From an uncultured bacterium (lineage in GTDB: Bacteria > Cyanobacteriota > Vampirovibrionia > Gastranaerophilales > Gastranaerophilaceae): a DNA stretch of 64,000 nt. The notes beneath the pieces were generated by a model that did no database searches, was not told the DNA's origin, and saw only the letters and a list, made by a program, of their open reading frames with translations. The DNA is taken from NCBI GenBank assembly GCA_949297715.1, contig CASFTJ010000008.1:1-64000 (forward strand), given 5' to 3'. The translations under genes were made by a program, and so were the position numbers. Shown piece by piece: positions 1 through 64,000 of the stretch. The number at the start of each line of letters is the position of its first letter. Position 1 is the stretch's first letter.

Positions 1-748
1 CGCTCCACTTATTCCTAAAGACATAAAATCGTATATTGAACCATTCGGTGGTGGTGGTTGGGTTTTATTTTATAAGGACAGATGGGCAGATTTAGAAATA
101 TACAACGACTTAGATGGAAGATTAGTTAATCTTTTTAGAATCGTGAAATACCATCCGAATGCATTAAAAGAAGAATTAAAATATCTTCTTGGCTCTCGTG
201 AAATGTTCTTCCAATTTTTGAATGGCACTTTTATTACAGATATTCAAAAAGCAGCACAGTTCTTGTTTTTAATAACACGTTCTTTTGGTGGTCGTGGTGA
301 TACTTTTGGAACTGTAAAAAAATCTTCAGGCGGTGCATCAAAATCTCAACGCAATGTTTTAGAAAAAATTGATGCAATCCACAAACGCCTTGATAAAGTT
401 ATGGTTGAGAATCGTGACTTTGAAAAATTGATTAAACAATACGATTTTGAAGGTGCATTTTTCTATTGCGATCCGCCGTACACTTCAGGTTGCGGTTATG
501 AAGTAACATCTACCGCAGACTTTGACCACGAACGTTTAAGAGATGTTTTAGGCAGCATCAAAGGTCGTTTTCTGCTCTCATACGATGATTCTCCAAAAGT
601 TCGAGAATTATACAAAGGCTTTGAGATGATTGAAGTTGAAAGACAGAACGGAATTAACAATCGTGAGGGTACTAGCAGGGCGAACAAGGTATATAAAGAA
701 CTGCTGATTGCTAATTACCCAATAAAAAATTTATTTAAAAATGTCTGA
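1..748 (+). CDS. D12-class DNA adenine-N6 methyltransferase (Dam-like), 5' partial
   Basis: The frame is open from base 2, so the true start lies outside the window; the GTG at 143 is internal. The visible 248 residues begin near the SAM-binding motif (EPFGGGGW, about residues 13-20) and carry the catalytic motif DPPY (bases 470-481) followed by TSG, as in the Dam/DpnM class that methylates adenine N6. The protein ends in a short basic tail. It overlaps the next gene by 8 bases (ATGTCTGA), indicating translational coupling inside a phage late operon. In phages such orphan methylases usually protect DNA from host restriction; that role is inferred. Family call is confident; target site unknown. 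Confidence 0.9.
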   Translation, partial: APLIPKDIKSYIEPFGGGGWVLFYKDRWADLEIYNDLDGRLVNLFRIVKYHPNALKEELKYLLGSREMFFQFLNGTFITDIQKAAQFLFLITRSFGGRGDTFGTVKKSSGGASKSQRNVLEKIDAIHKRLDKVMVENRDFEKLIKQYDFEGAFFYCDPPYTSGCGYEVTSTADFDHERLRDVLGSIKGRFLLSYDDSPKVRELYKGFEMIEVERQNGINNREGTSRANKVYKELLIANYPIKNLFKNV

Positions 749-1190
749 CTCGATTGAAATAAAAATTGATAACAAAGAAGTTGAATCAAGACTTCTTGAT
801 TTGGCTCAAAGAAGTGAAAACCTGCGACCGTTAATGAAAAACATCGCAGGTGTTTTCGCATATTCTACCGAAGAAAACTTTAAAGAAGAGGGAAGACCTG
901 ATAAATGGACAGATTTAGCCGAAACAACGAAAAAACAGAGAACGAAGACAGGACATTACCCTGGACAAATTTTACAAGTTTCAGGTAAACTAGCATCATC
1001 AATAAGTACATATTATGACAATGATTCAGCTGTTATTGGTTCAAATCTTGATTATGCTGCAATTCATCAGCTCGGAGGTCAAGCTGGTAAAAATCAATCT
1101 GTAACTATACCTGCAAGACCATATTTAACACTTACAGATGATAATTGCAATGAGATTTTACATAATATAAGTAAATACTTTGAAGCTTAA
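741..1190 (+). CDS. Phage virion morphogenesis / tail completion protein (Mu gpG / P2 gpS type)
   Basis: A 149-residue protein with the layout of the phage_tail_S / virion morphogenesis family: an N-terminal helical part, the central WTDLAETTKKQRTKTG region, ILQVSGKLASSI, an IHQLGGQAG segment and a C-terminal IPARPYLTL motif. Family members act in tail completion and head-tail joining. It overlaps the adenine methylase by 8 bases and is the last rightward phage gene seen. No integrase or lysis gene is in view, so this is the right edge of a prophage or a remnant. Family assignment is by motif recognition. Confidence 0.85.
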   Translation: MSDSIEIKIDNKEVESRLLDLAQRSENLRPLMKNIAGVFAYSTEENFKEEGRPDKWTDLAETTKKQRTKTGHYPGQILQVSGKLASSISTYYDNDSAVIGSNLDYAAIHQLGGQAGKNQSVTIPARPYLTLTDDNCNEILHNISKYFEA

Positions 1191-1252
1191 AGTCTGGTAT
1201 TTTCTTTCCTTAACTATTTTATAAAGCTTTGTTGCCCAAAAAGTCTATTTTA

Positions 1253-3529
1253 TTATTTCTGAAAACCTTTAAATAAATTTCGAATACTTTTTATATTAAA
1301 TCCAAGAAATCCTTTTTTAGGGTTTGATTTATCTTCAAATTTAGTTAGTTTAATTTTTCTTTTATTTTTAGGTATTTCTTTTTCCAAAATTAAAGGTTCA
1401 TCAATTATACTTTCTTTAATATCTGGTTCTATAATCTCATTTTGTTTTATAACAGGAATATTTACATTTTCTATTGGTTTTGGAGTGTTTAATACAGGTT
1501 TATTTTCGATAACTTGTTTTGATTTATATTTGGATACTACAAAATTGTTAGAAGTTTGATTTATTGTAACTTTAGAAGTATCTTTATTCTTTTTCTCATA
1601 TCTATTATTCAATTGTTTTGCATATTTTTTTAATTTACCTAATGCTTTATCTTCAATTTGTCTTATTCTTTCTCTTGAAACTCCATAAATCTGACCAATT
1701 TCATCTAATGTTTTTCCTTCTCCACAATTTCCTAAACCAAATCTTTTTATAATAACACTACGTTCTTTTTCTGTTAATTTACTTAAAAGATATGCCAACG
1801 TATCTAATTCTGTATAAGTTCTATTAGGTAATTTTATTTCTTCCAATAAAATATTTGATATAAAATGTTCATCATCAAATTGATATATAAAGTGATTTTT
1901 TTCGTTTTGCCAAATTGGACTGTTTGGATTTTCATAATAATCTTCAAATCCTAATATGCATCTTGGAGAATTAAATATCCTTTCAATATGTTTAGCGGTG
2001 TATTTAATTCCATTTTTATTATTTTCAGTTAGGTATTTTGCAATTTGTTGATTATTTGCATAAGGGTAATTATTAACATACTTGAAAACTTTGGAAACTA
2101 AATCTTGATAATGAACAGGATATCTAATAACTTTACCTTTATCAACTATTGCACGACCTATAGATTGTTTAATCCACCAAGTTGCAAAGGTTGAAAATCT
2201 AAAACCTTTTGTGTAATCAAATTTTTCGGCAGCTTTGCAAAGTCCGATATTACCCTCTTGAATTAAATCTAATAAAGAAAAACAATGCCGATAAATATAT
2301 TTCTTAGCTATACTGACAACAAGTCTTAAATTTGCATTTATCAAATGAATTCTAGCATAATAATCATTATTGTCCTTAATTTTTTTTGCCAGTTCTAATT
2401 CTTGTTTTTCAGATAATAGTTTAATTTGACCAATTGCATTCAAGTACCAATAAATAGGATCATCAATTGGTAATTTTTCTATTAATTCTTGGTTTCTAAC
2501 AATATTACGACTTGAATATTTTGAAATTATGTCTTTAAAATTCTGTTCAAATTCTTCAATTCCAACATCATCATTAAAATAATTTTCGTCATAATCTTCC
2601 CATTCTTCATAATTATCATCTAAATAATCAAAATCATAACCAGTTTCAGAACTGCTATATATTTTTTCCGTTTTAGTTAAATCATATTTTGTTATGTTTG
2701 TATTTTCTATTTTAATAGTAGTTTCGTTTTGCTTTTGAACAGAATTAATCACAACAGGTTTATGTTCTTGTATTTGGGGTATTTTGTTTTTTTCTTTTAC
2801 TTCAAAACTTTCTTCCTGTTTTTTAGTTTTAAGTTCAATTTTTGACTGCTCAACAGGCTCTTCTTTGGGCGGTTCAACTTGAACTTTTAGTACTAATACA
2901 GGCGGTTGTTGTGGTTCAACTTTTTTGATTTGCTGTTTTTTACCATAAATATAATCAATATTAAAAGCCATATTCAATATATTTTGTTGTTCTTCAGTAA
3001 AATTATTAGGGGTAATTCTTAAAATATTTATACTTTCTAAAACATCTTTGTCACTATCATTTTTGTTTATGCGGTGTTCTGTAAATACAAAACACAAATA
3101 TTTACCAAAAGACATTAAAATAATACTTGGGTGTGGTAATTGTCGGTTTATTTCTCCTGCAATATGTTTAATGGTTGTATCTGTGCAAATACTCGTTTTT
3201 AATTTTAAAGCAAAATAAAAGTATGCTTTATTGGCAGATTTAACTTGTGCAATATGTTTGTTGCGAAGTATTTTATTCAAATCCTCTGTTGTAAATTGAA
3301 ACAATAAATAAAATTGTTCCCACTCGGACCAATGTGCTTTTATCTTATTAAGATTGGGGCAAGCTTGATTAAATGCTTCTGGGCTTTCAAGCCCTGCAAT
3401 TTTTCTTGAAGTATCATACCCTAGATTTTCAAATAATTTAACAGCATCATTTTTTAGGTCAGCTTTATAACTGCCTAATTTATTAACTATTTTAATTAAT
3501 TGTTCTTTTTTTGATGTTTCCATTAGCAC
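1253..3529 (-). CDS. Sigma-70 family factor with N-terminal methylase-type domain and acidic linker (sigma-A copy)
   Basis: 758 residues. Residues ~10-195 form a domain shared with the next gene (motifs [12 protein letters not shown] near 32-43, [13 protein letters not shown] near 158-170). By memory it resembles the N-terminal domain of Eco57I-like DNA methyltransferases found beside SNF2 helicases. A low-complexity K/E/Q/P and D/Y/E-rich linker follows (~196-350). Residues ~357-470 are sigma regions 1.2 and 2 ([47 protein letters not shown]), and ~590-660 region 4 with the intact helix [10 protein letters not shown]. The last ~95 residues are a basic and acidic tail. The start is GTG 3529 or ATG 3523; neither has a clear Shine-Dalgarno. 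The gene lies 47 bases after its paralogue on the same strand. Sigma identity is certain; the N-domain relationship is inference. Confidence 0.85.
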
Positions 3530-3576
3530 TATTCAAGTTTGAGATTTGTATTCATTACAAAATTTGTATCTATACT

Positions 3577-5157
3577 TTATGAATTAGTAATTAATTCATC
3601 ATAAAATTCTTGCAAATATTCTTTGTGTTTTTTTAACTTTCTAATTGCACGAACAATAGTTTGATTTATAGATTCTCCGGAAACACCATATATTTGGCCA
3701 ATTTCATCAAGTTTCCATTGTCTACCATCTTCCAATCCGTAACGTAATTTAATAACTCTGATTTGACGTTTTGATAAAGTCTTATTAAGAATAACATTGA
3801 TTCTCTGTTTTAATTCATCAACTAAGATTTTATTAATTTCTTTCTGAAAATCAATACTGTAATTATCAAATTTTGTATGGTCTAAATAATAATACTCTTC
3901 AAATCCGATAGTACAAGTGGGAGAATTAAATAATTCCTCAATTCTTTTTTCTGACAAATTTAATTCTTTTGCAATCTCAGCACAAGTAGGTTCTTTATTA
4001 TATTTCTGGATATATTTATCTTTAAAAACAAATATTTTTCTAAAAAGTTCATTAACGTTATGTGGATAGTGAATCATTTTCCCTTTATCTGAAATAGCCC
4101 TACTTATAGAATTTTTAATTAACCAAGTTGCATAAGTTGAAAATTTGTAACCCTTAGTATAATCAAATTTGTTAATTGCTTTTATTAGACCGATATTGCC
4201 TTCTTGAATTAAATCAGAAAATGATAAACTTTTTCTGTAAATATATTTTTTAGCAATATTTATTACAAGTCTTAAATTTGCACAAATTAAAATGTTTTTT
4301 GCTTGATCTGATAATTCGGAATTATCTAAATCTTTAAAAAACATTGGTTCAAGACTTTTATCCAATATTGGATATTTACATATTTTATTTAGATACCAGT
4401 ATGTGGTATTTTCAGTCAAATTATTTAATTGTTGATTATATAGTTTTAATAACTTTTCTAAAGAATACTTTCTAGCAGCCTTTATTAATTCTTCTTCAAC
4501 TTTATCTATGCCAAAGTCGGTTTCATTTTCCTGATAACATTCTTCTATATTTGAATAGATTTCCTCTTGTTTTTTTTTGTAGGAATATTCTTTTTGTGAG
4601 AATGTGAATACATTTTTAAGGCTAAGTGTTTTAAGCTTTTTAATTTCATTATTATCAGCATTTTTACATTGAATTTTTAGCATATGTACTGATTCAAGAA
4701 TATCTTTATTTTCATCTAACTTGTTCTTACGTCTTTCGGTGTATATTAAATTTAAAAATGAACCCGAAACCACACTTATTATTGTGGGATTTGGAATTTG
4801 CTTGTTAATTTCTTTGGTAATTTGTTTAAGTTCCGTATCATTTACCAATCTATTTAATTTTATAGTGAAAAACAGTAAAAAATTGTGATAATTTTTATCA
4901 ACTGAAATATTTAAAACTTTTTGAATGTCCTGATTGGTTACCTGAAACAAAAATGCTGCATTGCTCCAAAAATTTATCATTGCTTTGTTTTTATCAAAGT
5001 CAGGAAAATATTTTTCAAATGCTTCAATCGTATTTAGATTAGAAATGCGTCTATTTGTTGGATACCCAAGAGCTTCAAACAATAAAAAAGAGTTTTCAAC
5101 AAAATCCTTGTTATAACATAAAAAATTATTTAAAATATTTTTTAGTTTAGCATTCAT
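3577..5157 (-). CDS. Divergent sigma-70 family factor with the same N-terminal domain (sigma-B copy)
   Basis: 526 residues, paralogue of the neighbouring sigma gene without its long linker and tail. The N-domain (~1-190) has LFEALGYPTNRR and ENKDILESVHML; sigma regions 1.2-2 start near 245 ([46 protein letters not shown]) and region 4 closes the protein. Normally invariant residues are changed: the WW pair used in promoter melting reads WL, the Q and T that read the -10 element are N and S, and the region 4.2 helix RERIRQ is GESINQ, losing three arginines. It may therefore read a non-standard promoter or not bind a -35 element at all. Upstream (5186-5198) lies a small dyad, TATTG-TTA-CAATA. 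The Shine-Dalgarno is weak (AAAGGT, about 13 bases upstream). Confidence 0.85.
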   Translation of the reverse strand: MNAKLKNILNNFLCYNKDFVENSFLLFEALGYPTNRRISNLNTIEAFEKYFPDFDKNKAMINFWSNAAFLFQVTNQDIQKVLNISVDKNYHNFLLFFTIKLNRLVNDTELKQITKEINKQIPNPTIISVVSGSFLNLIYTERRKNKLDENKDILESVHMLKIQCKNADNNEIKKLKTLSLKNVFTFSQKEYSYKKKQEEIYSNIEECYQENETDFGIDKVEEELIKAARKYSLEKLLKLYNQQLNNLTENTTYWYLNKICKYPILDKSLEPMFFKDLDNSELSDQAKNILICANLRLVINIAKKYIYRKSLSFSDLIQEGNIGLIKAINKFDYTKGYKFSTYATWLIKNSISRAISDKGKMIHYPHNVNELFRKIFVFKDKYIQKYNKEPTCAEIAKELNLSEKRIEELFNSPTCTIGFEEYYYLDHTKFDNYSIDFQKEINKILVDELKQRINVILNKTLSKRQIRVIKLRYGLEDGRQWKLDEIGQIYGVSGESINQTIVRAIRKLKKHKEYLQEFYDELITNS

Positions 5158-5185
5158 AAATATTTACATACCTTTGTCTGTATAG

Positions 5186-5198
5186 TATTGTTACAATA
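5186..5198. promoter_or_regulatory. Short dyad upstream of the sigma-B gene
   Basis: TATTG TTA CAATA is a 5-bp inverted repeat 29 bases before the sigma-B start. Its position between the methylase remnant and the sigma gene would suit an operator, but it is short and the region is AT-rich, so chance is possible. Confidence 0.25.
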
Positions 5199-5204
5199 TT
5201 TTTT

Positions 5205-5392
5205 CTAAGATAAAAGAAAATCTATATCAATTATCAAGGCTTTATCATAAGTTAAATCATAAAGTTTATAAACCATTAAATCAATTTTTCTTTCACATTC
5301 TTTAAGATTTTAAATAATTCTATTGAGCTTTCATATAAATTCCCGTTTTTAAAATTCGATACTGAATTTTTTATATCATTTTTAAGCGACAT
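5205..5392 (-). pseudogene. Deletion remnant of an Eco57I-like DNA methyltransferase (N- and C-terminal tips only)
   Basis: The ATG at 5392 overlaps the helicase stop by 11 bases and opens a 38-codon frame (to 5276) reading SVSNFKNGNLYESSIELFKI, which matches in pattern the start of the N-domain in the two sigma proteins. In another frame the same stretch continues as ERKIDLMVYKLYDLT and ends in ALIIDIDFLLS at 5205, the typical C-terminal tip of Eco57I/PglX-type methylases (consensus of the type IDxxVYxLYxLT). The whole catalytic middle (NPPY, SAM motifs, target recognition) is missing, so this is a deletion junction with a frame change near 5280-5300. The overlap with the helicase indicates it was the second gene of that operon. 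The methylase identity is from remembered family patterns. Confidence 0.65.
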
Positions 5393-8300
5393 TGTTTCCC
5401 TCACTGATTATTAACCAACTGATAAGTTCAAAATCATCATCACATTTAACTTGTTCTTCCTCTGTCGGAATAAACGCACCTCTTACAAAAACATTTTTTA
5501 ATATGTCTTTTTGATAAGATTTTGTAATTTCATTAACTGAATTTTTCAAAAGTTGATTGTACACTTCCAAACCATTTTCAACTTCTAATTTTTTATTAAA
5601 TATTTCGCATAACTCTTGATAAGGAACATTTTTACCTAAACAAAGAGTTCTATAAATATCTAATATTTTCTTTCCTTTTTCAAATGATAAATATAACGAG
5701 CCATCATTCTTGATATATACAAGATAATAAGGTTGGAATTTATTTACTCGTTTATTTTCTTCTGATGAATGTTTTTGTTTCAAGCAGAAAATAATTCCTG
5801 CCGGCATACTACATTCGTTTTCCATTTTATCTGTATATTTATTGGGAATTATAGCATTTAAACCTATTGGTAATTGTTCAAGTTTATCATTCTGAGTTTT
5901 GGTATATGACATTAAATCGGTATAAAAATCTTCCATTGATATATCTGATAATGCAAAATCTTCATCTGAATCTTCAATATCTTCTAACGGTTCTTCCGCC
6001 ATTAATTTTTTTATCTGTTTTTCTCTGAATGATAATTCATTCTTCTCTGCAAATTCAAAATCTTGTTCCTCTAAAATGTAATCATCTGTTGTTGTAGTTT
6101 GGTCTGCCAATGCCATTCTCGCTTCAACACGATATTGCAGTTTAATATAATGTTCTAAATCTTGTGTGGGCCAGAAACTTATCATTTGAATTTCACTATT
6201 ATTACTTCCAATTCTATCAATACGCCCAAACCTTTGAATTAATCTTACAGGATTCCAATGAATATCATAATTTACAACAGTATCACAATCTTGTAAATTT
6301 TGACCTTCTGAAATACAATCCGTACAAATCAAAATATCAATTTGCTCGTTTGCAGAACGTGATTCTTCTAATTTCGCTTCTGGTGCAAAATTTTCCAATA
6401 TTGTATCAAATTTATCTGCTCCAAAAGTAGTCCTATTTTCGTTACCTGTAACAAGTGCAATATTTAAACCTAAGTTTTTATTAACATAATCAATCAAGGA
6501 ATTATATAAATATTCTGCAGTATCACTATAAGATGCAAATACAATTAACTTTTTATTAGTTTGTTTAGATTTATGTTCAATTAAATCTTTTAATTCTTGA
6601 AGTTTTGCATCTCTGTCTGCTGTTATTGTTAAAGCCATATTATAAATTTTTTCAATCTGTTTACGATCTTTTTTTAGTGCTTTTTTCCAAGCATCAGTAT
6701 CCAAATCTCTAATATCAAAAACTAATTTTTTACCTACTGTATAATCAATATCATCTTCATCATCTTCATAAGTGTATACCTCTTCATCATTTTTATATTC
6801 TAAAACAAAATTATCCTTAGTCTTTTCACACATTTCAATTTGTGCAAGCCTTTTATCAATATTGTTTAGAATATGCTTCATAGAAAGAGTAAATGAAGCA
6901 ATAGAACTTTCTAATCTCTTTAAAAATCCCATTTTCATCATTCCGATTAAATAATCTTCTCTTTTTTCTTGGGTCATTGTTGAACGACCTTTTTTATTGT
7001 ATTTTTCTTTGTTTCTGACTACAAAATTTGTAGGTTTATATAAAGATAGTGAATATTGTTCAATTTCGTCATTAAGTTGCTCATAAGTAGGGAATTCACC
7101 CTTTAAATCTATATGTTTATAAATTGAAAGGGGTTTCTTTCTTTTTGGTATTTTGTTCATCAAGTCATCAGATTGATAATAATTTTTAATCTGTTTACGA
7201 GAACGAGAAATTGTTAAATTAGAAAGTAAATTTACAAATTTAGCATCTAATTTTTCAAGTAATTCATCTTTATTTCTATTTTTGCTTTTTGCCCATTCAA
7301 TATATTTTTTATTTGCAACTTTAATTAAACCGCTTACACTTGGAATATCTAAATTATCTCTAAATGCATAATCATCATCTAAATCAATAAGTCTTATCTG
7401 GTTTTTTAAGTCATTTAAAGATGTATTTACAGGCGTTGCAGACAATAACAAAACTTTTGGCTGTCTTGATCCGTTTTTAATTATATCATTCATTAACTTG
7501 TCATAACGGCTTAATTTTATTATATTGCCATCTTCATCAGTTTTACTGCCTGTTGCATTTCTGAAATTGTGAGATTCATCTATTACAACTAGGTCAAAAT
7601 CCCCCCAGTCAAATTTTTTATTTTCCGCATTTTCAGAAGTAAGATCTGTGTGAGTTTTAAAATAAATTTTTAAATTATCATCTTTAAAAGGATTGTCTGC
7701 ATTTTTATCTGTATATTTTTTCCAATTATTTTCAAGTCGTTTAGGTGCTAACACTAATATGTTAGGCTTTTTAGTACAGATATAATATTGAATAACACCC
7801 AAAGCAGTAAATGTTTTACCTAAACCAACACTATCTGCCAATATACAACCGTTAAATTTATCAAGTTTTTTTACAATAGAATTAACGGCATCTTTTTGGA
7901 ATTGGAATAATTTTTGCCAAATTTTTGTTTCTGTATATTTTTTATTTGTTTCAACATTAATAAAATTTTCATCAAGCTCACCCGAAAAAATCTCATAAAG
8001 GGTTTTTAAATAAACAATTTCAGGCGAATTCTCTTTGTATAAGGTTTCTATATATTTTAAGATTTCCCTTTTGGCATCTTCTGTATTATTATTCCATAAA
8101 TCATCAAACCATTCTTTTAATTCTTTAATACCCTGTTTACTGTCTAAAATAGTATTTAACTCATAATTAGAACATTCATTGATTCCTAAACCGCTGCTTG
8201 TAAAATTGGAACTTCCAACAATCGCATCAACAACTCCACGAGGATTATTGTCTTGTTCTATATAATACATTTTTCCATGGATCAAGGTTTTATGATTTTC

Positions 8301-8672
8301 TTTTTTAGGTGCAGTTCTAACTTGAACATTAGATGATTTTAACCAATTATAACATTCTTTTGCTATTTTATTCTGTGTAATTGCCTTATCAAGTGAAATA
8401 TTTTCATCTTGGATTTTAAAAACTTTAAGTCTTTTGTCTTTTAAACCCAAATTTTCAATTGATGACGGTTCTCCAAGTATAAAGTTAGTGTGAGCAACTT
8501 TTTCTGTTAATTCATCCTTTAAATTATTAAAAGCATAAATTGTAAAATATGCAGATACTATATTGAGATTAGACTTTATCCCGATATTAAAATTTTTGTC
8601 TATTTTATCCTTTAAAAAATCAACCACTTTTTTATTTACTGAATTGTCAAGAATTGTAGTTTCGTCTGCCAT
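5382..8672 (-). CDS. PLD-domain SNF2-type DEAD/DEAH helicase, restriction/defence associated
   Basis: 1096 residues. The N-terminal ~170 residues form a phospholipase-D-like nuclease domain with HGKMYY (H132, K134) and GSSNFTSSGLG (~153-163). The SF2/SNF2 motor follows: QFQKDAV (Q motif, ~257), GLGKT Walker A (283-287), DESH (365-368), SATPVN (motif III), ICTDCISEGQNLQ and QRFGRIDRIG (motif VI). The C-terminal ~220 residues are uncharacterised. The start ATG 8672 has AAGGGG 6 bases upstream. Such helicases usually sit next to an Eco57I-like methylase as a restriction-type anti-phage module; here that partner is only a remnant. In place of an intact modification gene, two sigma-like genes follow on the same strand. 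Acts on DNA in the cytoplasm; substrate unknown. Confidence 0.9.
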   Translation of the reverse strand: MADETTILDNSVNKKVVDFLKDKIDKNFNIGIKSNLNIVSAYFTIYAFNNLKDELTEKVAHTNFILGEPSSIENLGLKDKRLKVFKIQDENISLDKAITQNKIAKECYNWLKSSNVQVRTAPKKENHKTLIHGKMYYIEQDNNPRGVVDAIVGSSNFTSSGLGINECSNYELNTILDSKQGIKELKEWFDDLWNNNTEDAKREILKYIETLYKENSPEIVYLKTLYEIFSGELDENFINVETNKKYTETKIWQKLFQFQKDAVNSIVKKLDKFNGCILADSVGLGKTFTALGVIQYYICTKKPNILVLAPKRLENNWKKYTDKNADNPFKDDNLKIYFKTHTDLTSENAENKKFDWGDFDLVVIDESHNFRNATGSKTDEDGNIIKLSRYDKLMNDIIKNGSRQPKVLLLSATPVNTSLNDLKNQIRLIDLDDDYAFRDNLDIPSVSGLIKVANKKYIEWAKSKNRNKDELLEKLDAKFVNLLSNLTISRSRKQIKNYYQSDDLMNKIPKRKKPLSIYKHIDLKGEFPTYEQLNDEIEQYSLSLYKPTNFVVRNKEKYNKKGRSTMTQEKREDYLIGMMKMGFLKRLESSIASFTLSMKHILNNIDKRLAQIEMCEKTKDNFVLEYKNDEEVYTYEDDEDDIDYTVGKKLVFDIRDLDTDAWKKALKKDRKQIEKIYNMALTITADRDAKLQELKDLIEHKSKQTNKKLIVFASYSDTAEYLYNSLIDYVNKNLGLNIALVTGNENRTTFGADKFDTILENFAPEAKLEESRSANEQIDILICTDCISEGQNLQDCDTVVNYDIHWNPVRLIQRFGRIDRIGSNNSEIQMISFWPTQDLEHYIKLQYRVEARMALADQTTTTDDYILEEQDFEFAEKNELSFREKQIKKLMAEEPLEDIEDSDEDFALSDISMEDFYTDLMSYTKTQNDKLEQLPIGLNAIIPNKYTDKMENECSMPAGIIFCLKQKHSSEENKRVNKFQPYYLVYIKNDGSLYLSFEKGKKILDIYRTLCLGKNVPYQELCEIFNKKLEVENGLEVYNQLLKNSVNEITKSYQKDILKNVFVRGAFIPTEEEQVKCDDDFELISWLIISEGNNVA

Positions 8673-8855
8673 TCTAACCCCTTATTTTCATCACTTCTGA
8701 TATCTTTTATATTACCATGAATAATTTATTTTATTTATACAATTAATATACGTTACAACTATGTCATATTCGGACATGATATTTATTTTTGGTTTTAATT
8801 TGGTAGCAACTCAAAGTGCGTAATTAAGTCTTACTACAAAGATAGAGAAAAACAT

Positions 8856-8866
8856 GGGGGGGGGGG
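8856..8866. repeat. Homopolymeric G11 tract
   Basis: Eleven consecutive G in an otherwise strongly AT-rich intergenic stretch, 184 bases upstream of the helicase start. G/C homopolymers of this length are classic slippage-prone phase-variation tracts, but here no open frame covers it; it could alter promoter spacing or be an assembly artefact. The rest of 8673-8928 shows no gene. Confidence 0.6.
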
Positions 8867-8928
8867 CTTAACAAAAGATTCTTCAAGAATATGATAAATA
8901 TGGAAGAAAAATTGGAAGTTACAGATAA

Positions 8929-9315
8929 CTACTTCATAGTATCTGGTGTCATAGTCCATAAAGTTATTCCATATATTTCAGCGACAGCTTTTACTCTATT
9001 TATATACTTTTGGTCTTTTTCTTTATTTTCTATAATCAAAACAATTCCCGGCTTTTTATTTAGTGCATATCCATAGTATAAAGCTTGCCCAATAGATTCT
9101 GCCCATTTAGGTGCGAAATCAAACTCAATAGCGTGTGTTGCAGTTACACAATCAACCCTTGCCCTATCAGACAGAATAACCTCTGTATTACCACAGTGTG
9201 CATCACACCATACTTTTTGATAATCCTTTTCAAAGTATTGATGGTTCTTTGGTGTTTAAGCGAATGCACAACTTGCTATACTTAATACTAATAATATGGA
9301 TATTAAATTTCTCAT
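8929..9315 (-). pseudogene. Secreted PD-(D/E)XK-like small nuclease, interrupted by a stop at codon 20
   Basis: A 128-codon frame starts at ATG 9315 with a lipobox-free signal peptide (NLISILLVLSIASCAFA). It then meets an in-frame TAA at codon 20 (9256-9258) exactly after the signal peptide, and continues without further stops to TAG at 8929. The body reads KDYQKVWCDAHCGNTEVILS, RVDCVTATHAIEFDFAPKW, ESIGQALYYGYALNKKPGIV and ends ITLWTMTPDTMK. The VD-x8-EFD-x3-K spacing fits a restriction-endonuclease-like fold (inference), a family I associate with mobile elements. The frame is too well kept for chance. The small plus-strand frames over it are antisense shadows. Confidence 0.6.
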
Positions 9316-9711
9316 TAAATATTATTTTGTCATCTCATATTTTTTAAATTGTTAAAAAATAATTAATTTTCGCATGTTTTATCAAATTTTAAATAATAAT
9401 AAAAAAGGTGTTTAGCACCTCTTGTAAGGTTTAATCCTCGTATGATTATGCCGTTTACAGGGAGTAGCGAATGCGAAGTAGTAGAATAGCTGTATCCTCT
9501 CCCCCTCGACAATTGAATATTTTTTATTATCAAATTTGTATTGTTTTCTAATAATATCGTTTAAATAAAATTAATAAATTTAATAAGAAAAGAGATACCC
9601 CGAATCTCAAATGCTGTATCGGACTTGGAATTAGTTTAATTTGTATGAAAATGCTAGTTGCTATAAGCAACTGAGATATTCGCTTTTTCATATAAAAGAA
9701 AGGAATTTTTA
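9316..9711. other. Intergenic stretch with a leftward terminator and a possible small RNA
   Basis: No convincing protein frame. On the minus strand a segment from about 9530 to 9421 is comparatively GC-rich (GGGGGAGAGG near 9510, CTCCC near 9458) and runs into a terminator-like hairpin at 9401-9420, so a short transcript is possible. No good promoter pair was found. Just right of it the sequence becomes AT-rich up to the ribosome-binding site (GAAAGGA) of the gene at 9712. Confidence 0.3.
9401..9420 (-). terminator. Rho-independent terminator (leftward)
   Basis: Read on the minus strand: AGGTG-CTAAA-CACCT followed by six T (9406-9401, the first shared with the stem). A short but classic hairpin plus U-tract, placed just before the end of the broken nuclease gene's upstream region. 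It could end a small RNA from about 9530. Confidence 0.5.
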
Positions 9712-11078
9712 ATGGAATACTTAAACAAACTATTAGTGTGTGTTGAAAAAGACCCAACTATCTTCAGAAAATCAAATTTGAATTTTATTGTAGGACTTAC
9801 AAATACTCAAATTAAAGACCTAAAAAATATGCAATTACAAATGAATTAATTAAGGAAGAAAAACGAGATTTTTTCTTAACTGCAAAAGGTCAAGAATATT
9901 TAAAAGAAAATCCTGTCAAATCTTGGTGTTGTGAAGAGTACCCACAACGTCCTGAGATAAATCTTGAATATTTAAAACTTGATAAAATGCCACCAACTCT
10001 AACTAAAGCAATTAGATGTTTAGCGAGGCACTTGCTAGAGGGTGAAGAATTAAAAGAAAATTCTACAGAATCATATCTTATGCAAGAATTGCTCTCTGAA
10101 AATTCTAACTGCAAGGTTTTAAAAAAAGAAATTGAAAAATATATTTTGCAAGGTAAAAAAATCAAACTTACAGATTTATTTGAAAAATTTATGGTTTATG
10201 GTCTCACAAAATCTATCGTTGGAATTTTATTGCTTGATGTACTTGCTAAAAACAAAGACATCTTAGCAATTTATGAAAAATTACAATTCCAATTAAAACT
10301 CAATCAAATTATGTTTAATAGGATGATTTTCTGTCCTCAGAATTTTGAAATACAAAAAACAGTGATGGATGATTTACCAATATTGGAGAACATCTCTCTT
10401 GTGTTATCAGAAGAACCATCTAAGAACATATTAGATATTACAAAAACGCTTATATATTTTATCCGAGATTTGGAGAAATACACTCTAAACACTGAAAGAC
10501 TAACTAAACAAACTCTGAGATTTAGAAATGTAATTATGAATGCTAAAGACCCGATAAGTCTTTTTAACAGAGACATTCCAAAAGTTCTTGCAAGGAAGTT
10601 CCTACCGGATTGTGATTCAGAATTTTTGAACACCTATAAAACGGCTATTGATGAGCTAAAAGATGCCACTAAAAATATGGTTGATGAAATCAGCGATTTC
10701 TTTTTTGAAAGTTTTAATTCAAGAACAAGAGAGGATTTGACTAAAAGATTTGAATCCGTTGAAGAATTTATAGGTGAAAAAGAGCTTAGAATTTTATTTA
10801 ATAATGTTACTGAAAAAGATGCTGACGACATATTATGGATTAACAGAATAGCTACGTTTATTAATAAATCAAGAGTTCCAAAGGACTGGACAGATGAAGA
10901 TGTAGCCGATTTCAAAATAAAAGTTAAAGACCTAGCTTTGAAATTCTATACTTTAGAGGCTACTGTTGGAACTGCAAATGTTGGTCAAAGTAAAAGTTTT
11001 GATAAATTACTCTCTCAAATTTTATCGTTATCAAAAGCAGAGCAGAGTGTTATTTTAAGAAAAGTAGTTAATGGTTAG
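9712..11078 (+). pseudogene. Uncharacterised partner of the PP-loop gene, frameshifted near its start
   Basis: The ATG at 9712 has a good ribosome-binding site (GAAAGGA) and reads MEYLNKLLVCVEKDPTIF through TNTQIKDLKN, then hits TAA at 9847. One base added in the A6 run at 9822-9827 restores a single frame that runs KYAITNELIKEEKRDFFLTA and on to TAG at 11078, for ~455 residues. The first ~70 residues look like a winged-helix unit (ITNELI, FFLTAKGQEYLK); the rest is helical with no enzyme motif I recognise. An internal ATG at 9987 gives the longest intact frame (363 residues). It ends 25 bases before the PP-loop gene, with which it surely forms a unit. Function unknown. Confidence 0.65.
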
Positions 11079-11103
11079 TTGTTATTAGAGGAGATTTGTT
11101 TAA

Positions 11104-11898
11104 ATGGAAAATAAAAAAGAATATCACATATTGAGCTTGAGTGGTGGAAAAGATTCCACTGCTCTTGCTTTTTTTATGAAAGATAACATGCCGGAGATTT
11201 TTAAAAATTTAAAGCTTGTATTTTTTGATACAGAATGCGATTTGTCAGAGACTTATGAATACTTAAATAAAATAGAAATGTACTTAAATAAAAAAATAGA
11301 ATATATTAAACCGGAATTAAGTTTTGAGCAATTGTATCAAATATATAAATTCATTCCTTCGATTCGATATCGTTGGTGTACAACAGGAATGAAAACAAAT
11401 CCATTCAGAAAATATATGAATAAATTAATTAACGAATACAATGCACAAAAAATACATCTATATGTAGGAATTCGTTCTGATGAACCAACTCGTATAGAAA
11501 AATATCAAAAACAACACATTGAAACAGATGATGGTGTTTTAAAAACTCATTATCCGCTAGCAGAACATGGGCTTATAAAACAAGACGTTTTTGATATTTT
11601 AACAAACAGCGGAATTGGTTTTCCTGAATATTATAAGTGGCGTTCTCGTTCAGGATGTTATTTTTGCTTTTTTCAAAAAAAGATTGAATGGATTAATTTA
11701 TTAGAAAGACACCCTAAATTATTTGAAAAAGCTTTATATTTTGAGAAAATTGGAGGTAAAAATTTTACTTGGTGCCAAGATATGTCTTTAGAAGAATTGA
11801 TGAAACCTGAAATTATCGAAAAAATTAAAAATAAATATTTACAGAAAAATAATAAAAATATTGAATTACGAAATAATTTAATTAAATTAATGGAATAA
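11104..11898 (+). CDS. PAPS-reductase/DndC-like PP-loop ATPase-family protein
   Basis: 264 residues with the N-type ATP pyrophosphatase loop SGGKDS (residues ~15-20), the FFDTECDLSETYEY segment typical of PAPS reductases, WCTTGMKTNPF (~99-109), and a C-terminal SGCYFCFFQ cysteine motif as in DndC-like proteins rather than true assimilatory reductases. The start is preceded by GAGGAG. No assimilatory sulphate genes are nearby. It follows a poorly characterised winged-helix protein and lies in an accessory/defence neighbourhood, so a role in nucleic-acid sulphur modification or defence is plausible but unproven. Its 3' end overlaps by 12 bases the convergent phospholipase-D frame. Confidence 0.8.
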   Translation: MENKKEYHILSLSGGKDSTALAFFMKDNMPEIFKNLKLVFFDTECDLSETYEYLNKIEMYLNKKIEYIKPELSFEQLYQIYKFIPSIRYRWCTTGMKTNPFRKYMNKLINEYNAQKIHLYVGIRSDEPTRIEKYQKQHIETDDGVLKTHYPLAEHGLIKQDVFDILTNSGIGFPEYYKWRSRSGCYFCFFQKKIEWINLLERHPKLFEKALYFEKIGGKNFTWCQDMSLEELMKPEIIEKIKNKYLQKNNKNIELRNNLIKLME

Positions 11899-12696
11899 AA
11901 ATTTTTTTGTACATTTGCAATCAATATCATCTATATCTTTAACCCCATCGTGGTCATTATCAACACCATCATAACAAGACCCAATAGAATCTTTTGATTC
12001 TGCTTTTGGGTCTTTTCTCAACCATTTATTAGGAATAGAATCCCATAGATAGAAAAATTCTTTTTTAAATTCTTTTGCTAGCTCTTCATTTTCTATTATT
12101 AACGTGTTTTCATCATTTCTGTTTTCTGCCGCATTGGTCCAATTCATTGAAGCTATGATTAAATATTTATCATCAATAATTGCTGATTTCATATGCATCT
12201 TTCCAACCCAGTTTTCAGTTTTAACTTTTATGCCATTATGTCTTAATTCCCAATGTCTTGAAAACTGATTATGTGCAGAGTTTGCGTCTAAAATAACAAA
12301 AACCTTTACTCCTCTTTTTTTAGCTCTTATTAAACTGTTTATAACTTCTTTATGAGTTAAATAAAATATAGGAGTATAAATTGATACTTTAGCATTATCA
12401 ATTAGTGGAACTATTTTAGTATTTATAGCTTTATTTTGAGGCAAAAAATATATTGAAACTTTTGTTTTATCATTTAAAATTATATTTTCATTGTTAGGGA
12501 TTGTTTTTTTGCTTAAATGGAATTTACCCTCATTATACATTTGATTAAATTCTTGGTTATAAATATTGGCTACTTTTTTGGATTTTATTAAAACTGAATT
12601 ATTTGCATTATAAGTCATACAGTTTTCTGAAATATTTGTAGAACCTGTCCAAACATAAGAATTATCAACTACAAAGAATTTATCGTGCATTATCAT
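11887..12696 (-). pseudogene. C-terminal half of a secreted SNase-PLD protein (two HKD half-sites)
   Basis: 269 residues continuing the protein encoded by 12759-13808 in a different frame. It has HDKFFVVDNSYVWTGSTN (first HxKxxxxD site) and HMKSAIIDDKYLIIASMNWT (second site), so the joined protein carries both catalytic halves of a phospholipase-D/Nuc-type nuclease. The C-terminus SCYDGVDNDHDGVKDIDDID is an Asp-rich calcium-binding-like repeat. The frame stays open upstream of the ATG at 12696 as far as the T9 run at 12771-12779, which is where the two parts separate. Listed apart because an annotation without frameshift correction will show two genes. Confidence 0.7.
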
Positions 12697-12758
12697 ACTT
12701 CTAATATCAAAATCATCAGTACTAAATCTTTTTCCGTATTTTTCTATTTTTTCTCGTT

Positions 12759-13808
12759 CTATTTTCTCAGTTTTTTTTTATCTTCATAGTAATCAGTTTT
12801 AACAGTTTTTAAAGTACTAATCAAATTTTGTGTATCTTTGTAAATATTAATATCGTAAATATCCTTGTCTGTTATACCTTGTACAACTACTCCTCTTTTT
12901 TGAGCATTAATTAATGCATCCATTAAATCATCTTCACCTGAAAATCCATAAATAGCAAAATTTATTGATGTTTTTGCAGTGTTTATTAATGATAAAAGAC
13001 TTGCAGTAATTTCATTTACGGAATTATTTTGAGGCAGTTTAAAACGTAATGGATCAACAAAAAATATTTTAATGTCACCTTCTTTCATTTCTGAAAGATT
13101 GTAATAATTAATTTTTTGTGGAGGCAATGGAGCGTCATCAAAACAACAGGATGCTTTTTCAAAGTTTTTAACTTGATTTCTATCGAAAATTTCACTTTGA
13201 GTTGCTAACCAACCGTACTTGCAGTTTATTTTATGATATTTCCCATTTTTTTTATTTAATATAACCAAATCGAGCTTATGTGATTTTTTCACATAAGCTT
13301 TTAATTTATTTAAATTCTCATAAGGTTTTAATTGAACTGCAAGGTTAGATTTTGTATAAATTGCTGCAAGTCCTGCCTTTAAAACTTCTTCCTCATAGTT
13401 CTTGCATTTGCCATCTTTATTGCAATTATAATATATTGACATCAAGTGTCTATTATTTTTATCAAACTTTTCTTCTGCGGTATATTCTGCTTTTACAGGT
13501 TTATTCAACAGTTCCTTTTTCGCAAATTCTTTTCCGTAATAGCCCAAACCAAGTGCTTCGTCTTGCGATAAACCATAAAGTTTCATTTGCCATTCTAAAC
13601 CGTCATTTAATTTAGTTTCAAAGGTATCAATTCCATTAATGCGAACTTTTTCGTTTTGCTCGGGAATTCCGTTTTCGTTAAAGTCAATATATACAGTATC
13701 ACCATCAATAACCTTGATAACTTTATGGGAACTTACTTCAGCAGATGCAAGATTTACACTTAATGTTAATGTGAATAGTATAGAGATAATTATTTCTTTT
13801 TTCATCAA
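12759..13808 (-). CDS. Secreted thermonuclease (SNase) with zinc-ribbon-like and PLD N-half, frameshifted at its 3' end
   Basis: 349 residues. Signal peptide ~1-23, then a staphylococcal-nuclease fold: VIDGDTVYID, VRINGIDTFETK (catalytic R and D/E) and NNRHLMSIYY (second R). Residues ~180-225 carry KYHKINCKYGW and ASCC, the cysteine/histidine motif that often follows secreted thermonucleases. From ~245 a PLD N-half begins (SINFAIYGFSGEDDLMDALI). The frame leaves the PLD sequence after KTDYYEDKKK in an A9 run (minus strand) and stops at 12759; a one-base change joins it to 11887-12696, giving SNase-PLD-PLD of ~640 residues. It would degrade extracellular nucleic acid. The split may be slippage, decay or a read error. 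Confidence 0.75.
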   Translation of the reverse strand: MMKKEIIISILFTLTLSVNLASAEVSSHKVIKVIDGDTVYIDFNENGIPEQNEKVRINGIDTFETKLNDGLEWQMKLYGLSQDEALGLGYYGKEFAKKELLNKPVKAEYTAEEKFDKNNRHLMSIYYNCNKDGKCKNYEEEVLKAGLAAIYTKSNLAVQLKPYENLNKLKAYVKKSHKLDLVILNKKNGKYHKINCKYGWLATQSEIFDRNQVKNFEKASCCFDDAPLPPQKINYYNLSEMKEGDIKIFFVDPLRFKLPQNNSVNEITASLLSLINTAKTSINFAIYGFSGEDDLMDALINAQKRGVVVQGITDKDIYDINIYKDTQNLISTLKTVKTDYYEDKKKLRK

Positions 13809-13872
13809 ATATATTATATATAAAAAACATATTAAATAAGGAATATTTAAGAATTTTAAATATTCCTTAAAG

Positions 13873-14349
13873 CTAATTTTGTTGCTTATTTGCTCTATAT
13901 TGTTCAGCTTTTTCTATTAAATTCAAGCTTTCTCCATGTTGAGAAGATAAAACTGGGTACGTAGAATAAACATATTGTATAAATTTATTAAATCCCATAT
14001 CTTTAGTTTTTTCAATTATAAAATCTATGCTATCATTATCTATAATATTTGGATTGCCTAGATTTGTATCATTTCTTAAAGAAATAATTTGTTTTGGGTG
14101 TCCAAAATCATTAGGGACATACCTTACTTCAAATATGTTTTCATGAGCGGACACCTCATTTATAATATCAGACACAAATGGTCCATAATGATTAAAAATC
14201 CAATTTATTTGAGAAACTTGATGCCCACGTTTTAGAACATTTCGCCAGTCTGCTAAATATATAATTTTATTTAATCTAGCATTTGATAAATCTTCTTGAT
14301 TTGGATAATTTAAACAAATATAATATATTATATCTAGTAATTCATTCAT
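13873..14349 (-). CDS. Panacea (SocA-like, DUF4065) antitoxin-domain protein
   Basis: 158 residues with the Panacea hallmark: an N-terminal helix (LLDIIYYIC), LNKIIYLADW near residue 27, and WIFNHYGPFVSDI near 50-62. Panacea domains are promiscuous antitoxins in toxin-antitoxin pairs and phage-resistance loci. Its start overlaps the stop of the upstream gene (TAATG), so translation is coupled, the usual arrangement of a two-gene toxin-antitoxin operon although here the putative toxin comes first. The partner is a membrane-GAF protein. The family call is confident; pairing and function are inference. Confidence 0.8.
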   Translation of the reverse strand: MNELLDIIYYICLNYPNQEDLSNARLNKIIYLADWRNVLKRGHQVSQINWIFNHYGPFVSDIINEVSAHENIFEVRYVPNDFGHPKQIISLRNDTNLGNPNIIDNDSIDFIIEKTKDMGFNKFIQYVYSTYPVLSSQHGESLNLIEKAEQYRANKQQN

Positions 14350-14780
14350 TATTCTGCCTCCAATTCACTATCAACAGTAACTACAGGAGTAAAATCATCT
14401 TTTAAATTAGCAATTAAATTTTGGAACTCATTTTTATAACTTTCATATATATTCATCATAATTTCTTTTGTTAATACTTTACTGTTTTTATCTATACTTT
14501 CAAAAACAAGAACTGCAACTTTATCGGTATTAGTTAAATTATGAAGAACTACGCAACCAATTGTTTTAGCTTTCATTCTTAATTTGGAAATTATCTCTGG
14601 AGGAATTTTGTATTCTTCTCTTAACAATTTATCATAATCTTCTTTTTTATCTGGAAAATCATTTTTAAAAAAGTAATTTTCAGGGCTGTTCCAAGCCGCT
14701 CCAATACAACCTTGATTTATAGAATGAATTCCTCTATTTTTCTTATTAAATTCATAATTTTCAGAATATCGTCCTAGCAT
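14349..14780 (-). pseudogene. GAF-like cytosolic part of a membrane protein, separated from its TM part by an A-run frameshift
   Basis: The ATG at 14780 is internal: the frame is open rightward to about 14987 with no stop, reading LREHVIDIQIFWHDVLSVIS and SLYVIQEDTISGQELSIM before it. The body has the GAF-like pattern (RGIHSINQGCIGAAW, IGCVVLHNL, DKVAVLVFES). No ATG or ribosome-binding site starts the extended frame. Removing one A from the A7 run at 14983-14989 (minus strand) joins it to the membrane frame 14974-15267, giving a ~300-residue two-helix membrane protein with a GAF-like sensor. Probably the toxin/effector half of the Panacea pair. Confidence 0.65.
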
Positions 14781-14973
14781 TATAGATAATTCTTGACCTG
14801 AAATAGTATCTTCCTGTATAACATATAAACTTAATCTTTCATTGCTAGTAAAATCATATGCCTTTGAAATTACACTTAATACATCATGCCAAAATATTTG
14901 AATATCTATTACATGCTCTCTAAGTTGTGTTTCTCTTAAAACTTTAATATGGTTATAATAATTATTTTTTAAT

Positions 14974-15267
14974 TTAATATTTTTTTACCGTTTCTTTTTG
15001 TGGTCTTTCTACGAAAAAATAAATAATAATGGACAAAATAATTAAGCAAATAGCTATTACTATTAGAAGTTTATCAACTTTGGAAAGTTGTGATATATCT
15101 TTTAACTGTAAACTATTATATAAAGTCTTATTTGTTAAACCTAACAAAAACATTGATATTGCAACAAAAACGCTTGCGGCTTTTTCATAAACTAAATCAC
15201 GAAAAAATATTAATATATCTTTAAATGTAACATCATATTTATATTGTTCATTTCCAAGTAATAACAA
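14974..15267 (-). CDS. Membrane-anchor part of the TM-GAF protein
   Basis: 97 residues starting with TTG at 15267 (AGGGAT 9 bases upstream). Two hydrophobic helices, about residues 31-48 and 66-88, then a charged RPQKETVKKY end that is cut short by the frame change in the A7 run. With the GAF-like frame that follows it would be one membrane protein. Membrane-active toxins are known among Panacea partners, which supports a toxin role by analogy. A perfect palindrome covers the likely -10 region just upstream. Confidence 0.6.
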   Translation of the reverse strand: MLLLGNEQYKYDVTFKDILIFFRDLVYEKAASVFVAISMFLLGLTNKTLYNSLQLKDISQLSKVDKLLIVIAICLIILSIIIYFFVERPQKETVKKY

Positions 15268-15284
15268 TTTAATCTATCCCTGTA

Positions 15285-15300
15285 TATTATACGTATAATA
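15285..15300. promoter_or_regulatory. Perfect 16-bp palindrome over the -10 region of the TM-GAF/Panacea operon
   Basis: TATTATACGTATAATA reads the same on both strands and contains TATAAT, 18 bases before the TTG start of the membrane gene. Its position fits an operator overlapping the promoter, as in autoregulated toxin-antitoxin operons. Confidence 0.45.
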
Positions 15301-15562
15301 TATTTAATATAGCATAATTCTTTAAAATAGGCAATATTAGAGTAAAATTTGATTAGTTTATTCATCTAATTCTGTTTCATTTATAATATGTAATATTACA
15401 CATTTATTTATACTTAGTTTTAAAATCACAATAATCTTTTTCATAATAATTATGTTTTACATATTTTTTTATAAAGATTCCAAATCTTTATGGAAAATAT
15501 ATATTTTGCCCGAAATAATCATACCATTTGAACTAAATACTCAAACCATGTGACTCTTTACA

Positions 15563-15796
15563 TCCAGGTTGATTTGTACGGCTAGATAGATTATTTTGGT
15601 AAAGTTGGCTTTGTGTGGGCGTTTTCAGGTCGGAAAAATAAAGTGTTCCCCCAAAATCAAACTGGAATATATATTATCAGTAAGATACGCACCAAATTTG
15701 AACTATACGGATAATTTGATTATTTTGGAACAGTCCAGTTCCGCAAACTTTTAAAAATTTTAAAACAAAATCGGAAGTTTTTTCTTAAGGTTGGAA
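15563..15796. repeat. Dispersed repeat family A, copy 1
   Basis: About 234 bases nearly identical to 18324-18558 (shared landmarks: GATTTGTACGGCTAGATAG, AAAGTTGGCTTTGTGTGGG, GTTCCCCCAAAATCAAACTG, GATACGCACCAAATTTGAAC, AATCGGAAGTTTTT). Differences are a few substitutions and a 3-base indel. No reading frame is conserved. It occupies most of the gene-free stretch 15268-15798; the short module TCAAACCATGTG lies just before it (15541). Confidence 0.85.
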
Positions 15797-15798
15797 TA

Positions 15799-16245
15799 TT
15801 ATAAAATTTTCTTTAAATAAATCATATCTACCAACTGCTTTTCATTTTCAAAAATTGGGTGCGGGTAGTTATCAATAAAAAAGTTTTTTAGTCTGTGAGT
15901 TTCTTGAAAACCTTGTTTTTTATAGAATTTCAAGGTATTGTTATTTTCTCCGGTTCCAAGGATTAAATATTTAAAATTTGTTTTATATTTATTACAGACA
16001 AAATTAATCAATGCTGAGGCATAGCCTTTATTTTGATACTGCGTATAAGTTGCAAGATTTTTTATTTCAACGGTTTCCTTATCAATCTCCATAACAGCAC
16101 AGATTGATGTCAAGATATCATTATCGTACAAAGCAAAAAGTTTTGACGATTCCAGATATTTGTTAATCATTGCTTTATCTTCATCGCCGATTAATAGAAT
16201 ATCCATATAATCCTTTTTATTCGTAGTTATTTCTTTAATTTGCAT
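15799..16245 (-). CDS. GNAT-family N-acetyltransferase
   Basis: 148 residues. Conserved GNAT motif A is seen as IKNLATYTQYQNKGYASALI (the acetyl-CoA-binding Q-x-x-G-x-A loop, residues ~74-93), followed by motif B around YLILGTGENNNTLKFYKKQGF. The C-terminal HPIFENEKQLVDMIYLKK is typical for small uncharacterised acetyltransferases. Substrate unknown. The gene stands alone between two repeat blocks. Confidence 0.85.
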   Translation of the reverse strand: MQIKEITTNKKDYMDILLIGDEDKAMINKYLESSKLFALYDNDILTSICAVMEIDKETVEIKNLATYTQYQNKGYASALINFVCNKYKTNFKYLILGTGENNNTLKFYKKQGFQETHRLKNFFIDNYPHPIFENEKQLVDMIYLKKIL

Positions 16246-16440
16246 AAGTTAAATATATCATAATTGATACAAAACCGAAACAAAGGTCGGAAATAGGGGG
16301 ATAATGCTTTGTTCTCAGAGTTAATGTGTATGTACCCAATGAAATAGAATATTATAAGAAATCCGTATTAAAAACAGGGTTTTATTAAGAATGTATTAAT
16401 GAAAACATTGCTCATTTGTTTAACATTTTAAATTTATTTT

Positions 16441-16718
16441 GCCCGAAATAATCAAACTATCTGTAAAATATAATCAAACCATGTGTTCTTTTATAACCAT
16501 TGAACAGACATTGCAGGAATTTGATTTTTTTGAACTAATAGGGGTGTGTTTCAAATATATCTTGATTTTTTTAGTCTGAAATCGCTAAAAATGAAATTCC
16601 TGAACTGGCAAAAAAGTCCGATTACTGTCCGTCAATGTCTAAAACAAGACAGTGTCTCAAAACCTTAAATGGCGGGTTGGGACAGGACAGTGTTGAAAAA
16701 TTTTTCAAAATTTTAAAT
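16441..16718. repeat. Dispersed repeat family B, copy 1
   Basis: Starts with AATCAAAC-type modules and shares AGACATTGCAGGAATTTG, ACTAATAGGGGTGTGTTTC, AAATTCCTGAACTGGC, GTCAATGTCTAAAACAAG and GACAGGACAGTGTTG with 19436-19740. AGACATTG...CAATGTCT and CAGGAATTT...AAATTCCTG are nested inverted repeats, so the unit can fold into a large hairpin. It is followed at 16718-16755 by GGTGGAAATTTATTTCAATT, also present at 19360. No coding potential. It covers the gene-free stretch 16246-16911. Confidence 0.8.
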
Positions 16719-16911
16719 TTAGGTGGAAATTTATTTCAATTTACTCGGAAATATAATTTGTGTCGCTTTAGTAAAATCGCCCTAAAAAACTAATAGCAAT
16801 AAATATAAATTTAACCAGAGCTAAATGTCTTAATAAATCTTAATATCAGAGCAATTTTTTTTTTGCTCTTATTTAACTATAATAGTAATGTAGAATGAAA
16901 GGAAACTAGAA

Positions 16912-17166
16912 ATGCACGTAAACAAACTTACAATTGGAGAATTTTTACCTAAAAAATTAGGCTTAAAGAAAAATGTAATTAATGCTCCTAAAGCAAATGT
17001 TACAAGAAATGCAATGTTAACAAAAACAGAAACTCCATTTGTATTTGAGGATGGATTTGCTCCAAATAACAAGTTCCCCATTCGTGCAGACTTGTTTGAA
17101 TCTAAATACGCAAATGAAACATCACTTTTGGAAATGCCATTGTCAGGTTTTAATTTTAAATGTTAA
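16912..17166 (+). CDS. Small lineage-specific hypothetical protein
   Basis: 84 residues, no recognised domain: basic N-terminal half (LPKKLGLKKN, NAPKANVTRN), then FVFEDGFAPNNKFPIRADLF and a C-terminal Cys. The plus-strand choice rests on AAAGGA 9 bases before the ATG and on composition resembling other short genes here; a 70-residue hydrophobic frame on the opposite strand (16869-17081) is the alternative. No signal peptide. Function unknown. Confidence 0.5.
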   Translation: MHVNKLTIGEFLPKKLGLKKNVINAPKANVTRNAMLTKTETPFVFEDGFAPNNKFPIRADLFESKYANETSLLEMPLSGFNFKC

Positions 17167-17245
17167 AAATAACTAAACAATCTTGTAATATTCATCTTTT
17201 GGGTGCAAATCAATAGAATGTAGAAAGTATAGATTATTCAAAATT

Positions 17246-18109
17246 TTAGAATGGCATACAACTTAGAATATTTGCTCCCCAATCAAGTTCATTCCTATTA
17301 GACAAATTATCTGTTTTTATATATGTTTCCTTAAAATCAGCTAATGGCTCAAAGCCACAATTTTTTATGAAATTATAATCTTCACTATATGTTAAAAATT
17401 TAGAATTTGAATAAGTTCCAAGCGACAATATACTTCCTTTTTTCATGTTTTTTCCAAGATTATATATAACCTTTCTTGCATCATAAGAACCGAGATATGG
17501 TAGTACATTTCGACAAAGAAATATTGTATTAGAATCATCAACAAGCCTACTTGCATCGTCTTCAAGATTTTGATTTTGAAAATCAACAAATTGTCTGAGA
17601 TTTTGATTGACTTTATATGTTTGAACTTCATTGTTAATAGTATCATTAACAAGTCTTATTTGTTCAGTAGAGTTGCTAAAATATTTATCAAAATTTATTC
17701 CATTGATTTTTAACTTTTCTATATCTTCTTTAGTTAAGTTAATTATCCCTCTTTTAGCAAAGCTGGAAATGTTTGTTATATCAATATCTCTTGCTTTTAT
17801 AGGAAAGAATTTTTTTGAAGCTTCAAACCCTAAAGAATGAATTAACGCTAATGCCAAAGTATATGTCTCAGAACCATCGGAACAAGCTTGACAAACAACA
17901 TTAACTTTCTCAGTATCTTTAAAATGAATACCTAAATATTTGGCAAATTTCATCCAATCTAAATCCGTTCTAAAAACTGAAGACTGTGTACTATAGATAT
18001 AATCAACAGAGTCTGAAAGTAAGCCAACTCTCGTAGTACTACAGAAACTAGGATATATATTATGCTTTTGATGTATAGGATATGTTATTTGCATATTTAT
18101 ATAAAACAT
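17246..18109 (-). CDS. CheR-like SAM-dependent methyltransferase
   Basis: 287 residues with the CheR fold signature: VNVVCQACSDGSETYTLALA (SAM motif I, in place of CheR SAGCSTGEEPYS; residues ~69-88), KARDIDITNISSFAKRGI (motif II, acidic D), and IFLCRNVLPYLGSYDARKVI with KGSILSLGTYSN near the C-terminus. The N-terminal CheR helical domain is short. CheR enzymes methylate glutamates of chemoreceptors, but no receptor or Che gene is in view, so it may modify another protein. Flanked on both sides by dispersed repeats. Fold call good, substrate unknown. Confidence 0.75.
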   Translation of the reverse strand: MFYINMQITYPIHQKHNIYPSFCSTTRVGLLSDSVDYIYSTQSSVFRTDLDWMKFAKYLGIHFKDTEKVNVVCQACSDGSETYTLALALIHSLGFEASKKFFPIKARDIDITNISSFAKRGIINLTKEDIEKLKINGINFDKYFSNSTEQIRLVNDTINNEVQTYKVNQNLRQFVDFQNQNLEDDASRLVDDSNTIFLCRNVLPYLGSYDARKVIYNLGKNMKKGSILSLGTYSNSKFLTYSEDYNFIKNCGFEPLADFKETYIKTDNLSNRNELDWGANILSCMPF

Positions 18110-18169
18110 AACAAAATAATTTTTGCTATTTTAATATTCAAACTTCTTGTTTAAATTAAATAGCTTGTA

Positions 18170-18192
18170 GGTTGGGGTTTCTACCCCAACAC
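18170..18192. other. GC-rich hairpin upstream of the CheR-like gene
   Basis: GGTTGGGGTTTCTACCCCAACA folds into a 7-bp stem (GTTGGGG/CCCCAAC) with a TTTCTA loop. No T-run follows on either strand, so it is not a standard terminator; it marks the start of the repeat-rich stretch 18110-18648. Confidence 0.4.
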
Positions 18193-18323
18193 AAAGTGTC
18201 CCAAAATAATCAAACCATCTGTAACAAGAAATCAAACCATGTGTTCCTTTACATTTTTAGTAAATACAACACATTTTACAACACAATAAAATTAAATGAA
18301 CTTAAAATCACTGTAGTTTTTTG

Positions 18324-18558
18324 TCCAGATTGATTTGTACGGCTAGATAGATTATTTTGGTAAAGTTGGCTTTGTGTGGGCGTTTTCAGGTCGGAAAAAT
18401 AAAGTGTTCCCCCAAAATCAAACTGGAATTTGTATATTATCAGTGAGATACGCACCAAATTTGAACTGTACGGATAATTTGATTATTTTGGAATAGTCCA
18501 GTTCCGCAAATTTTTAAAAATTTTAAAACAAAATCGGAAGTTTTTCTCAAGGTTGGAA
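18324..18558. repeat. Dispersed repeat family A, copy 2
   Basis: Near-identical partner of 15563-15796 in the same orientation. Preceded at 18186-18253 by the module AAATAATCAAACCATCTG plus AATCAAACCATGTGTTC, which also leads repeat family B copies, so the two families share a leader module. No coding potential. Confidence 0.85.
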
Positions 18559-18648
18559 AATTTTTCATACTCCAATTAATGTCCAATTTTATTATTAATC
18601 TTGTATGCTCAACCACATACTACTGCAAAATTCTACTAGAAGTGCTAA

Positions 18649-19182
18649 TTATTTTAACCAGCCGAATAGTTTTTCAAAGAAAGTTTTCTTTTCAGACTTT
18701 TCCGGTGAAAGGATATTATCTGTAATCTCATCAACTTTCGTTTTGGTGTTTTTCTTTTTCTCATTCTCTTCCAATGTTTTTAATGCATCATCAAGTTTAT
18801 ATTTTAAATCTGAAAATTCTATATTTTTAATTTTTTGGATTAATCTATTAAGCAGAGTAGAAGTGGAAGGTTTGAATTCATTAAGTTTCCCAGCATCAAA
18901 AAATAATTCTGGACGCAAGTTGTTACCTTTAGTTTTGGGGACTGTTGTTTTTAATTTCATGTAAATATATTCCGCCCCAAAAGTAGGAGTCCCATGAAAA
19001 GACATATCTACATCATACTGTTTGAAAAATTCATTGAAGGCTTTTGATTCTTTGACAGTATTCAAAAGTTTTGCAAATTCTTCAGGGTAAAAATCAGGAT
19101 TAATAAACCTATGGTTGTATGTTATAGATTTCAGTCTGCCAAAATTTGGTTGTCTTTGGGTGTAGTTATTGTCTATTCTCAT
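18649..19182 (-). CDS. Lineage-specific hypothetical protein (PNFG N-terminus)
   Basis: 177 residues. It starts MRIDNNYTQRQPNFGRL, an N-terminal type (short basic leader with a PNFG-like motif) that recurs in this window and in Gastranaerophilales. The middle contains FHGTPTFGAEYIYMKL; the C-terminal 70 residues are a charged coiled-coil-like helix (LDDALKTLEENEKKK) ending in an aromatic EKLFGWLK. A ribosome-binding site (AAAGGAG) precedes the ATG. Function unknown. Confidence 0.65.
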   Translation of the reverse strand: MRIDNNYTQRQPNFGRLKSITYNHRFINPDFYPEEFAKLLNTVKESKAFNEFFKQYDVDMSFHGTPTFGAEYIYMKLKTTVPKTKGNNLRPELFFDAGKLNEFKPSTSTLLNRLIQKIKNIEFSDLKYKLDDALKTLEENEKKKNTKTKVDEITDNILSPEKSEKKTFFEKLFGWLK

Positions 19183-19313
19183 TTATTAATATCTCCTTTG
19201 TTGTATTACATGAATATATAAAACTGTAAAAATTTTTTTTGCTATTTTAATTAATATAATATTTTATAACATTAATTTAAGTTTCTAAATTTATCTATTC
19301 CAAAATTCCCGAA

Positions 19314-19395
19314 CTGGTTGTCAAATATTCCTGAACTAGTTGTTCTTTTACATTTAAATTTAGGTGGAAATTTATTTCAATTTACTCGGTAAAAA
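19314..19395. repeat. Short repeat modules shared with families A and B
   Basis: CCCGAACTGGTTGT...GTTCTTTTACA at about 19308-19351 recurs at 19822-19846. GGTGGAAATTTATTTCAATT at 19360 matches 16718-16745. These pieces, with the family A and B units, fill the otherwise empty 19183-19858. Confidence 0.6.
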
Positions 19396-19435
19396 GTGAC
19401 AAGAAATTTGAGAAAAATTGGTGTGTTAGTTTACC

Positions 19436-19740
19436 CCAAAAATCAAACCATCTGTAACAAGAAATCAAACCATGTGTTCTTTTACAGCAGCCTATGCCAT
19501 TGAACAGACATTGCAGGAATTTGATTTTTTTGAACTAATAGGGGTGTGTTTCAAATATATCTTGATTTTTTTAGTCGGAATTTGCTAAAAATGAAATTCC
19601 TGAACTGGCAAAAAAGTCCGATTGCTGTTCGTCAATGTCTAAAACAAGACAGTGTCTCAAAAGCTTAAATGGCGGGAATTTAGACATAGTTCAGGAATTT
19701 TGGGACAGGACAGTGTTGAAAAATTTTTCAAAATTTTAAA
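19436..19740. repeat. Dispersed repeat family B, copy 2
   Basis: Partner of 16441-16718 with ~90% identity by eye, plus an extra ~24-base segment (TTTAGACATAGTTCAGGAAT) before GGGACAGGACAGTGTTG. It keeps the nested inverted repeats AGACATTG/CAATGTCT and CAGGAATTT/AAATTCCTG, so the fold is conserved while loop bases vary. Confidence 0.8.
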
Positions 19741-19858
19741 TATGAAAATTAATAAAAGCAAGTAGGATGCGGTAAATCACAGATTTACCACATCAAAACT
19801 AAATTTATCAGTTCCAAAATTCCCGAACTGGTTGTTCCTTTACAGTTTGCTAAGCAAA

Positions 19859-21295
19859 TTAATCATCAATAACCGCTTTATTAATTATTTTTCTTGATAA
19901 GGTCGGGTATTCATCAGGCGCAAATTTTTGGGTTAGCTTATCTTTGTTTTCAAGATTTAACCTTAAATCTGTTGGTATTGTTATAATCGGATTGGTTATA
20001 TATATTTGTCCGTTTGCGTTTATTGTTTTGGTGAAATTGTCATTATTGAATAATTCTTCATTTATATTAAAAATATAATCATCAATAATTTCATTTTGCT
20101 GTTCACGTATTAAATTATATTGGTTTGGATGGTTTGGCGGGATAAGATCTCTAATTCTTCCGCTTAATGTTAAATTTGTCTCAATTTCGGTTGTTAGCAA
20201 AAAGTAAAATTTATTAATGTTTTTAATTAATTCTTGTTCAGATTTAATAACTTTTTGCTCTCCGTTCAAATCTTGTTTATAAAGCCGAGCTAATTTCTGC
20301 AAAATTATGTAATTTAAATTTCTTATATATGATGCATTATAACCTTCGGCAAAGTCAGCGTCTAAGTCATCTGAAAATGCCCGAACAATAATATCAAATT
20401 TTTTGTTTTTCAAAAGCGGTGTAAATGTGAATAAAACATTTGCCATTCTTGAGGTGTAAGCATTAATATTTAATTGTGCTTTTTCTAAATCATTTTTATT
20501 AAGCGCTTTGACGGCTTGCATATTCAGCCAGTTGAAAGGATTGATAGAAATATTTATTTGAGATAATTTATCTGCATTTTTAGGGTTTGAATAATATTTT
20601 ACAAATTTTTCCGCTCTTTCCTGCATTTTTTTATTTGATTTACTCCAGCCTCTTGTGTCAAATAAAATCTTTTTTTTAAAAGCGTCATTTGCCATGTTTG
20701 CTAAGTCAATAAAATCATAAGTATTTCCTTTTTGGTCTTTCAATTCTATTTCCATACAGTCGGCATCTCGAAATAGTGCCATATCGTAATAATAAGAAGA
20801 ATTGTATGGATTAAAACCAAGCCGCTGACGTAAAGTTTTAAATCCGTCCGTTAGCATCTTGTAATCTTCAAAAGACATTTTATTAATATGTTTGTTATCT
20901 TCTTTAATCTGACTTACAGCATTTGCATAACAATGTCCGCAGTATCCGCTGCAACCTCTGTAAATGGCTATTTCATTTAAATTATCACAAATAAATGCAA
21001 TTTCCTTTGCGTTCATCCCCTCAAATATTTTTATACCGTTTTGGATTCCGTTAAGTTTATCCAAATCTAAATCTTTCATTTTATATGGAATTCCGTGTTC
21101 CTTAATTTCATTCGACAAATATTGTTTTGCTTTTTTATATTCAAGATCTTCTGATGTAAAGGTTATTAGTGAATAATAATTTACAGGCACTCGGGTAAAT
21201 GCCTCTGGTCGGGTTGTTTGAGATTTCGGTGGGGTGAAATATGTTCTATTTATATGATTTTGTGTATAATTAAATTTAATTGGCAATATTTTCAT
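19859..21295 (-). CDS. Radical-SAM-like protein of unknown function
   Basis: 478 residues. RGCSGYCGHCYANAV places C115, C119 and C122 in the CxxxCxxC pattern that binds the radical-SAM [4Fe-4S] cluster. Following segments (KMSFEDYKML, ILFDTRGWSKSN, INISINPFNW) fit a partial TIM barrel with strand-end residues. The N-terminal ~45 residues (KFNYTQNHINRTYFTPPKSQ) are a lineage-type extension, not a signal peptide, and the C-terminal ~100 residues are unfamiliar. The gene stands alone. Reaction and substrate cannot be inferred. Confidence 0.7.
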   Translation of the reverse strand: MKILPIKFNYTQNHINRTYFTPPKSQTTRPEAFTRVPVNYYSLITFTSEDLEYKKAKQYLSNEIKEHGIPYKMKDLDLDKLNGIQNGIKIFEGMNAKEIAFICDNLNEIAIYRGCSGYCGHCYANAVSQIKEDNKHINKMSFEDYKMLTDGFKTLRQRLGFNPYNSSYYYDMALFRDADCMEIELKDQKGNTYDFIDLANMANDAFKKKILFDTRGWSKSNKKMQERAEKFVKYYSNPKNADKLSQINISINPFNWLNMQAVKALNKNDLEKAQLNINAYTSRMANVLFTFTPLLKNKKFDIIVRAFSDDLDADFAEGYNASYIRNLNYIILQKLARLYKQDLNGEQKVIKSEQELIKNINKFYFLLTTEIETNLTLSGRIRDLIPPNHPNQYNLIREQQNEIIDDYIFNINEELFNNDNFTKTINANGQIYITNPIITIPTDLRLNLENKDKLTQKFAPDEYPTLSRKIINKAVIDD

Positions 21296-21384
21296 ATCAT
21301 ATTATAAAGTATCAATATAAAATTTTTTGCCATTAAATATTTTTTGAAAATTTATAAAATTCTGTATATATCGGTTTTAAATTT

Positions 21385-21777
21385 TTAAAATCCATCCTCT
21401 ACATAGCCCATGGCTTTATATATTTTGAAAAGTTCAATCCCTTTTTTACCAAACACATTTTCTATATCTGCATTAGTACCTTGCTTTTTATTATATATAT
21501 ATTTAAACATTACTTGATTTAAAGAATCATTTTCGGCATAATCTTCTTTCCCGACATATCCGAAGAATTTTCTAATTCGGTTGATTATTTGGTAAAATTT
21601 ATTATGGCTTTTTTCGAGCTCTTTTTCTGTAAGTATAGACGGTTTTTTTTCTTTTTGAAAAATATCTACCCCAAGTTGACCATAATTTTGACGTATGTAT
21701 TTGATATCTTTTTTACTCTCCATTGAAATAAGTCTTTTTAATGGAACTTCGTAATATAAAAATAAACGGCTGGACAT
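21385..21777 (-). CDS. Hypothetical protein
   Basis: 130 residues, basic and helical, with IKYIRQNYGQLGVDIF, a KSHNKFYQIINRIRKFFGYV segment and VFGKKGIELFKIYKAMGYVE at the C-terminus. No known domain, no signal peptide or membrane helix. AAAGAAGG precedes the ATG. Function unknown. Confidence 0.6.
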   Translation of the reverse strand: MSSRLFLYYEVPLKRLISMESKKDIKYIRQNYGQLGVDIFQKEKKPSILTEKELEKSHNKFYQIINRIRKFFGYVGKEDYAENDSLNQVMFKYIYNKKQGTNADIENVFGKKGIELFKIYKAMGYVEDGF

Positions 21778-21857
21778 TTTTATACCTTCTTTCTATTGTA
21801 TTATTTTTATAATACAATAAATTTTTGGGATTTATTTAAACAAAATTCTTATAAGTT

Positions 21858-22532
21858 TTATTTCTTTTGAAAATTATTATGGCAAGTATATAGGTAAATT
21901 ATTCCAACTAATGAAACATAGAAGAGAAGTTCGGTAATTTCTTCCATAACCATGTTATGATAAACTTCTTCTCCTAAAGTACCGCCAATTATGCCCAGAA
22001 TCATTAAAATCACATTCCATACCGGAAATTTAATATTTTTAATAATATCCCATAATGTTATGAAGAGCTTGTTAATAAGGAAATAAATACCAACGTAAGT
22101 CATGTATAATCCGTAAATCGGATGCGCAAGCCAGCCGTATTTAATATCTTTCCAACCGTAAAAAGCATTTACTTCACCGGGAATCGGGAAGAAAATTGTT
22201 CTTCCGCAATTTATTTCTCTAAGAAATAATATAACGATTACAAGAGCCGCAAACTTGAAAAATTTAACCATTGAATCATCAACCGATGAATTTTCATTGT
22301 CTTGATTTTGTTTGCTTCTGATTTTTTTATATGAAAGACAAAGGATAAAACCGGCAAGTAATACCACAAGCTGCAGGTTCTCCAATAAACCGTTCTCATA
22401 CCCGTATTTTTCCGGTAGATATAATATGCAAGGAATAATTAATATTGCATTTAATATCGCTATACAAGTAACCCCGTAAATTCTAAAATCCAAATGTTCG
22501 GAAACGAACTTTCCTATCTTTTTTAACATCAT
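21858..22532 (-). CDS. Six-helix integral membrane protein, unknown function
   Basis: 224 residues with about six membrane segments (approximately 17-40, 47-68, 90-108, 137-163, 168-190, 196-217). A conserved-looking loop between helices 3 and 4 contains REINCGRTIFFPIPGEVNAF and YGWKD, and TLGEEVYHNMVMEEITELL lies between the last two helices, so acidic and Asn/His residues lie close to the membrane. No transporter or enzyme family recognised. Confidence 0.7.
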   Translation of the reverse strand: MMLKKIGKFVSEHLDFRIYGVTCIAILNAILIIPCILYLPEKYGYENGLLENLQLVVLLAGFILCLSYKKIRSKQNQDNENSSVDDSMVKFFKFAALVIVILFLREINCGRTIFFPIPGEVNAFYGWKDIKYGWLAHPIYGLYMTYVGIYFLINKLFITLWDIIKNIKFPVWNVILMILGIIGGTLGEEVYHNMVMEEITELLFYVSLVGIIYLYTCHNNFQKK

Positions 22533-22811
22533 TTACCCTTCTTAATTCCAAAATATTTTTATTTTTAGCTTACATCAAAAATGCTTAATTGGTCGAATAA
22601 TTTATTAAATTTTATTAAAATTTTAAGTATAAAAGGGTAGGTATTAATTTTAGAAAAGCAGAAATTTGAGAGGGGTTCAGCTTATTTTTAGCAGATACAA
22701 ATTTGAATTTTTGTTAAAATTAAACGAATTGTATAGCAAATTAAAGTTTTTAAGTTTTTATAATGGTATTGGCAATAGTAGAAGTATCAGTGAGGATTAG
22801 AAAGGATTAAA

Positions 22812-23258
22812 ATGCGTATTGACAGCCACTTTAACAACTATGATGGCAGACATAGAATGCCGAATTTTACGGCAACCCCGGCACAAATATTAGATAAACT
22901 TGAATATGCAAGAATTTGCCCCGGTAAAAAAGCTTATTTGGAAAATCTGGCAACTTTTTTTGATAAATTGGAAGACAAAATGCTAAAGTCTTCAAAACTT
23001 CCTGAAAGATTTGATTACTTTTTGAAACGAGATAACGATATTCCCCAAAATTTAGGAAAAGCAAAAGTTCGTACGGGTTTTTTGTCTTGGACATCTTTTA
23101 AATCTATAGATCAAGAATTAAATGAATCCTCTTTCAGCTGCGGCAGCGACTCTCACTGCACTTGCGGAAGAGGTAAATCTTTAAAGGAATATACTTCGGA
23201 ACTTTTAGAATATATTGGTGTGCCGGAACCCGATAAAATTTCATTGGGTAAGTATTAA
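22812..23258 (+). CDS. Lineage-specific small protein with a Cys/His cluster
   Basis: 148 residues, start MRIDSHFNNYDGRHRMPNF (same leader type as the gene at 18649-19182). Near residues 109-118 it has SCGSDSHCTCGRG, a compact Cys/His cluster that could bind metal. The rest is helical. A bidirectional terminator follows. No recognised family. Confidence 0.65.
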   Translation: MRIDSHFNNYDGRHRMPNFTATPAQILDKLEYARICPGKKAYLENLATFFDKLEDKMLKSSKLPERFDYFLKRDNDIPQNLGKAKVRTGFLSWTSFKSIDQELNESSFSCGSDSHCTCGRGKSLKEYTSELLEYIGVPEPDKISLGKY

Positions 23259-23285
23259 ACTTAGTTATTTATGTCTTTATAAATA

Positions 23286-23314
23286 AACAGGGTGTTATAA
23301 TAAACACCCTGTTT
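23286..23314. terminator. Bidirectional terminator between convergent genes
   Basis: AAACAGGGTGT (23286-23296) pairs with ACACCCTGTTT (23304-23314); A- and T-rich flanks make it functional both ways. It separates the rightward gene ending at 23258 from the leftward gene ending at 23376. Confidence 0.85.
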
Positions 23315-23375
23315 TAATATTGTGAGCTCCGTATTGTCTTGCATAGTTATAGATTAAATGCAGAAAATCTTACTG

Positions 23376-25394
23376 TTATTCATTTTCTGCTGCTGCAGGT
23401 CGGGTTTCTCCAAATATGCGTTTTGCAAGCTCAAGGACTTTATTGAAATCATAATATTTTGAAGATAATTTAGCTTCTGTCGTATTATTTGTGTTGTCGG
23501 TATCAATACCCATAGAATCAGCCATATAATAAATACCGCCTTCAGTAGTATCAGTATTATTATCTATAGCCACACTGATAATATCATCGGCTTCATTTCT
23601 TTTTATACCAATTCTGCTTCCATCCGGCAGTTCGACGATTTCAAACCCGTCTTCTGTTATTTGAACTTTCAGTTTTGGATCTGCATAGGCGGCTTCTGCT
23701 AATGTCTTGTTGGCATTGTTTATAACTTCTTTTTCTTTAGAACCGATTTTTTTCAGTTCTTCCATTTCGGATTTTACGGCTTCCATATTTTCTATTGATT
23801 TTTTAACTGTACTGTCATCTGCATTGTAAATCCGTTTGCAAGCTTCTTTTATCCAATTTTTCATGTTTTGAAGACTTGTATTTTTATTTATAGAGCTGCC
23901 ATCAGAAAATTTTAATTCTTCTAATTGTAATTCGTTCATTCTTGCTTGAAGATTTTTTATTATATATTCATAGACTTCTTCGTTATCAAAGCCCAAAACA
24001 TTATCTATTTTGTCAGCAATATCAGGATATTCTTGAATTACATATGCAACATTTTTAGCATTTATTTTGCTTAGTTTTACTTTTGCATCTGAATTATCTG
24101 TCCAAAAAGCTTCAAGTTCTGTTTTAATTTCGGCTGCAATGCCTTTAGACTCTTTTCTTGCTTTAATTATAGAATTGGAGTTTTCCAGCAAACCTTCATC
24201 TAATTTGTTCTTAGGTTGCAAATTAGGTTTTAAAGCTTGTGTAGTTTCCGCAATTTTGGTGTTTCGTTCTGCTTCTGTCATTTTAGGTGTTTCTTCAGCC
24301 TCATTTGCCTCCTCGGTCGCAGGTGTTTCTTCAGTAGCGGGTGTTTCTTCAGTCGCAGGTGTTTCTTCAGTAGCGTGTGTTTCCTCAGTCGCAGGTGTTT
24401 CCTCAGTAGCTGGTGTTTCCTCAACTTTAGGTGCAGTCTTTCCTAAAGCATAACCGTGCCCTTCGGTACCTTTCATTTGGACAAGCATGGGTTCTCCATT
24501 AATGGTTCTTAACTCATAAGCATTTCCTGCAGTGTAAGTTTTACCGGCGCCTGATGTGCATTTATATATAACTTTGCCGTCTGCAGTTTCGTCAAGTTCA
24601 AATGTATAGGTTTGTCCGTTATCCATATCGGTAATTGTGAATTTTTTAGGATTTTGACCTTCTGCAACTTCGCCTTCAATTGTTATTTTGCCTCGGATTG
24701 GTCTTGTCGGCATATTACCGTTTTCATCGGGTTCGTCGATTGCTTCAAAGTGTTTACCGTTCAATTCATTCCAATTAGCAGTTGAGGCGGCTTTGTTTTC
24801 ACCTTTATATTTATTACCCTCAGGTTTTGCGGGTTGTTCGGTTTCTTCTGTTTCTTCAGTTTCAGCGGGTGCCGCGGGCTGTTCGGTTTCTTCTGTTTCT
24901 TCAGTTTCAGCGGGTGCCGCGGGCTGTTCGGTTTCTTCTGTTTCAGTGGAAGTTTCCGATGCGGATACCTGTTTGCCGTTTAAAAAGGTTATTTGTTTAA
25001 CTTTGCCATCTTCAGTATATTCATATTGGGTTGCTTTTATCCCTCCAGAGCCCAAATCTGTTATTTCTTTAACTAATTGATTTTGCATATTATAAAATTG
25101 GGTTACGGCGCCTTTGGTAAATTTAATAAATTTTTCGCCGTTTTCATTTGTAATTTCTTCTCTTTTCCCTTGTGCAGGATCAGAACCTGGGAGTTTTCCC
25201 TTTTCTTTTATGTATTCGAGTAATTCAGTCTGATCAAGAATTCCATCTTGAGGCTTTGTATCAAATTTAGCAAAATATTCTCTAATTTTTACATCAGTAA
25301 TTTCTGATAATTCTGTGTCAGGCTTAATTTCAGCCTTTTTTACCATTTTAAATTTAATAGATTCGTTTCCGTCAATGTTTGGAAAATTTGGCAT
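23376..25394 (-). CDS. Large acidic repeat-containing protein with EF-hand-like N-terminus
   Basis: 672 residues. Residues ~33-60 contain FDTKPQDGILDQTELLEYI, an EF-hand-like loop. Next come YD-type text (YEYTEDGKVKQITFLNGKQ), three 15-residue units (ETEETEETEQPAAPA, ~150-195), a beta-rich block (~200-315), six TEETPA hexamers (~325-360), and a helical C-terminal half ending in a domain with DGSRIGIKRNEADDIISVAI. No signal peptide or anchor is seen; the repeats look like a flexible spacer, as in surface or secreted proteins of this lineage. AAGGAG precedes the ATG. Function unknown. Confidence 0.7.
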   Translation of the reverse strand: MPNFPNIDGNESIKFKMVKKAEIKPDTELSEITDVKIREYFAKFDTKPQDGILDQTELLEYIKEKGKLPGSDPAQGKREEITNENGEKFIKFTKGAVTQFYNMQNQLVKEITDLGSGGIKATQYEYTEDGKVKQITFLNGKQVSASETSTETEETEQPAAPAETEETEETEQPAAPAETEETEETEQPAKPEGNKYKGENKAASTANWNELNGKHFEAIDEPDENGNMPTRPIRGKITIEGEVAEGQNPKKFTITDMDNGQTYTFELDETADGKVIYKCTSGAGKTYTAGNAYELRTINGEPMLVQMKGTEGHGYALGKTAPKVEETPATEETPATEETHATEETPATEETPATEETPATEEANEAEETPKMTEAERNTKIAETTQALKPNLQPKNKLDEGLLENSNSIIKARKESKGIAAEIKTELEAFWTDNSDAKVKLSKINAKNVAYVIQEYPDIADKIDNVLGFDNEEVYEYIIKNLQARMNELQLEELKFSDGSSINKNTSLQNMKNWIKEACKRIYNADDSTVKKSIENMEAVKSEMEELKKIGSKEKEVINNANKTLAEAAYADPKLKVQITEDGFEIVELPDGSRIGIKRNEADDIISVAIDNNTDTTEGGIYYMADSMGIDTDNTNNTTEAKLSSKYYDFNKVLELAKRIFGETRPAAAENE
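24319..24423. repeat. In-frame 18-bp tandem repeat (six units)
   Basis: Units of GGTGTTTCTTCAGTAGCG and close variants (GTCGCA/GTAGCG alternate, TTC/TCC synonymous), coding the hexapeptide ATEETP on the minus strand; one unit reads ATEETH. Copy number could vary between strains. Confidence 0.85.
24830..24945. repeat. In-frame 45-bp tandem repeat (about 2.5 units)
   Basis: A 45-base unit beginning GGGCTGTTCGGTTTC and containing GTTTCAGCGGGTGCC, coding the 15-residue ETEETEETEQPAAPA on the minus strand. It is much more GC-rich than its surroundings, and adjacent units are identical, pointing to recent expansion. Confidence 0.8.
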
Positions 25395-25612
25395 TTTTAA
25401 CTCCTTTATTTTTCTACACTTAGTTTTATTCGGTATAATTATTAGAAACTTTAAAAATTTATTAAAATTGTTTACAAAAATATAAGAATGTTAAATTATA
25501 AGTGATAATTGCAAATTTTGTTTATTAAGTCATAAATACTCATTTGACGGGCAGAATTTTTGTTATAAGATTAATGATATACATTTATAAGTTATTATGA
25601 GGATTAGGGAAA

Positions 25613-26758
25613 GTGGATTTTACAACTTGGACCATTGAAGCATTAAAAATGCTTGCACAATTTGTCGGAAGCTATGGAATAGCGATTATTATTTTAACTA
25701 TTATCGTAAGAATGTTCTTATGGCCGTTGAATGTTTCACAGCAGCGTTCAATGCGTCAGATGCAGACTTTACAGCCAAAACTTAAAGCTATACAGGAACG
25801 CTACAAAAACGATCCGCAGAAAATGCAGATGAAGCTTATGGAATTTTACAAAGAACATAAGTTTAACCCAATGGGCGGGTGCTTGCCTTTGTTGGTTCAA
25901 ATGCCTGTTTTCATATTGTTGTATTCGGCTTTAATGAGTCCTCAGTTTATACAGATGGCGGGCGATTCCAGTTTTCTTTTTATAAACAGTTTAGCCACAA
26001 CACTTAGAGCGACAGCCGGAATTTCTAATGATGGTGTAATGGGTGTTTCAAAATATGACACATTTATTTTAGGCAAGACTGCAACCGTTTATTTGCCGAC
26101 TGAAACTCTTCAAAATGTAAAAGTTGATAAACCCAACAAAGCGTTAGAGATTCAAGGCGAACTGACTCCGGGTGAGGATATAGATTTTAAAGTAAGTCTT
26201 GACCAGTTGGATTTGAAGTTCAGCCAGCTTGATATGATTCAAAAGGCTGACCTTGATATTACGGATATGAACACCAAAGAAACAGAAAAGGTTACATTTA
26301 TACGTCAAGGCGGACTTTTAGTTGCTTCATTACCTTCAAAAGCTGTTGAAAGATCCTTCCATTGGGATGTTCTTATCTTAATAGCGTTGTTCGGATTGAC
26401 AATGTGGTTGTCGCAAAAGTTAATGATGGCACAGAACAAAAATCAAATGTCAGATGATCCGACTCAGCAGGCTATTCAAAAGTCGATGGGTACATTTATG
26501 CCGGTAATGATTATTGCAACATTTGTGATTATTCCGATTCCAGCAGGTGTTTTGATTTACCTGATTGTGTCTAACATAATACAAGTATTGCAGACAATAA
26601 TAGTCAACAAACAAATAGATGCTGAAGAAGCAGCTAAAAAAGTTCAGGCATCGGACGGAACTAAAGTTATAGAAGCAGAGCTTGTTGACGATAATATAAA
26701 GAAAAATAAGTCAATGCTTGATAATATGAAAAATATATTTAAAAAGAAGGAAATTTAG
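25613..26758 (+). CDS. yidC: Membrane protein insertase YidC/Oxa1 family
   Basis: 381 residues from a GTG start (AGGGA upstream). It inserts proteins into the inner membrane with or after SecYEG. TM1 at ~12-34 (YGIAIIILTIIVRMFLWPLN, with the hydrophilic-groove Arg), the cytoplasmic coiled loop MRQMQTLQPKLKAIQERY, NPMGGCLPLLVQMPVFILLY (TM2), then SFLFINSLA, and TM3-TM5 in ~248-335 (IPIPAGVLIYLIVSNIIQV). It lacks the large Gram-negative N-terminal periplasmic domain but has a ~110-residue insertion between TM2 and TM3 (~135-243). It heads an operon with the next two genes (gaps of 4 and 1 bases). Confidence 0.93.
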   Translation: MDFTTWTIEALKMLAQFVGSYGIAIIILTIIVRMFLWPLNVSQQRSMRQMQTLQPKLKAIQERYKNDPQKMQMKLMEFYKEHKFNPMGGCLPLLVQMPVFILLYSALMSPQFIQMAGDSSFLFINSLATTLRATAGISNDGVMGVSKYDTFILGKTATVYLPTETLQNVKVDKPNKALEIQGELTPGEDIDFKVSLDQLDLKFSQLDMIQKADLDITDMNTKETEKVTFIRQGGLLVASLPSKAVERSFHWDVLILIALFGLTMWLSQKLMMAQNKNQMSDDPTQQAIQKSMGTFMPVMIIATFVIIPIPAGVLIYLIVSNIIQVLQTIIVNKQIDAEEAAKKVQASDGTKVIEAELVDDNIKKNKSMLDNMKNIFKKKEI

Positions 26759-26762
26759 CATA

Positions 26763-27056
26763 ATGAGAATCCCCAGAACCCCGAAAACACCAATAGAAAG
26801 ACAAATAAAGGGGATGAATTATGCGGTAAAAAACAGAAAAGGCTCAATTAACCACCTAAAAGCGCAGTGCGGAAAAGATGTTTTGAACGGACTTTTGGCA
26901 GACGGATTTATTCAAAATTTTTCACCTGCAAAGGCTCCAAAGCGTTATCAAATAACAAAAAAAGGCGACAGGTATTACAAGGAAAAATTCGGGTTAATTG
27001 AATATTATAAAGCAAGGCTTCTTGGTATATTTGAAAAAATAATGGGAAAAATTTAA
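26763..27056 (+). CDS. Small basic winged-helix-like protein
   Basis: 97 residues, strongly basic. GSINHLKAQCGKDVLNGLLA followed by FIQNF...KRYQITKKGDRYY resembles a minimal winged helix (recognition helix and wing). It sits 4 bases after yidC and 1 base before queA, so it is co-translated with both. Its family is not recognised; DNA or RNA binding is inference. Confidence 0.65.
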   Translation: MRIPRTPKTPIERQIKGMNYAVKNRKGSINHLKAQCGKDVLNGLLADGFIQNFSPAKAPKRYQITKKGDRYYKEKFGLIEYYKARLLGIFEKIMGKI

Positions 27057-27057
27057 A

Positions 27058-28104
27058 ATGCTTTTATCGGAATTTGATTACAATTTGCCGGAAAACCTAA
27101 TAGCGCAGCTTCCTGCGGACAAGCGGGAAAATTCTAAAATGATGGTGCTTGAAAAAAGTACCCAATCAATTCAACATAAGCATTTTTTTGATATTGTAGA
27201 TTTAATTGATGAAAATTCAATTTTGGTGCTAAATAACACAAAAGTCATGCCTGCCCGTTTATATGGTATGAAGGAAGAAACCGGAGCAAAAATTGAAGTT
27301 TTTCTTCTAAAACAACTCGAAGGTAAAAATTGGGAAACGCTTATTAAGCCTTCCAAAAGGGTGAAGGAAGGTACGATTATAAAAATAAGCGATGAATTAT
27401 CCGCAAAAGCAATTGAAAAAACGGAAGAAGATGGCGGATGGATTGTTGAACTGATTTATGAGGGTAATATATTAGAGGTGTTGCACAGAAACGGCAATAT
27501 TCCGCTTCCGCCTTATATTGAGAGAAAACTGGCAAATGAAGACATAAAAAAGCTTGATTTTGAACGCTACCAGACAGTTTACGCAAAAGACGAAGGTTCT
27601 GTTGCCGCTCCGACTGCGGGATTGCATTTTACAAAAGAGATTTTGCAAAAGCTTCAGGATAAAGGCGTTGAGATAGCTTATGTGACTTTGAATGTCGGAC
27701 TTGGGACTTTCAGACCAGTAAAATGCGAAAACATTTTAAAGCATAAGATGCATTCTGAAACCTTTGAAATATCAGAATATACAGCAAGAAAAATTAATGA
27801 AGCAAAAGAAAAAGGTAAAAAGCTTGTAGCCGTCGGCACAACAACCGTCAGAACTTTAGAAACCGCTTATCAAAAATACGGTTGTATAAAAGCATGCCAA
27901 GATCATTCTGAATTATTCATATATCCGCCTTATGAATTTAAGGTTATAGATGAATTGATTACAAACTTTCACCTGCCGAAATCAACCCTTCTGATGCTTG
28001 TTTCAGCACTTGCAGGCAAAGATTTTATCTTCAAAGCCTACAATGAAGCGATTGAAAATAATTACAGATTTTTCTCATACGGCGATTGCATGTATATAAA
28101 ATAA
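27058..28104 (+). CDS. queA: S-adenosylmethionine:tRNA ribosyltransferase-isomerase
   Basis: 348 residues, full length for the family. QueA transfers the ribosyl group of SAM to preQ1 at tRNA position 34 to give epoxyqueuosine. Signature segments: LPENLIAQLPADKRENSKMM, VLNNTKVMPARLYG, GNIPLPPYIER, YQTVYAKDEGSVAAPTAGLH, VTLNVGLGTFRPV, VGTTTVRTLE and TNFHLPKSTLLMLVSAL. Starts 1 base after the small winged-helix gene. No other queuosine gene is in the window. Confidence 0.97.
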   Translation: MLLSEFDYNLPENLIAQLPADKRENSKMMVLEKSTQSIQHKHFFDIVDLIDENSILVLNNTKVMPARLYGMKEETGAKIEVFLLKQLEGKNWETLIKPSKRVKEGTIIKISDELSAKAIEKTEEDGGWIVELIYEGNILEVLHRNGNIPLPPYIERKLANEDIKKLDFERYQTVYAKDEGSVAAPTAGLHFTKEILQKLQDKGVEIAYVTLNVGLGTFRPVKCENILKHKMHSETFEISEYTARKINEAKEKGKKLVAVGTTTVRTLETAYQKYGCIKACQDHSELFIYPPYEFKVIDELITNFHLPKSTLLMLVSALAGKDFIFKAYNEAIENNYRFFSYGDCMYIK

Positions 28105-28108
28105 TCGT

Positions 28109-29227
28109 TTAGCCTAAATCAAAATCGTTGAGTGCAAATTTACCTTCCTGCATCCATTTATAAATTCTGTCAAGGTAATCTATTTGATCTTTTACCGTCA
28201 TATTTTTGCCTATTTCTTGTAAAACTTTAACTTGTTCTATTAACTTATTTTGATCGACTTCTATTTTTCCGTTTAAGGTTTCTTTAACGTATTTTAAAGC
28301 TTTAATACCTTCAGGTTTTGACATCCCGATTGATATATCTGATAAGATGTCAAAGGTATTTTCGTTGTAAAAGTTAGTGATTGGTTCTGATTTATTCTTT
28401 TCAATATAACTTTCCATTAGTCTTTTTATTTTACCAAATCTTTCTCCTGCAATATCAGGTAAGATGTACTCATCTTCACCGTAATGTTTTAATAGCTTCT
28501 TTTGATATTGATAAGCGGATTTTTCAAGCTCATTGTTACAATATTTGTTAAATCTGCAAAATTGAGCGTAAACAGAGTTTGCTCTTGTGCCTCCTGTTGT
28601 GTCATAGCTATAATTTTCAATTGCATCCAGATATTTTTTTGCATCAAAGCCTGAAATATCAGCATCTTCGCTCAATTTAAGCCAAAAGTTTCTATCAAAA
28701 GATTTACCAACGTTGTCCCCAAACTTTAGACGTCCTTTTAATAGTGCCTTTTCAGCTTCATCAATTCCTGCAGCTTTGACTGTTTTTGCAAATTTGTCAA
28801 GATGATCAATTTCATGCCTAATTGCAGCGATAAGTTGTTTTGTAGAAAGTGTTTTTTCGTTGCTTACAGATAGAGTACCATCAAAAAAATCTACAGCTAA
28901 ATCCATGTTCCCTGTGAAATTGCCTTCTTTAACTAATTCAGGGTGTCTGTACCCTAAAGCTTTAAGAAACGCGTCTTTTATTTGCATAGCCTTTTCTTTT
29001 TGAGTCCCTTTTACATTTAAAAGATTATCCAGAAGCTCTGGTGATAGAGTAGGATCTTTTGTAAAAGAGCAGGTATCACCTTTTAAAGGTGCAGCCAGCT
29101 TTAATCCGTCAATTTTTAAACTTTTTAGACTCTGTGGTTTTGTAACTAAAACAGATTCTTTTCCGCAAGTCTTTAAAAAATTCGCAGTACGTTTTGCAAT
29201 ATTTATTGTAAAATCTACTTTTCCCAT
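28109..29227 (-). CDS. Hypothetical protein with HExxH metalloprotease-like motif
   Basis: 372 residues, convergent with queA (4-base gap). IAAIRHEIDHLDKFAK places H138-E139-x-x-H142, a zincin-type HExxH; a preceding stretch, MDLAVDFFDGTLSVS, could be the strand before the active-site helix. The N-terminus (FTINIAKRTANFLKTCGKES) has no signal peptide. The rest is helical with RANSVYAQFCRFNKYCNNEL. Similar HExxH proteins appear elsewhere in this window (54035), so such peptidase-like proteins may be a lineage trait. Function inferred only from the motif. Confidence 0.6.
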   Translation of the reverse strand: MGKVDFTINIAKRTANFLKTCGKESVLVTKPQSLKSLKIDGLKLAAPLKGDTCSFTKDPTLSPELLDNLLNVKGTQKEKAMQIKDAFLKALGYRHPELVKEGNFTGNMDLAVDFFDGTLSVSNEKTLSTKQLIAAIRHEIDHLDKFAKTVKAAGIDEAEKALLKGRLKFGDNVGKSFDRNFWLKLSEDADISGFDAKKYLDAIENYSYDTTGGTRANSVYAQFCRFNKYCNNELEKSAYQYQKKLLKHYGEDEYILPDIAGERFGKIKRLMESYIEKNKSEPITNFYNENTFDILSDISIGMSKPEGIKALKYVKETLNGKIEVDQNKLIEQVKVLQEIGKNMTVKDQIDYLDRIYKWMQEGKFALNDFDLG

Positions 29228-29417
29228 ATGTTTTTCCCCTTGATAAATATATAAAGTATTTTGTTTTGAGAAAATTGCTATTAAATTTAAAGTTTTGACA
29301 TTTTTATAAAAATCATTAATTCAAATAGAGGATAACAAAAAGGGTTATAGTATATAGAATAATAAGAGATGTCGGAGATTATGTAAGTTTTCGACAAAAG
29401 ACAAGGGGACGAAAATT

Positions 29418-30179
29418 ATGTTTTCGGAAATGATACAGGGATTATTAAATTCAGGCGGAAAGACGCAGGCTATGCAAAGGTATGCACAGCTACAAAATCG
29501 TGTAGCGAACTTCAAAAACCAAATTAACGGATCTGAAATCCCTCAGAATGCGAATCCGATTGATACTCTCTACCCCTCAAACAAAACAAATGTTCAGTCA
29601 TTTGAGAATGTTTTAAAAGCCTCAACGACAGATTTTGGCACACTTCTTCGCGGCCCTCAAATGATGAACGTTAATGCTAATATTATAAAAAATCAAACTC
29701 CTGTACAGTCCTTAAATTCAGCGTTAAAAGAGCTTCAAAACACAAAACAGCTAGAAGAAATCCAAGTTCCGCCTCTTAACATAGATAAAACATCAGCAAA
29801 CAAAAGCCAAATATTAAGTATGATAAGCCAAATTGCAGACAAACACGGAGTTGATGAAGATTTAATTAAAGCTGTAATAAAACAGGAATCCGGATTCAAC
29901 ACAAGAGCAAAATCAAAAGCAGGAGCAATGGGGTTAATGCAATTAATGCCCGCAACAGCAGCAAGCCTTGGTGTAAAAGATCCTTTCAATCCTGTTCAAA
30001 ATGTAGAGGGCGGCACAAGATATTTAAAATCCATGCTTGATAAATACAACGGAAATATAATTTTAGCACTGGCAGCATATAACGCAGGCCCCGGAGCTGT
30101 CGACAAATATGACGGAGTTCCACCTTACAAAGAAACTCAAAATTACATAAGAAATATATTAGCCAATTATTTAGAATAA
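29418..30179 (+). CDS. Lytic transglycosylase (SLT domain)
   Basis: 253 residues. The C-terminal ~125 residues are a complete goose-lysozyme-like SLT domain: VIKQESGFNTRAKSKAGAMG (catalytic E157), GLMQLMPATAASLGV, NVEGGTRYLKSMLDKY and ALAAYNAGPGAVDKY. It cleaves peptidoglycan between MurNAc and GlcNAc. The N-terminal ~120 residues are low-complexity and lack a classical signal peptide, resembling flagellar or phage-type SLTs exported by another route. GGGGACG precedes the ATG. Confidence 0.92.
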   Translation: MFSEMIQGLLNSGGKTQAMQRYAQLQNRVANFKNQINGSEIPQNANPIDTLYPSNKTNVQSFENVLKASTTDFGTLLRGPQMMNVNANIIKNQTPVQSLNSALKELQNTKQLEEIQVPPLNIDKTSANKSQILSMISQIADKHGVDEDLIKAVIKQESGFNTRAKSKAGAMGLMQLMPATAASLGVKDPFNPVQNVEGGTRYLKSMLDKYNGNIILALAAYNAGPGAVDKYDGVPPYKETQNYIRNILANYLE

Positions 30180-30255
30180 GTTAAAGTTTTTGCATTAATT
30201 ATTTTTTCTGTTACAATAGCCATAGCTGTTACTTGTAACAAAGGAAAGGTCGTTA

Positions 30256-31617
30256 ATGAGATTTTCATCATCTTTTAAAGTAGGGCTTCTGACGCTTATA
30301 GCGCTTGTACTTCTGGTTGGTGTAGTGTTAAAAGTTAAGGGCAGGGCTCTTACCTCCGCAAAACGAATAGAGATAACTTTTAAAGATGTTAACGGCATGC
30401 GTCCTGGGGCTGGAGTTCAGATGATGGGGCTTAAAGTTGGGCAGGTTGAAGAAATTAAGCCTGTTATTGAAAACGAAAACAGCCATGTAGATGTAAAATT
30501 TGTAATAACAGAACCCGGAATTGAAATTCCTCAAGCCTCAGTTTTTTCAATTCAACAGTCAGGTTTAATCGGAGAACTTTTCCTTGAGATTACGCCTCCT
30601 CGAACCAGAACAATTTATATACCGGTAGAAAATAAAAACGTGCTGTATAAAGATGATACAGTTCAGATGCAGTTGGATGATAAAATATATGATGTAGGAA
30701 AGATTAAAGATATAGAAATAATTTCAAGAGAAGTTTTACCATACAACGTAAAAGATGTAATAAAAACAAATAACGCATACAAAATTGATTATATAGTTAA
30801 TCTTCCGGGGCTAATCCTGCCGGAGTTTTTAAAAGGAAAAGCAATTTCAACAAACGGAAAGAAAACGCTTCTTATTTCGACTCTTGATGATGTGATTCTT
30901 CCATATCCGACACAAACTTCACCTTATACTGTAATTGAGCCGATGAGAATTTCAGATTTTATGGAGTGGCAATATAGAGCAGCAGAATCTTTGACCGAAA
31001 CAAACCAAAAGGTTAATATGCTTTTATCAGACGAAGTTATTGCAGAATTGAAAAATTCCGTATCCAATATAAATTCATTAACAGCGCAAACAGCTAAAAC
31101 AATGAGTAAGATAGATGCTCTTGTAGAGTCTTCAAAAGAGGATATTAATACTTTAATGGCGATGTTAGATCAGACATCAAAAGACTTTAACAAGCTGTCG
31201 GAGAATATAAATACAATAATCGGCGATCCTGATTTTAAAACAACGATGCTTTCAACGGCGGATTCTCTGGACAAACTTGCGCAGAATATAAATAAGATTA
31301 TCGGAGATGATGACGAAGCAGCACAAATTGCTGCAGATATAAGAGAAATTGCACATAACGCAAATGAAATAAGCACTTATATAAATGAAATAACTCAGGA
31401 TGAACAGCTTAAAAAAGATTTGACAAGCGCTGTTTCAAACGCAAATAAAGCAATGATAAACCTGAACACGGCACTTTCAACCGTAAATCAGGTTACACCA
31501 GAAAAGAAAACCGAATTGCAGACAATTATAGAGGATACAAAAGTTACGACTTGCAATTTAAGAAAATTCTCAGAAAAACTAAACAAAAGATTTTTACTTT
31601 GGAGATTAATGTTCTAA
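30256..31617 (+). CDS. MCE/MlaD-family lipid transport protein
   Basis: 453 residues. N-terminal TM anchor (~7-27, VGLLTLIALVLLVGVVLKV), then an MCE domain (~35-115: ITFKDVNGMRPGAGVQMMG, VGQVEEIKPV, VFSIQQSGLIGELFLEI), and a long helical C-terminal region rich in N/S/T (SNINSLTAQTAKTMSKIDAL, LSENINTIIGD repeated near 320 and 350) that probably forms a hexameric tube. MCE proteins shuttle lipids between inner and outer membranes. No permease or ATPase partner follows; the next gene is small and then lpxK, so the operon concerns the outer envelope. Confidence 0.88.
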   Translation: MRFSSSFKVGLLTLIALVLLVGVVLKVKGRALTSAKRIEITFKDVNGMRPGAGVQMMGLKVGQVEEIKPVIENENSHVDVKFVITEPGIEIPQASVFSIQQSGLIGELFLEITPPRTRTIYIPVENKNVLYKDDTVQMQLDDKIYDVGKIKDIEIISREVLPYNVKDVIKTNNAYKIDYIVNLPGLILPEFLKGKAISTNGKKTLLISTLDDVILPYPTQTSPYTVIEPMRISDFMEWQYRAAESLTETNQKVNMLLSDEVIAELKNSVSNINSLTAQTAKTMSKIDALVESSKEDINTLMAMLDQTSKDFNKLSENINTIIGDPDFKTTMLSTADSLDKLAQNINKIIGDDDEAAQIAADIREIAHNANEISTYINEITQDEQLKKDLTSAVSNANKAMINLNTALSTVNQVTPEKKTELQTIIEDTKVTTCNLRKFSEKLNKRFLLWRLMF

Positions 31618-31642
31618 ACAAAAAATGAAAGGATTTAACACA

Positions 31643-31933
31643 ATGCAAATTACCCCGATTAACAGAACGAATTTTAACGGCTACGGATATTCCGATATGC
31701 AAAAGTTAACGAAATACGCACTTGAAAGACAAAAAGGCTCGATGTACGATTTAAGTAAAAAATTTGCGCCTGATTTAATCAAAACATTTACGGAAAGCGG
31801 CAGACTTCATGTAGACAAAGCGCTTCAAAACTGGCAGGCAGATAAGTTTTTGAAAGAAATGCCGCCGATGTCTGGACCTAAAAAATTTGGAAAGCCGTTT
31901 TTTAATAACAAAAAAGCTTTTTTCAAAAAGTAA
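31643..31933 (+). CDS. Small lineage-specific protein between mlaD-like gene and lpxK
   Basis: 96 residues from the ATG at 31643 (AAAGGA 8-10 bases upstream); an in-frame ATG at 31625 lies before that site and is less likely. It starts MQITPINRTNFNGYGYSDMQ, again the short leader with an NFNG motif, and ends in a basic tail (KAFFKK). It is 26 bases downstream of the MCE gene and 21 before lpxK. Unknown function. Confidence 0.65.
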   Translation: MQITPINRTNFNGYGYSDMQKLTKYALERQKGSMYDLSKKFAPDLIKTFTESGRLHVDKALQNWQADKFLKEMPPMSGPKKFGKPFFNNKKAFFKK

Positions 31934-31954
31934 CAAGAGGAAATGTAACCACTA

Positions 31955-32971
31955 ATGAATTTAGCATCAAAAATAACAAAAATTCATTATGATAAAAATG
32001 CAAAGGGCATTTTGTTTAGGGTGCTTGAAATTTGTTCGCTTTTTTACGGATTAGGAAGCAGATTAAAAAATTATTTGTATGACAGTAATATAATAAAACC
32101 AAAATCCGTTTCAGCTTACGTAATTTCCGTCGGCAACGTAACGACCGGCGGAGTCGGCAAGACGCCTGTCGTATCTAAGATTGCGAAATATTTCATATCA
32201 AAAGGTGAAAAAACTGCGATTATATCAAGAGGTTATGGGGGAGAACTTCCGAACAAACAAATTAATGTAATTTCTGACGGACAAAAGATTTTTTACAATG
32301 CCCGCTTAGCAGGAGATGAGCCTTATTGGCTTGCGCAAAATACAATCGGGGCAGTCGTAATAACTTCAAAAAACAGAGCAGAGGCAGCAAAATTTGCAAT
32401 AGAAAAATACGGCGTCACCAAAATTGTATTGGATGACGGATTCCAGCACAGAAAAATTAAACGTGATTTGGATATCGTACTGGTCGACAGCGAAAAACTA
32501 TACGGAAACGAACATCTTCTGCCGGCAGGCCCTTTAAGAGAAGGGAAAGAAGCCTTTAATCGTATTGATAGAATGATAATTGTAAGTAAAAACACAGACC
32601 ACACGAAAGCCGAAAAGTTAGCTAAAATTACTTCAAAAAAAATGAATATACCGACAATTTTATGTAAAACAGAACCCGATTACGTCTACAATATAAAGAC
32701 GGGCGAAATTTTAAAAGATGATACAGAGGCAACCGCGGTTTCAGCAATAGGTCAGCCCGAGCAGTTTTATAAATTCTTAGGAAATTACCGAATTACGAAC
32801 ACTAAAACTTTTGACGATCATCATCAATATGAAGCTGCAGATCTTCCTGAAGGCACAATCATCACAACCGAAAAAGATGCGGTTAAAATGAAAGATTTCA
32901 ATAGAGATGATATTTATGCATTAAAGTTAAGAACAGATATTGATGTAGAAAAGTTATTATCTGAAAATTAA
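31955..32971 (+). CDS. lpxK: Tetraacyldisaccharide 4'-kinase
   Basis: 338 residues, the family's usual length. It phosphorylates the 4' position of lipid A disaccharide at the inner membrane. VISVGNVTTGGVGKTPVVSK is the diagnostic Walker A; IISRGYGGELPNKQ, RLAGDEPYWLA, IVLDDGFQHRKIKRDLDIVL (DDGFQH active-site motif), LLPAGPLREG and TFDDHHQYEAADL match. It shows that the organism makes lipid A and therefore has an outer membrane. Last gene of the MCE operon. Confidence 0.96.
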   Translation: MNLASKITKIHYDKNAKGILFRVLEICSLFYGLGSRLKNYLYDSNIIKPKSVSAYVISVGNVTTGGVGKTPVVSKIAKYFISKGEKTAIISRGYGGELPNKQINVISDGQKIFYNARLAGDEPYWLAQNTIGAVVITSKNRAEAAKFAIEKYGVTKIVLDDGFQHRKIKRDLDIVLVDSEKLYGNEHLLPAGPLREGKEAFNRIDRMIIVSKNTDHTKAEKLAKITSKKMNIPTILCKTEPDYVYNIKTGEILKDDTEATAVSAIGQPEQFYKFLGNYRITNTKTFDDHHQYEAADLPEGTIITTEKDAVKMKDFNRDDIYALKLRTDIDVEKLLSEN

Positions 32972-32988
32972 GAGTTGCGTTAGAGTTT

Positions 32989-33335
32989 TTACCAATACCA
33001 GCTATTATCGGTATTTTTCTTTTGATTTCTTAAAATTGTACGAGGATATCTACCGCCTTTATCTGCAATTGTGCAGAATTCATCTGTCAAATATATCATA
33101 TTAGAGCCGCTCTCATATTGATTATGATTTGAAAGCACCATAAAAAACACATCATATCCCCATTTATTAGGTCCCTGTTCTCCATTTACATCAAAACCTA
33201 CGAATTTTGGAAAAGTGCTACTTCAAAAGTCTTCATTTTATAATTACCGAGTAATATCGGGAAAGTCATTGCGGCAATTATCCCGATTATTCCTAGTGTT
33301 ATGAGCACTTCTGAAAGTGTAAAAGCCCTTTTCAT
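32989..33335 (-). pseudogene. Type IV pilin / pseudopilin remnant with internal deletion
   Basis: ATG 33335 (AAGGAG upstream) opens KRAFTLSEVLITLGIIGII, a prepilin leader with cleavage before F and Glu at +5, and reaches MKTFEVALFQNS before a stop at 33198. One frame over, the text resumes at once as PKFVGFDVNGEQGPNKWGYD and FFMVLSNHNQYES, ending RNQKKNTDNSWYW at 32989, which is the usual C-terminus of ~200-residue pseudopilins. The middle (~100 residues) is deleted with a frame change. Such pilins are abundant in this lineage; this copy is dead. Confidence 0.7.
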
Positions 33336-33376
33336 ACATTCTCCTTATTAAAATATATTAAATAAAAATAAATTAT

Positions 33377-33412
33377 ACATGAATTTATTCTACTAGACAT
33401 GAATAAAATGTC
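33377..33412. promoter_or_regulatory. Candidate operator upstream of the XRE gene
   Basis: ACATGAAT occurs at 33377 and again at 33397, spaced 20 bases (two helical turns), and the second lies in an inverted repeat GACAT-N7-ATGTC (33396-33412). It lies 31 bases before the small XRE regulator, so autoregulation is plausible. Confidence 0.35.
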
Positions 33413-33442
33413 AAGTTTTTATTTAAAATATATAATCAGACT

Positions 33443-33646
33443 ATGATTACGATAAAGTTATACGAACTTATATGGCAGCATAAAGTGAAAGGCTATCAGG
33501 TCGCTGAGGCAACTGATCTTAGTAAAGCAACGATTTCAAAACTTGTTCAGGGTGAAAATATTGATGTAAAATTGAGCACAATAAACAAGTTATGTAATTA
33601 TTTTAAATGTGATATAAAAGATATCATTGAATATAAACCTGATTAG
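33443..33646 (+). CDS. Small Cro/C1-type HTH regulator
   Basis: 67 residues that are nearly all HTH: VKGYQVAEATDLSKATISKL is helix-turn-helix, followed by QGENIDVKLSTINKLCNYF and CDIKDIIEYKPD, the YozG/XRE-family layout. It lies 15 bases before nth in the same orientation. It may bind the repeats at 33377-33412. Confidence 0.8.
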   Translation: MITIKLYELIWQHKVKGYQVAEATDLSKATISKLVQGENIDVKLSTINKLCNYFKCDIKDIIEYKPD

Positions 33647-33661
33647 TAATAAGATACTTTT

Positions 33662-34285
33662 ATGATAGATGAAATTGTAGAAAGATTAAAGCAAGCCAAA
33701 CAGCCAAGAAGCGAGTTTGTAAATTTAATGGAAAGTTTTAACGATCCGTATTTGGTATTAATTGCCTGCATCCTAAGCCTGAGAACCAACGACAAAACCA
33801 CATACCCTGCGACGTTAAGAATGCTTGAATTAGGAAGAACTCCTGATGATTTTGCAAAGTGTGATGTAAAGAAATTAGAAAAAGCGATTTATCCTGTAGG
33901 TTTTTACGCAAACAAAGCCAAACAGATTGTGGAGCTTTCAAAGGAACTTGTCGAAAAATACAATTCCAAAGTTCCCGCCTCAATAGAAGAAATGACAAAA
34001 TTCAACGGTGTCGGCAGAAAGACTGCAAATCTTGTAATGAGCCAAGGGTTTCGTGAACCCGCAATCTGTGTAGATGTCCATGTTCATCGGATTTTCAACC
34101 GCTTAGGCTATATAAAAACGAAAAATCCCGAAGAAACTGAATTTGCATTAAGAAAAAAGCTTCCTCAAAAACACTGGATAGACATAAATACCCTTCTTGT
34201 AACCCACGGGCAAAATGTTTGTAAACCGATTAACCCCAAATGTGATATTTGTCCGATTAAAGATTATTGTAAAAAGATTATTTAA
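33662..34285 (+). CDS. nth: Endonuclease III (DNA glycosylase/AP lyase)
   Basis: 207 residues. Base-excision repair enzyme removing oxidised pyrimidines. It has the HhH-GPD: FNGVGRKTANLVMSQGF (catalytic Lys in the hairpin), VDVHVHRIFNRLGY (catalytic Asp) and a C-terminal [4Fe-4S] cysteine set CKPINPKCDICPIKDYC. Length and motifs are standard. Follows a small HTH gene. Confidence 0.95.
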   Translation: MIDEIVERLKQAKQPRSEFVNLMESFNDPYLVLIACILSLRTNDKTTYPATLRMLELGRTPDDFAKCDVKKLEKAIYPVGFYANKAKQIVELSKELVEKYNSKVPASIEEMTKFNGVGRKTANLVMSQGFREPAICVDVHVHRIFNRLGYIKTKNPEETEFALRKKLPQKHWIDINTLLVTHGQNVCKPINPKCDICPIKDYCKKII

Positions 34286-34345
34286 AAATTGACATAACAA
34301 AAATCCCTGCGCTATCATTAACTGTAAAAAAGTAAAGGGGATATT

Positions 34346-36508
34346 ATGACTGCAATTGCAATAATTTTATTAATAGTGTGGCTTTTTGTAATTCAAAGCA
34401 AATTAAATGAGCTTTCAGACTCAATTAAATTATTGAAAGAAAACTTTTTAAAAGACAGGATTTTACCTAAAAAAGCTGACTATTCGGCAGAACCGGAAGC
34501 TGCAGTACAAAAGATTGAACCTGAGAAATCCGAAAAATTATCAGAACCCGAATCAATAAATGATATTCCTGATGATTATTTCTTTAAAGCATCAAAGGTT
34601 GACAAAACAACAGAAACATCAGAGCAGTATTTTAAAGAAGGAAAGAAACCGACTACATTTGAAAATCTGTTTTTGGGAAACATTTTTAACAAAATCGGAG
34701 CGTTAGCAATTCTAATCGGGCTTGTAATTCTAATAAAGCTTGTTTTGCCGTATTTTATATTTACTGACGAATTAAAAATCATCCTTGGATACTTGGCGGG
34801 ATTCGGGATGATTATTGGTGCATTGAAGCTTAATTCAAAAGCCAATCAGAAAAGTTTTTCGGAAGTTCTTTTAGGAACAGGCTTTGGCGCACTTTTCATT
34901 TCCACATACTGCGCAAGCGGAATTTTTGAATTTTTTAATTTAAGCCAAACCGTAATTATCGCATCAGCGATTTTGCTTGCGGCATTTTACTTGGCAGACA
35001 AGCTTAAAACAGTATCAATGCTTGTGATAAGTCTTCTTGCGGCTTACATAAATCCGATAGTATTTAATTTTGAGTTTGATTTATCTTCAAATTTTCTTTT
35101 CGGATATTTCATATTCATAAATATTCTTGCACTTTTATACACTTACAGAAACAATTCAAGAGAGGTTATAAATTGCATCAATTTAAGCGTTACATTTATT
35201 GCAGCCGCACTATTTTGCGATTACAATACAAACATAATAATGCCGATAATGCTTTGGGGTATTTATATTATTTATGATATACTGACAAATTCTCCCAAAA
35301 GTGAAAATAAAGTTTTGAGTTATATAAATTTTGGTGTTTTGACCTGGATTTTATTCTTAATGAAATCTGACGCAAATACTTATAATCTGTTTGGACATAT
35401 AGAACTTGCAGCATTAATTGTATATGGCGTGCTTGCGTATTGGAAAAAATCAGAGCCTGAAAAATTCCAAAATTATATAAATTTATTTTTGTCAGCAGGA
35501 TTTTTTGCCGTAATTTTTATTTGCGATGGTTACGACAAAACAAAATGCATAGTATGGGCATTAGAAACTATAATTTTAGCTTATTTTGCATGCAGGTATA
35601 AATTAAAAATGCTAGCAAAATGGACGGTAATAATATGGGCGGCGACATTATGTTCAATTATTCCCATAGACGGAGTTTTTGCAATCAAGAGTATTAAAAA
35701 CTTCACTCCGATATGGAATATCAGGCTTCTGATGTTTACTCCGTTAATTTTGTCATCTGCAGCATCATATTATTTTTTATCAAAAACAGACGACAAGATG
35801 TTTATAAATCTTGCAGAAACCTTCAAATTTGCCTGTATAACTTCAATTTATCTTTATATGGGACTTGAATTGAACAATATAATCACGCTTAGAATAATTG
35901 GCGAAAACACATCGGTATCTTTCATAAACCACATGACAAATGCAATTCTCGGATTTGCTTATGCAGTAAGCTTAAAACGCTTTCACAACACAATTTCTGA
36001 TTTTAAACCTTTTGTGTCGGTGATATCAGCGTTAGTCGGAATTTTTACATTCATTTATCTAATTACAACGGGAGTTCATTACAGACCTATAAGTGCCTTC
36101 ATACCTTTAATAAACATAAGAACTGCTGCATTTTTATTTGGAATTGCGGCTTGTGTAATATACAACAAATTTGACGGGAAAGATTATTACAAATATTTGG
36201 CAATAGTCTTAGGTTTTATACTGATGCACTATGAAACAGCGGATATAATTTACAAATATACCTTAAATTCCGGATTAATTTCAGTCGGCTGGATTTTGTA
36301 TTCAGGTATAATCACGACAATCGGAATAATCAAAGGCAAAAAATGGCTGAAAAATTCCGGTATAATTTTGTGCATAATATCAATTTTAAGGATATTTTTC
36401 CACGATTTGGCCCAAGTGGATATTTTGTATAAATTCATAGCGATTTTGACATTAGGAATCAGTTTAATGATTTTATCGTACTTATACAATCAAAAATCAA
36501 CTAAATAA
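34346..36508 (+). CDS. DUF2339-family polytopic membrane protein
   Basis: 720 residues with an N-terminal TM (2-18), a charged ~95-residue cytoplasmic spacer (KIEPEKSEKLSEPESINDI), then ENLFLGNIFNKIGALAILIG, the hallmark leading into about 18-20 membrane helices. ALLYTYRNNSREVINCINL and similar segments fit DUF2339, a large uncharacterised inner-membrane family sometimes linked to envelope or oligosaccharide functions. GGGGAT precedes the ATG. No partner gene gives a clue. Confidence 0.8.
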   Translation: MTAIAIILLIVWLFVIQSKLNELSDSIKLLKENFLKDRILPKKADYSAEPEAAVQKIEPEKSEKLSEPESINDIPDDYFFKASKVDKTTETSEQYFKEGKKPTTFENLFLGNIFNKIGALAILIGLVILIKLVLPYFIFTDELKIILGYLAGFGMIIGALKLNSKANQKSFSEVLLGTGFGALFISTYCASGIFEFFNLSQTVIIASAILLAAFYLADKLKTVSMLVISLLAAYINPIVFNFEFDLSSNFLFGYFIFINILALLYTYRNNSREVINCINLSVTFIAAALFCDYNTNIIMPIMLWGIYIIYDILTNSPKSENKVLSYINFGVLTWILFLMKSDANTYNLFGHIELAALIVYGVLAYWKKSEPEKFQNYINLFLSAGFFAVIFICDGYDKTKCIVWALETIILAYFACRYKLKMLAKWTVIIWAATLCSIIPIDGVFAIKSIKNFTPIWNIRLLMFTPLILSSAASYYFLSKTDDKMFINLAETFKFACITSIYLYMGLELNNIITLRIIGENTSVSFINHMTNAILGFAYAVSLKRFHNTISDFKPFVSVISALVGIFTFIYLITTGVHYRPISAFIPLINIRTAAFLFGIAACVIYNKFDGKDYYKYLAIVLGFILMHYETADIIYKYTLNSGLISVGWILYSGIITTIGIIKGKKWLKNSGIILCIISILRIFFHDLAQVDILYKFIAILTLGISLMILSYLYNQKSTK

Positions 36509-36636
36509 CACTGATAACAGGAAAAGCAAGCTTCACAAACTTGCTTTTTAAAAGCCGTTGTGCGATAATTTTTATAAGATTAAGTGATACAAATTACACT
36601 GATCCGGGTTAATAGTAAATCATATAGGAGTCGAAA

Positions 36637-37131
36637 ATGAGTGTAGGAAATCCTCATGGAATTGACACATCCAAGTTAGATACTATTATCGCAGATTGCG
36701 GCGGTAAGAAGTCTAATTTGATTGCGATGCTTCAAAAAGTACAAGAAGTTTACCGATATCTTCCCGAAGAAGCGATGATTTATATCGGTACAAAAGTAGA
36801 AGGGCTTTCGCCTGCAACAGTATTTGGAGTTGCGACATTTTATGCGCAGTTTTCACTGGAGCCGAAAGGTAAATTTGAGATTAAAGTTTGCGACGGAACA
36901 GCCTGCCACGTAAGAGGTTCAATGCCTGTTTTGAATGCTATAAGAGCAAAACTTAACATGCAATCGGGACAATTGACAAGTGAGAACGGTTTATTTTCAC
37001 TGGAAACAGTAAGTTGTCTTGGTGCTTGCGGGCTTGCCCCAGTAGTCGTTATTAATGACAAAGTTTATCCTCAAATGACATCCGATGCTATCACAATAGT
37101 ATTGGATACATTGATTAAGGAGGGCAACTAA
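36637..37131 (+). CDS. NADH-dependent hydrogenase subunit, NuoE-like [2Fe-2S] protein (HydC/HndA type)
   Basis: 164 residues; thioredoxin-like [2Fe-2S] subunit with C85, C90 (CDGTACHVRGS) and C127, C131 (SCLGACGLAP). It is the small electron-relay subunit of trimeric [FeFe]-hydrogenases related to complex I NuoE. Its stop overlaps the next start (TAATG), and the three subunits E-F-G/H follow in order. TAGGAG ribosome-binding site. Confidence 0.93.
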   Translation: MSVGNPHGIDTSKLDTIIADCGGKKSNLIAMLQKVQEVYRYLPEEAMIYIGTKVEGLSPATVFGVATFYAQFSLEPKGKFEIKVCDGTACHVRGSMPVLNAIRAKLNMQSGQLTSENGLFSLETVSCLGACGLAPVVVINDKVYPQMTSDAITIVLDTLIKEGN

Positions 37132-38993
37132 TGGAGAAAACAACATTGAATATTAATATACTGGAAGAACAAAAGAAAGCACAAGAAAACATAAAAACAC
37201 AAGGTTTAAGAGTTCTTGTATGTGCAGGAACAGGCTGTGTAGCAAACGGTTCATTAAAAGTAATTGAAAAATTCAAAGAACTAGGAGCAGATGTTTCAGT
37301 TTTGACAGATTACGACAAAATGACGATAGTACCGACCGGATGCCACGGATTTTGTGAGCAGGGCGTATTGGTTGTAATCCCCGACAAGCACGTAACTTAT
37401 GTAAAAGTAAAAGAAAAAGACGTAGAAGAAATTTACGAAAGTCATATAAAAAATGACAAACCTGTAGAAAGACTTCTATATGTTGATCCCAAAACTCATC
37501 AACATGTACAGGATGATGAGCATATAAACTTTTACGCAAAACAAACCAGAACAGCGCTGGCAAACTGCGGAAACATAAACGCAGAATCAATAGATGAAGC
37601 AATTGCCGTAAGAGGATATGAAGCTTTAGCAAAAGTTCTAGAAGAAAACAATCCTGAAGCCGTAATTGAAACAATTGAAAAATCAGGTTTACGCGGCAGA
37701 GGCGGCGGCGGATTTCCGACAGGCAGAAAATGGAGATTTACAGCAGCTAACAGAGGCGGAAAATCTTACGTAGTATGTAACGGTGATGAGGGTGACCCAG
37801 GTGCATTTATGGACAGATCCGTAATGGAAGGTGATCCGCATAAGCTTCTTGAAGGTATAGCAATTGCAGCATTTGCAATAGGTGCAGATGAAGCTTATAT
37901 TTATGTTCGAGCTGAATATCCTCTTGCAATTAAGCGTTTAAGAAAAGCAATTGCAGATGCCGAAGCAAGAAACTTCTTAGGCAAAAATATAATGGGAAGT
38001 GAATTTTCACTGGAAATTCACATAAAAGAGGGTGCCGGCGCATTTGTTTGCGGTGAAGAAACCGCACTTATGGCATCAATTGAAGGCGAAAGAGGAATGC
38101 CAAGACCGAAACCGCCGTTCCCTGCAAATAAAGGTCTATTTGGCAGACCGACTTTGATTAATAACGTAGAAACCTTGGCTAACGTACCTGTAATTTTATT
38201 AAAAGGTGCAGATTGGTTCTCGCAAATGGGAACGGAAACCTCAAAAGGTACCAAAACATTTGCACTTACAGGAGAAGTAAACAACACAGGTCTAATAGAA
38301 GTTCCGATGGGAACAACGCTTAGAGAAATCGTATTTGATATCGGCGGCGGAATGAGAGATGGCAAGAAATTTAAAGCCGTTCAAATCGGAGGCCCGTCCG
38401 GCGGATGCTTAACGGAAGAACATCTTGATATTCCGATGGATTACGATAACCTTATAAAAGCAGGTGCAATGGTAGGTTCAGGCGGCTTGGTCGTAATGAG
38501 CGACAAAACCTGTATCGTCGAAGTTGCAAGATTCTTTATGAACTTTACCCAGAACGAAAGCTGCGGAAAGTGCGTTCCCTGCCGTGAAGGTACTAAAAAT
38601 ATGCTTAAGATCTTAGAAAAGATAGTAGCAGGCAAAGGCGAAATGAAAGATCTTGAAACTTTGGAAGAATTGGCACACGCAGTGAAAGACGGTTCGCTTT
38701 GCGGACTTGGAAAAACCGCACCAAACCCTGTTCTTTCAACCTTAAAATATTTCAGAGATGAATATATTGCGCATATTAAGGATAAAAAATGTCCTGCAGG
38801 CGTTTGTACAGCAATGAAAAAAGTCGTAATAAACGAAGATTTATGCAAAGGCTGTACAAAATGTGCAAGAATATGTCCTGTCGGTGCGATATCAGGAACA
38901 GTAAAACAGCCTCACCATATTGATCAGTCAAAATGTATCAAATGTGAAGCCTGCTTTGCAAGCTGTCCGTTCAGAGCAATAGTTCTGGAATAA
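37131..38993 (+). CDS. NADH-dependent hydrogenase, flavin subunit (NuoF-like; HydB/HndC type)
   Basis: 620 residues. The N-terminal thioredoxin-like [2Fe-2S] domain (CAGTGC near 31, TGCHGFC near 69) is followed by the NuoF core: GLRGRGGGGFPTGRKW (FMN/NADH site), CNGDEGDPGAFMDRSVMEGD, GEETALMASIEGERG, the SLBB region and ESCGKCVPCREGTKN ([4Fe-4S] N3). The C-terminus adds two ferredoxin clusters (CKGCTKCARICPVGAI, CIKCEACFASCPF). This architecture is that of the bifurcating hydrogenase subunit that oxidises NADH together with ferredoxin. Confidence 0.95.
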   Translation: MEKTTLNINILEEQKKAQENIKTQGLRVLVCAGTGCVANGSLKVIEKFKELGADVSVLTDYDKMTIVPTGCHGFCEQGVLVVIPDKHVTYVKVKEKDVEEIYESHIKNDKPVERLLYVDPKTHQHVQDDEHINFYAKQTRTALANCGNINAESIDEAIAVRGYEALAKVLEENNPEAVIETIEKSGLRGRGGGGFPTGRKWRFTAANRGGKSYVVCNGDEGDPGAFMDRSVMEGDPHKLLEGIAIAAFAIGADEAYIYVRAEYPLAIKRLRKAIADAEARNFLGKNIMGSEFSLEIHIKEGAGAFVCGEETALMASIEGERGMPRPKPPFPANKGLFGRPTLINNVETLANVPVILLKGADWFSQMGTETSKGTKTFALTGEVNNTGLIEVPMGTTLREIVFDIGGGMRDGKKFKAVQIGGPSGGCLTEEHLDIPMDYDNLIKAGAMVGSGGLVVMSDKTCIVEVARFFMNFTQNESCGKCVPCREGTKNMLKILEKIVAGKGEMKDLETLEELAHAVKDGSLCGLGKTAPNPVLSTLKYFRDEYIAHIKDKKCPAGVCTAMKKVVINEDLCKGCTKCARICPVGAISGTVKQPHHIDQSKCIKCEACFASCPFRAIVLE

Positions 38994-39036
38994 TAAAATA
39001 CAAAATAGGCAAAATAAACAATAAGGAAATAAAATT

Positions 39037-40788
39037 ATGACAGATAAAAAAACGTTATTTATAGACGGCAGGGAAGTTGAATTTACCGACGAGCCAAATA
39101 TTCTGGAAGTAATTAGAAAAGCAGGCATGAATGTTCCGACTTTCTGTTACCGTCCGGATTTGACATCATTCGGTGCGTGCCGTATGTGTGTTGTGGAAAT
39201 TGAAGGTAGGGGAATTCAATCCTCCTGCACAATGCCTCCGGAAGCAGGCTTAAAAATTCATCTTAATACGGAAAGAACAAGAAGAATCAGAAAGACAGTT
39301 TTAGAACTTCTTCTTGCAAACCACGATAAAGAATGCTTAACCTGCGATAAATCAGGCAATTGCGAACTTCAAAAATATTCTGAAGAATACGGAATTAAAC
39401 AAATAAGATATCCTGAAAAATCATTGGAGGACTATCTTCCGGTAGATGACAGTTCACCGTCGCTTGTAAGAGATCCGAACAAATGTATTTTGTGCGGTGC
39501 ATGTGTCAGAGCTTGCTCTGAATTTCAAGGTCACGCAGTTTTAGGATTTGCAAACAGAGGCTCCAAAACGGTGGTTCAGCCAATGAACGGAAGACCATTA
39601 GGACAGGTTGACTGCGTAAACTGCGGACAGTGTGCGGCAGTATGCCCGACAGGAGCTTTGACAATTAAATCTGATGTAGAAAAGGTTTGGAAAGAAATTA
39701 CCAATCCGAATAAGAAAATTGCAGTTCAAATGGCACCTGCAACACGTGTTGCAATCGGCGAAATTTTCGGACTTGAGCCAGGAGAAAATTCAATCAAAAA
39801 AATGAACGAAGCTTTAAGAAGAATCGGATTTGATTTAATTTTTGATACGAATTTTTCTGCGGATTTGACGATTATGGAAGAAGCAACGGAATTTTTGGAA
39901 AGATTAAAATCAGGTAAAAATCTTCCGTTATTCACATCCTGCTGTCCTGCTTGGGTTAAGTATCTGGAAGACCAGCATCCTGATATGTTAGAGCATCTTT
40001 CAAGCTGTAAATCTCCGATGTCAATGTTATCACCGGTTCTGTGTGAACTTGTTCCAAAACACTTTAACATTGAAAGAGAAAATCTTGTAGTTGTCGCGAT
40101 TATGCCATGTACAGCTAAGAAATATGAATGCAAACGTTCAGAACTTTCACACAACGGACACCCTGATACAGATTATGTATTAACGACACAGGAACTTGGC
40201 AGAATGATAAGAGAAGCCGGAATTGACTTTTCTGCTCTGAAAGGTGAAGATTCTGACAGTCCATTTGGAGAATACACAGGTGCCGGAACAATCTTTGGAG
40301 CTTCAGGCGGTGTTGCAGAGGCTGCAGTTAGAACAGCTTATGAATTTGCAACGGGTGAACAGCTTAACGATGTTGATATCAAGCAGATGAGAGGTACTAC
40401 TAACAGAAGCCGTGATATTGAGTTGGATTTAAAAGGTACCAAGCTTGTTGTAAGAGTAGTTTCAACGCTTAAGGAAGCCGAAAAATCTATTCAAGAGATA
40501 AAAGAAGGCAAAGCACAATTCCAGATGCTTGAAGTAATGGCGTGTCCCGGTGGATGTATCAACGGCGGCGGACAACCGAGAAGCTGTGATGACAGTAAGA
40601 TTAAGCAAGAACGTGCAGAAGGATTATACAAGGAAGACAGTGAACTTACCATAAGAAAATCACATATGAATCCTTCAATACAGAAGCTTTATCAGGAATA
40701 TTTAGAACACCCGAATTCTCATAAAGCTCATGAAATATTGCACACTGTTTACTCAAACAGATTTGCAGGTTCATATAAAGATATATAA
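39037..40788 (+). CDS. [FeFe]-hydrogenase catalytic subunit (HydA/HndD type)
   Basis: 583 residues. N-terminal [2Fe-2S] ferredoxin (CYRPDLTSFGACRMCVVEI), a His-Cys3 [4Fe-4S] segment (NHDKECLTCDKSGNCELQ), two ferredoxin clusters (CILCGACVRAC, CVNCGQCAAVCPTG), then the H-cluster domain with all three signatures TSCCPAW, MPCTAKK and MACPGGCINGGGQP, and the small-subunit-like C-terminus (SIQKLYQEYLEHP). Produces H2, probably from NADH plus reduced ferredoxin. The maturases HydE/F/G are not in the window. Followed by a hairpin. Confidence 0.96.
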   Translation: MTDKKTLFIDGREVEFTDEPNILEVIRKAGMNVPTFCYRPDLTSFGACRMCVVEIEGRGIQSSCTMPPEAGLKIHLNTERTRRIRKTVLELLLANHDKECLTCDKSGNCELQKYSEEYGIKQIRYPEKSLEDYLPVDDSSPSLVRDPNKCILCGACVRACSEFQGHAVLGFANRGSKTVVQPMNGRPLGQVDCVNCGQCAAVCPTGALTIKSDVEKVWKEITNPNKKIAVQMAPATRVAIGEIFGLEPGENSIKKMNEALRRIGFDLIFDTNFSADLTIMEEATEFLERLKSGKNLPLFTSCCPAWVKYLEDQHPDMLEHLSSCKSPMSMLSPVLCELVPKHFNIERENLVVVAIMPCTAKKYECKRSELSHNGHPDTDYVLTTQELGRMIREAGIDFSALKGEDSDSPFGEYTGAGTIFGASGGVAEAAVRTAYEFATGEQLNDVDIKQMRGTTNRSRDIELDLKGTKLVVRVVSTLKEAEKSIQEIKEGKAQFQMLEVMACPGGCINGGGQPRSCDDSKIKQERAEGLYKEDSELTIRKSHMNPSIQKLYQEYLEHPNSHKAHEILHTVYSNRFAGSYKDI

Positions 40789-40802
40789 GTCTTTATTATA
40801 TT

Positions 40803-40834
40803 TCGAAAGCGCCGGTTTCAAAACCGGTGCTTTC
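40803..40834 (+). terminator. Terminator-like hairpin after the hydrogenase operon
   Basis: GAAAGCGCCGGTTT pairs with AAACCGGTGCTTTC through a short loop; the stem is GC-rich, but a U-tract is lacking (GGGTATAATAAATC follows). The TATAAT at 40837-40842 may be the -10 box of the next gene. Confidence 0.6.
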
Positions 40835-40875
40835 GGGTATAATAAATCGTGACTATAAAAAGTTAAGGGAAAAAG

Positions 40876-41256
40876 ATGAATAAAGTTATAAAAAAACATG
40901 AAATTACATTTTTTGTGTCTGTATTATTAGTATCAATGGTTATGCTTCCTTCTAATGCTGCAAAAGACGGTTATTCCAACGATCATATAAAACTCAAAAG
41001 TATGGCAAAACTCTATGTTAAGACAGTATTAGAAAGAGGAAGCAATGCATCAAAGCAAAAGATATTGCAAAGTATGATGGAAAAAGGAGCCTCAAATTTT
41101 CAGCTACAAGAATATACCCCTAATCCACAGCGTGGAGATATTAAAATAGACGGGCAAATGGTTGATAGCAAAAACAAAAGCTGTGTTGTTATAAAATATA
41201 AATACAACGGTAATGATTACGAAACCGGAGCCTGCAAGTCACCTTTTGAAAAATAA
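40876..41256 (+). CDS. Small secreted hypothetical protein
   Basis: 126 residues with a signal peptide (~1-29: FFVSVLLVSMVMLPSNAAK). The mature part is basic; two cysteines near the end (NKSCVVIKYKYN and ETGACKSPF) may form a disulphide. No known domain. AAGGGAA precedes the ATG, with a TATAAT-like -10 at 40837. Convergent with the OmpH-like gene. Confidence 0.65.
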   Translation: MNKVIKKHEITFFVSVLLVSMVMLPSNAAKDGYSNDHIKLKSMAKLYVKTVLERGSNASKQKILQSMMEKGASNFQLQEYTPNPQRGDIKIDGQMVDSKNKSCVVIKYKYNGNDYETGACKSPFEK

Positions 41257-41284
41257 CTAAAAATCGAAATATAATTTTTATAGT

Positions 41285-41728
41285 TTATTTAGAAGATTTA
41301 ATTTTTTTAATAAGATTAGTTGTCAGATCATTTTTAGAATATAAAACAGCATCCTTAGCAATAATCAAATCATAATTATATTCTTTAGCCAGCATTTCAA
41401 CTTTTTTAGAAAGATCTTTATCGATCTCGGTTATTTTATCGTAATAATTTTTGTCAATTTCTTGTTTTTTTTCAACGAGTTCTTTTTTATATTTTTCATC
41501 AAGTGTTCTTTTATCACTTTGTTCTTTGATGCTGATAAGAAGATTGTTAATTTGCTCCAAATGTTCTTTTTCAGCATTTCGGATGTCAGTGGAAGAATTC
41601 AAAACTTGTCCGACATCAATAACGGCAGTTTTAAAATCAGCATTATCAGCCAAAGCAGGGCAAAAGCCTCCAATTAAAGTTGCAATCCCGCAAAAAGCAA
41701 AAATTATAATTTTCATAATGTTTCCCAT
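41285..41728 (-). CDS. OmpH/Skp-family periplasmic chaperone
   Basis: 147 residues: signal peptide (~1-27, FAFCGIATLIGGFCPALA), the OmpH opening strand TAVIDVGQVLNSS, a central coiled coil (KEHLEQINNLLISIKEQSDK through NYYDKITEIDKDL), and a closing strand YNYDLIIAKDAVLYS. Skp binds unfolded outer-membrane proteins in the periplasm. AGGAG 8 bases before the first ATG supports that start. The TpsB outer-membrane transporter next door (41966) is a natural client. Confidence 0.82.
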   Translation of the reverse strand: MGNIMKIIIFAFCGIATLIGGFCPALADNADFKTAVIDVGQVLNSSTDIRNAEKEHLEQINNLLISIKEQSDKRTLDEKYKKELVEKKQEIDKNYYDKITEIDKDLSKKVEMLAKEYNYDLIIAKDAVLYSKNDLTTNLIKKIKSSK

Positions 41729-41965
41729 TTGTTAATCTCCTACATTTAATGAATGATTTTTAAATAATGTTATAGGCTTGATGTGTGAACTTTATTTAAG
41801 TATCTTTACTTTAATATTAATGTACTATATAATATTAAAGCATATAGATAAATTTATAAAAATATTAATTTTTGTAAATTTTTTAGCAAAAAAAGAATTC
41901 CACTGGTTTTATTCTAAATATTAGGGTAAAATTTATTGATTAATCGATAATTATAAAGGTGAATA

Positions 41966-43906
41966 ATGGAAAAGATAAAACTTAACAGACAGGTATTGAA
42001 GGCAATTATAGGGTTATCGGCCGTATGTGCAATTACAATACCCGCTTCATTAAATTCAGCTCAGGCAGCGGATCCAGTTCTTCCAATTTCAATACAACAA
42101 ATGATGATGGAGGGAGGAGCAGCCGGAAGTGTTAAACATGATACTGATATGCTTCGGTACAAACGAGATGAAAAATCAATAACTGAAGATTATAAACAGT
42201 TTACTCAAGAACGAAATTTTGAAGGTAATGGCGGCGGCCAAATAATCCAGAATAACACAGGTCTGCAAGATTCAAGTTATATGCAAGGACAGGTACAGGA
42301 TATTGATACACAAGGTGTCTTTATCAATTCTGTAGATGTTGCGCCATCTGAAATTTTATCAAAAGAGGAAATTAATTCTATTGTTCAGCCAATAGTTGGT
42401 CGCAATGTATTTATAAGCGACATTCAAAAAGTTATAGACCAGTTGAATAGCTTATATGCGCAAAAAGGTTTTGTAACAGCCAAAGCATTTTTGCCGGAAC
42501 AGACAGTTGAAAACGGAAATATTCATATTGAACTTATTGAAAGTAAAGTCGGAAACATTTCAGTAGAACAAAATAAATGGACAAGAACCAAGTATATTAC
42601 AGATCGTATAGAGCAGAAACAGGGACAGCTTTTTGATATTGTAGAATTGGAACAAGATATACTTGATTTCAACAGATATAATGAAGGTGTAAACCTTACA
42701 GCAAACTTGACAGCCGGTACAACTCCCGGAACGACAGATATTGCAATAAAAGCAAATGAAAATTTTCCGTTCCATGTTGTAGGTATCATGGATAACGCAG
42801 GTCGTTATCAAACCGGACATTTAAGAGGCGGTGCAATGATTTATGCGGACAGCTTGTTCCATAACAGAGACCGTTTGTCAATTGGTTCTTACTTCTCTGG
42901 CGGTGCAATAAGCCCATTTGCTGATTATAACTTCCCTGTAAACAAAAAAGACGGACGTGTTGGTTTTATGTACGCATCAACATTTGCTAAAATCAAATGG
43001 GGGCCATTAACAGATCTTGATCTTAAATCTAAATCATATATCTATTCGTTGTACTACTCACAACCGCTTGTAAGAAAACCTGGGTTTGAGTTAAAAAGCT
43101 ACTTAGCCGGCAATTACAAGAGAGCCAGAACCAGTATATTTGATGATTTAATAGATATAGGTGTAGACGAAATCACCAGTGTAGATTTAGCATTCAATTT
43201 AAGAAAAGATACCAAATATGGTATTTGGTATGCTAACCAAGGTGTATCAATGGCATTTCCGATATTTGACAGCCAGTCAAGCTATGTAAAGATTAATGGT
43301 AGTGCAGTTAGATTACACGACTTCTCACACGGTGTAATCGGTCAATTGAGAGGTAACTATCAGGTTATACCAAACAACAAACATATTCCGTATCTTGATC
43401 AGTTCCAAGTCGGTGGTCTTGCAACTGTCAGAGGTTACTCAGAAGGTATCTTGATGGGTAAAAACGGTTACTATTTAAGCGGTGAATTAATGTTCCCGTT
43501 ATTACCAAGAGAAATTACAAGTCCAAGATCAGGCGAAAAAGTTCCGTTCATCGGAAAGTATGTAAAAGGTGCGGTGTTTGCTGACCACGCAGGTGTATTC
43601 CCAACACATAGCGAAGATTATCATGAGGGAAGTTACTTCTTAGCATCAGTCGGTATGGGGTTAAGAGTTCAGTTGCCTGGTGACTTAAGCGCAAGATTAT
43701 ATTGGGGCTATCCTTTAATCAACAACGCTTATGAAACAGACAGAAAATACGGAAGATTCCACTTTGAACTTACTCTTGAACCGAACCTTGACGCACTGCT
43801 AAGAAGCAGAAGCACAGCTCCTCAAAAAGTCGAAAAACATGTCGAAGCTGATTACAACTACGACGACGTAAGACATTACGACTACTACAACGACGGCGCT
43901 CTGTAA
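41966..43906 (+). CDS. Two-partner secretion outer-membrane transporter (ShlB/FhaC/TpsB, Omp85 superfamily)
   Basis: 646 residues. Signal peptide (~1-34, ending NSAQAAD), a ~60-residue linker helix region, POTRA_2 (~115-195: VFINSVDVAPSEILSKEEIN, SLYAQKGFVTAKAFLPEQTV), second POTRA, then a ~360-residue 16-strand barrel (GRYQTGHLRGGAMIYADSLF, FQVGGLATVRGYSEG which is the conserved VRGY lid-lock motif, and LRVQLPGDLSARLYWGYP). Exports TpsA exoproteins; no TpsA with a hemagglutination domain is in the window. Confidence 0.92.
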   Translation: MEKIKLNRQVLKAIIGLSAVCAITIPASLNSAQAADPVLPISIQQMMMEGGAAGSVKHDTDMLRYKRDEKSITEDYKQFTQERNFEGNGGGQIIQNNTGLQDSSYMQGQVQDIDTQGVFINSVDVAPSEILSKEEINSIVQPIVGRNVFISDIQKVIDQLNSLYAQKGFVTAKAFLPEQTVENGNIHIELIESKVGNISVEQNKWTRTKYITDRIEQKQGQLFDIVELEQDILDFNRYNEGVNLTANLTAGTTPGTTDIAIKANENFPFHVVGIMDNAGRYQTGHLRGGAMIYADSLFHNRDRLSIGSYFSGGAISPFADYNFPVNKKDGRVGFMYASTFAKIKWGPLTDLDLKSKSYIYSLYYSQPLVRKPGFELKSYLAGNYKRARTSIFDDLIDIGVDEITSVDLAFNLRKDTKYGIWYANQGVSMAFPIFDSQSSYVKINGSAVRLHDFSHGVIGQLRGNYQVIPNNKHIPYLDQFQVGGLATVRGYSEGILMGKNGYYLSGELMFPLLPREITSPRSGEKVPFIGKYVKGAVFADHAGVFPTHSEDYHEGSYFLASVGMGLRVQLPGDLSARLYWGYPLINNAYETDRKYGRFHFELTLEPNLDALLRSRSTAPQKVEKHVEADYNYDDVRHYDYYNDGAL

Positions 43907-43920
43907 AAAGAAAAAGGGTA

Positions 43921-43995
43921 CGTCATCCTGAGGCTTTAGCCGAAGGATCTCCCGAAAAGCCGATGGAATTCTCAGGGCTTCGGATTCTGAACGAC
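43921..43995. repeat. Extragenic REP-like element
   Basis: CGTCATCCTGAGGCTTTAGC followed by CGAAGGATCTC is a widely seen bacterial interspersed element with a dyad (TCCTGAGGC...GAAGGATC); the segment ends with CAGGGCTTCGGATTC. It sits between the TpsB gene and the bioD terminator and has no frame. Confidence 0.6.
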
Positions 43996-44029
43996 AGACT
44001 CTTATAAAAGACTTGATAAAAAAAAATTA

Positions 44030-44063
44030 TGCGGTAACTTTATAAATGAAGCTGCCGCTTTTT
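44030..44063 (+). terminator. Terminator before bioD
   Basis: GCGGTAAC pairs with GCTGCCGC (one wobble and one G-T) across a 12-base AT loop, followed by six T. Located upstream of bioD, so it ends transcription from the TpsB gene. Confidence 0.65.
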
Positions 44064-44077
44064 TAATCGGAGGAGAG

Positions 44078-44758
44078 ATGGCTAAGGGAATTTTTATAAC
44101 AGCAACAGGAACTGATGTTGGAAAAACTTATATATCTGCATTAATAGTAAAAAGTATGAGAGAAACGGGATTGAATTGCGGATATTATAAGCCTGCCTTA
44201 AGCGGCGCAGAAGTCGCAAGCGACGGTAAAATTATTCCCGGAGATGCAGCTTATGTTTTAAAAACAGCGGGGATTAATGAAGATCCTGAAAATTTTGTCT
44301 CATATATTTATAAGCCTGCGGTATCCCCACATCTGGCATCAGAAATGGAAAATAATCCGATAAAACTTGAAAAAATAAAATCGGATTTTGAAAGAATTAA
44401 GAAGGAATTTGACTATCTTCTGGTTGAAGGCGCCGGCGGAATTGTGTGCCCTTTTAATATTGAAGAAGGCATTCTTCTGCCTGATGTAATAAAGGCTCTG
44501 AACCTTGATACCCTGCTTGTTGCAGACGCAGGACTCGGAACAATAAATTCAACCGTTCTGACCGCGGAATACGCCAAATATCACGGCATAAATATTAAAG
44601 GGATTATTCTGAACAAATTTGACGAAAACAGCCTTATGCAGAGCGACAACAAAATCCAGATTGAAAAACTGACAGGCATAAAAGTCGTTGCGGAAGTAAA
44701 AGAAAACGATACTTCAATAAATTTAGACTGGATACTTCCTGCATTCATGGAAGTTTAA
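44078..44758 (+). CDS. bioD: Dethiobiotin synthetase
   Basis: 226 residues. ATP-dependent closure of the ureido ring of biotin from 7,8-diaminopelargonate and CO2. ATGTDVGKTYISALIVKSM is the BioD P-loop; YYKPALSGAEVASDGKIIPG the substrate loop, LLVEGAGGIVCPFN motif II, and KGIILNKFDE the base-binding NK(x)D-like motif. It lies 9 bases before bioA (GGAG between), a biosynthetic pair. Confidence 0.96.
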   Translation: MAKGIFITATGTDVGKTYISALIVKSMRETGLNCGYYKPALSGAEVASDGKIIPGDAAYVLKTAGINEDPENFVSYIYKPAVSPHLASEMENNPIKLEKIKSDFERIKKEFDYLLVEGAGGIVCPFNIEEGILLPDVIKALNLDTLLVADAGLGTINSTVLTAEYAKYHGINIKGIILNKFDENSLMQSDNKIQIEKLTGIKVVAEVKENDTSINLDWILPAFMEV

Positions 44759-44767
44759 GGAGAAAAT

Positions 44768-46114
44768 ATGAACGAATTAGTTGAAAAAGATTTAAAATAT
44801 ATTTGGCATCCTTGCTCGCAGATGAAGGATTACGAAACCCTATCACCGATAGTAATAGAAAAAGGAGAAGGGATTTATCTTTACGACACGGAAGGGAACC
44901 GTTATGTAGACGTAATTAGTTCCTGGTGGTGTAATCTGCTTGGTCACTGCAACCCTAAGATTAATGAAGCAGTAAAAAATCAGATAGATAATTTGGAGCA
45001 CGTAATTTTTGCGAATTTTTCACATAAACCGGCAATAACGCTTTGTGAAAGACTTTCTAAAATTTTGCCGAAAGGTTTATGTAAGTTTAATTTTACTGAC
45101 AATGGATCATCAGCAATAGAAGCTGCTATGAAAGTAAGTTTTCAGTATCATACTCAAACAGGAAATCCTCAAAAAACGAGATTTATGGCACTGACAGACG
45201 CATACCATGGTGAAACAATCGGAGCTTTATCCGTTGGGGATTGTGACCTTTATACAAAGTTATACAAACCGATATTGATGGATATTATAAGAATAAAAGG
45301 CCCCGACTGTTATCGTTGTCCTTATGGAAAAACAAGAGAAAATTGCTGCTGCGAATGTTTTGAAGATGCAGAAAAACAGTTTGCAAAATTCGGGAATGAA
45401 ACGGCTGCAATTTTAGTTGAGCCTCTTTTGCAAGGTTCAGCGGGTATGAAAATTTATCCGCCTCTGTATTTAAAAAAATTAAGAGAAATTTGTGATAAGT
45501 ATAATGTTCACCTGCTTGCAGATGAAATCGCAACAGGATTTGGTAGAACAGGCAAAATGTTCGCCTTTGACCATACGGGGGTATCACCTGATATTATGTG
45601 TTTATCAAAAGGGCTTACGGGCGGATATATGCCTTGCGCTATGTTTGTGACAACTGATAAGATATATAACGCATTTTACGCAGATTACGGAACAGGAAAA
45701 GCCTTTATGCATTCTCATACCTATAGCGGAAACCCTCTTGCGTGTTCCGCTGCAAACGCCGTTCTGGATATTCTTGAGGACGGCAACGTATTAAAACAGG
45801 CTCAGGAAAATGCAATTTACTTTAATAAAATAATTAAAGAAAAATTCTTGCCGCATAAAAATGTCGGAGAAGTTCGCTCAATTGGGCTTATTAACGCAAT
45901 AGAGCTTGTAAAAGATAAAACAACCAAAGAATCTCTTGACGGAAGACTTCGCACAGGCTATCAAATCTATAAAAAAGCCCTGAAAAAAGGAGTAATACTC
46001 CGACCTCTGGGCGACATAATCTATTTTAATCCGCCTCTTATTATAGAAAAAAAAGATATGGATTTTGTAACAGATGTTGCGCTTGAATGCCTGAAAGAAA
46101 TTTTACCTGAATAA
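44768..46114 (+). CDS. bioA: Adenosylmethionine-8-amino-7-oxononanoate aminotransferase
   Basis: 448 residues; PLP-dependent class III aminotransferase that makes 7,8-diaminopelargonate using SAM as amino donor. IWHPCSQMKDYE, VISSWWCNLLGHCNP (WW as in BioA), NGSSAIEAAMKVSFQY, YHGETIGALSVG, LLADEIATGFGRTGKMFA and CLSKGLTGGYMP (PLP Lys) are present. An unusual Cys-rich insert (CYRCPYGKTRENCCCECFE) lies around residue 180. Follows bioD directly. bioF and bioB are not here. Confidence 0.96.
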   Translation: MNELVEKDLKYIWHPCSQMKDYETLSPIVIEKGEGIYLYDTEGNRYVDVISSWWCNLLGHCNPKINEAVKNQIDNLEHVIFANFSHKPAITLCERLSKILPKGLCKFNFTDNGSSAIEAAMKVSFQYHTQTGNPQKTRFMALTDAYHGETIGALSVGDCDLYTKLYKPILMDIIRIKGPDCYRCPYGKTRENCCCECFEDAEKQFAKFGNETAAILVEPLLQGSAGMKIYPPLYLKKLREICDKYNVHLLADEIATGFGRTGKMFAFDHTGVSPDIMCLSKGLTGGYMPCAMFVTTDKIYNAFYADYGTGKAFMHSHTYSGNPLACSAANAVLDILEDGNVLKQAQENAIYFNKIIKEKFLPHKNVGEVRSIGLINAIELVKDKTTKESLDGRLRTGYQIYKKALKKGVILRPLGDIIYFNPPLIIEKKDMDFVTDVALECLKEILPE

Positions 46115-46187
46115 TTTTTTATAAAATTGCCTAAATTTTAATATTTTGCTATTATTAGATTTTGATTAAAAAATTATAAGGAGAGCT

Positions 46188-46874
46188 ATGAAAACAATCG
46201 GCATAATTGGCGGGATGAGCTGGGAATCTACAATTGAATATTATAAATACATTAACGGTGAAATAAATAAAAAACTCGGCGGACTTCACAGTGCCAAAAT
46301 GCTTATTGAAAGTTATGACTTTGAAGAAATAGAAAAATTACAATCAAGCGAAGATTGGAATACTTTAACAAAAATTTTAATAAATTCTGCTCAAAAATTA
46401 GAAACAGCAGGCGCAGATTACATAGCAATATCCACTAATACAATGCACCTTATGGCACCTGAAGTGCAAAAGAATATATCAATACCTTTAATTCATATAG
46501 CTCAAGCAACAGGGAATTATATAAAAAATAATAATATGAATACGGTTTTATTGATCGGAACAAGATACACAATGACAAAACCGTTTTATAAAGATAAATT
46601 AAAGAATGAATTCGGCATTAATGTTATCCTCCCTAGCCTTTCTGAGCAAAAAATAATAAATGATATTATTTATGATGAATTATGCAAAGGTTTGATTAAA
46701 GAAAATTCCAAACAAAAACTTCTCGGTATAATATCAGAGCATAAAAAAGAAGGCGCACAGGCTGTCATTCTTGGCTGTACAGAGCTTCCGAATATCGTCA
46801 AAACGGCAGAAATCCCTGTAATTAATACAACAAAAATTCATTGCCTTGAAATTGTGGATAGGATGTTAAAATAA
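46188..46874 (+). CDS. Aspartate/glutamate racemase family protein, first catalytic Cys replaced by Ser
   Basis: 228 residues, full length. IGIIGGMSWESTIEYYKYIN is the family start, ISTNTMHLMAPEV the first active-site motif, and ILGCTELPNIV the second (C197). In related racemases the first motif reads CTNTMH; here residue 82 is Ser. Two-base racemisation needs both cysteines, so activity may be changed or lost, though some homologues act as isomerases or deaminases. AAGGAG precedes the ATG. Stand-alone gene after bioA. Confidence 0.85.
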   Translation: MKTIGIIGGMSWESTIEYYKYINGEINKKLGGLHSAKMLIESYDFEEIEKLQSSEDWNTLTKILINSAQKLETAGADYIAISTNTMHLMAPEVQKNISIPLIHIAQATGNYIKNNNMNTVLLIGTRYTMTKPFYKDKLKNEFGINVILPSLSEQKIINDIIYDELCKGLIKENSKQKLLGIISEHKKEGAQAVILGCTELPNIVKTAEIPVINTTKIHCLEIVDRMLK

Positions 46875-47048
46875 CCCCTTACTTACATTTCTCCTCAAAT
46901 TTTACGCCAATAAAAGCACTCCAAATCCTGCGTTAAAGTAATTAACGTAATTTGTACACTTATCCTAAAATAAACTCACTTAAACGGCGATTAAAAATTT
47001 TTAAAGAAACTTTTATCCACACACGACGTCTGTTAAATTGTAAAGGGT

Positions 47049-47144
47049 TTAACCTTCAGTCGTTAATTCTTCCCAGATGCTTGGGACTACGATTAACGCA
47101 GTGTAAACGATGAACCCGAATAGAATTAAGTTGATAGCTTCCAT
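47049..47144 (-). CDS. 31-residue single-span membrane peptide
   Basis: A short frame not normally called by length-limited gene finders: ATG 47144 with TAGGAG 8 bases upstream, coding MEAINLILFGFIVYTALIVV, PSIWEELTTEG and stop. One membrane helix (residues 4-20) with a short acidic tail. Codon use and a strong ribosome-binding site support expression. Its size and layout recall single-helix accessory subunits of membrane complexes, including those of photosystems in the sister lineage; this is only a resemblance. The rest of 46875-47254 shows no gene. Confidence 0.55.
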   Translation of the reverse strand: MEAINLILFGFIVYTALIVVPSIWEELTTEG

Positions 47145-47254
47145 ATAAACTCTCCTATAGCTTACATTTATATTATGCCCATGCTGATATTTTATGTAAC
47201 ATAATTTTACAAATTAAAATTAAAATTTTTGATAACATAAGAAGTGAGGAAAAT

Positions 47255-47560
47255 ATGAAAAAAAATATTTCAAAACTGTTTAAAAATCTATGCTGTTCCG
47301 TATGCAAAGAAGGATTTAACGAAGATTCTTTAACCGTAAAACGTGATGAAGCCGGACTTCTTGTTGTAAGTCTTAAGTGTAAAAATTGCGGTAAAAATTA
47401 CGGTATAGCATTCTTAGGATTTTCGGATATAAATATCAAAAATGAAGAGCCGTTCGAAGTTGTAGAAGGCCCTGATCCGATAAGTTATGACGATGTAATT
47501 GATGCGCACAGATTTATTAAAAATCTTGATGAAAATTGGAATAAATATTTACCAAAATAA
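47255..47560 (+). CDS. Zinc-ribbon small protein
   Basis: 101 residues with two Cys pairs: CCSVCKEGF (~residues 13-21) and CKNCGKNYGI (~48-57), a zinc-ribbon layout, followed by PDPISYDDVIDAHRFIKN. Family not named by me. AGTGAGG precedes the ATG; a strong terminator follows. Confidence 0.7.
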   Translation: MKKNISKLFKNLCCSVCKEGFNEDSLTVKRDEAGLLVVSLKCKNCGKNYGIAFLGFSDINIKNEEPFEVVEGPDPISYDDVIDAHRFIKNLDENWNKYLPK

Positions 47561-47567
47561 AACTGAA

Positions 47568-47604
47568 GCGGGAAGTTTTTTATAAAAACTTCCCGCCTTT
47601 TTTT
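47568..47604. terminator. Bidirectional terminator
   Basis: GCGGGAAGTTTTT pairs with AAAAACTTCCCGC and is followed by seven T on the plus strand; A-runs give the minus strand a U-tract as well. It separates the zinc-ribbon gene from the leftward nupC-type gene. Confidence 0.9.
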
Positions 47605-47625
47605 ATCCAAATTATAAATCTTAGA

Positions 47626-48906
47626 TTATCCCATTAAAATTCCCGCAATAGCTGCTGACATATAACAGGTTAAAGTTCCGCAAATCAGAGCTCTAACCCC
47701 AAGACGTGCGAGGTTTTTTCTTTGGTTAGGCGCCATCTCTCCAATACCGCCCATCTGAATTGCAATAGATCCGAAGTTCCCAAAACTGCAAAGAGCAATA
47801 CTTGCAATCAAAAAGCTTTTATCTGAAAGCGGCTGGGTAAGCGTACTTAAATCAACATAAGCAACCATTTCATTCAAAACAAGTTTAGTTCCCATAAGGC
47901 TTCCGACAGTAGTAGCTTCATTTCCGGGAACCCCCATAAGATAAGCAAATATTGCAAATATTTTACCTAAAATCATTCTTAATGAAAGCTGGGTTAAATC
48001 AAATGATGCGAAATTTATATGTGCATAATTAACAATTAGCCTTCCCACTCCGCCTAAAATCCAATCAACAAATGCCACAAGTGCAACTAAAGCCAAGATC
48101 ATTGCAATAACATTAATCGCAACTTTCATACCCTCTGATGCCCCCTGCGAAATCGCATCAAAAAGATTTATATAAGGTCTTCTTCTTTTACTGTAATTTA
48201 TTTTTATGTCTTCGCTTGTTTCAGGAACCCCCGTTTCAGGATAAACAATCTTTGAAATTACAAGCGCACCCGGAGCCGCCATAATTGATGCAGCAAGAAG
48301 GTATTGTGCCGGAACACCGAGTCCTATATAAATAGGCATAGTAGCTGCAGAAATGCATGCCATGCTTCCGGACATTGATGCTAAAAGTTCTGAACGTGTA
48401 AGCTTTGCAAGATAAGGCCTTATCATAATCTGTGCCGCAATCTGGCCGACAAAAGCACTTGCTACATTTGATAAAGCTTCCGCCCCGCTGACAGACATAA
48501 GTTTATTCATAGCTTTGCCCAAAAGCGGTACAATCCTTTGCATAATCCCGTAATAATAAAGAATGTTTACCAAAATCATCATAAAAATCAAAGACGCTAC
48601 AAGAGGAAGTGCAAAAACTTGTGACCCCTGTCCTAAAAGTTCATTTAATTTTTCCGAACCCATCAAATGTCCGAATACAAAATTCCCGCCCTCTCTTGCA
48701 AAATCAAGAATTTTTGTAATAAATTCACCTAAAGCTAAAAAAATCGTTCTTCCAATCGGTACCTTGAATATAAAAACTGCCAGTAAAATCTGCAATAAAA
48801 ATCCGGTTCCGATAGTTTTATAATTAATTGCTTTTTTATTATTAGACATCAAAAATGCAATTAAAAATATGAAAATTATCCCAAAAATCCCAAAAAATCT
48901 TTCCAT
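47626..48906 (-). CDS. nupC: Concentrative nucleoside transporter (NupC/CNT family)
   Basis: 426 residues, about 8-10 helices with two re-entrant hairpins. Motifs: FVFGHLMGSEKLN, FALPLVASLIFMMILVNILYYYG, GKAMNKLMSVSGAEALSNVA, SAFVGQIAAQIMIRPYLAKL, ITRSEL-like LTRSELLASMSGSMACISAA, and GVPGNEATTVGSLMGTKLVLNE. Uses H+ or Na+ to import nucleosides. Transcribed alone between two strong terminators. Confidence 0.94.
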   Translation of the reverse strand: MERFFGIFGIIFIFLIAFLMSNNKKAINYKTIGTGFLLQILLAVFIFKVPIGRTIFLALGEFITKILDFAREGGNFVFGHLMGSEKLNELLGQGSQVFALPLVASLIFMMILVNILYYYGIMQRIVPLLGKAMNKLMSVSGAEALSNVASAFVGQIAAQIMIRPYLAKLTRSELLASMSGSMACISAATMPIYIGLGVPAQYLLAASIMAAPGALVISKIVYPETGVPETSEDIKINYSKRRRPYINLFDAISQGASEGMKVAINVIAMILALVALVAFVDWILGGVGRLIVNYAHINFASFDLTQLSLRMILGKIFAIFAYLMGVPGNEATTVGSLMGTKLVLNEMVAYVDLSTLTQPLSDKSFLIASIALCSFGNFGSIAIQMGGIGEMAPNQRKNLARLGVRALICGTLTCYMSAAIAGILMG

Positions 48907-48935
48907 AATACCTCTTTTTCTTTACAAGTCAATTA

Positions 48936-48968
48936 TACAAAAAAGGAGTATAATTTATACTCCTTTTT
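48936..48968 (-). terminator. Terminator of the glycosyltransferase gene
   Basis: AAAAAGGAGTATAA pairs with TTATACTCCTTTTT; on the minus strand a T6 run follows. It lies between the leftward gene ending at 49071 and nupC. Confidence 0.8.
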
Positions 48969-49070
48969 GAATAAATTTTGATAAAAATTAACTATTAAAA
49001 TCAAATTTTATCAAGCATTTTTATTAGCACCTGAAGTTTTTTAGAAGATGTAGATTTAATATTTGACACT

Positions 49071-51953
49071 TCAATTACTTCTAGCACTTTCAACAGAAAC
49101 TTTGACCTGTTGTTTACGAGCAAGTTTAAAGGCTTCTCTTGCTTCTTTGTTCGCAATCATCGGGAAATCATCCAAATTAAAGCCAAGATCTTCCATATGA
49201 CCAAGTAAAGTTCCGCCAACAATTTTGCCGTCTTTATCTTTAATAACCCAGCTTTGATCACCATCTATTGCATGTCTTACCATTTTTTTGTACTTGTTTT
49301 TATCAAAGAAAGTATCTATTGCGCGGTAAAGAGCTTCTTTAAAGTCATATATCATTGTATCAACAAAATCGTATCCAGATAATCCGACTTCAGGAACTGT
49401 GCGTTTTGAAAGAAATCCGTTATAACCGTCTATAATGCTGTCAACATGCCCGCCAACTCTTGTTGCAACAACCGGAGTTCCTTTGTACAGTGACTCCCAT
49501 TTTGAACCATCTGGCTCAAAGAAACTTGGATACAAGGTGAAATCAGAACCTCCATGGAACACGTTATTCGGAACATAACCTACCATATAAGGTACAGTAT
49601 CGCCATTTTGACCAAGGTCAACCTTTAATTTACGGATTAAAGCTTCCCATTGTCCGACTTCTCCGTCTGCTCCGCCTATTGGGAATATCGGTTTCGGTTT
49701 ACCCGGGTATCTTTCAGGCCACTCTTTCAAAATTTGACTAATTACTCCTCCGAGAATATTTATACCTTTTTGGCTTACAAAACGAGTTCCGCAATTTATG
49801 ACTATTTGATCATCCAAATTCTCCATATTTATATGCGACAAATCTGTAACTCCTTCGTCCGCTAAGTTGAAGAATCCTTTATGTGTTTTATTATATTCAT
49901 TCATTGTATGTAAATATTTTAGAAATTCTGCTTTGTTCGACCGTTTAGCATTCATTATGGCTTCTATATCATCTCTATGTGTCATCGGGGTAAAGGTGCG
50001 GAAAGTTGTTACTCCTTCCTTGTCCATATCGTTTAGAAATTTGTTTAATTTTGCGATACCAAGTCCTCTTAAGGATTTTAAAAGTTCGTTTGCATTATTA
50101 TAGTTAAATTTAATTTCTCTCTTTTCTTTTTGATCATAAAAGATACTTTTTATACTTGTTCGTTGTTCAGAAGTTAAGTCTAAACTGTCTATTCCTTTTT
50201 TTAAAATAGTAAATTTATCAGAGTTTAAGTTGTTATTTATCTCATTAATTATGTTCATAGAGCTTAATTCATTAACAACTCTGTCCCAACCGTTACTTTC
50301 TCCGTACATTGTACCTTCATTCAAGCGCACATTCATAATATGATTTAGACCACGGCTTCTTACAGGATCTGTTGCTATTTCTATTCCGTAAGTCCGAGAT
50401 ACCGGTTTTAACCTGTTTGATAATGATGCAGAAATATTCGCTAAATTTAATACTCCATCTATTAAGTGAATGTTTTGTAAATTATCCAAGTCTAGCCCTG
50501 TTTGCGATGTTGTATAAATATCATAAGCATATTTACCGTACAAAGTATTCAAAATATCTGCAGAATGAACATAATCATCCCCTTGATAATCCAAATTATG
50601 AATTAATTCTAAGTTGTTCATTTTTTTTAGCTTTTGAGCCACAGCAGCATTAAGTTCACTGTTTGCAGCTTCTGCTGTCGATAATAACTTGGTTAAACCG
50701 GGCATCGCAGCGGCATGCCAATCATTTAATAAGAAAGCGTCTGGAGCCGGAATTTCATTATAGAGTTTTTCATTAAATATTTTGTATGAAGTAAGAGAAT
50801 TAGGATCCAGCTTTAATTTGGTAAATTCATATACTGCTTTTGGGAAGAATGCATATCTTTCTTTTTCAGAGACTATTTGCGAATCTGTATATAGACCTTT
50901 TGCTCCAAAATAGTCATTATTTCTGAACATTAAACGTTTATATCCGAATTTTGGATCTATTCCGTAAAATACTTCTATTTTTTCTTTTTGTGATTTTCCG
51001 TTTCTAAATACATTGATATCATATTCGGCAATTTTATCAACATCCATTTCCATATCTTTGAATTTGTAATGCCATTTGCCATCTTTTTCTACAATTGATG
51101 AAACTCCTGGAATTTCATTCAACGGACGAACTAGGAAATTACTTATACCAATTTCTTTTGTAAAGTTTTTAGCAATTTGAACGGGAACTTCTCCAAGTCC
51201 GCCTTCTTTTTCAGGAATTGACTCTGCGGTTAATGAATATACTGTAGAATTTTTCTCCAATTTAGGAATCTCTGTTCCTCTATAAATCATTGTTTTCGCA
51301 ATGGTTCTAAGGGTATCTTCAGCTTTTTTAGGCAGCATAATTCTTTTACCGCCTGCGCCCAAATTCTGAAGGAGTGGAAGATTATCAACTATTGCGACAT
51401 TTCTATCTAAGGTTTTTGCACTTGAAGGGATGTTAATCCCATTTATTCTTTCTTCCAATGCCTTTAACCAACCGGTTGAAAAATCTCCGGTTTCTTTTAT
51501 CTTTTGCCCTATATCTTTAAAACAACTATCGTACCAACCGGATTTATCTCTTATTGTGCTTTCAAGTTGGCGGGTCCAGTTCTCTATTCCTGTAAAACGA
51601 TCGTTGAATTTGCTTTCTAAATCGGCTTTTGCCTGAAGGTTTGTTAACTGTTCTTTTAGAGGAGTTAGAATAGTGTTCATTCTTTTTGAAACTTCTTCTT
51701 CAATTTCAGTACTTGCGTTTTGTGCAGCTTTGGTCATATTGCCGCCTCTTCTTAATATTGTTACGGCGCTTAGGCCCAGTGATGCTATGGCTACAGCTGA
51801 TGATACGTATGCTATTGTTTTAGCATTGTTTGAATCTGTATTAGAAGCATTACTCTCTGGTTGTTGCATTACTGCAGATGGTGTTTGTGTTTGTGGTGTA
51901 AACATAAACGAATTTAATTGACCTTCTCCAAAAGAAATCTTCTTGATGTGCAT
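49071..51953 (-). CDS. Membrane-anchored GT5 glycosyltransferase (glycogen/starch-synthase-like)
   Basis: 960 residues, about twice a normal glycogen synthase. The leader MHIKKISFGEGQLNSFMFTP is followed by a TM (~46-68, IAYVSSAVAIASLGLSAVTI) and a ~130-residue coiled-coil region. The N-lobe has ESIPEKEGGLGEVPVQIAKN (in place of KVGGLADVV, ADP-glucose contact) and FLLNDWHAAAMP (HDWHT-like). The C-lobe has INCGTRFVSQKGINILGGVI and TLYPSFFEPDGSKWESLYKG with GTPVVATRVGGHVDSI. The extra ~250 residues between lobes are unusual. It may make a surface or storage glucan at the membrane; substrate unproven. Confidence 0.8.
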   Translation of the reverse strand: MHIKKISFGEGQLNSFMFTPQTQTPSAVMQQPESNASNTDSNNAKTIAYVSSAVAIASLGLSAVTILRRGGNMTKAAQNASTEIEEEVSKRMNTILTPLKEQLTNLQAKADLESKFNDRFTGIENWTRQLESTIRDKSGWYDSCFKDIGQKIKETGDFSTGWLKALEERINGINIPSSAKTLDRNVAIVDNLPLLQNLGAGGKRIMLPKKAEDTLRTIAKTMIYRGTEIPKLEKNSTVYSLTAESIPEKEGGLGEVPVQIAKNFTKEIGISNFLVRPLNEIPGVSSIVEKDGKWHYKFKDMEMDVDKIAEYDINVFRNGKSQKEKIEVFYGIDPKFGYKRLMFRNNDYFGAKGLYTDSQIVSEKERYAFFPKAVYEFTKLKLDPNSLTSYKIFNEKLYNEIPAPDAFLLNDWHAAAMPGLTKLLSTAEAANSELNAAVAQKLKKMNNLELIHNLDYQGDDYVHSADILNTLYGKYAYDIYTTSQTGLDLDNLQNIHLIDGVLNLANISASLSNRLKPVSRTYGIEIATDPVRSRGLNHIMNVRLNEGTMYGESNGWDRVVNELSSMNIINEINNNLNSDKFTILKKGIDSLDLTSEQRTSIKSIFYDQKEKREIKFNYNNANELLKSLRGLGIAKLNKFLNDMDKEGVTTFRTFTPMTHRDDIEAIMNAKRSNKAEFLKYLHTMNEYNKTHKGFFNLADEGVTDLSHINMENLDDQIVINCGTRFVSQKGINILGGVISQILKEWPERYPGKPKPIFPIGGADGEVGQWEALIRKLKVDLGQNGDTVPYMVGYVPNNVFHGGSDFTLYPSFFEPDGSKWESLYKGTPVVATRVGGHVDSIIDGYNGFLSKRTVPEVGLSGYDFVDTMIYDFKEALYRAIDTFFDKNKYKKMVRHAIDGDQSWVIKDKDGKIVGGTLLGHMEDLGFNLDDFPMIANKEAREAFKLARKQQVKVSVESARSN

Positions 51954-52163
51954 AAAACCTCACTTTTTAAACTGTAATCACTATTTAATAGCCTGTAAAG
52001 TCTTTTTTTTGCTACCTGAAAAAAAAAGAGTTCACAAATATTTACATTTATTTATTGTTCTCCCAAACAAAAAATAAATATAAACTAAAAGAGCCATTAC
52101 AATTCTATCCTAAAAAAATATTCAGTCAAGAAATTTTTTTACACCTATTAATTGCTTTAGGTT

Positions 52164-54355
52164 AATTTTTAAAAGTAGACGATAAGGATATTAAAAAAAT
52201 TTCTGATCTTTTAGTGATGTCATTTGGATTTAAAGAAAGCGCATTTTTTGATAAAAGACGGGAGGAAAGGCTTGATAATTACACTATAGAGGAGCTGGAA
52301 AAACTTCCTCAAAAAAATCAAGAGCAAGCCAAAAAACTTATATATTTAGAAAACAGACCGCAAGTTACTTAATTAAAAGATTATGAAATCTTAAGTCTGG
52401 CAAAACTGGAGCCCGAAGACTTTGAAAAAGCATACGAATTAATTAATTTAAAAGGACGAGAATTTTGTCCAATAGAGCGTAACTTCGATATCATTGAACT
52501 TGTATCACTTCCTGAAGAAACATACAATAAAATAAAACCGCTTTTATATATAGAATCAAGAGGTACTAAAGGTCAATTTGCAAATTTTGATATTGATGAA
52601 ATATTAGATATTCCGGATGACAAATTTGAAAGAGTTGAAAAATTATTAAATTTTTCAAATTTTAGAGGTCAGGATATAAAGCTCTTATCAACAGTTTCAG
52701 ATGAACAATTCAAGCGGATTAATGAATTATTATTTGAAGATGAGGAGGTTATTGCCAGAAAATTTTCAGGTGCGGAAATTGAAGCTCTCAGCAGATTATC
52801 AAAAAAAGAATACAATAAAGCCAAAGAATTTTTTAATATTCCCCAAAGAGAAAGGCAGCAATTTTCCGCTTTTACTGCAATAAAACTTTCAAAACTTCCG
52901 CCTGAAGAACTTAAAAATGCTAAAGAACTCTTTTATATAGACATACATGGCAGTTTTCAGTTATTGGGTAATACGATACTAGCGCTTGCCAAAATTCCTG
53001 ATGTTAATATGGCGAAATCTTTAATTTACAACGAAAACAGAGAAAAACAACTTTCTGAAATAGAGATGGCAGCAATTGCAAATATATACAATGATGAAAT
53101 TGAAAATTTCATAAAGTTTAATCCGAATTTCCAAGTAGAAGATTCCGAGCAACGTTATTACAAAATAAGAGCTGTTTCTTTAAAAACAGGTAAAAATGAC
53201 AGTGATTTATATGTTTTTGATAACAAAGGGCTGCTGGAAGTCACCAGAACTACAAAGGGAGAAGATATACCGGGTTACAAATCTACAAAATTGATTAAAG
53301 TAAAAAATGTCCGCAATAACATTGAACAGGAGGCTTTGCAAGGTATTTTGGAAAACAGTGATAATGAATATTTGGTAATTTTGGATACTATAAAATATTT
53401 TGACAAAGAGCATAATTTAACAAAAACAATGGTATGTAAACAGGATAACCTAAAAGGGACAATGAATGTATCCGTAAACTATCCCGACGGCAGAAATATT
53501 CCTATTCAATATATGAGTATAGATCCCGAAAGTGGAGAAATAATTGCAGAACGAAATTTCACATCTCCGGAGGGTGTCAAAACTAGATATTATTATGAAG
53601 AAAATGATAATTTACGAATCAGTAATTACAAAATTGTCGATAAAAACGGAAAAACACTTATGGATCTTAATCAAACTTTCCAAAAGGTTTCCGAAAACAA
53701 ATTTATATCTTCAATAAACGGACATAGCTATGAAATTAATTTTAATGAAAATTCGTTAGAAATATTGGATAAAAAAACAAATATTACAACAAAACTTGAT
53801 TTAGATAGGTTAATATTGGCATTAGACAATGCTGACAGAAATAAAATTATAGATATATTAAAACAAGTTCCGGCAAATCAGCTTTTGATGATGGACAGAT
53901 TGCCGATTGACTTTATAAGTTATAATAAATACAACACATTTAACGGACAATGGGATCGCGAGTATAGACAACTTGAAATCGGTAATTTTGATAAAGCCAC
54001 AGATCCCGAAAATTCATATTTAGCCTTGTTTACTCATGAATATGGACATTTTTTGGATTTGGCAGAGGATGAAAAAGGCGTTATATCAAATAATCCTGAT
54101 GTAATGAGGATTGCAAAAGAAGAATTTAAAGAATTACTTAAAAATACAACCTTAGAGCAGCAAAAATATATAATGTATTTTACGGACCAATTAAACTTAG
54201 GAGCCGAAAACAGTGCAGGTACTGAAGGTGTAGCGGAAGCGAACGCTCTTGCAAATTCCGTAGCGTCTTCTGTGCGTAACACAAGACGTTTCTACTATCA
54301 AATGTATTTCCCGCGTAGGATAGCTAAAATTATGGAATTAATTCATGATAAGTAA
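52164..54355 (+). pseudogene. Large helical-repeat protein with HEYGH metalloprotease domain, broken by a stop
   Basis: One frame runs from about 52164 (after an upstream TAA) to TAA 54355 with a single in-frame TAA at 52370-52372. The first half has ~35-residue helical repeats (EELEKLPQKNQEQAKKLIYL, ELVSLPEETYNKIKPLLYIE, ALSRLSKKEYNKAKEFFNIP, KLSKLPPEELKNAKELF). The second half contains beta-rich YPDGRNIPIQYMSID text and a C-terminal peptidase motif LFTHEYGHFLDLAEDE (HEYGH codons at 54035-54049). No start codon with a ribosome-binding site is visible on either side of the stop, and the longest intact part can only start at TTG 52964, so the gene looks degraded at its 5' end. Confidence 0.65.
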
Positions 54356-54416
54356 GGGATGTAATTTATCTTGAAAAAATAGTGAACATTTTGTGAACAT
54401 TTAGCTTAAAAAAGAC

Positions 54417-54441
54417 ATAAAAAATTGCGCTTGGCGCGATT
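54417..54441 (-). repeat. tRNA-Lys 3'-end fragment plus flank (extra att-like site)
   Basis: 25 bases, ATAAAAAATT then GCGCTTGGCGCGATT, are identical to 62291-62315, i.e. the last 15 bases of the intact tRNA-Lys plus its immediate downstream flank. A third att-like copy suggests an earlier or second integration at the same site. Confidence 0.65.
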
Positions 54442-54573
54442 ATCTTGACCGGCTCGCATTAAACGTGTCTTCGGTTGAGTATTTCAAGAACTAAAGTCTT
54501 TAAATACTCAAGCCTTCGCACTCTGCTCGCTGGCTGTTAGAACGCAAATTGCATTCTTATTTTAACTTAAAAG

Positions 54574-54610
54574 CAAAATAAAAGGAAGGTGTTACCTTCC
54601 TTTTATTTTG
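54574..54610 (-). terminator. 16-bp perfect hairpin, original tRNA-Lys terminator
   Basis: CAAAATAAAAGGAAGG and CCTTCCTTTTATTTTG pair perfectly around TGTTA. On the minus strand it directly follows the 3' end of the tRNA-Lys copy at 54610-54649, so it is probably the ancestral tRNA terminator left behind when the island moved in. To its left, up to 54360, lie an AT-rich stretch and a GAGTATTT/AAATACTC dyad without genes. Confidence 0.7.
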
Positions 54611-54649
54611 CGCTTGGCGCGATTCGAACGCGCGACCTATCCCTTAAAA
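54610..54649 (-). repeat. Distal attachment site: 40-nt copy of the tRNA-Lys 3' half
   Basis: Identical to bases 62301-62340, from the acceptor end to the anticodon loop (GCGCTTGGCGCGATTCGAAC at the 3' end side). It stops at the AAAA of the anticodon loop, the usual crossover region for tRNA integrases. Together with 62301-62340 it bounds a 7.7-kb island. It is not a functional tRNA. Confidence 0.85.
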
Positions 54650-54816
54650 TGTTAATAACTACTTTTATATAATTTTATTTATATTCCCTAAATGCTTATT
54701 TTAACTGAATTGTACAATTTTATAAAACTTGATAAAAATCAATCAAAAATACACAAACTACACAAAATGTACACAAAATAAAATATCTAATATTTTTTAA
54801 CTAAAATAAAACTTTA

Positions 54817-54861
54817 AACCTTATTGCTTTTATTTGTTATCTAAATAAAAGCAATAAGGTT
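54817..54861. terminator. 19-bp perfect hairpin after the first island gene
   Basis: AACCTTATTGCTTTTATTT (54817-54835) and its exact complement (54843-54861) frame a 7-base loop, just downstream of the leftward gene ending at 54868. It lacks a U-tract but is the likely end of the island operon. Confidence 0.6.
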
Positions 54862-54867
54862 GATTAA

Positions 54868-56814
54868 TTAAAAATTTACTGCGACTTGCTTAAGTAATAA
54901 ACAGATATGTTTCATTAATTCATTTTCTATTATCTTTTGATTATTATTTGAAGGAACCACTAATGATACGGATTGAATCAATCCATCTTTCTTAATAATT
55001 TCATTATTTTTAGTTGCTACAATGCCTACAATTATGTCATAATTTCGTTTTAGAATATTTCCTTTTGGCTCTTCCGATTTTAGTTTTATTTTATACATAG
55101 CTTTTATAGATAAATTACTTTTATTTTCAGGAATTGTTATTTGGTCTTTAAATCCTAATGAATTTAATTCTGTAATATCTTCTTGAATATCTTTTAAATT
55201 TATAGCTATTGGAGCTTTTATACTTGAAGCAAGAACTCCAAATGCAATTTTATCAAAATTTGGTAATTTAACTTCATTCCCTTCAATTTCTATATTATCT
55301 GGAACATAATTAAACATATTAGCCCTGTTTGCACTACGAGTCATAGCTGTCATTTGAACAATATCTCGTTTATTCGGGAGATCAACTCCATCAATGTATG
55401 GTTTGCTCATTTTACATTCAGCAAATCCATCTTTTATAAATATTACTTTATATTCCCAGGTTGGTACAAGTATTTCTTGTCCTGATTTTTCTGTTTTAAT
55501 TTTTTTGAATACTGTTAAAATATTACCACCCCTAAGGTAACCATTTGGATCTTCAATAGTTAAATATTGATTCTCACTTTTTTTAATCTCAAATTTTACA
55601 TCACTAAATTTTATTTCATTTTGCATTGATGTAGCTAATTTGTTCAAAATATTTTTAGTTAGAATTTCCATATTAGTTTCATTATTAAATTTGATGTTAT
55701 GCACAACTTTATTTACAAGCACATCATCTGCACAATTTGCATATACTACTCTCCCAGCCTTATCAAAAATTACGCCACAAGCTAACATTGTGTATTTATC
55801 AATATTTAGATAATCCCTGTTTGATTTGTATTGAGCATAGGCTGGATGTGTAAAAAATATTTTGAGAAAATAATCCGGTAAACTTCTATTATATCCATTA
55901 TTACTTTTAAAATTCATATTTAGTGATATTAATGCTGTTTGCATATCATAATAGGTTTTATCAGTTGTAATTAACGAAAAATCTGCATTTGTACCAAGGG
56001 CTGTTGAAAATAAATTATATAATTTTTCATTTGCAAAATCATTAATAAAAAGTATTTTAGGCTTTCTCAACTGTGTAATACTGCTATTAACAAATTTACT
56101 AAAATTACTGTTTAAAGTCGGTTTCCCTAAAACTTTTTCAGCTACTGAATAATTTAAATTTGAATAAATAACGGATATTTGATTCATATTTTCATCAGTG
56201 AGCAAATCTCCTTTCGTAATCCCGCTTTCTAAGCCTTTATCTAAAATAAAAAGATGTCTATATGTATCTTTTATATTTGCAGTAACATCAAAAGGCTTAA
56301 AATCTATACTTGCCTGTTTTACAATTTCATCTAATGATTTCTCATAGTTTTCTTTATACAAATTTGTAATATTATTATTTATATCTTCAATGCTAGTTTC
56401 TTCTGTTGTTTCATATTTGTAATAATTTGTTACTGGATAAGTATATAAAATCTCACCTGTTGCCATATTTACAAAATTAATACTCATAGTTAGGGGAAGA
56501 TATATGTCAATTAAGTTATCTGCTTTTTTAACCTCATATTTTGATGCTCTTGGAATATGAACATAAGCTGCAAATGTTTTATATTTTGTTTTGTCTGAAA
56601 TTTCTTTATTTACATTTGGAAAATATTTATCAAATGATATTAAATATTCATGAACTAGATCATCCCTATGCGTTGTTATAACATTTTGAAAAAGCTCATT
56701 ATTAATATTCTTGCTTGTGAAAACTGCTGGAATTGGATAAACATTTAATTCTTGGGAATATGAAGCAATAGCTGTTGATAATACAGCTATTGCTAAAATT
56801 ATAATTTTTTTCAT
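54868..56814 (-). CDS. Secreted island protein, unknown function (648 aa)
   Basis: Signal peptide (~1-20, IIILAIAVLSTAIASYSQEL). The mature protein is mixed alpha/beta with no named domain. A FlgT- or LPP20-like feel comes from the segments HLFILDKGLESGITKGDLLT and TWEYKVIFIKDGFAECKMSK, which resemble small beta-barrel domains that precede and follow a Rossmann-like half (KPKILFINDFANEKLYNLFS). It overlaps the upstream gene by 4 bases (ATGA), so the two are co-translated. Periplasmic or outer-surface location inferred from the signal peptide. Confidence 0.65.
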   Translation of the reverse strand: MKKIIILAIAVLSTAIASYSQELNVYPIPAVFTSKNINNELFQNVITTHRDDLVHEYLISFDKYFPNVNKEISDKTKYKTFAAYVHIPRASKYEVKKADNLIDIYLPLTMSINFVNMATGEILYTYPVTNYYKYETTEETSIEDINNNITNLYKENYEKSLDEIVKQASIDFKPFDVTANIKDTYRHLFILDKGLESGITKGDLLTDENMNQISVIYSNLNYSVAEKVLGKPTLNSNFSKFVNSSITQLRKPKILFINDFANEKLYNLFSTALGTNADFSLITTDKTYYDMQTALISLNMNFKSNNGYNRSLPDYFLKIFFTHPAYAQYKSNRDYLNIDKYTMLACGVIFDKAGRVVYANCADDVLVNKVVHNIKFNNETNMEILTKNILNKLATSMQNEIKFSDVKFEIKKSENQYLTIEDPNGYLRGGNILTVFKKIKTEKSGQEILVPTWEYKVIFIKDGFAECKMSKPYIDGVDLPNKRDIVQMTAMTRSANRANMFNYVPDNIEIEGNEVKLPNFDKIAFGVLASSIKAPIAINLKDIQEDITELNSLGFKDQITIPENKSNLSIKAMYKIKLKSEEPKGNILKRNYDIIVGIVATKNNEIIKKDGLIQSVSLVVPSNNNQKIIENELMKHICLLLKQVAVNF

Positions 56815-58559
56815 AAATTTTCAGTTCCTTTTTTACTATTTATTGGTGAAAAAATTATTTGATTGCCATTAATTTTGTAATCATAAGTTTTGAAAGTATT
56901 TGATAATGGCGATTCATATAATTTCATAAAAATAGAATCTGCAACACTTTCTTTTCCTGAATAATTAATAGTAAATTCTGTTTGTGTTGAATCTGAATTT
57001 CTTAAAGATACATTTTTAATTCCATCTACATTTTGGATAGATTTATTAATTGTAATTCTGTCAATAGGTAAAAAACTTCCTTTGATTTGTACAATATACT
57101 CTGTACCATACATCATACGTCTTTTCCAATAATCTTGAATTTTTTTTGATAGAACTTCTCCTAATTCATTTGCAATTTTTATTGCAACAGCGCTTCTAGC
57201 TTGATCTGCCGAATTTCCAGAAGCTGTTTCTGTAAAACTCCCAGAAGCAATAACTTCTCCGTCAACAGTCGAGTAAACTTTTACAAAAACATTTCCATCG
57301 CATACGTTTCTGCCTGTATTATCATTTTTGCCATTATCAGTGATATATGACACACCTATTGCAAAAAAATCGGCTTTCGCATCTTTTCTTGCAGCTTCGA
57401 CATATTTAGCAAGTTCAGCAGAGTTAGCAAGCTTATCAGATGTAATCGGTTGTCCTTTAAAATATTTACTTTTAAAAATATCATTATCTAAAGCTCTTAT
57501 GTCATATCTAACAAATGCATCTTGTAAAGCAGGTTGTGTAAAATTCAAATTCTCAGCTTTGGGTGATAGAACATCATATTCTTTTATATTTTGAAAAAAC
57601 TCATTTTCATTTTTTGAGTAATCTATAAAATGCCCATATGAGGCTTTTTCACCTGCAGATTCTGCATAACTGTATTTATTAGAATTTGAACCGCTACTTC
57701 TATAATTATCATTATAGCTTCCATTAGCTGATGCAGAATATCCACCACCACCGTAAATACTAGAATAACCAGCAGAAGCATTTCCATTATAATGTCCTTT
57801 GCTTTTTGAATTTACATTGTAATTATTAGAACTATTTCCACTGCCTTTTGCGGATGCATAACTACTAGCAGAAGCTTTTTCGGTATCTTTTAGTTTTTCG
57901 TCATAGCCGTACTTATATGTTGTTACTTCTTTTGTCATAACATTTTTAGTAAGATCTGATGGTCTGGCAAAAAATTCATCTAAAACTACCATTATTGAAT
58001 GTGCTCTAACTGCCTGGGTGTTTAATGCAATCCCCATATCTGATAATAGGGTTCTGAATTCAGTTTCATCAATAGTTAAATAAACTTTTGCAACATAGTT
58101 GTTATCTACGACTTCACCTGTATAATTTTGATCTAGAATATAAGTACTTGATTGAGATAATATATCTTCAAATTTTTCTTTAACTTCTGGTCTTGCTGAG
58201 GCATTTGTGCCAAGTGTTCTATCTATTAGTATATTAATTCCTGCCTCAAGCGCATTATTTTGTGCTTCTACTACAACTTGTCTTCTAACAGCATTGCTCA
58301 ATCTTTCATCTTGTTTTTTTCTGGTTTCTGCTTGTCTTGAAGCTTCTTTTATTTGTTGAGTTTGTAATAATTCATAATCTGATTCTTGAGATTTTTTATT
58401 CATTTTTGAATCTTGTTTATATCTTACTGCCTTTATATCATATCCAGTAAGAGGAGCTGATCCTTTTCCTTCTATTTTTATTTCTACTGCATTTGCACAA
58501 CAATTATAAAAACCCATAAAAAATATTGCTAATGCTATTAAAACTTTTTTCATAAACAC
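56811..58559 (-). CDS. Secreted island protein with S/G/N/Y-rich insert (582 aa)
   Basis: Signal peptide (~1-24). Residues ~80-120 form a charged helix (KQDERLSNAVRRQVVVEAQN) leading into LEAGINILIDRTLG and a FlgT/LPP20-type fold (YTGEVVDNNYVAKVYLTIDE). Residues ~225-305 are low-complexity Ser/Gly/Asn/Tyr (SASSYASAKGSGNSSNNYNV), like a flexible or amyloid-like linker. The C-terminal half has a TolB/Curli-type layout (ARKDAKADFFAIGVSYITDN, SARSAVAIKIANELGEVL-like) and a beta sandwich. Family not named. Ends in overlap with the next gene. Confidence 0.65.
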   Translation of the reverse strand: MFMKKVLIALAIFFMGFYNCCANAVEIKIEGKGSAPLTGYDIKAVRYKQDSKMNKKSQESDYELLQTQQIKEASRQAETRKKQDERLSNAVRRQVVVEAQNNALEAGINILIDRTLGTNASARPEVKEKFEDILSQSSTYILDQNYTGEVVDNNYVAKVYLTIDETEFRTLLSDMGIALNTQAVRAHSIMVVLDEFFARPSDLTKNVMTKEVTTYKYGYDEKLKDTEKASASSYASAKGSGNSSNNYNVNSKSKGHYNGNASAGYSSIYGGGGYSASANGSYNDNYRSSGSNSNKYSYAESAGEKASYGHFIDYSKNENEFFQNIKEYDVLSPKAENLNFTQPALQDAFVRYDIRALDNDIFKSKYFKGQPITSDKLANSAELAKYVEAARKDAKADFFAIGVSYITDNGKNDNTGRNVCDGNVFVKVYSTVDGEVIASGSFTETASGNSADQARSAVAIKIANELGEVLSKKIQDYWKRRMMYGTEYIVQIKGSFLPIDRITINKSIQNVDGIKNVSLRNSDSTQTEFTINYSGKESVADSIFMKLYESPLSNTFKTYDYKINGNQIIFSPINSKKGTENL

Positions 58560-58577
58560 TCCTTTTTACTTGAAAGC

Positions 58578-58619
58578 TATACAAAAAAGGACAAGAAATT
58601 TCTTGTCCTTTTTTGTATA
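58578..58619. terminator. 42-bp perfect palindrome terminator
   Basis: TATACAAAAAAGGACAAGAA with its exact inverse, centred at 58598/58599, giving a 21-bp stem with T6 within it. It ends the leftward 58626-59345 transcript and separates it from the two larger secreted-protein genes, which need their own promoter or read-through. Confidence 0.85.
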
Positions 58620-58625
58620 AATAAA

Positions 58626-59345
58626 CTAAAAATCAATTTTCTTAGCTTTTCCTGAGGAATTCTCTGGAAGTTTTACATCAATTCCATTTGCTTTATTAAT
58701 TGCAATAACTTTTGTTGTAACGTCTTTAATTGACTTCATATTTGCTTTTAATAATGCAGCAGTATCTTTTACTTGGCCCAATTCAAAGGCCAAGCTTGCA
58801 GCTTTTACTGGGTTACTAGCTATATTCATACTTATTGATTTACATTGGTCTGCTAAAACCATATACTGAGCACCGGCATTAGTTAAACTTATTAGAGCAT
58901 TAACATATTCAGTATATTTTTCGGCTGAAAGACTTTTTAAATTTGCTGAAATTTCTGCTTGTTTTTCTTCGTTTGCTAATATTGCACTTGTATCTGTCGC
59001 TACTTGCATTAATTTTGAACTTTTTTCAGCATCACTTAAGCTTTGATTATCTTGTATAGCTTTAAGTTCTGCTTGATATTTATTATAATCTTCTTTTGAA
59101 AGTAAAGCTGAAAATAATGATTCATAAGCTTTTTGAACTTCTGAATTTGTATTTAATAATTGACTATTTATATAACCAATTGTACCACTCGTATCAATAT
59201 TTTCTTCATTTACTGTTTGTGTCGCTTGAGGTTGAGCAACCTGTTTTAATGTATTGAAAGATGGTTTTGAAATCTCAATAGCATTAACACTCAATGCAGA
59301 TGTAAATAAAATTGTACATATGCTAAATAGCAATTTTTTCTTCAT
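58626..59345 (-). CDS. Secreted helical island protein (239 aa)
   Basis: Signal peptide (~1-22: LLFSICTILFTSALSVNA). Mature part all-helical: YINSQLLNTNSEVQKAYESL, LKAIQDNQSLSDAEKSSKLM, ALISLTNAGAQYMVLADQCK, so an OmpH-like or four-helix bundle is likely. AGGAG lies upstream of the ATG. First gene of the secreted-protein cassette; function unknown. Confidence 0.65.
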   Translation of the reverse strand: MKKKLLFSICTILFTSALSVNAIEISKPSFNTLKQVAQPQATQTVNEENIDTSGTIGYINSQLLNTNSEVQKAYESLFSALLSKEDYNKYQAELKAIQDNQSLSDAEKSSKLMQVATDTSAILANEEKQAEISANLKSLSAEKYTEYVNALISLTNAGAQYMVLADQCKSISMNIASNPVKAASLAFELGQVKDTAALLKANMKSIKDVTTKVIAINKANGIDVKLPENSSGKAKKIDF

Positions 59346-59465
59346 ACTACGTCTCCTATTTTACATTAAATAATTTAATGAAGTAACCAACAGTTTATAT
59401 ATACCATATATTTTATTTTTTTACAAGCAATATATTTACATCTTTTGCTGTATGTTTTTTTCTCG

Positions 59466-59819
59466 TTACAAGCTTTTAAATTTTCTCTGTTCAACTAAAT
59501 TTATAAGATCATAGTAAAAATCAATATCCTTGTTGTTGCTATTACGCAATTTATCAATAATCTCATTTAATTTATTATTTAAATTACTGCAATTTGATAT
59601 ATCAAAAAATACACTAGGACTTATATTAAAAATATCACATAATTTACTTAATGTTTTAGCTGAAATAAAAGTGTGCCCATTCTCAATATTACTCATTGTT
59701 CTAATATTTATACCAAGTTTTTCAGCTAGAGATTCTTGAGAAAGTTTTATCGCTTTTCGCTTTTCCAAAATTATTTTACCAACTGATTTTTTTATATATT
59801 CTTCACTAAACTTTTGCAT
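59466..59819 (-). CDS. XRE-family HTH transcriptional regulator
   Basis: 117 residues. KAIKLSQESLAEKLGINIRT and MSNIENGHTFISAKTLSKLC form a classic HTH_3 unit (residues ~19-65); a C-terminal ~45-residue helical tail (NKLNEIIDKLRNSNNKDIDF) probably dimerises. It sits between the secreted cassette and the HEPN gene and may control either. Confidence 0.85.
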   Translation of the reverse strand: MQKFSEEYIKKSVGKIILEKRKAIKLSQESLAEKLGINIRTMSNIENGHTFISAKTLSKLCDIFNISPSVFFDISNCSNLNNKLNEIIDKLRNSNNKDIDFYYDLINLVEQRKFKSL

Positions 59820-59894
59820 TTATTAATTCTAGTTTGCATGCATAAATTATTCCACCTCAATATTATGCTTGTCTATATGTATAATTTTTGCAAG

Positions 59895-60092
59895 TTAAAA
59901 TAATAAATATGACGACAACTCTAGTATAGTTTCATTGTAAGATTTTTGAATCTTTTCTTGTTCTCGTTTTCTGGCTTGCGTATCTTTTATTCGCTGTTTC
60001 TGTTGACGCAACTGCTCAATTCTTTGTCTGTGTCTTTCAGTCTCACTTGCTATCTGACGCTCAATTGATTCTAATTCTGGGTTTTTAGACAT
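59895..60092 (-). CDS. Small coiled-coil protein
   Basis: 65 residues from the ATG at 60092, chosen because AAAGGAG lies 7 bases upstream; the longer frame to 60188 overlaps the HEPN gene and has no such site. MSKNPELESIERQIASETER and IEQLRQQKQRIKDTQARKRE form an uninterrupted charged coiled coil, like accessory relaxosome or mobilisation proteins, but no relaxase is present. Follows the HEPN gene by 34 bases. Confidence 0.6.
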   Translation of the reverse strand: MSKNPELESIERQIASETERHRQRIEQLRQQKQRIKDTQARKREQEKIQKSYNETILELSSYLLF

Positions 60093-60126
60093 AAAAAACT
60101 CCTTTATTTTAATTAAAAGAGTAAGA

Positions 60127-60933
60127 TTATTTTTGTTTAAATAACGGCAAAGAATATATGTCAATCTGTTCAACGGCTTTATTATCATGTTTTATAGCAT
60201 ACATTTGTCTTAGTATTGTCCAAGGAGAAGGCAATTCTTGTGGCATATAGCCATTATACATTGCAATATCATCACACAAATCCATTAGTACTCTGTGCTT
60301 ATTATAAAAATACTCCATTTCATCATCCTTATTTGGATCTATATCCAACAAATCTGGACGCAATTCTTTTATTGACAAAAGTATTGTTCTTACCGAAGGT
60401 TTTTCTTCAAAATGAGGAAATTCTAAAACTCCTTTTATGTTTCTCCCCATGTGAATTTCGAACATTAACAACGCATCAAGGTATTCTTTCCTGTTTTGTT
60501 CATAATCCTTAAAATTATAATGAGCAATATCATTACGTAAATCTAATAATTTTTGACGTGATGATGTAAGCTTTCCGTATTTTTCCGGAACTTTAAAATA
60601 AAAATTATTTATAATCTCTTCCCGTCGAAATTGTTCACAACAAAGAACCATAAATAAAATATCTGAGAGATACATAATATTTACTAATCTAATAAATTTT
60701 TGAGAATCTGTAGTTATTTGAGGATTTTTTAATATTGCTAAAAATGAATTCCCGTTTTTGTGACTGTATCTTTTTAATCTATCTTTATTATTAAAGAATT
60801 TTTGAAAAACATTAATTACATCATCTTTGTAATAATTAAGGACAGACGAAATTAACATCTTTTTAAGCTGCATTTCAAGACGCATTAATCTACAATAAAC
60901 TTTTGAAAATTCAAAATAATACTTTTCAATCAT
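60127..60933 (-). CDS. HEPN-motif (Abi-like) protein, candidate RNase toxin
   Basis: 268 residues, all-helical. LLDLRNDIAHYNFKDY contains R133-N134-x3-H138, the RNxxxH active-site motif of HEPN ribonucleases, here in the Abi-like setting: N-terminal helix LMRLEMQLKKMLISS and central IMYLSDILFMVLCCEQ. No Shine-Dalgarno is seen before ATG 60933, and the start is only 18 bases after the terminator of a small structured RNA on the same strand. That order (promoter, RNA, terminator, RNase gene) is that of type III toxin-antitoxin loci. Motif seen; toxin role inferred. Confidence 0.7.
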   Translation of the reverse strand: MIEKYYFEFSKVYCRLMRLEMQLKKMLISSVLNYYKDDVINVFQKFFNNKDRLKRYSHKNGNSFLAILKNPQITTDSQKFIRLVNIMYLSDILFMVLCCEQFRREEIINNFYFKVPEKYGKLTSSRQKLLDLRNDIAHYNFKDYEQNRKEYLDALLMFEIHMGRNIKGVLEFPHFEEKPSVRTILLSIKELRPDLLDIDPNKDDEMEYFYNKHRVLMDLCDDIAMYNGYMPQELPSPWTILRQMYAIKHDNKAVEQIDIYSLPLFKQK

Positions 60934-60950
60934 AGCTATAATTTAGCACT

Positions 60951-60979
60951 AAAAAAGTGTATGCACAAGGCATACACTT
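60951..60979 (-). terminator. Terminator of the structured RNA
   Basis: AAGUGUAUGC pairs with GCAUACACUU around CUUGU and runs into a U-tract (minus strand, ending at 60951). It ends the short RNA and attenuates entry into the HEPN gene. Confidence 0.85.
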
Positions 60980-61045
60980 GCTTGCTTTCGTACTAAGGGA
61001 ACCTGTCCAGCAGGCTTATGCCCTTTCTCATTTGAGCAAGAGTAC
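60951..61045 (-). ncRNA. ~95-nt structured RNA upstream of the HEPN gene (candidate RNA antitoxin)
   Basis: Read leftward from the predicted start 61045. GUACU (61045-61041) can pair with AGUAC (60994-60990), and CUUGCU (61040-61035) with AGCAAG (60986-60981); the two helices interleave, giving an H-type pseudoknot. Inside, AAGGG (61025-61021) pairs with CCCUU (60999-60995) and CCUG with CAGG around CUGGA. The RNA then ends at a strong terminator. Pseudoknotted short RNAs with their own promoter and terminator before an RNase gene are known for type III antitoxins, and structured RNAs are reported near Abi-like genes. The pairings are exact; function is inference. Confidence 0.6.
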
Positions 61046-61051
61046 AATTAT

Positions 61052-61080
61052 ATTATAACTTATATAATAAAAAATTTCAA
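61052..61080 (-). promoter_or_regulatory. Strong promoter for the structured RNA
   Basis: Minus strand: -35 TTGAAA (61080-61075), 17-base spacer, -10 TATAAT (61057-61052). One mismatch to the sigma-70 consensus with ideal spacing; predicted start at G61045, seven bases downstream. Confidence 0.8.
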
Positions 61081-61111
61081 CCCTTACTAAAATACATTAT
61101 CTAAATCAAAA

Positions 61112-61156
61112 ACGACCGTTTACAGTTGGTAAATCTATAAACCGAAAAGGGTCGTA
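61112..61156. promoter_or_regulatory. Imperfect dyad upstream of the serine recombinase
   Basis: CGACC and GTTTA on the left mirror TAAAC and GGTCG on the right around 61133. About 65 bases before the recombinase start; could be its operator or a res-like recombination subsite. Confidence 0.4.
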
Positions 61157-61221
61157 TTTTCCTTAACAGATGTGTAAAATATAAATACATATAATACGTT
61201 TTCACTTAATAGGAGACATTT

Positions 61222-61821
61222 ATGGCTACTTTCGCATATTTACGTGTAAGCACATTATTACAAGATACCGATAAAAATAAACTTGAAATCTTAAAATTTG
61301 CGAATTCTCACAAATTGGGTAATGTTGAATTTGTCGAAGAACACGTGTCTGGACATAAAAATTTTAATGAACGTAAAATTGGGAAACTGTTAAGTCGTAT
61401 GCAAACAGGCGACATATTAATTATTCCGGAACTTTCATGCCTTGCACGTTCCATTACACAAATTCTCGAAATTATTAATATTACTAAACAATGCGGAATT
61501 GTTATGTATTCATTGAAAGAAAACTTTTGTAACAATGAAAGTAGTATTACTGCAACCGTTACAAGTACAATTTTTGCGTTAGGAGCACAATTAGAACGTG
61601 AATTAATAAGTTTACGTACACGAGAAGCCTTACAAGCCCGCAAAGCCAAAGGTATTAAGCTTGGCAGACCAAAAGGCAAAGGTAAATCTAAACTTGATAA
61701 ATATTCAGAAGATATTAAAAAGCTATTAACCTACGGTGTACCAAAAACAGTTATAGCACGAACTTACAACACTTCAACTGTAAATTTATACAGTTTTATT
61801 AAAAAATGTGGAGTAATGTAG
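61222..61821 (+). CDS. Serine recombinase (resolvase/invertase family)
   Basis: 199 residues, small-serine-recombinase size. AYLRVST places the nucleophilic Ser at about residue 9; EEHVSGHKNFNER, IIPELSCLARSITQILEI and the long E helix ALGAQLERELISLRTREALQ follow. KGIKLGRPKGKGKSK links to a C-terminal HTH (LLTYGVPKTVIARTYNTSTV). AGGAGAC precedes the ATG. The usual DRLxRS motif reads ELSCLARS. A resolvase, or a DNA invertase acting on the dyad-rich flank. Confidence 0.9.
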   Translation: MATFAYLRVSTLLQDTDKNKLEILKFANSHKLGNVEFVEEHVSGHKNFNERKIGKLLSRMQTGDILIIPELSCLARSITQILEIINITKQCGIVMYSLKENFCNNESSITATVTSTIFALGAQLERELISLRTREALQARKAKGIKLGRPKGKGKSKLDKYSEDIKKLLTYGVPKTVIARTYNTSTVNLYSFIKKCGVM

Positions 61822-62087
61822 TGGCTATAAACTGTACTATCAAGTTTCTTTAATTATTGAGAGTTGTTACCTCAAGCTAATTATGCTAATAGCTCAAATA
61901 GCTTTAATAATTTTGCTCAAGGGTTAGGGAGAATAATATATTAAAAGAAGAAGAACATACTTCTTCTTCCAATCCTAATAAAAATATAACGCTTGATGTT
62001 GTTTGCCCTAATATAGGTTAAACGTATTGAGAATTTACTCCAGTTTAAAGCTAAGGCAATCAGCTTTTAGTCTAAGTTCAATATAAC

Positions 62088-62295
62088 CTAATAATAATCT
62101 GTCCATTTGTTAAAATTGTCAGTTACATTTTTATAGTTCAATTTTTGTATTGCTCGCTTTAATTGCTCTGGGCGTAAAGTACTATATTGATTAAGTGTTG
62201 TCGCAACGTGTTCATGTCCTAAATTTTGACTGACAGCCTTAACCTGTAAAGCATTGTCTGAAGCTAATAATCCAAGTTTTACTGTTAAATATAAA
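62088..62295 (-). pseudogene. Tyrosine integrase C-terminal remnant
   Basis: The minus-strand frame reads LQVKAVSQNLGHEHVATTLNQY followed by STLRPEQLKRAIQKL and ends at TAG 62088. The LGHxxVxxTLNxY pattern is the terminal part of a phage-type tyrosine recombinase, with the HxxxxxxxxxY catalytic pair. The start is missing; the frame begins a few bases from tRNA-Lys, so the 5' three-quarters of the integrase gene are lost. Between the serine recombinase and this remnant (61822-62087) no gene is seen, only a small hairpin at 61946-61970. Confidence 0.75.
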
Positions 62296-62299
62296 AAAT

Positions 62300-62372
62300 T
62301 GCGCTTGGCGCGATTCGAACGCGCGACCTATCCCTTAAAAGGGGAGTGCTCTACCTGCTGAGCTACAAGCGC
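62300..62372 (-). tRNA. tRNA-Lys (anticodon TTT)
   Basis: Folds into a full cloverleaf on the minus strand: acceptor GCGCTTG/CAAGCGC, D arm GCTC-AGCAGGTA-GAGC, anticodon loop CTTTTAA (anticodon TTT), T arm GCGCG-TTCGAAT-CGCGC, discriminator A; CCA not encoded. The first anticodon-stem pair is C-T mismatched. It is the attachment target of the island to its left. Confidence 0.95.
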
Positions 62373-62510
62373 AAAAAATTTGCTATTCATTTCGTCAACT
62401 TCTTTATGCTATCAAGAACATTTTTTTATGTCAACCTGTTTTATTAAATATTTTTTTTAGAAATTATGGGGCATTTTGTTGCCATAATTAAGAAACACTT
62501 TATATAAAAC

Positions 62511-62542
62511 AAAAATCCGTCCTGTTTAAACAAAACGGATTA
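62511..62542 (-). terminator. Terminator of the XRE gene
   Basis: AATCCGT (minus strand from 62541) pairs with ACGGATT and is followed by T5; the loop region contains TTTAAAC. Lies 38 bases after the leftward gene ending at 62581. Confidence 0.65.
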
Positions 62543-62580
62543 AAGAAAATTAATAACATTTACGGAAATATTAAACTTTT

Positions 62581-63177
62581 TTAACCCAAATCTATATACT
62601 TTTTGGCACAATCAAACATAGCGTTTACAAGTGCAGCATTAGAATAGATGTTCATGCCGTTTGTTTCCAATACCTGTTTCATGCGTTTTTCCCATATTGT
62701 ATAGATATCTTCCTTATCTATATCAAGAACCTGCGCTATCATGCTTAGTTCCTTATAATCTATCGGTATCGGGATGCTGCCTCTTAATATATCTACTATT
62801 TCTAATCTTTTTTTGCGCGGAAATGCTTTTAAAAAGTTGACCGTACTTATATTTTTTTCTTTCATCATGTCTTTTAAAAATTCAACAGTTTCGTCAACTA
62901 AAACCGGTTCCTGTGGAATTTTATATTCTTCAAATTCTTCAGGTTCAATTTCCATAACTGTTGCAATCCGTTCTAATGTTGTTGTTCTTGTTGAAAACGG
63001 AATTGTATCATCTATCAGGTTGTAAACATAAGACAGTGTCACTCCGATCATTTCCGCAAAATCTTTTTTATGAATACCGTTTTCCTCTAAAAATTTTGCA
63101 ACTTTTTCGGAACTTTTTTGCTGAATTATCGGTTTATCTTTTGCACTCATATTTTTATCCTCACTTTTTTTATTCAT
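62581..63177 (-). CDS. XRE-family transcriptional regulator with C-terminal domain
   Basis: 198 residues. ENGIHKKDFAEMIGVTLSYV and LERIATVMEIEPEEF form an HTH_3 unit (~31-80), and a second divergent HTH-like repeat follows (KNISTVNFLKAFPRKKRLEI, LSMIAQVLDIDKEDIYTIWE, ~107-165). The last ~30 residues are helical. It starts with a basic leader; the start at 63177 or the in-frame ATG ten codons on cannot be told apart. Divergent from pth. Confidence 0.8.
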   Translation of the reverse strand: MNKKSEDKNMSAKDKPIIQQKSSEKVAKFLEENGIHKKDFAEMIGVTLSYVYNLIDDTIPFSTRTTTLERIATVMEIEPEEFEEYKIPQEPVLVDETVEFLKDMMKEKNISTVNFLKAFPRKKRLEIVDILRGSIPIPIDYKELSMIAQVLDIDKEDIYTIWEKRMKQVLETNGMNIYSNAALVNAMFDCAKKYIDLG

Positions 63178-63279
63178 TATTAAAATAAGGTTTTTCTATC
63201 ATTTTGTTAAGCGAAAAGCCGGTAAATCAGGACGGTAATATTTATTTGCGTTAAAATTATAAATATAAAGGTGAAGTAA

Positions 63280-63837
63280 ATGAAATTAATTGCAGGATTA
63301 GGAAACGTAGGGGAAAAATATCTTTTTACAAGACATAACGCAGGGTTTATGGTTGTTGACAAAATTGCGCTTGATTACAACATTCAGTTTCGGGAAGAAA
63401 AAAAATTGAAATGTTTTTTGGCAAAATTCAAATTCCATACTGAAGATGTTATCTTAATTAAGCCGACAACATTTATGAACCTGTCAGGTGAAGCTGTTTC
63501 TGCTGTTATGAGCTATTACAAAATAGATGTCAAAGATATTTTAATAATTTATGATGATATTTCCCTTGATTTAGGAAGATTAAGATTTCGTCCGAACGGT
63601 TCTGATGGCGGGCATAACGGTATTAAATCCATTATAAAACATCTAAATTCTCAAAATTTCAACCGCCTTAAAATCGGAATAGGTCCGCAGCCGCCTATCC
63701 CAAGTGAAGCTTTTGTTCTTCAAAATTTCTCTAAAGAACAGCTTCAGGAATTAAAAAACTCAATTACAAAAGCCGCTGAAGCCGCTTTATTTTCTCTTGA
63801 AAATCCGATTGATAAAGTTCAAAACAAATACAATTAA
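63280..63837 (+). CDS. pth: Peptidyl-tRNA hydrolase
   Basis: 185 residues. KLIAGLGNVGEKYLFTRHNA (catalytic His in RHNAGF), KPTTFMNLSGEAVSAVMSYY, IIYDDISLDLGRLRFRPNGS (Asp/Arg of the active site) and GGHNGIKSIIKHLNSQNFNR are diagnostic. Recycles peptidyl-tRNAs released from stalled ribosomes. AAAGGTG precedes the ATG. Confidence 0.97.
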   Translation: MKLIAGLGNVGEKYLFTRHNAGFMVVDKIALDYNIQFREEKKLKCFLAKFKFHTEDVILIKPTTFMNLSGEAVSAVMSYYKIDVKDILIIYDDISLDLGRLRFRPNGSDGGHNGIKSIIKHLNSQNFNRLKIGIGPQPPIPSEAFVLQNFSKEQLQELKNSITKAAEAALFSLENPIDKVQNKYN

Positions 63838-63900
63838 CCACTCGGACTGTTTTCAAATAAAAAGTTTTGATATAATAACCTAAAAAGGAGTATATGATAA

Positions 63901-64000
63901 ATGAGCATACAGATTGCCGAACAATATGAAGAAAACGAACAGTATGATAAAGCTTACGAAGAATATAAAAAAATCTACGATAAAAACCCGAAGGATATGA
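63901..64000 (+). CDS. TPR-containing protein, 3' partial
   Basis: Thirty-three codons before the window ends: MSIQIAEQYEENEQYDKAYE, EYKKIYDKNPKD. This is one classic tetratricopeptide repeat (A-x2-Y-E, Y-x-KA-x-E-Y, YxKxP). AAAGGAG precedes it at about 63883. Rest unseen. Confidence 0.65.
   Translation, partial: MSIQIAEQYEENEQYDKAYEEYKKIYDKNPKDM

Follow-up and report, generated by a model that had tools for sequence, protein, structure and literature searches.

Scar of a deleted Eco57I-type methylase gene in a PLD-SNF2 helicase locus of Gastranaerophilaceae and the apparent exchange of the methylase for DUF4391-like sigma-70 fusions

Described systems closest to the locus

Sparing their own DNA is a need of restriction systems that is usually met by methylation. 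The closest described relatives of the locus analyzed here combine a PLD (HKD)-SNF2 helicase-nuclease with a DUF4391 domain and a DNA methylase (PADLOC C3a139/PLD_Helicase) and were represented in our comparison by the genomes G002, G064 and G338 and by about 70 named loci. The locus in the window (the whole stretch of 64,000 nucleotides that was analyzed, from a gut-type bacterium) shares with them the helicase-nuclease, the adjacent domain and the gene order, but carries sigma-70 proteins in the place of the methylase. Its genes are:

1253..3529, minus strand: sigB, 758 aa, methylase-type N-terminal domain (NTD) fused to sigma-70 regions 1.2, 2 and 4 (Pfam)
3577..5157, minus strand: sigA, 526 aa, methylase-type NTD fused to sigma-70 regions 2, 3 and 4 (Pfam)
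5382..8672, minus strand: PLD-SNF2 helicase-nuclease, 1096 aa (Pfam PLDc_2, SNF2-rel_dom, Helicase_C)

Judged by sequence, the locus is a descendant of the PLD-SNF2 restriction-like loci that lacks their methylase: its helicase joins a PLD nuclease to an SNF2 core and has intact motifs, the DUF4391-like domain of the adjacent gene is supplied by the NTDs of sigA and sigB, and of the DNA methylase only the two ends remain. The defence gene set of the MZA anti-phage system likewise includes a sigma-70 factor, MzaA, whose N-terminal region is long. However, the two sigma proteins of the window scored 213 and 225 bits, over the sigma core only, against the MzaA equivalog (NCBIfam cut-off 800 bits), and none of the MutL-like, Z1 and AIPR genes of MZA was seen at the loci read. 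In DISARM (DrmD), Dpd (DpdE) and BREX type 3 (BrxHII) a DNA methylase or modification accompanies a RapA-like SNF2 helicase; these systems have neither the PLD-DUF4391 pair nor a sigma factor; the window helicase reached 160 bits with the DrmD equivalog, the cut-off of which is 610 bits. Nuclease-dead Cas12f proteins, which are RNA-guided, are paired with sigma factors and thus also join a DNA-targeting defence protein to a sigma factor, while the system in the window is protein-only and retains its nuclease motifs.

The helicase-nuclease matched PADLOC C3a139 'HKD+Snf2' with an E value of 2e-120, and the motifs HxK...GSSNF, GLGKT, DESH and QRFGRIDR are retained in all six Gastranaerophilales sigma-type helicases. 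Its dN/dS was 0.075 (window-G468) and 0.092 (window-G099), compared to 0.077 in methylase-paired kin, all of these being rough values on account of high dS. Strong purifying selection acts on this apparently active nuclease-helicase, to which no methylase is linked. The preliminary description had considered loss of nuclease activity as one way to tolerate the missing methylase, which is not supported: the PLD motif (HGK...GSSNF), Walker A, DESH and motif VI are all intact in the window, and the PLD region has a similarly rough dN/dS of about 0.05-0.07 in sigma-type pairs and 0.04 in methylase-paired kin. Among viral contigs, helicase relatives occurred on 28, and a single-protein query, which finds close relatives only, detected no relative of sigB.

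Remnant of a methylase gene

Downstream of the helicase gene, the segment 5205-5392 (minus strand) consists of two overlapping pieces:

5276..5392, minus strand: left piece, first ~30 methylase codons, then a frameshift (N-terminus profile; nearest G338/G002)
5205..5309, minus strand: right piece, methylase C-terminal tip in another frame (C-terminus profile; 17/29 versus G338)

The left piece is a 38-codon ORF (5392-5276, minus strand, frame 1 from 5392) reading MSLKNDIKNSVSNFKNGNLYESSIELFKILKNVKEKLI up to its stop codon, and the tip, in frame 3 of the same strand, reads NLKECERKIDLMVYKLYDLTYDKALIIDIDFLLS before the stop that ends at 5205. A profile of the methylase C-terminus matched 5208-5309(-) with E = 6.3e-9; of the window's 2461 six-frame segments, no other gave a significant match. 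The N-terminus profile matched 5279-5407(-) over positions 2-31 with E = 0.0011, ending right before the 'LGY' motif. Taken alone, this match is modest; among the six-frame segments only the N-termini of sigA and sigB scored higher. For both pieces the nearest methylases are those of the relatives G338 and G002, with identities of 17/29 and 15/29 for the C-terminal tip and 11/27 and 12/27 for the N-terminal end, respectively.

The preliminary description had read this segment as a scar where a deletion brought both ends of a methylase gene together and removed the catalytic core, a reading which requires a homologue carrying the two pieces at opposite ends of one protein. Precisely this is found in G002, G064 and G338, where the counterparts are the ends of a single methylase of 1172-1175 aa encoded directly downstream of the PLD-SNF2 helicase, and about 1,100 codons are gone between them in the window. 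The comparison with these relatives hence shows that ~3.3 kb of an Eco57I-type methylase gene were deleted, with the 188-bp segment as the scar; the gene formerly had its place between those of the PLD-SNF2 helicase-nuclease and of the two sigma-70 proteins. An overlap at the junction, CTTA where ATCTTA meets AAGAATG, is only plausible. In the window's own genome, which is 99.6% complete, no intact Eco57I-type methylase was found apart from a weak 277-aa match; away from the locus it encodes one HsdM-like and one N6/N4 methylase, either of which might be a candidate for self-protection.

Sigma-70 proteins with a methylase-type N-terminal domain

The NTDs of sigA and sigB matched the methylase NTD of G002 in BLAST with E values of 5e-19 and 1e-20, and among the sigma proteins compared the NTDs of ~190 residues share 29-35% identity with the methylase N-terminus (E 1e-14 to 1e-20). 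Profile comparison of sigma and methylase NTDs gave a probability of 100, with the window's sigma rows contained in both alignments. The sigB NTD moreover matched DUF4391 (E 4e-6), and its predicted model (pLDDT 93) had no match at E <= 0.001 among solved and viral structures. At the level of sequence these comparisons establish that the sigma and methylase NTDs are homologous and DUF4391-like. Sigma-70 regions 2 and 4 are present in both window proteins (Pfam) and in homologues. With the RpoD C-terminal model, these two proteins scored 204 and 195 bits, below the cut-off of 354, while the true RpoD of the genome, at C7, reached 391 bits. Region 4.2 of sigA has a degenerate -35 helix (SGESINQTI), by which its promoter recognition looks impaired, and the -35 helix of sigB is near-canonical. 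The dN/dS of the sigma core (0.28-0.36) is above that of the helicase and about like that of the methylase (0.28), again as rough values. The other proposal of the preliminary description, that the sigma proteins compensate for the lost methylase, stands as far as architecture is concerned: they fill the methylase's place, since their NTD is that of the methylase and they hold the same position in other genomes without a scar.

A survey of helicase partners covered about 90 loci, among them 80 named ones from many phyla. Downstream of the helicase, the named loci have a separate DUF4391-like gene (41), an NTD-methylase (29), a cut NTD (4) or an NTD-sigma (1), with no call for 5. In the survey as a whole, a DUF4391-like domain recognized by homology is in nearly all cases encoded next to the helicase, either on its own or at the N-terminal end of a methylase, which shows it to be the helicase's constant partner. 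Genome searches yielded nine NTD-sigma proteins in eight genomes, namely the Gastranaerophilales G000 (twice), G099, G121, G419, G468 and G472, and G526 and G688, 7.3-Mb genomes of the same phylum that from their size and position are presumed cyanobacteria and in which the protein has 1882 aa and a C-terminal STAND/AAA-like ATPase. These counts come from genome draws that overlap one another and from many loci in draft assemblies. The contig of G419 matches the named locus L024 ('Candidatus Gastranaerophilales bacterium isolate BRZ_SF__bin12'). All NTD-sigma genes lie directly downstream of the helicase, the first one of the window being separated by the scar, and none was found away from a helicase in the genomes searched; a search of plasmids gave no relative of the cyanobacterial NTD. 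Methylase-less loci of helicase and NTD-sigma thus recur in eight genomes, and the state seen in the window is not a one-off loss. A short match right after the helicase stop in G468, AATGTCGGTTAAGAATG, was left unused as a remnant of the methylase start because an old helicase C-terminus explains it equally well. Unusual architectures were observed in a 1572-aa sigma protein with TPRs and alpha-CTD-like repeats after the sigma core (L019:6530-11245, minus strand) and in one of 991 aa with alpha-CTD-like repeats in that position (L115:245-3217, minus strand). The open-licence literature in PubMed Central contained no paper on sigma-fused DUF4391 or on Gastranaerophilales sigma factors, which is weak evidence of novelty.

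In trees of the NTD, the Gastranaerophilales sigma NTDs form one clade (support 0.999) and those of G526 and G688 fall among the methylase NTDs; the helicases of the latter two group with a methylase-type locus of Phormidesmis (0.89). AU tests, with one constrained search each, rejected a single origin for the NTD (p 0.0002) and for the helicase (p 2e-5). Apparently, the methylase was exchanged for an NTD-sigma independently in Gastranaerophilales and in cyanobacteria. Since the methylase-type helicases of G002 and G338 are nested inside the Gastranaerophilales sigma-type helicases, methylase and sigma probably occurred together in an ancestor. The scar fits such coexistence, and so does a 171-aa stand-alone copy of the C-terminal repeat of the G419 sigma protein (44% identity, E 6e-40), which is encoded in the methylase locus of G338 (L118:10654-11166, plus strand). 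It is also possible that the methylase was acquired by recombination and later lost.

Possible roles of the sigma factors

The comparisons show that the locus derives from a restriction-like set of a helicase and a DUF4391-like domain, the latter alone or as methylase N-terminus, and that this domain became joined to a sigma-70 factor, which took the position of an absent or lost methylase. Gene order and domain exchange suggest that the NTD docks cargo on the helicase; through sigma, an active translocase-nuclease would therefore be tied to the RNA polymerase holoenzyme and to promoter DNA, and transcription initiation, instead of site methylation, would set target choice and self-protection. 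For the reading that comprises the scar, the restriction-like descent, the replacement of the methylase by NTD-sigma and the tethering of the helicase to RNA polymerase and promoter DNA, we estimate a probability of roughly 0.55. More tentative, and rather to be doubted than assumed, is its extension to a sigma-guided restriction-like machine, in which a sigma-70 factor, docked via the same DUF4391-like domain, took over at least twice from the methylase that served sequence recognition and self-marking, and the nuclease-translocase acts at transcription initiation without DNA modification. Self-damage could be avoided by a transcription-linked trigger, activation upon infection only, an unlinked methylase or lost target recognition, all of which are possible. 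As the same swap occurred separately in cyanobacteria, a DNA cutter may be wired to RNA polymerase, and the two independent origins constitute a natural experiment; the window's scar would be a fossil from the methylase-plus-sigma state. If true, immunity would be linked directly to RNA polymerase, and the DUF4391-like domain would be an adaptor that can be exchanged. A sigma-guided machine would be new as a category.

Two other functional explanations appear unlikely to us, to a similar degree. By analogy to the nuclease-dead Cas12f proteins paired with sigma factors, the helicase may have been exapted and, no longer restricting, may together with NTD-sigma remodel in the manner of RapA or activate transcription at specific loci, as its distantly RapA-like core and the near-canonical -35 helix kept in sigB would suggest; against this, the PLD nuclease motif is intact and the low dN/dS of its region is near that in methylase-paired kin. 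Alternatively, the helicase complex might sense foreign DNA or damage and release or activate NTD-sigma, which would turn on further genes for defence or stress; sigma would then be a regulator downstream of the helicase with no part in targeting. The sensor- or adaptor-like parts on sigma proteins of relatives (TPR, alpha-CTD-like repeats and, in G526 and G688, the STAND/AAA ATPase) and the sigma factor of MZA agree with such signalling, although the sharing of a domain with the methylase points to a like structural role within the complex more than to signalling.

Far less probable than either is a decaying locus, where chance removed the methylase, what is left has no function or is selfish, and the sigma genes are neighbours without any relation to it. 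A truly broken gene and the degenerate region 4.2 of sigA would agree with this, but the homology of the sigma NTDs to the methylase NTD, the recurrence of the arrangement in eight genomes with two origins, and the open helicase frames with a dN/dS of 0.075 all speak against it.

Further features were observed around these genes. Upstream of the helicase gene lies:

8709..8721, minus strand: extended -10-like element, TTCATGGTAATAT (by-eye comparison)

A similar candidate element, TGnTAnnAT, was seen by eye upstream of 8/8 helicase genes compared, sigma-type and methylase-type alike. Upstream of the element in the window, an 11-base G/C homopolymer (8856-8866) stands out in the AT-rich genome and could be phase-variable. 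At 11887-13808 (minus strand) an SNase-PLD gene is split into two frames at a poly-A run; an intact homologue of 596 aa adjoins the helicase of G099 in divergent orientation. A phage-type Dam methylase and a neck/tail-completion gene (2-1190, plus strand), immediately next to sigB where the contig ends, mark the edge of a prophage.
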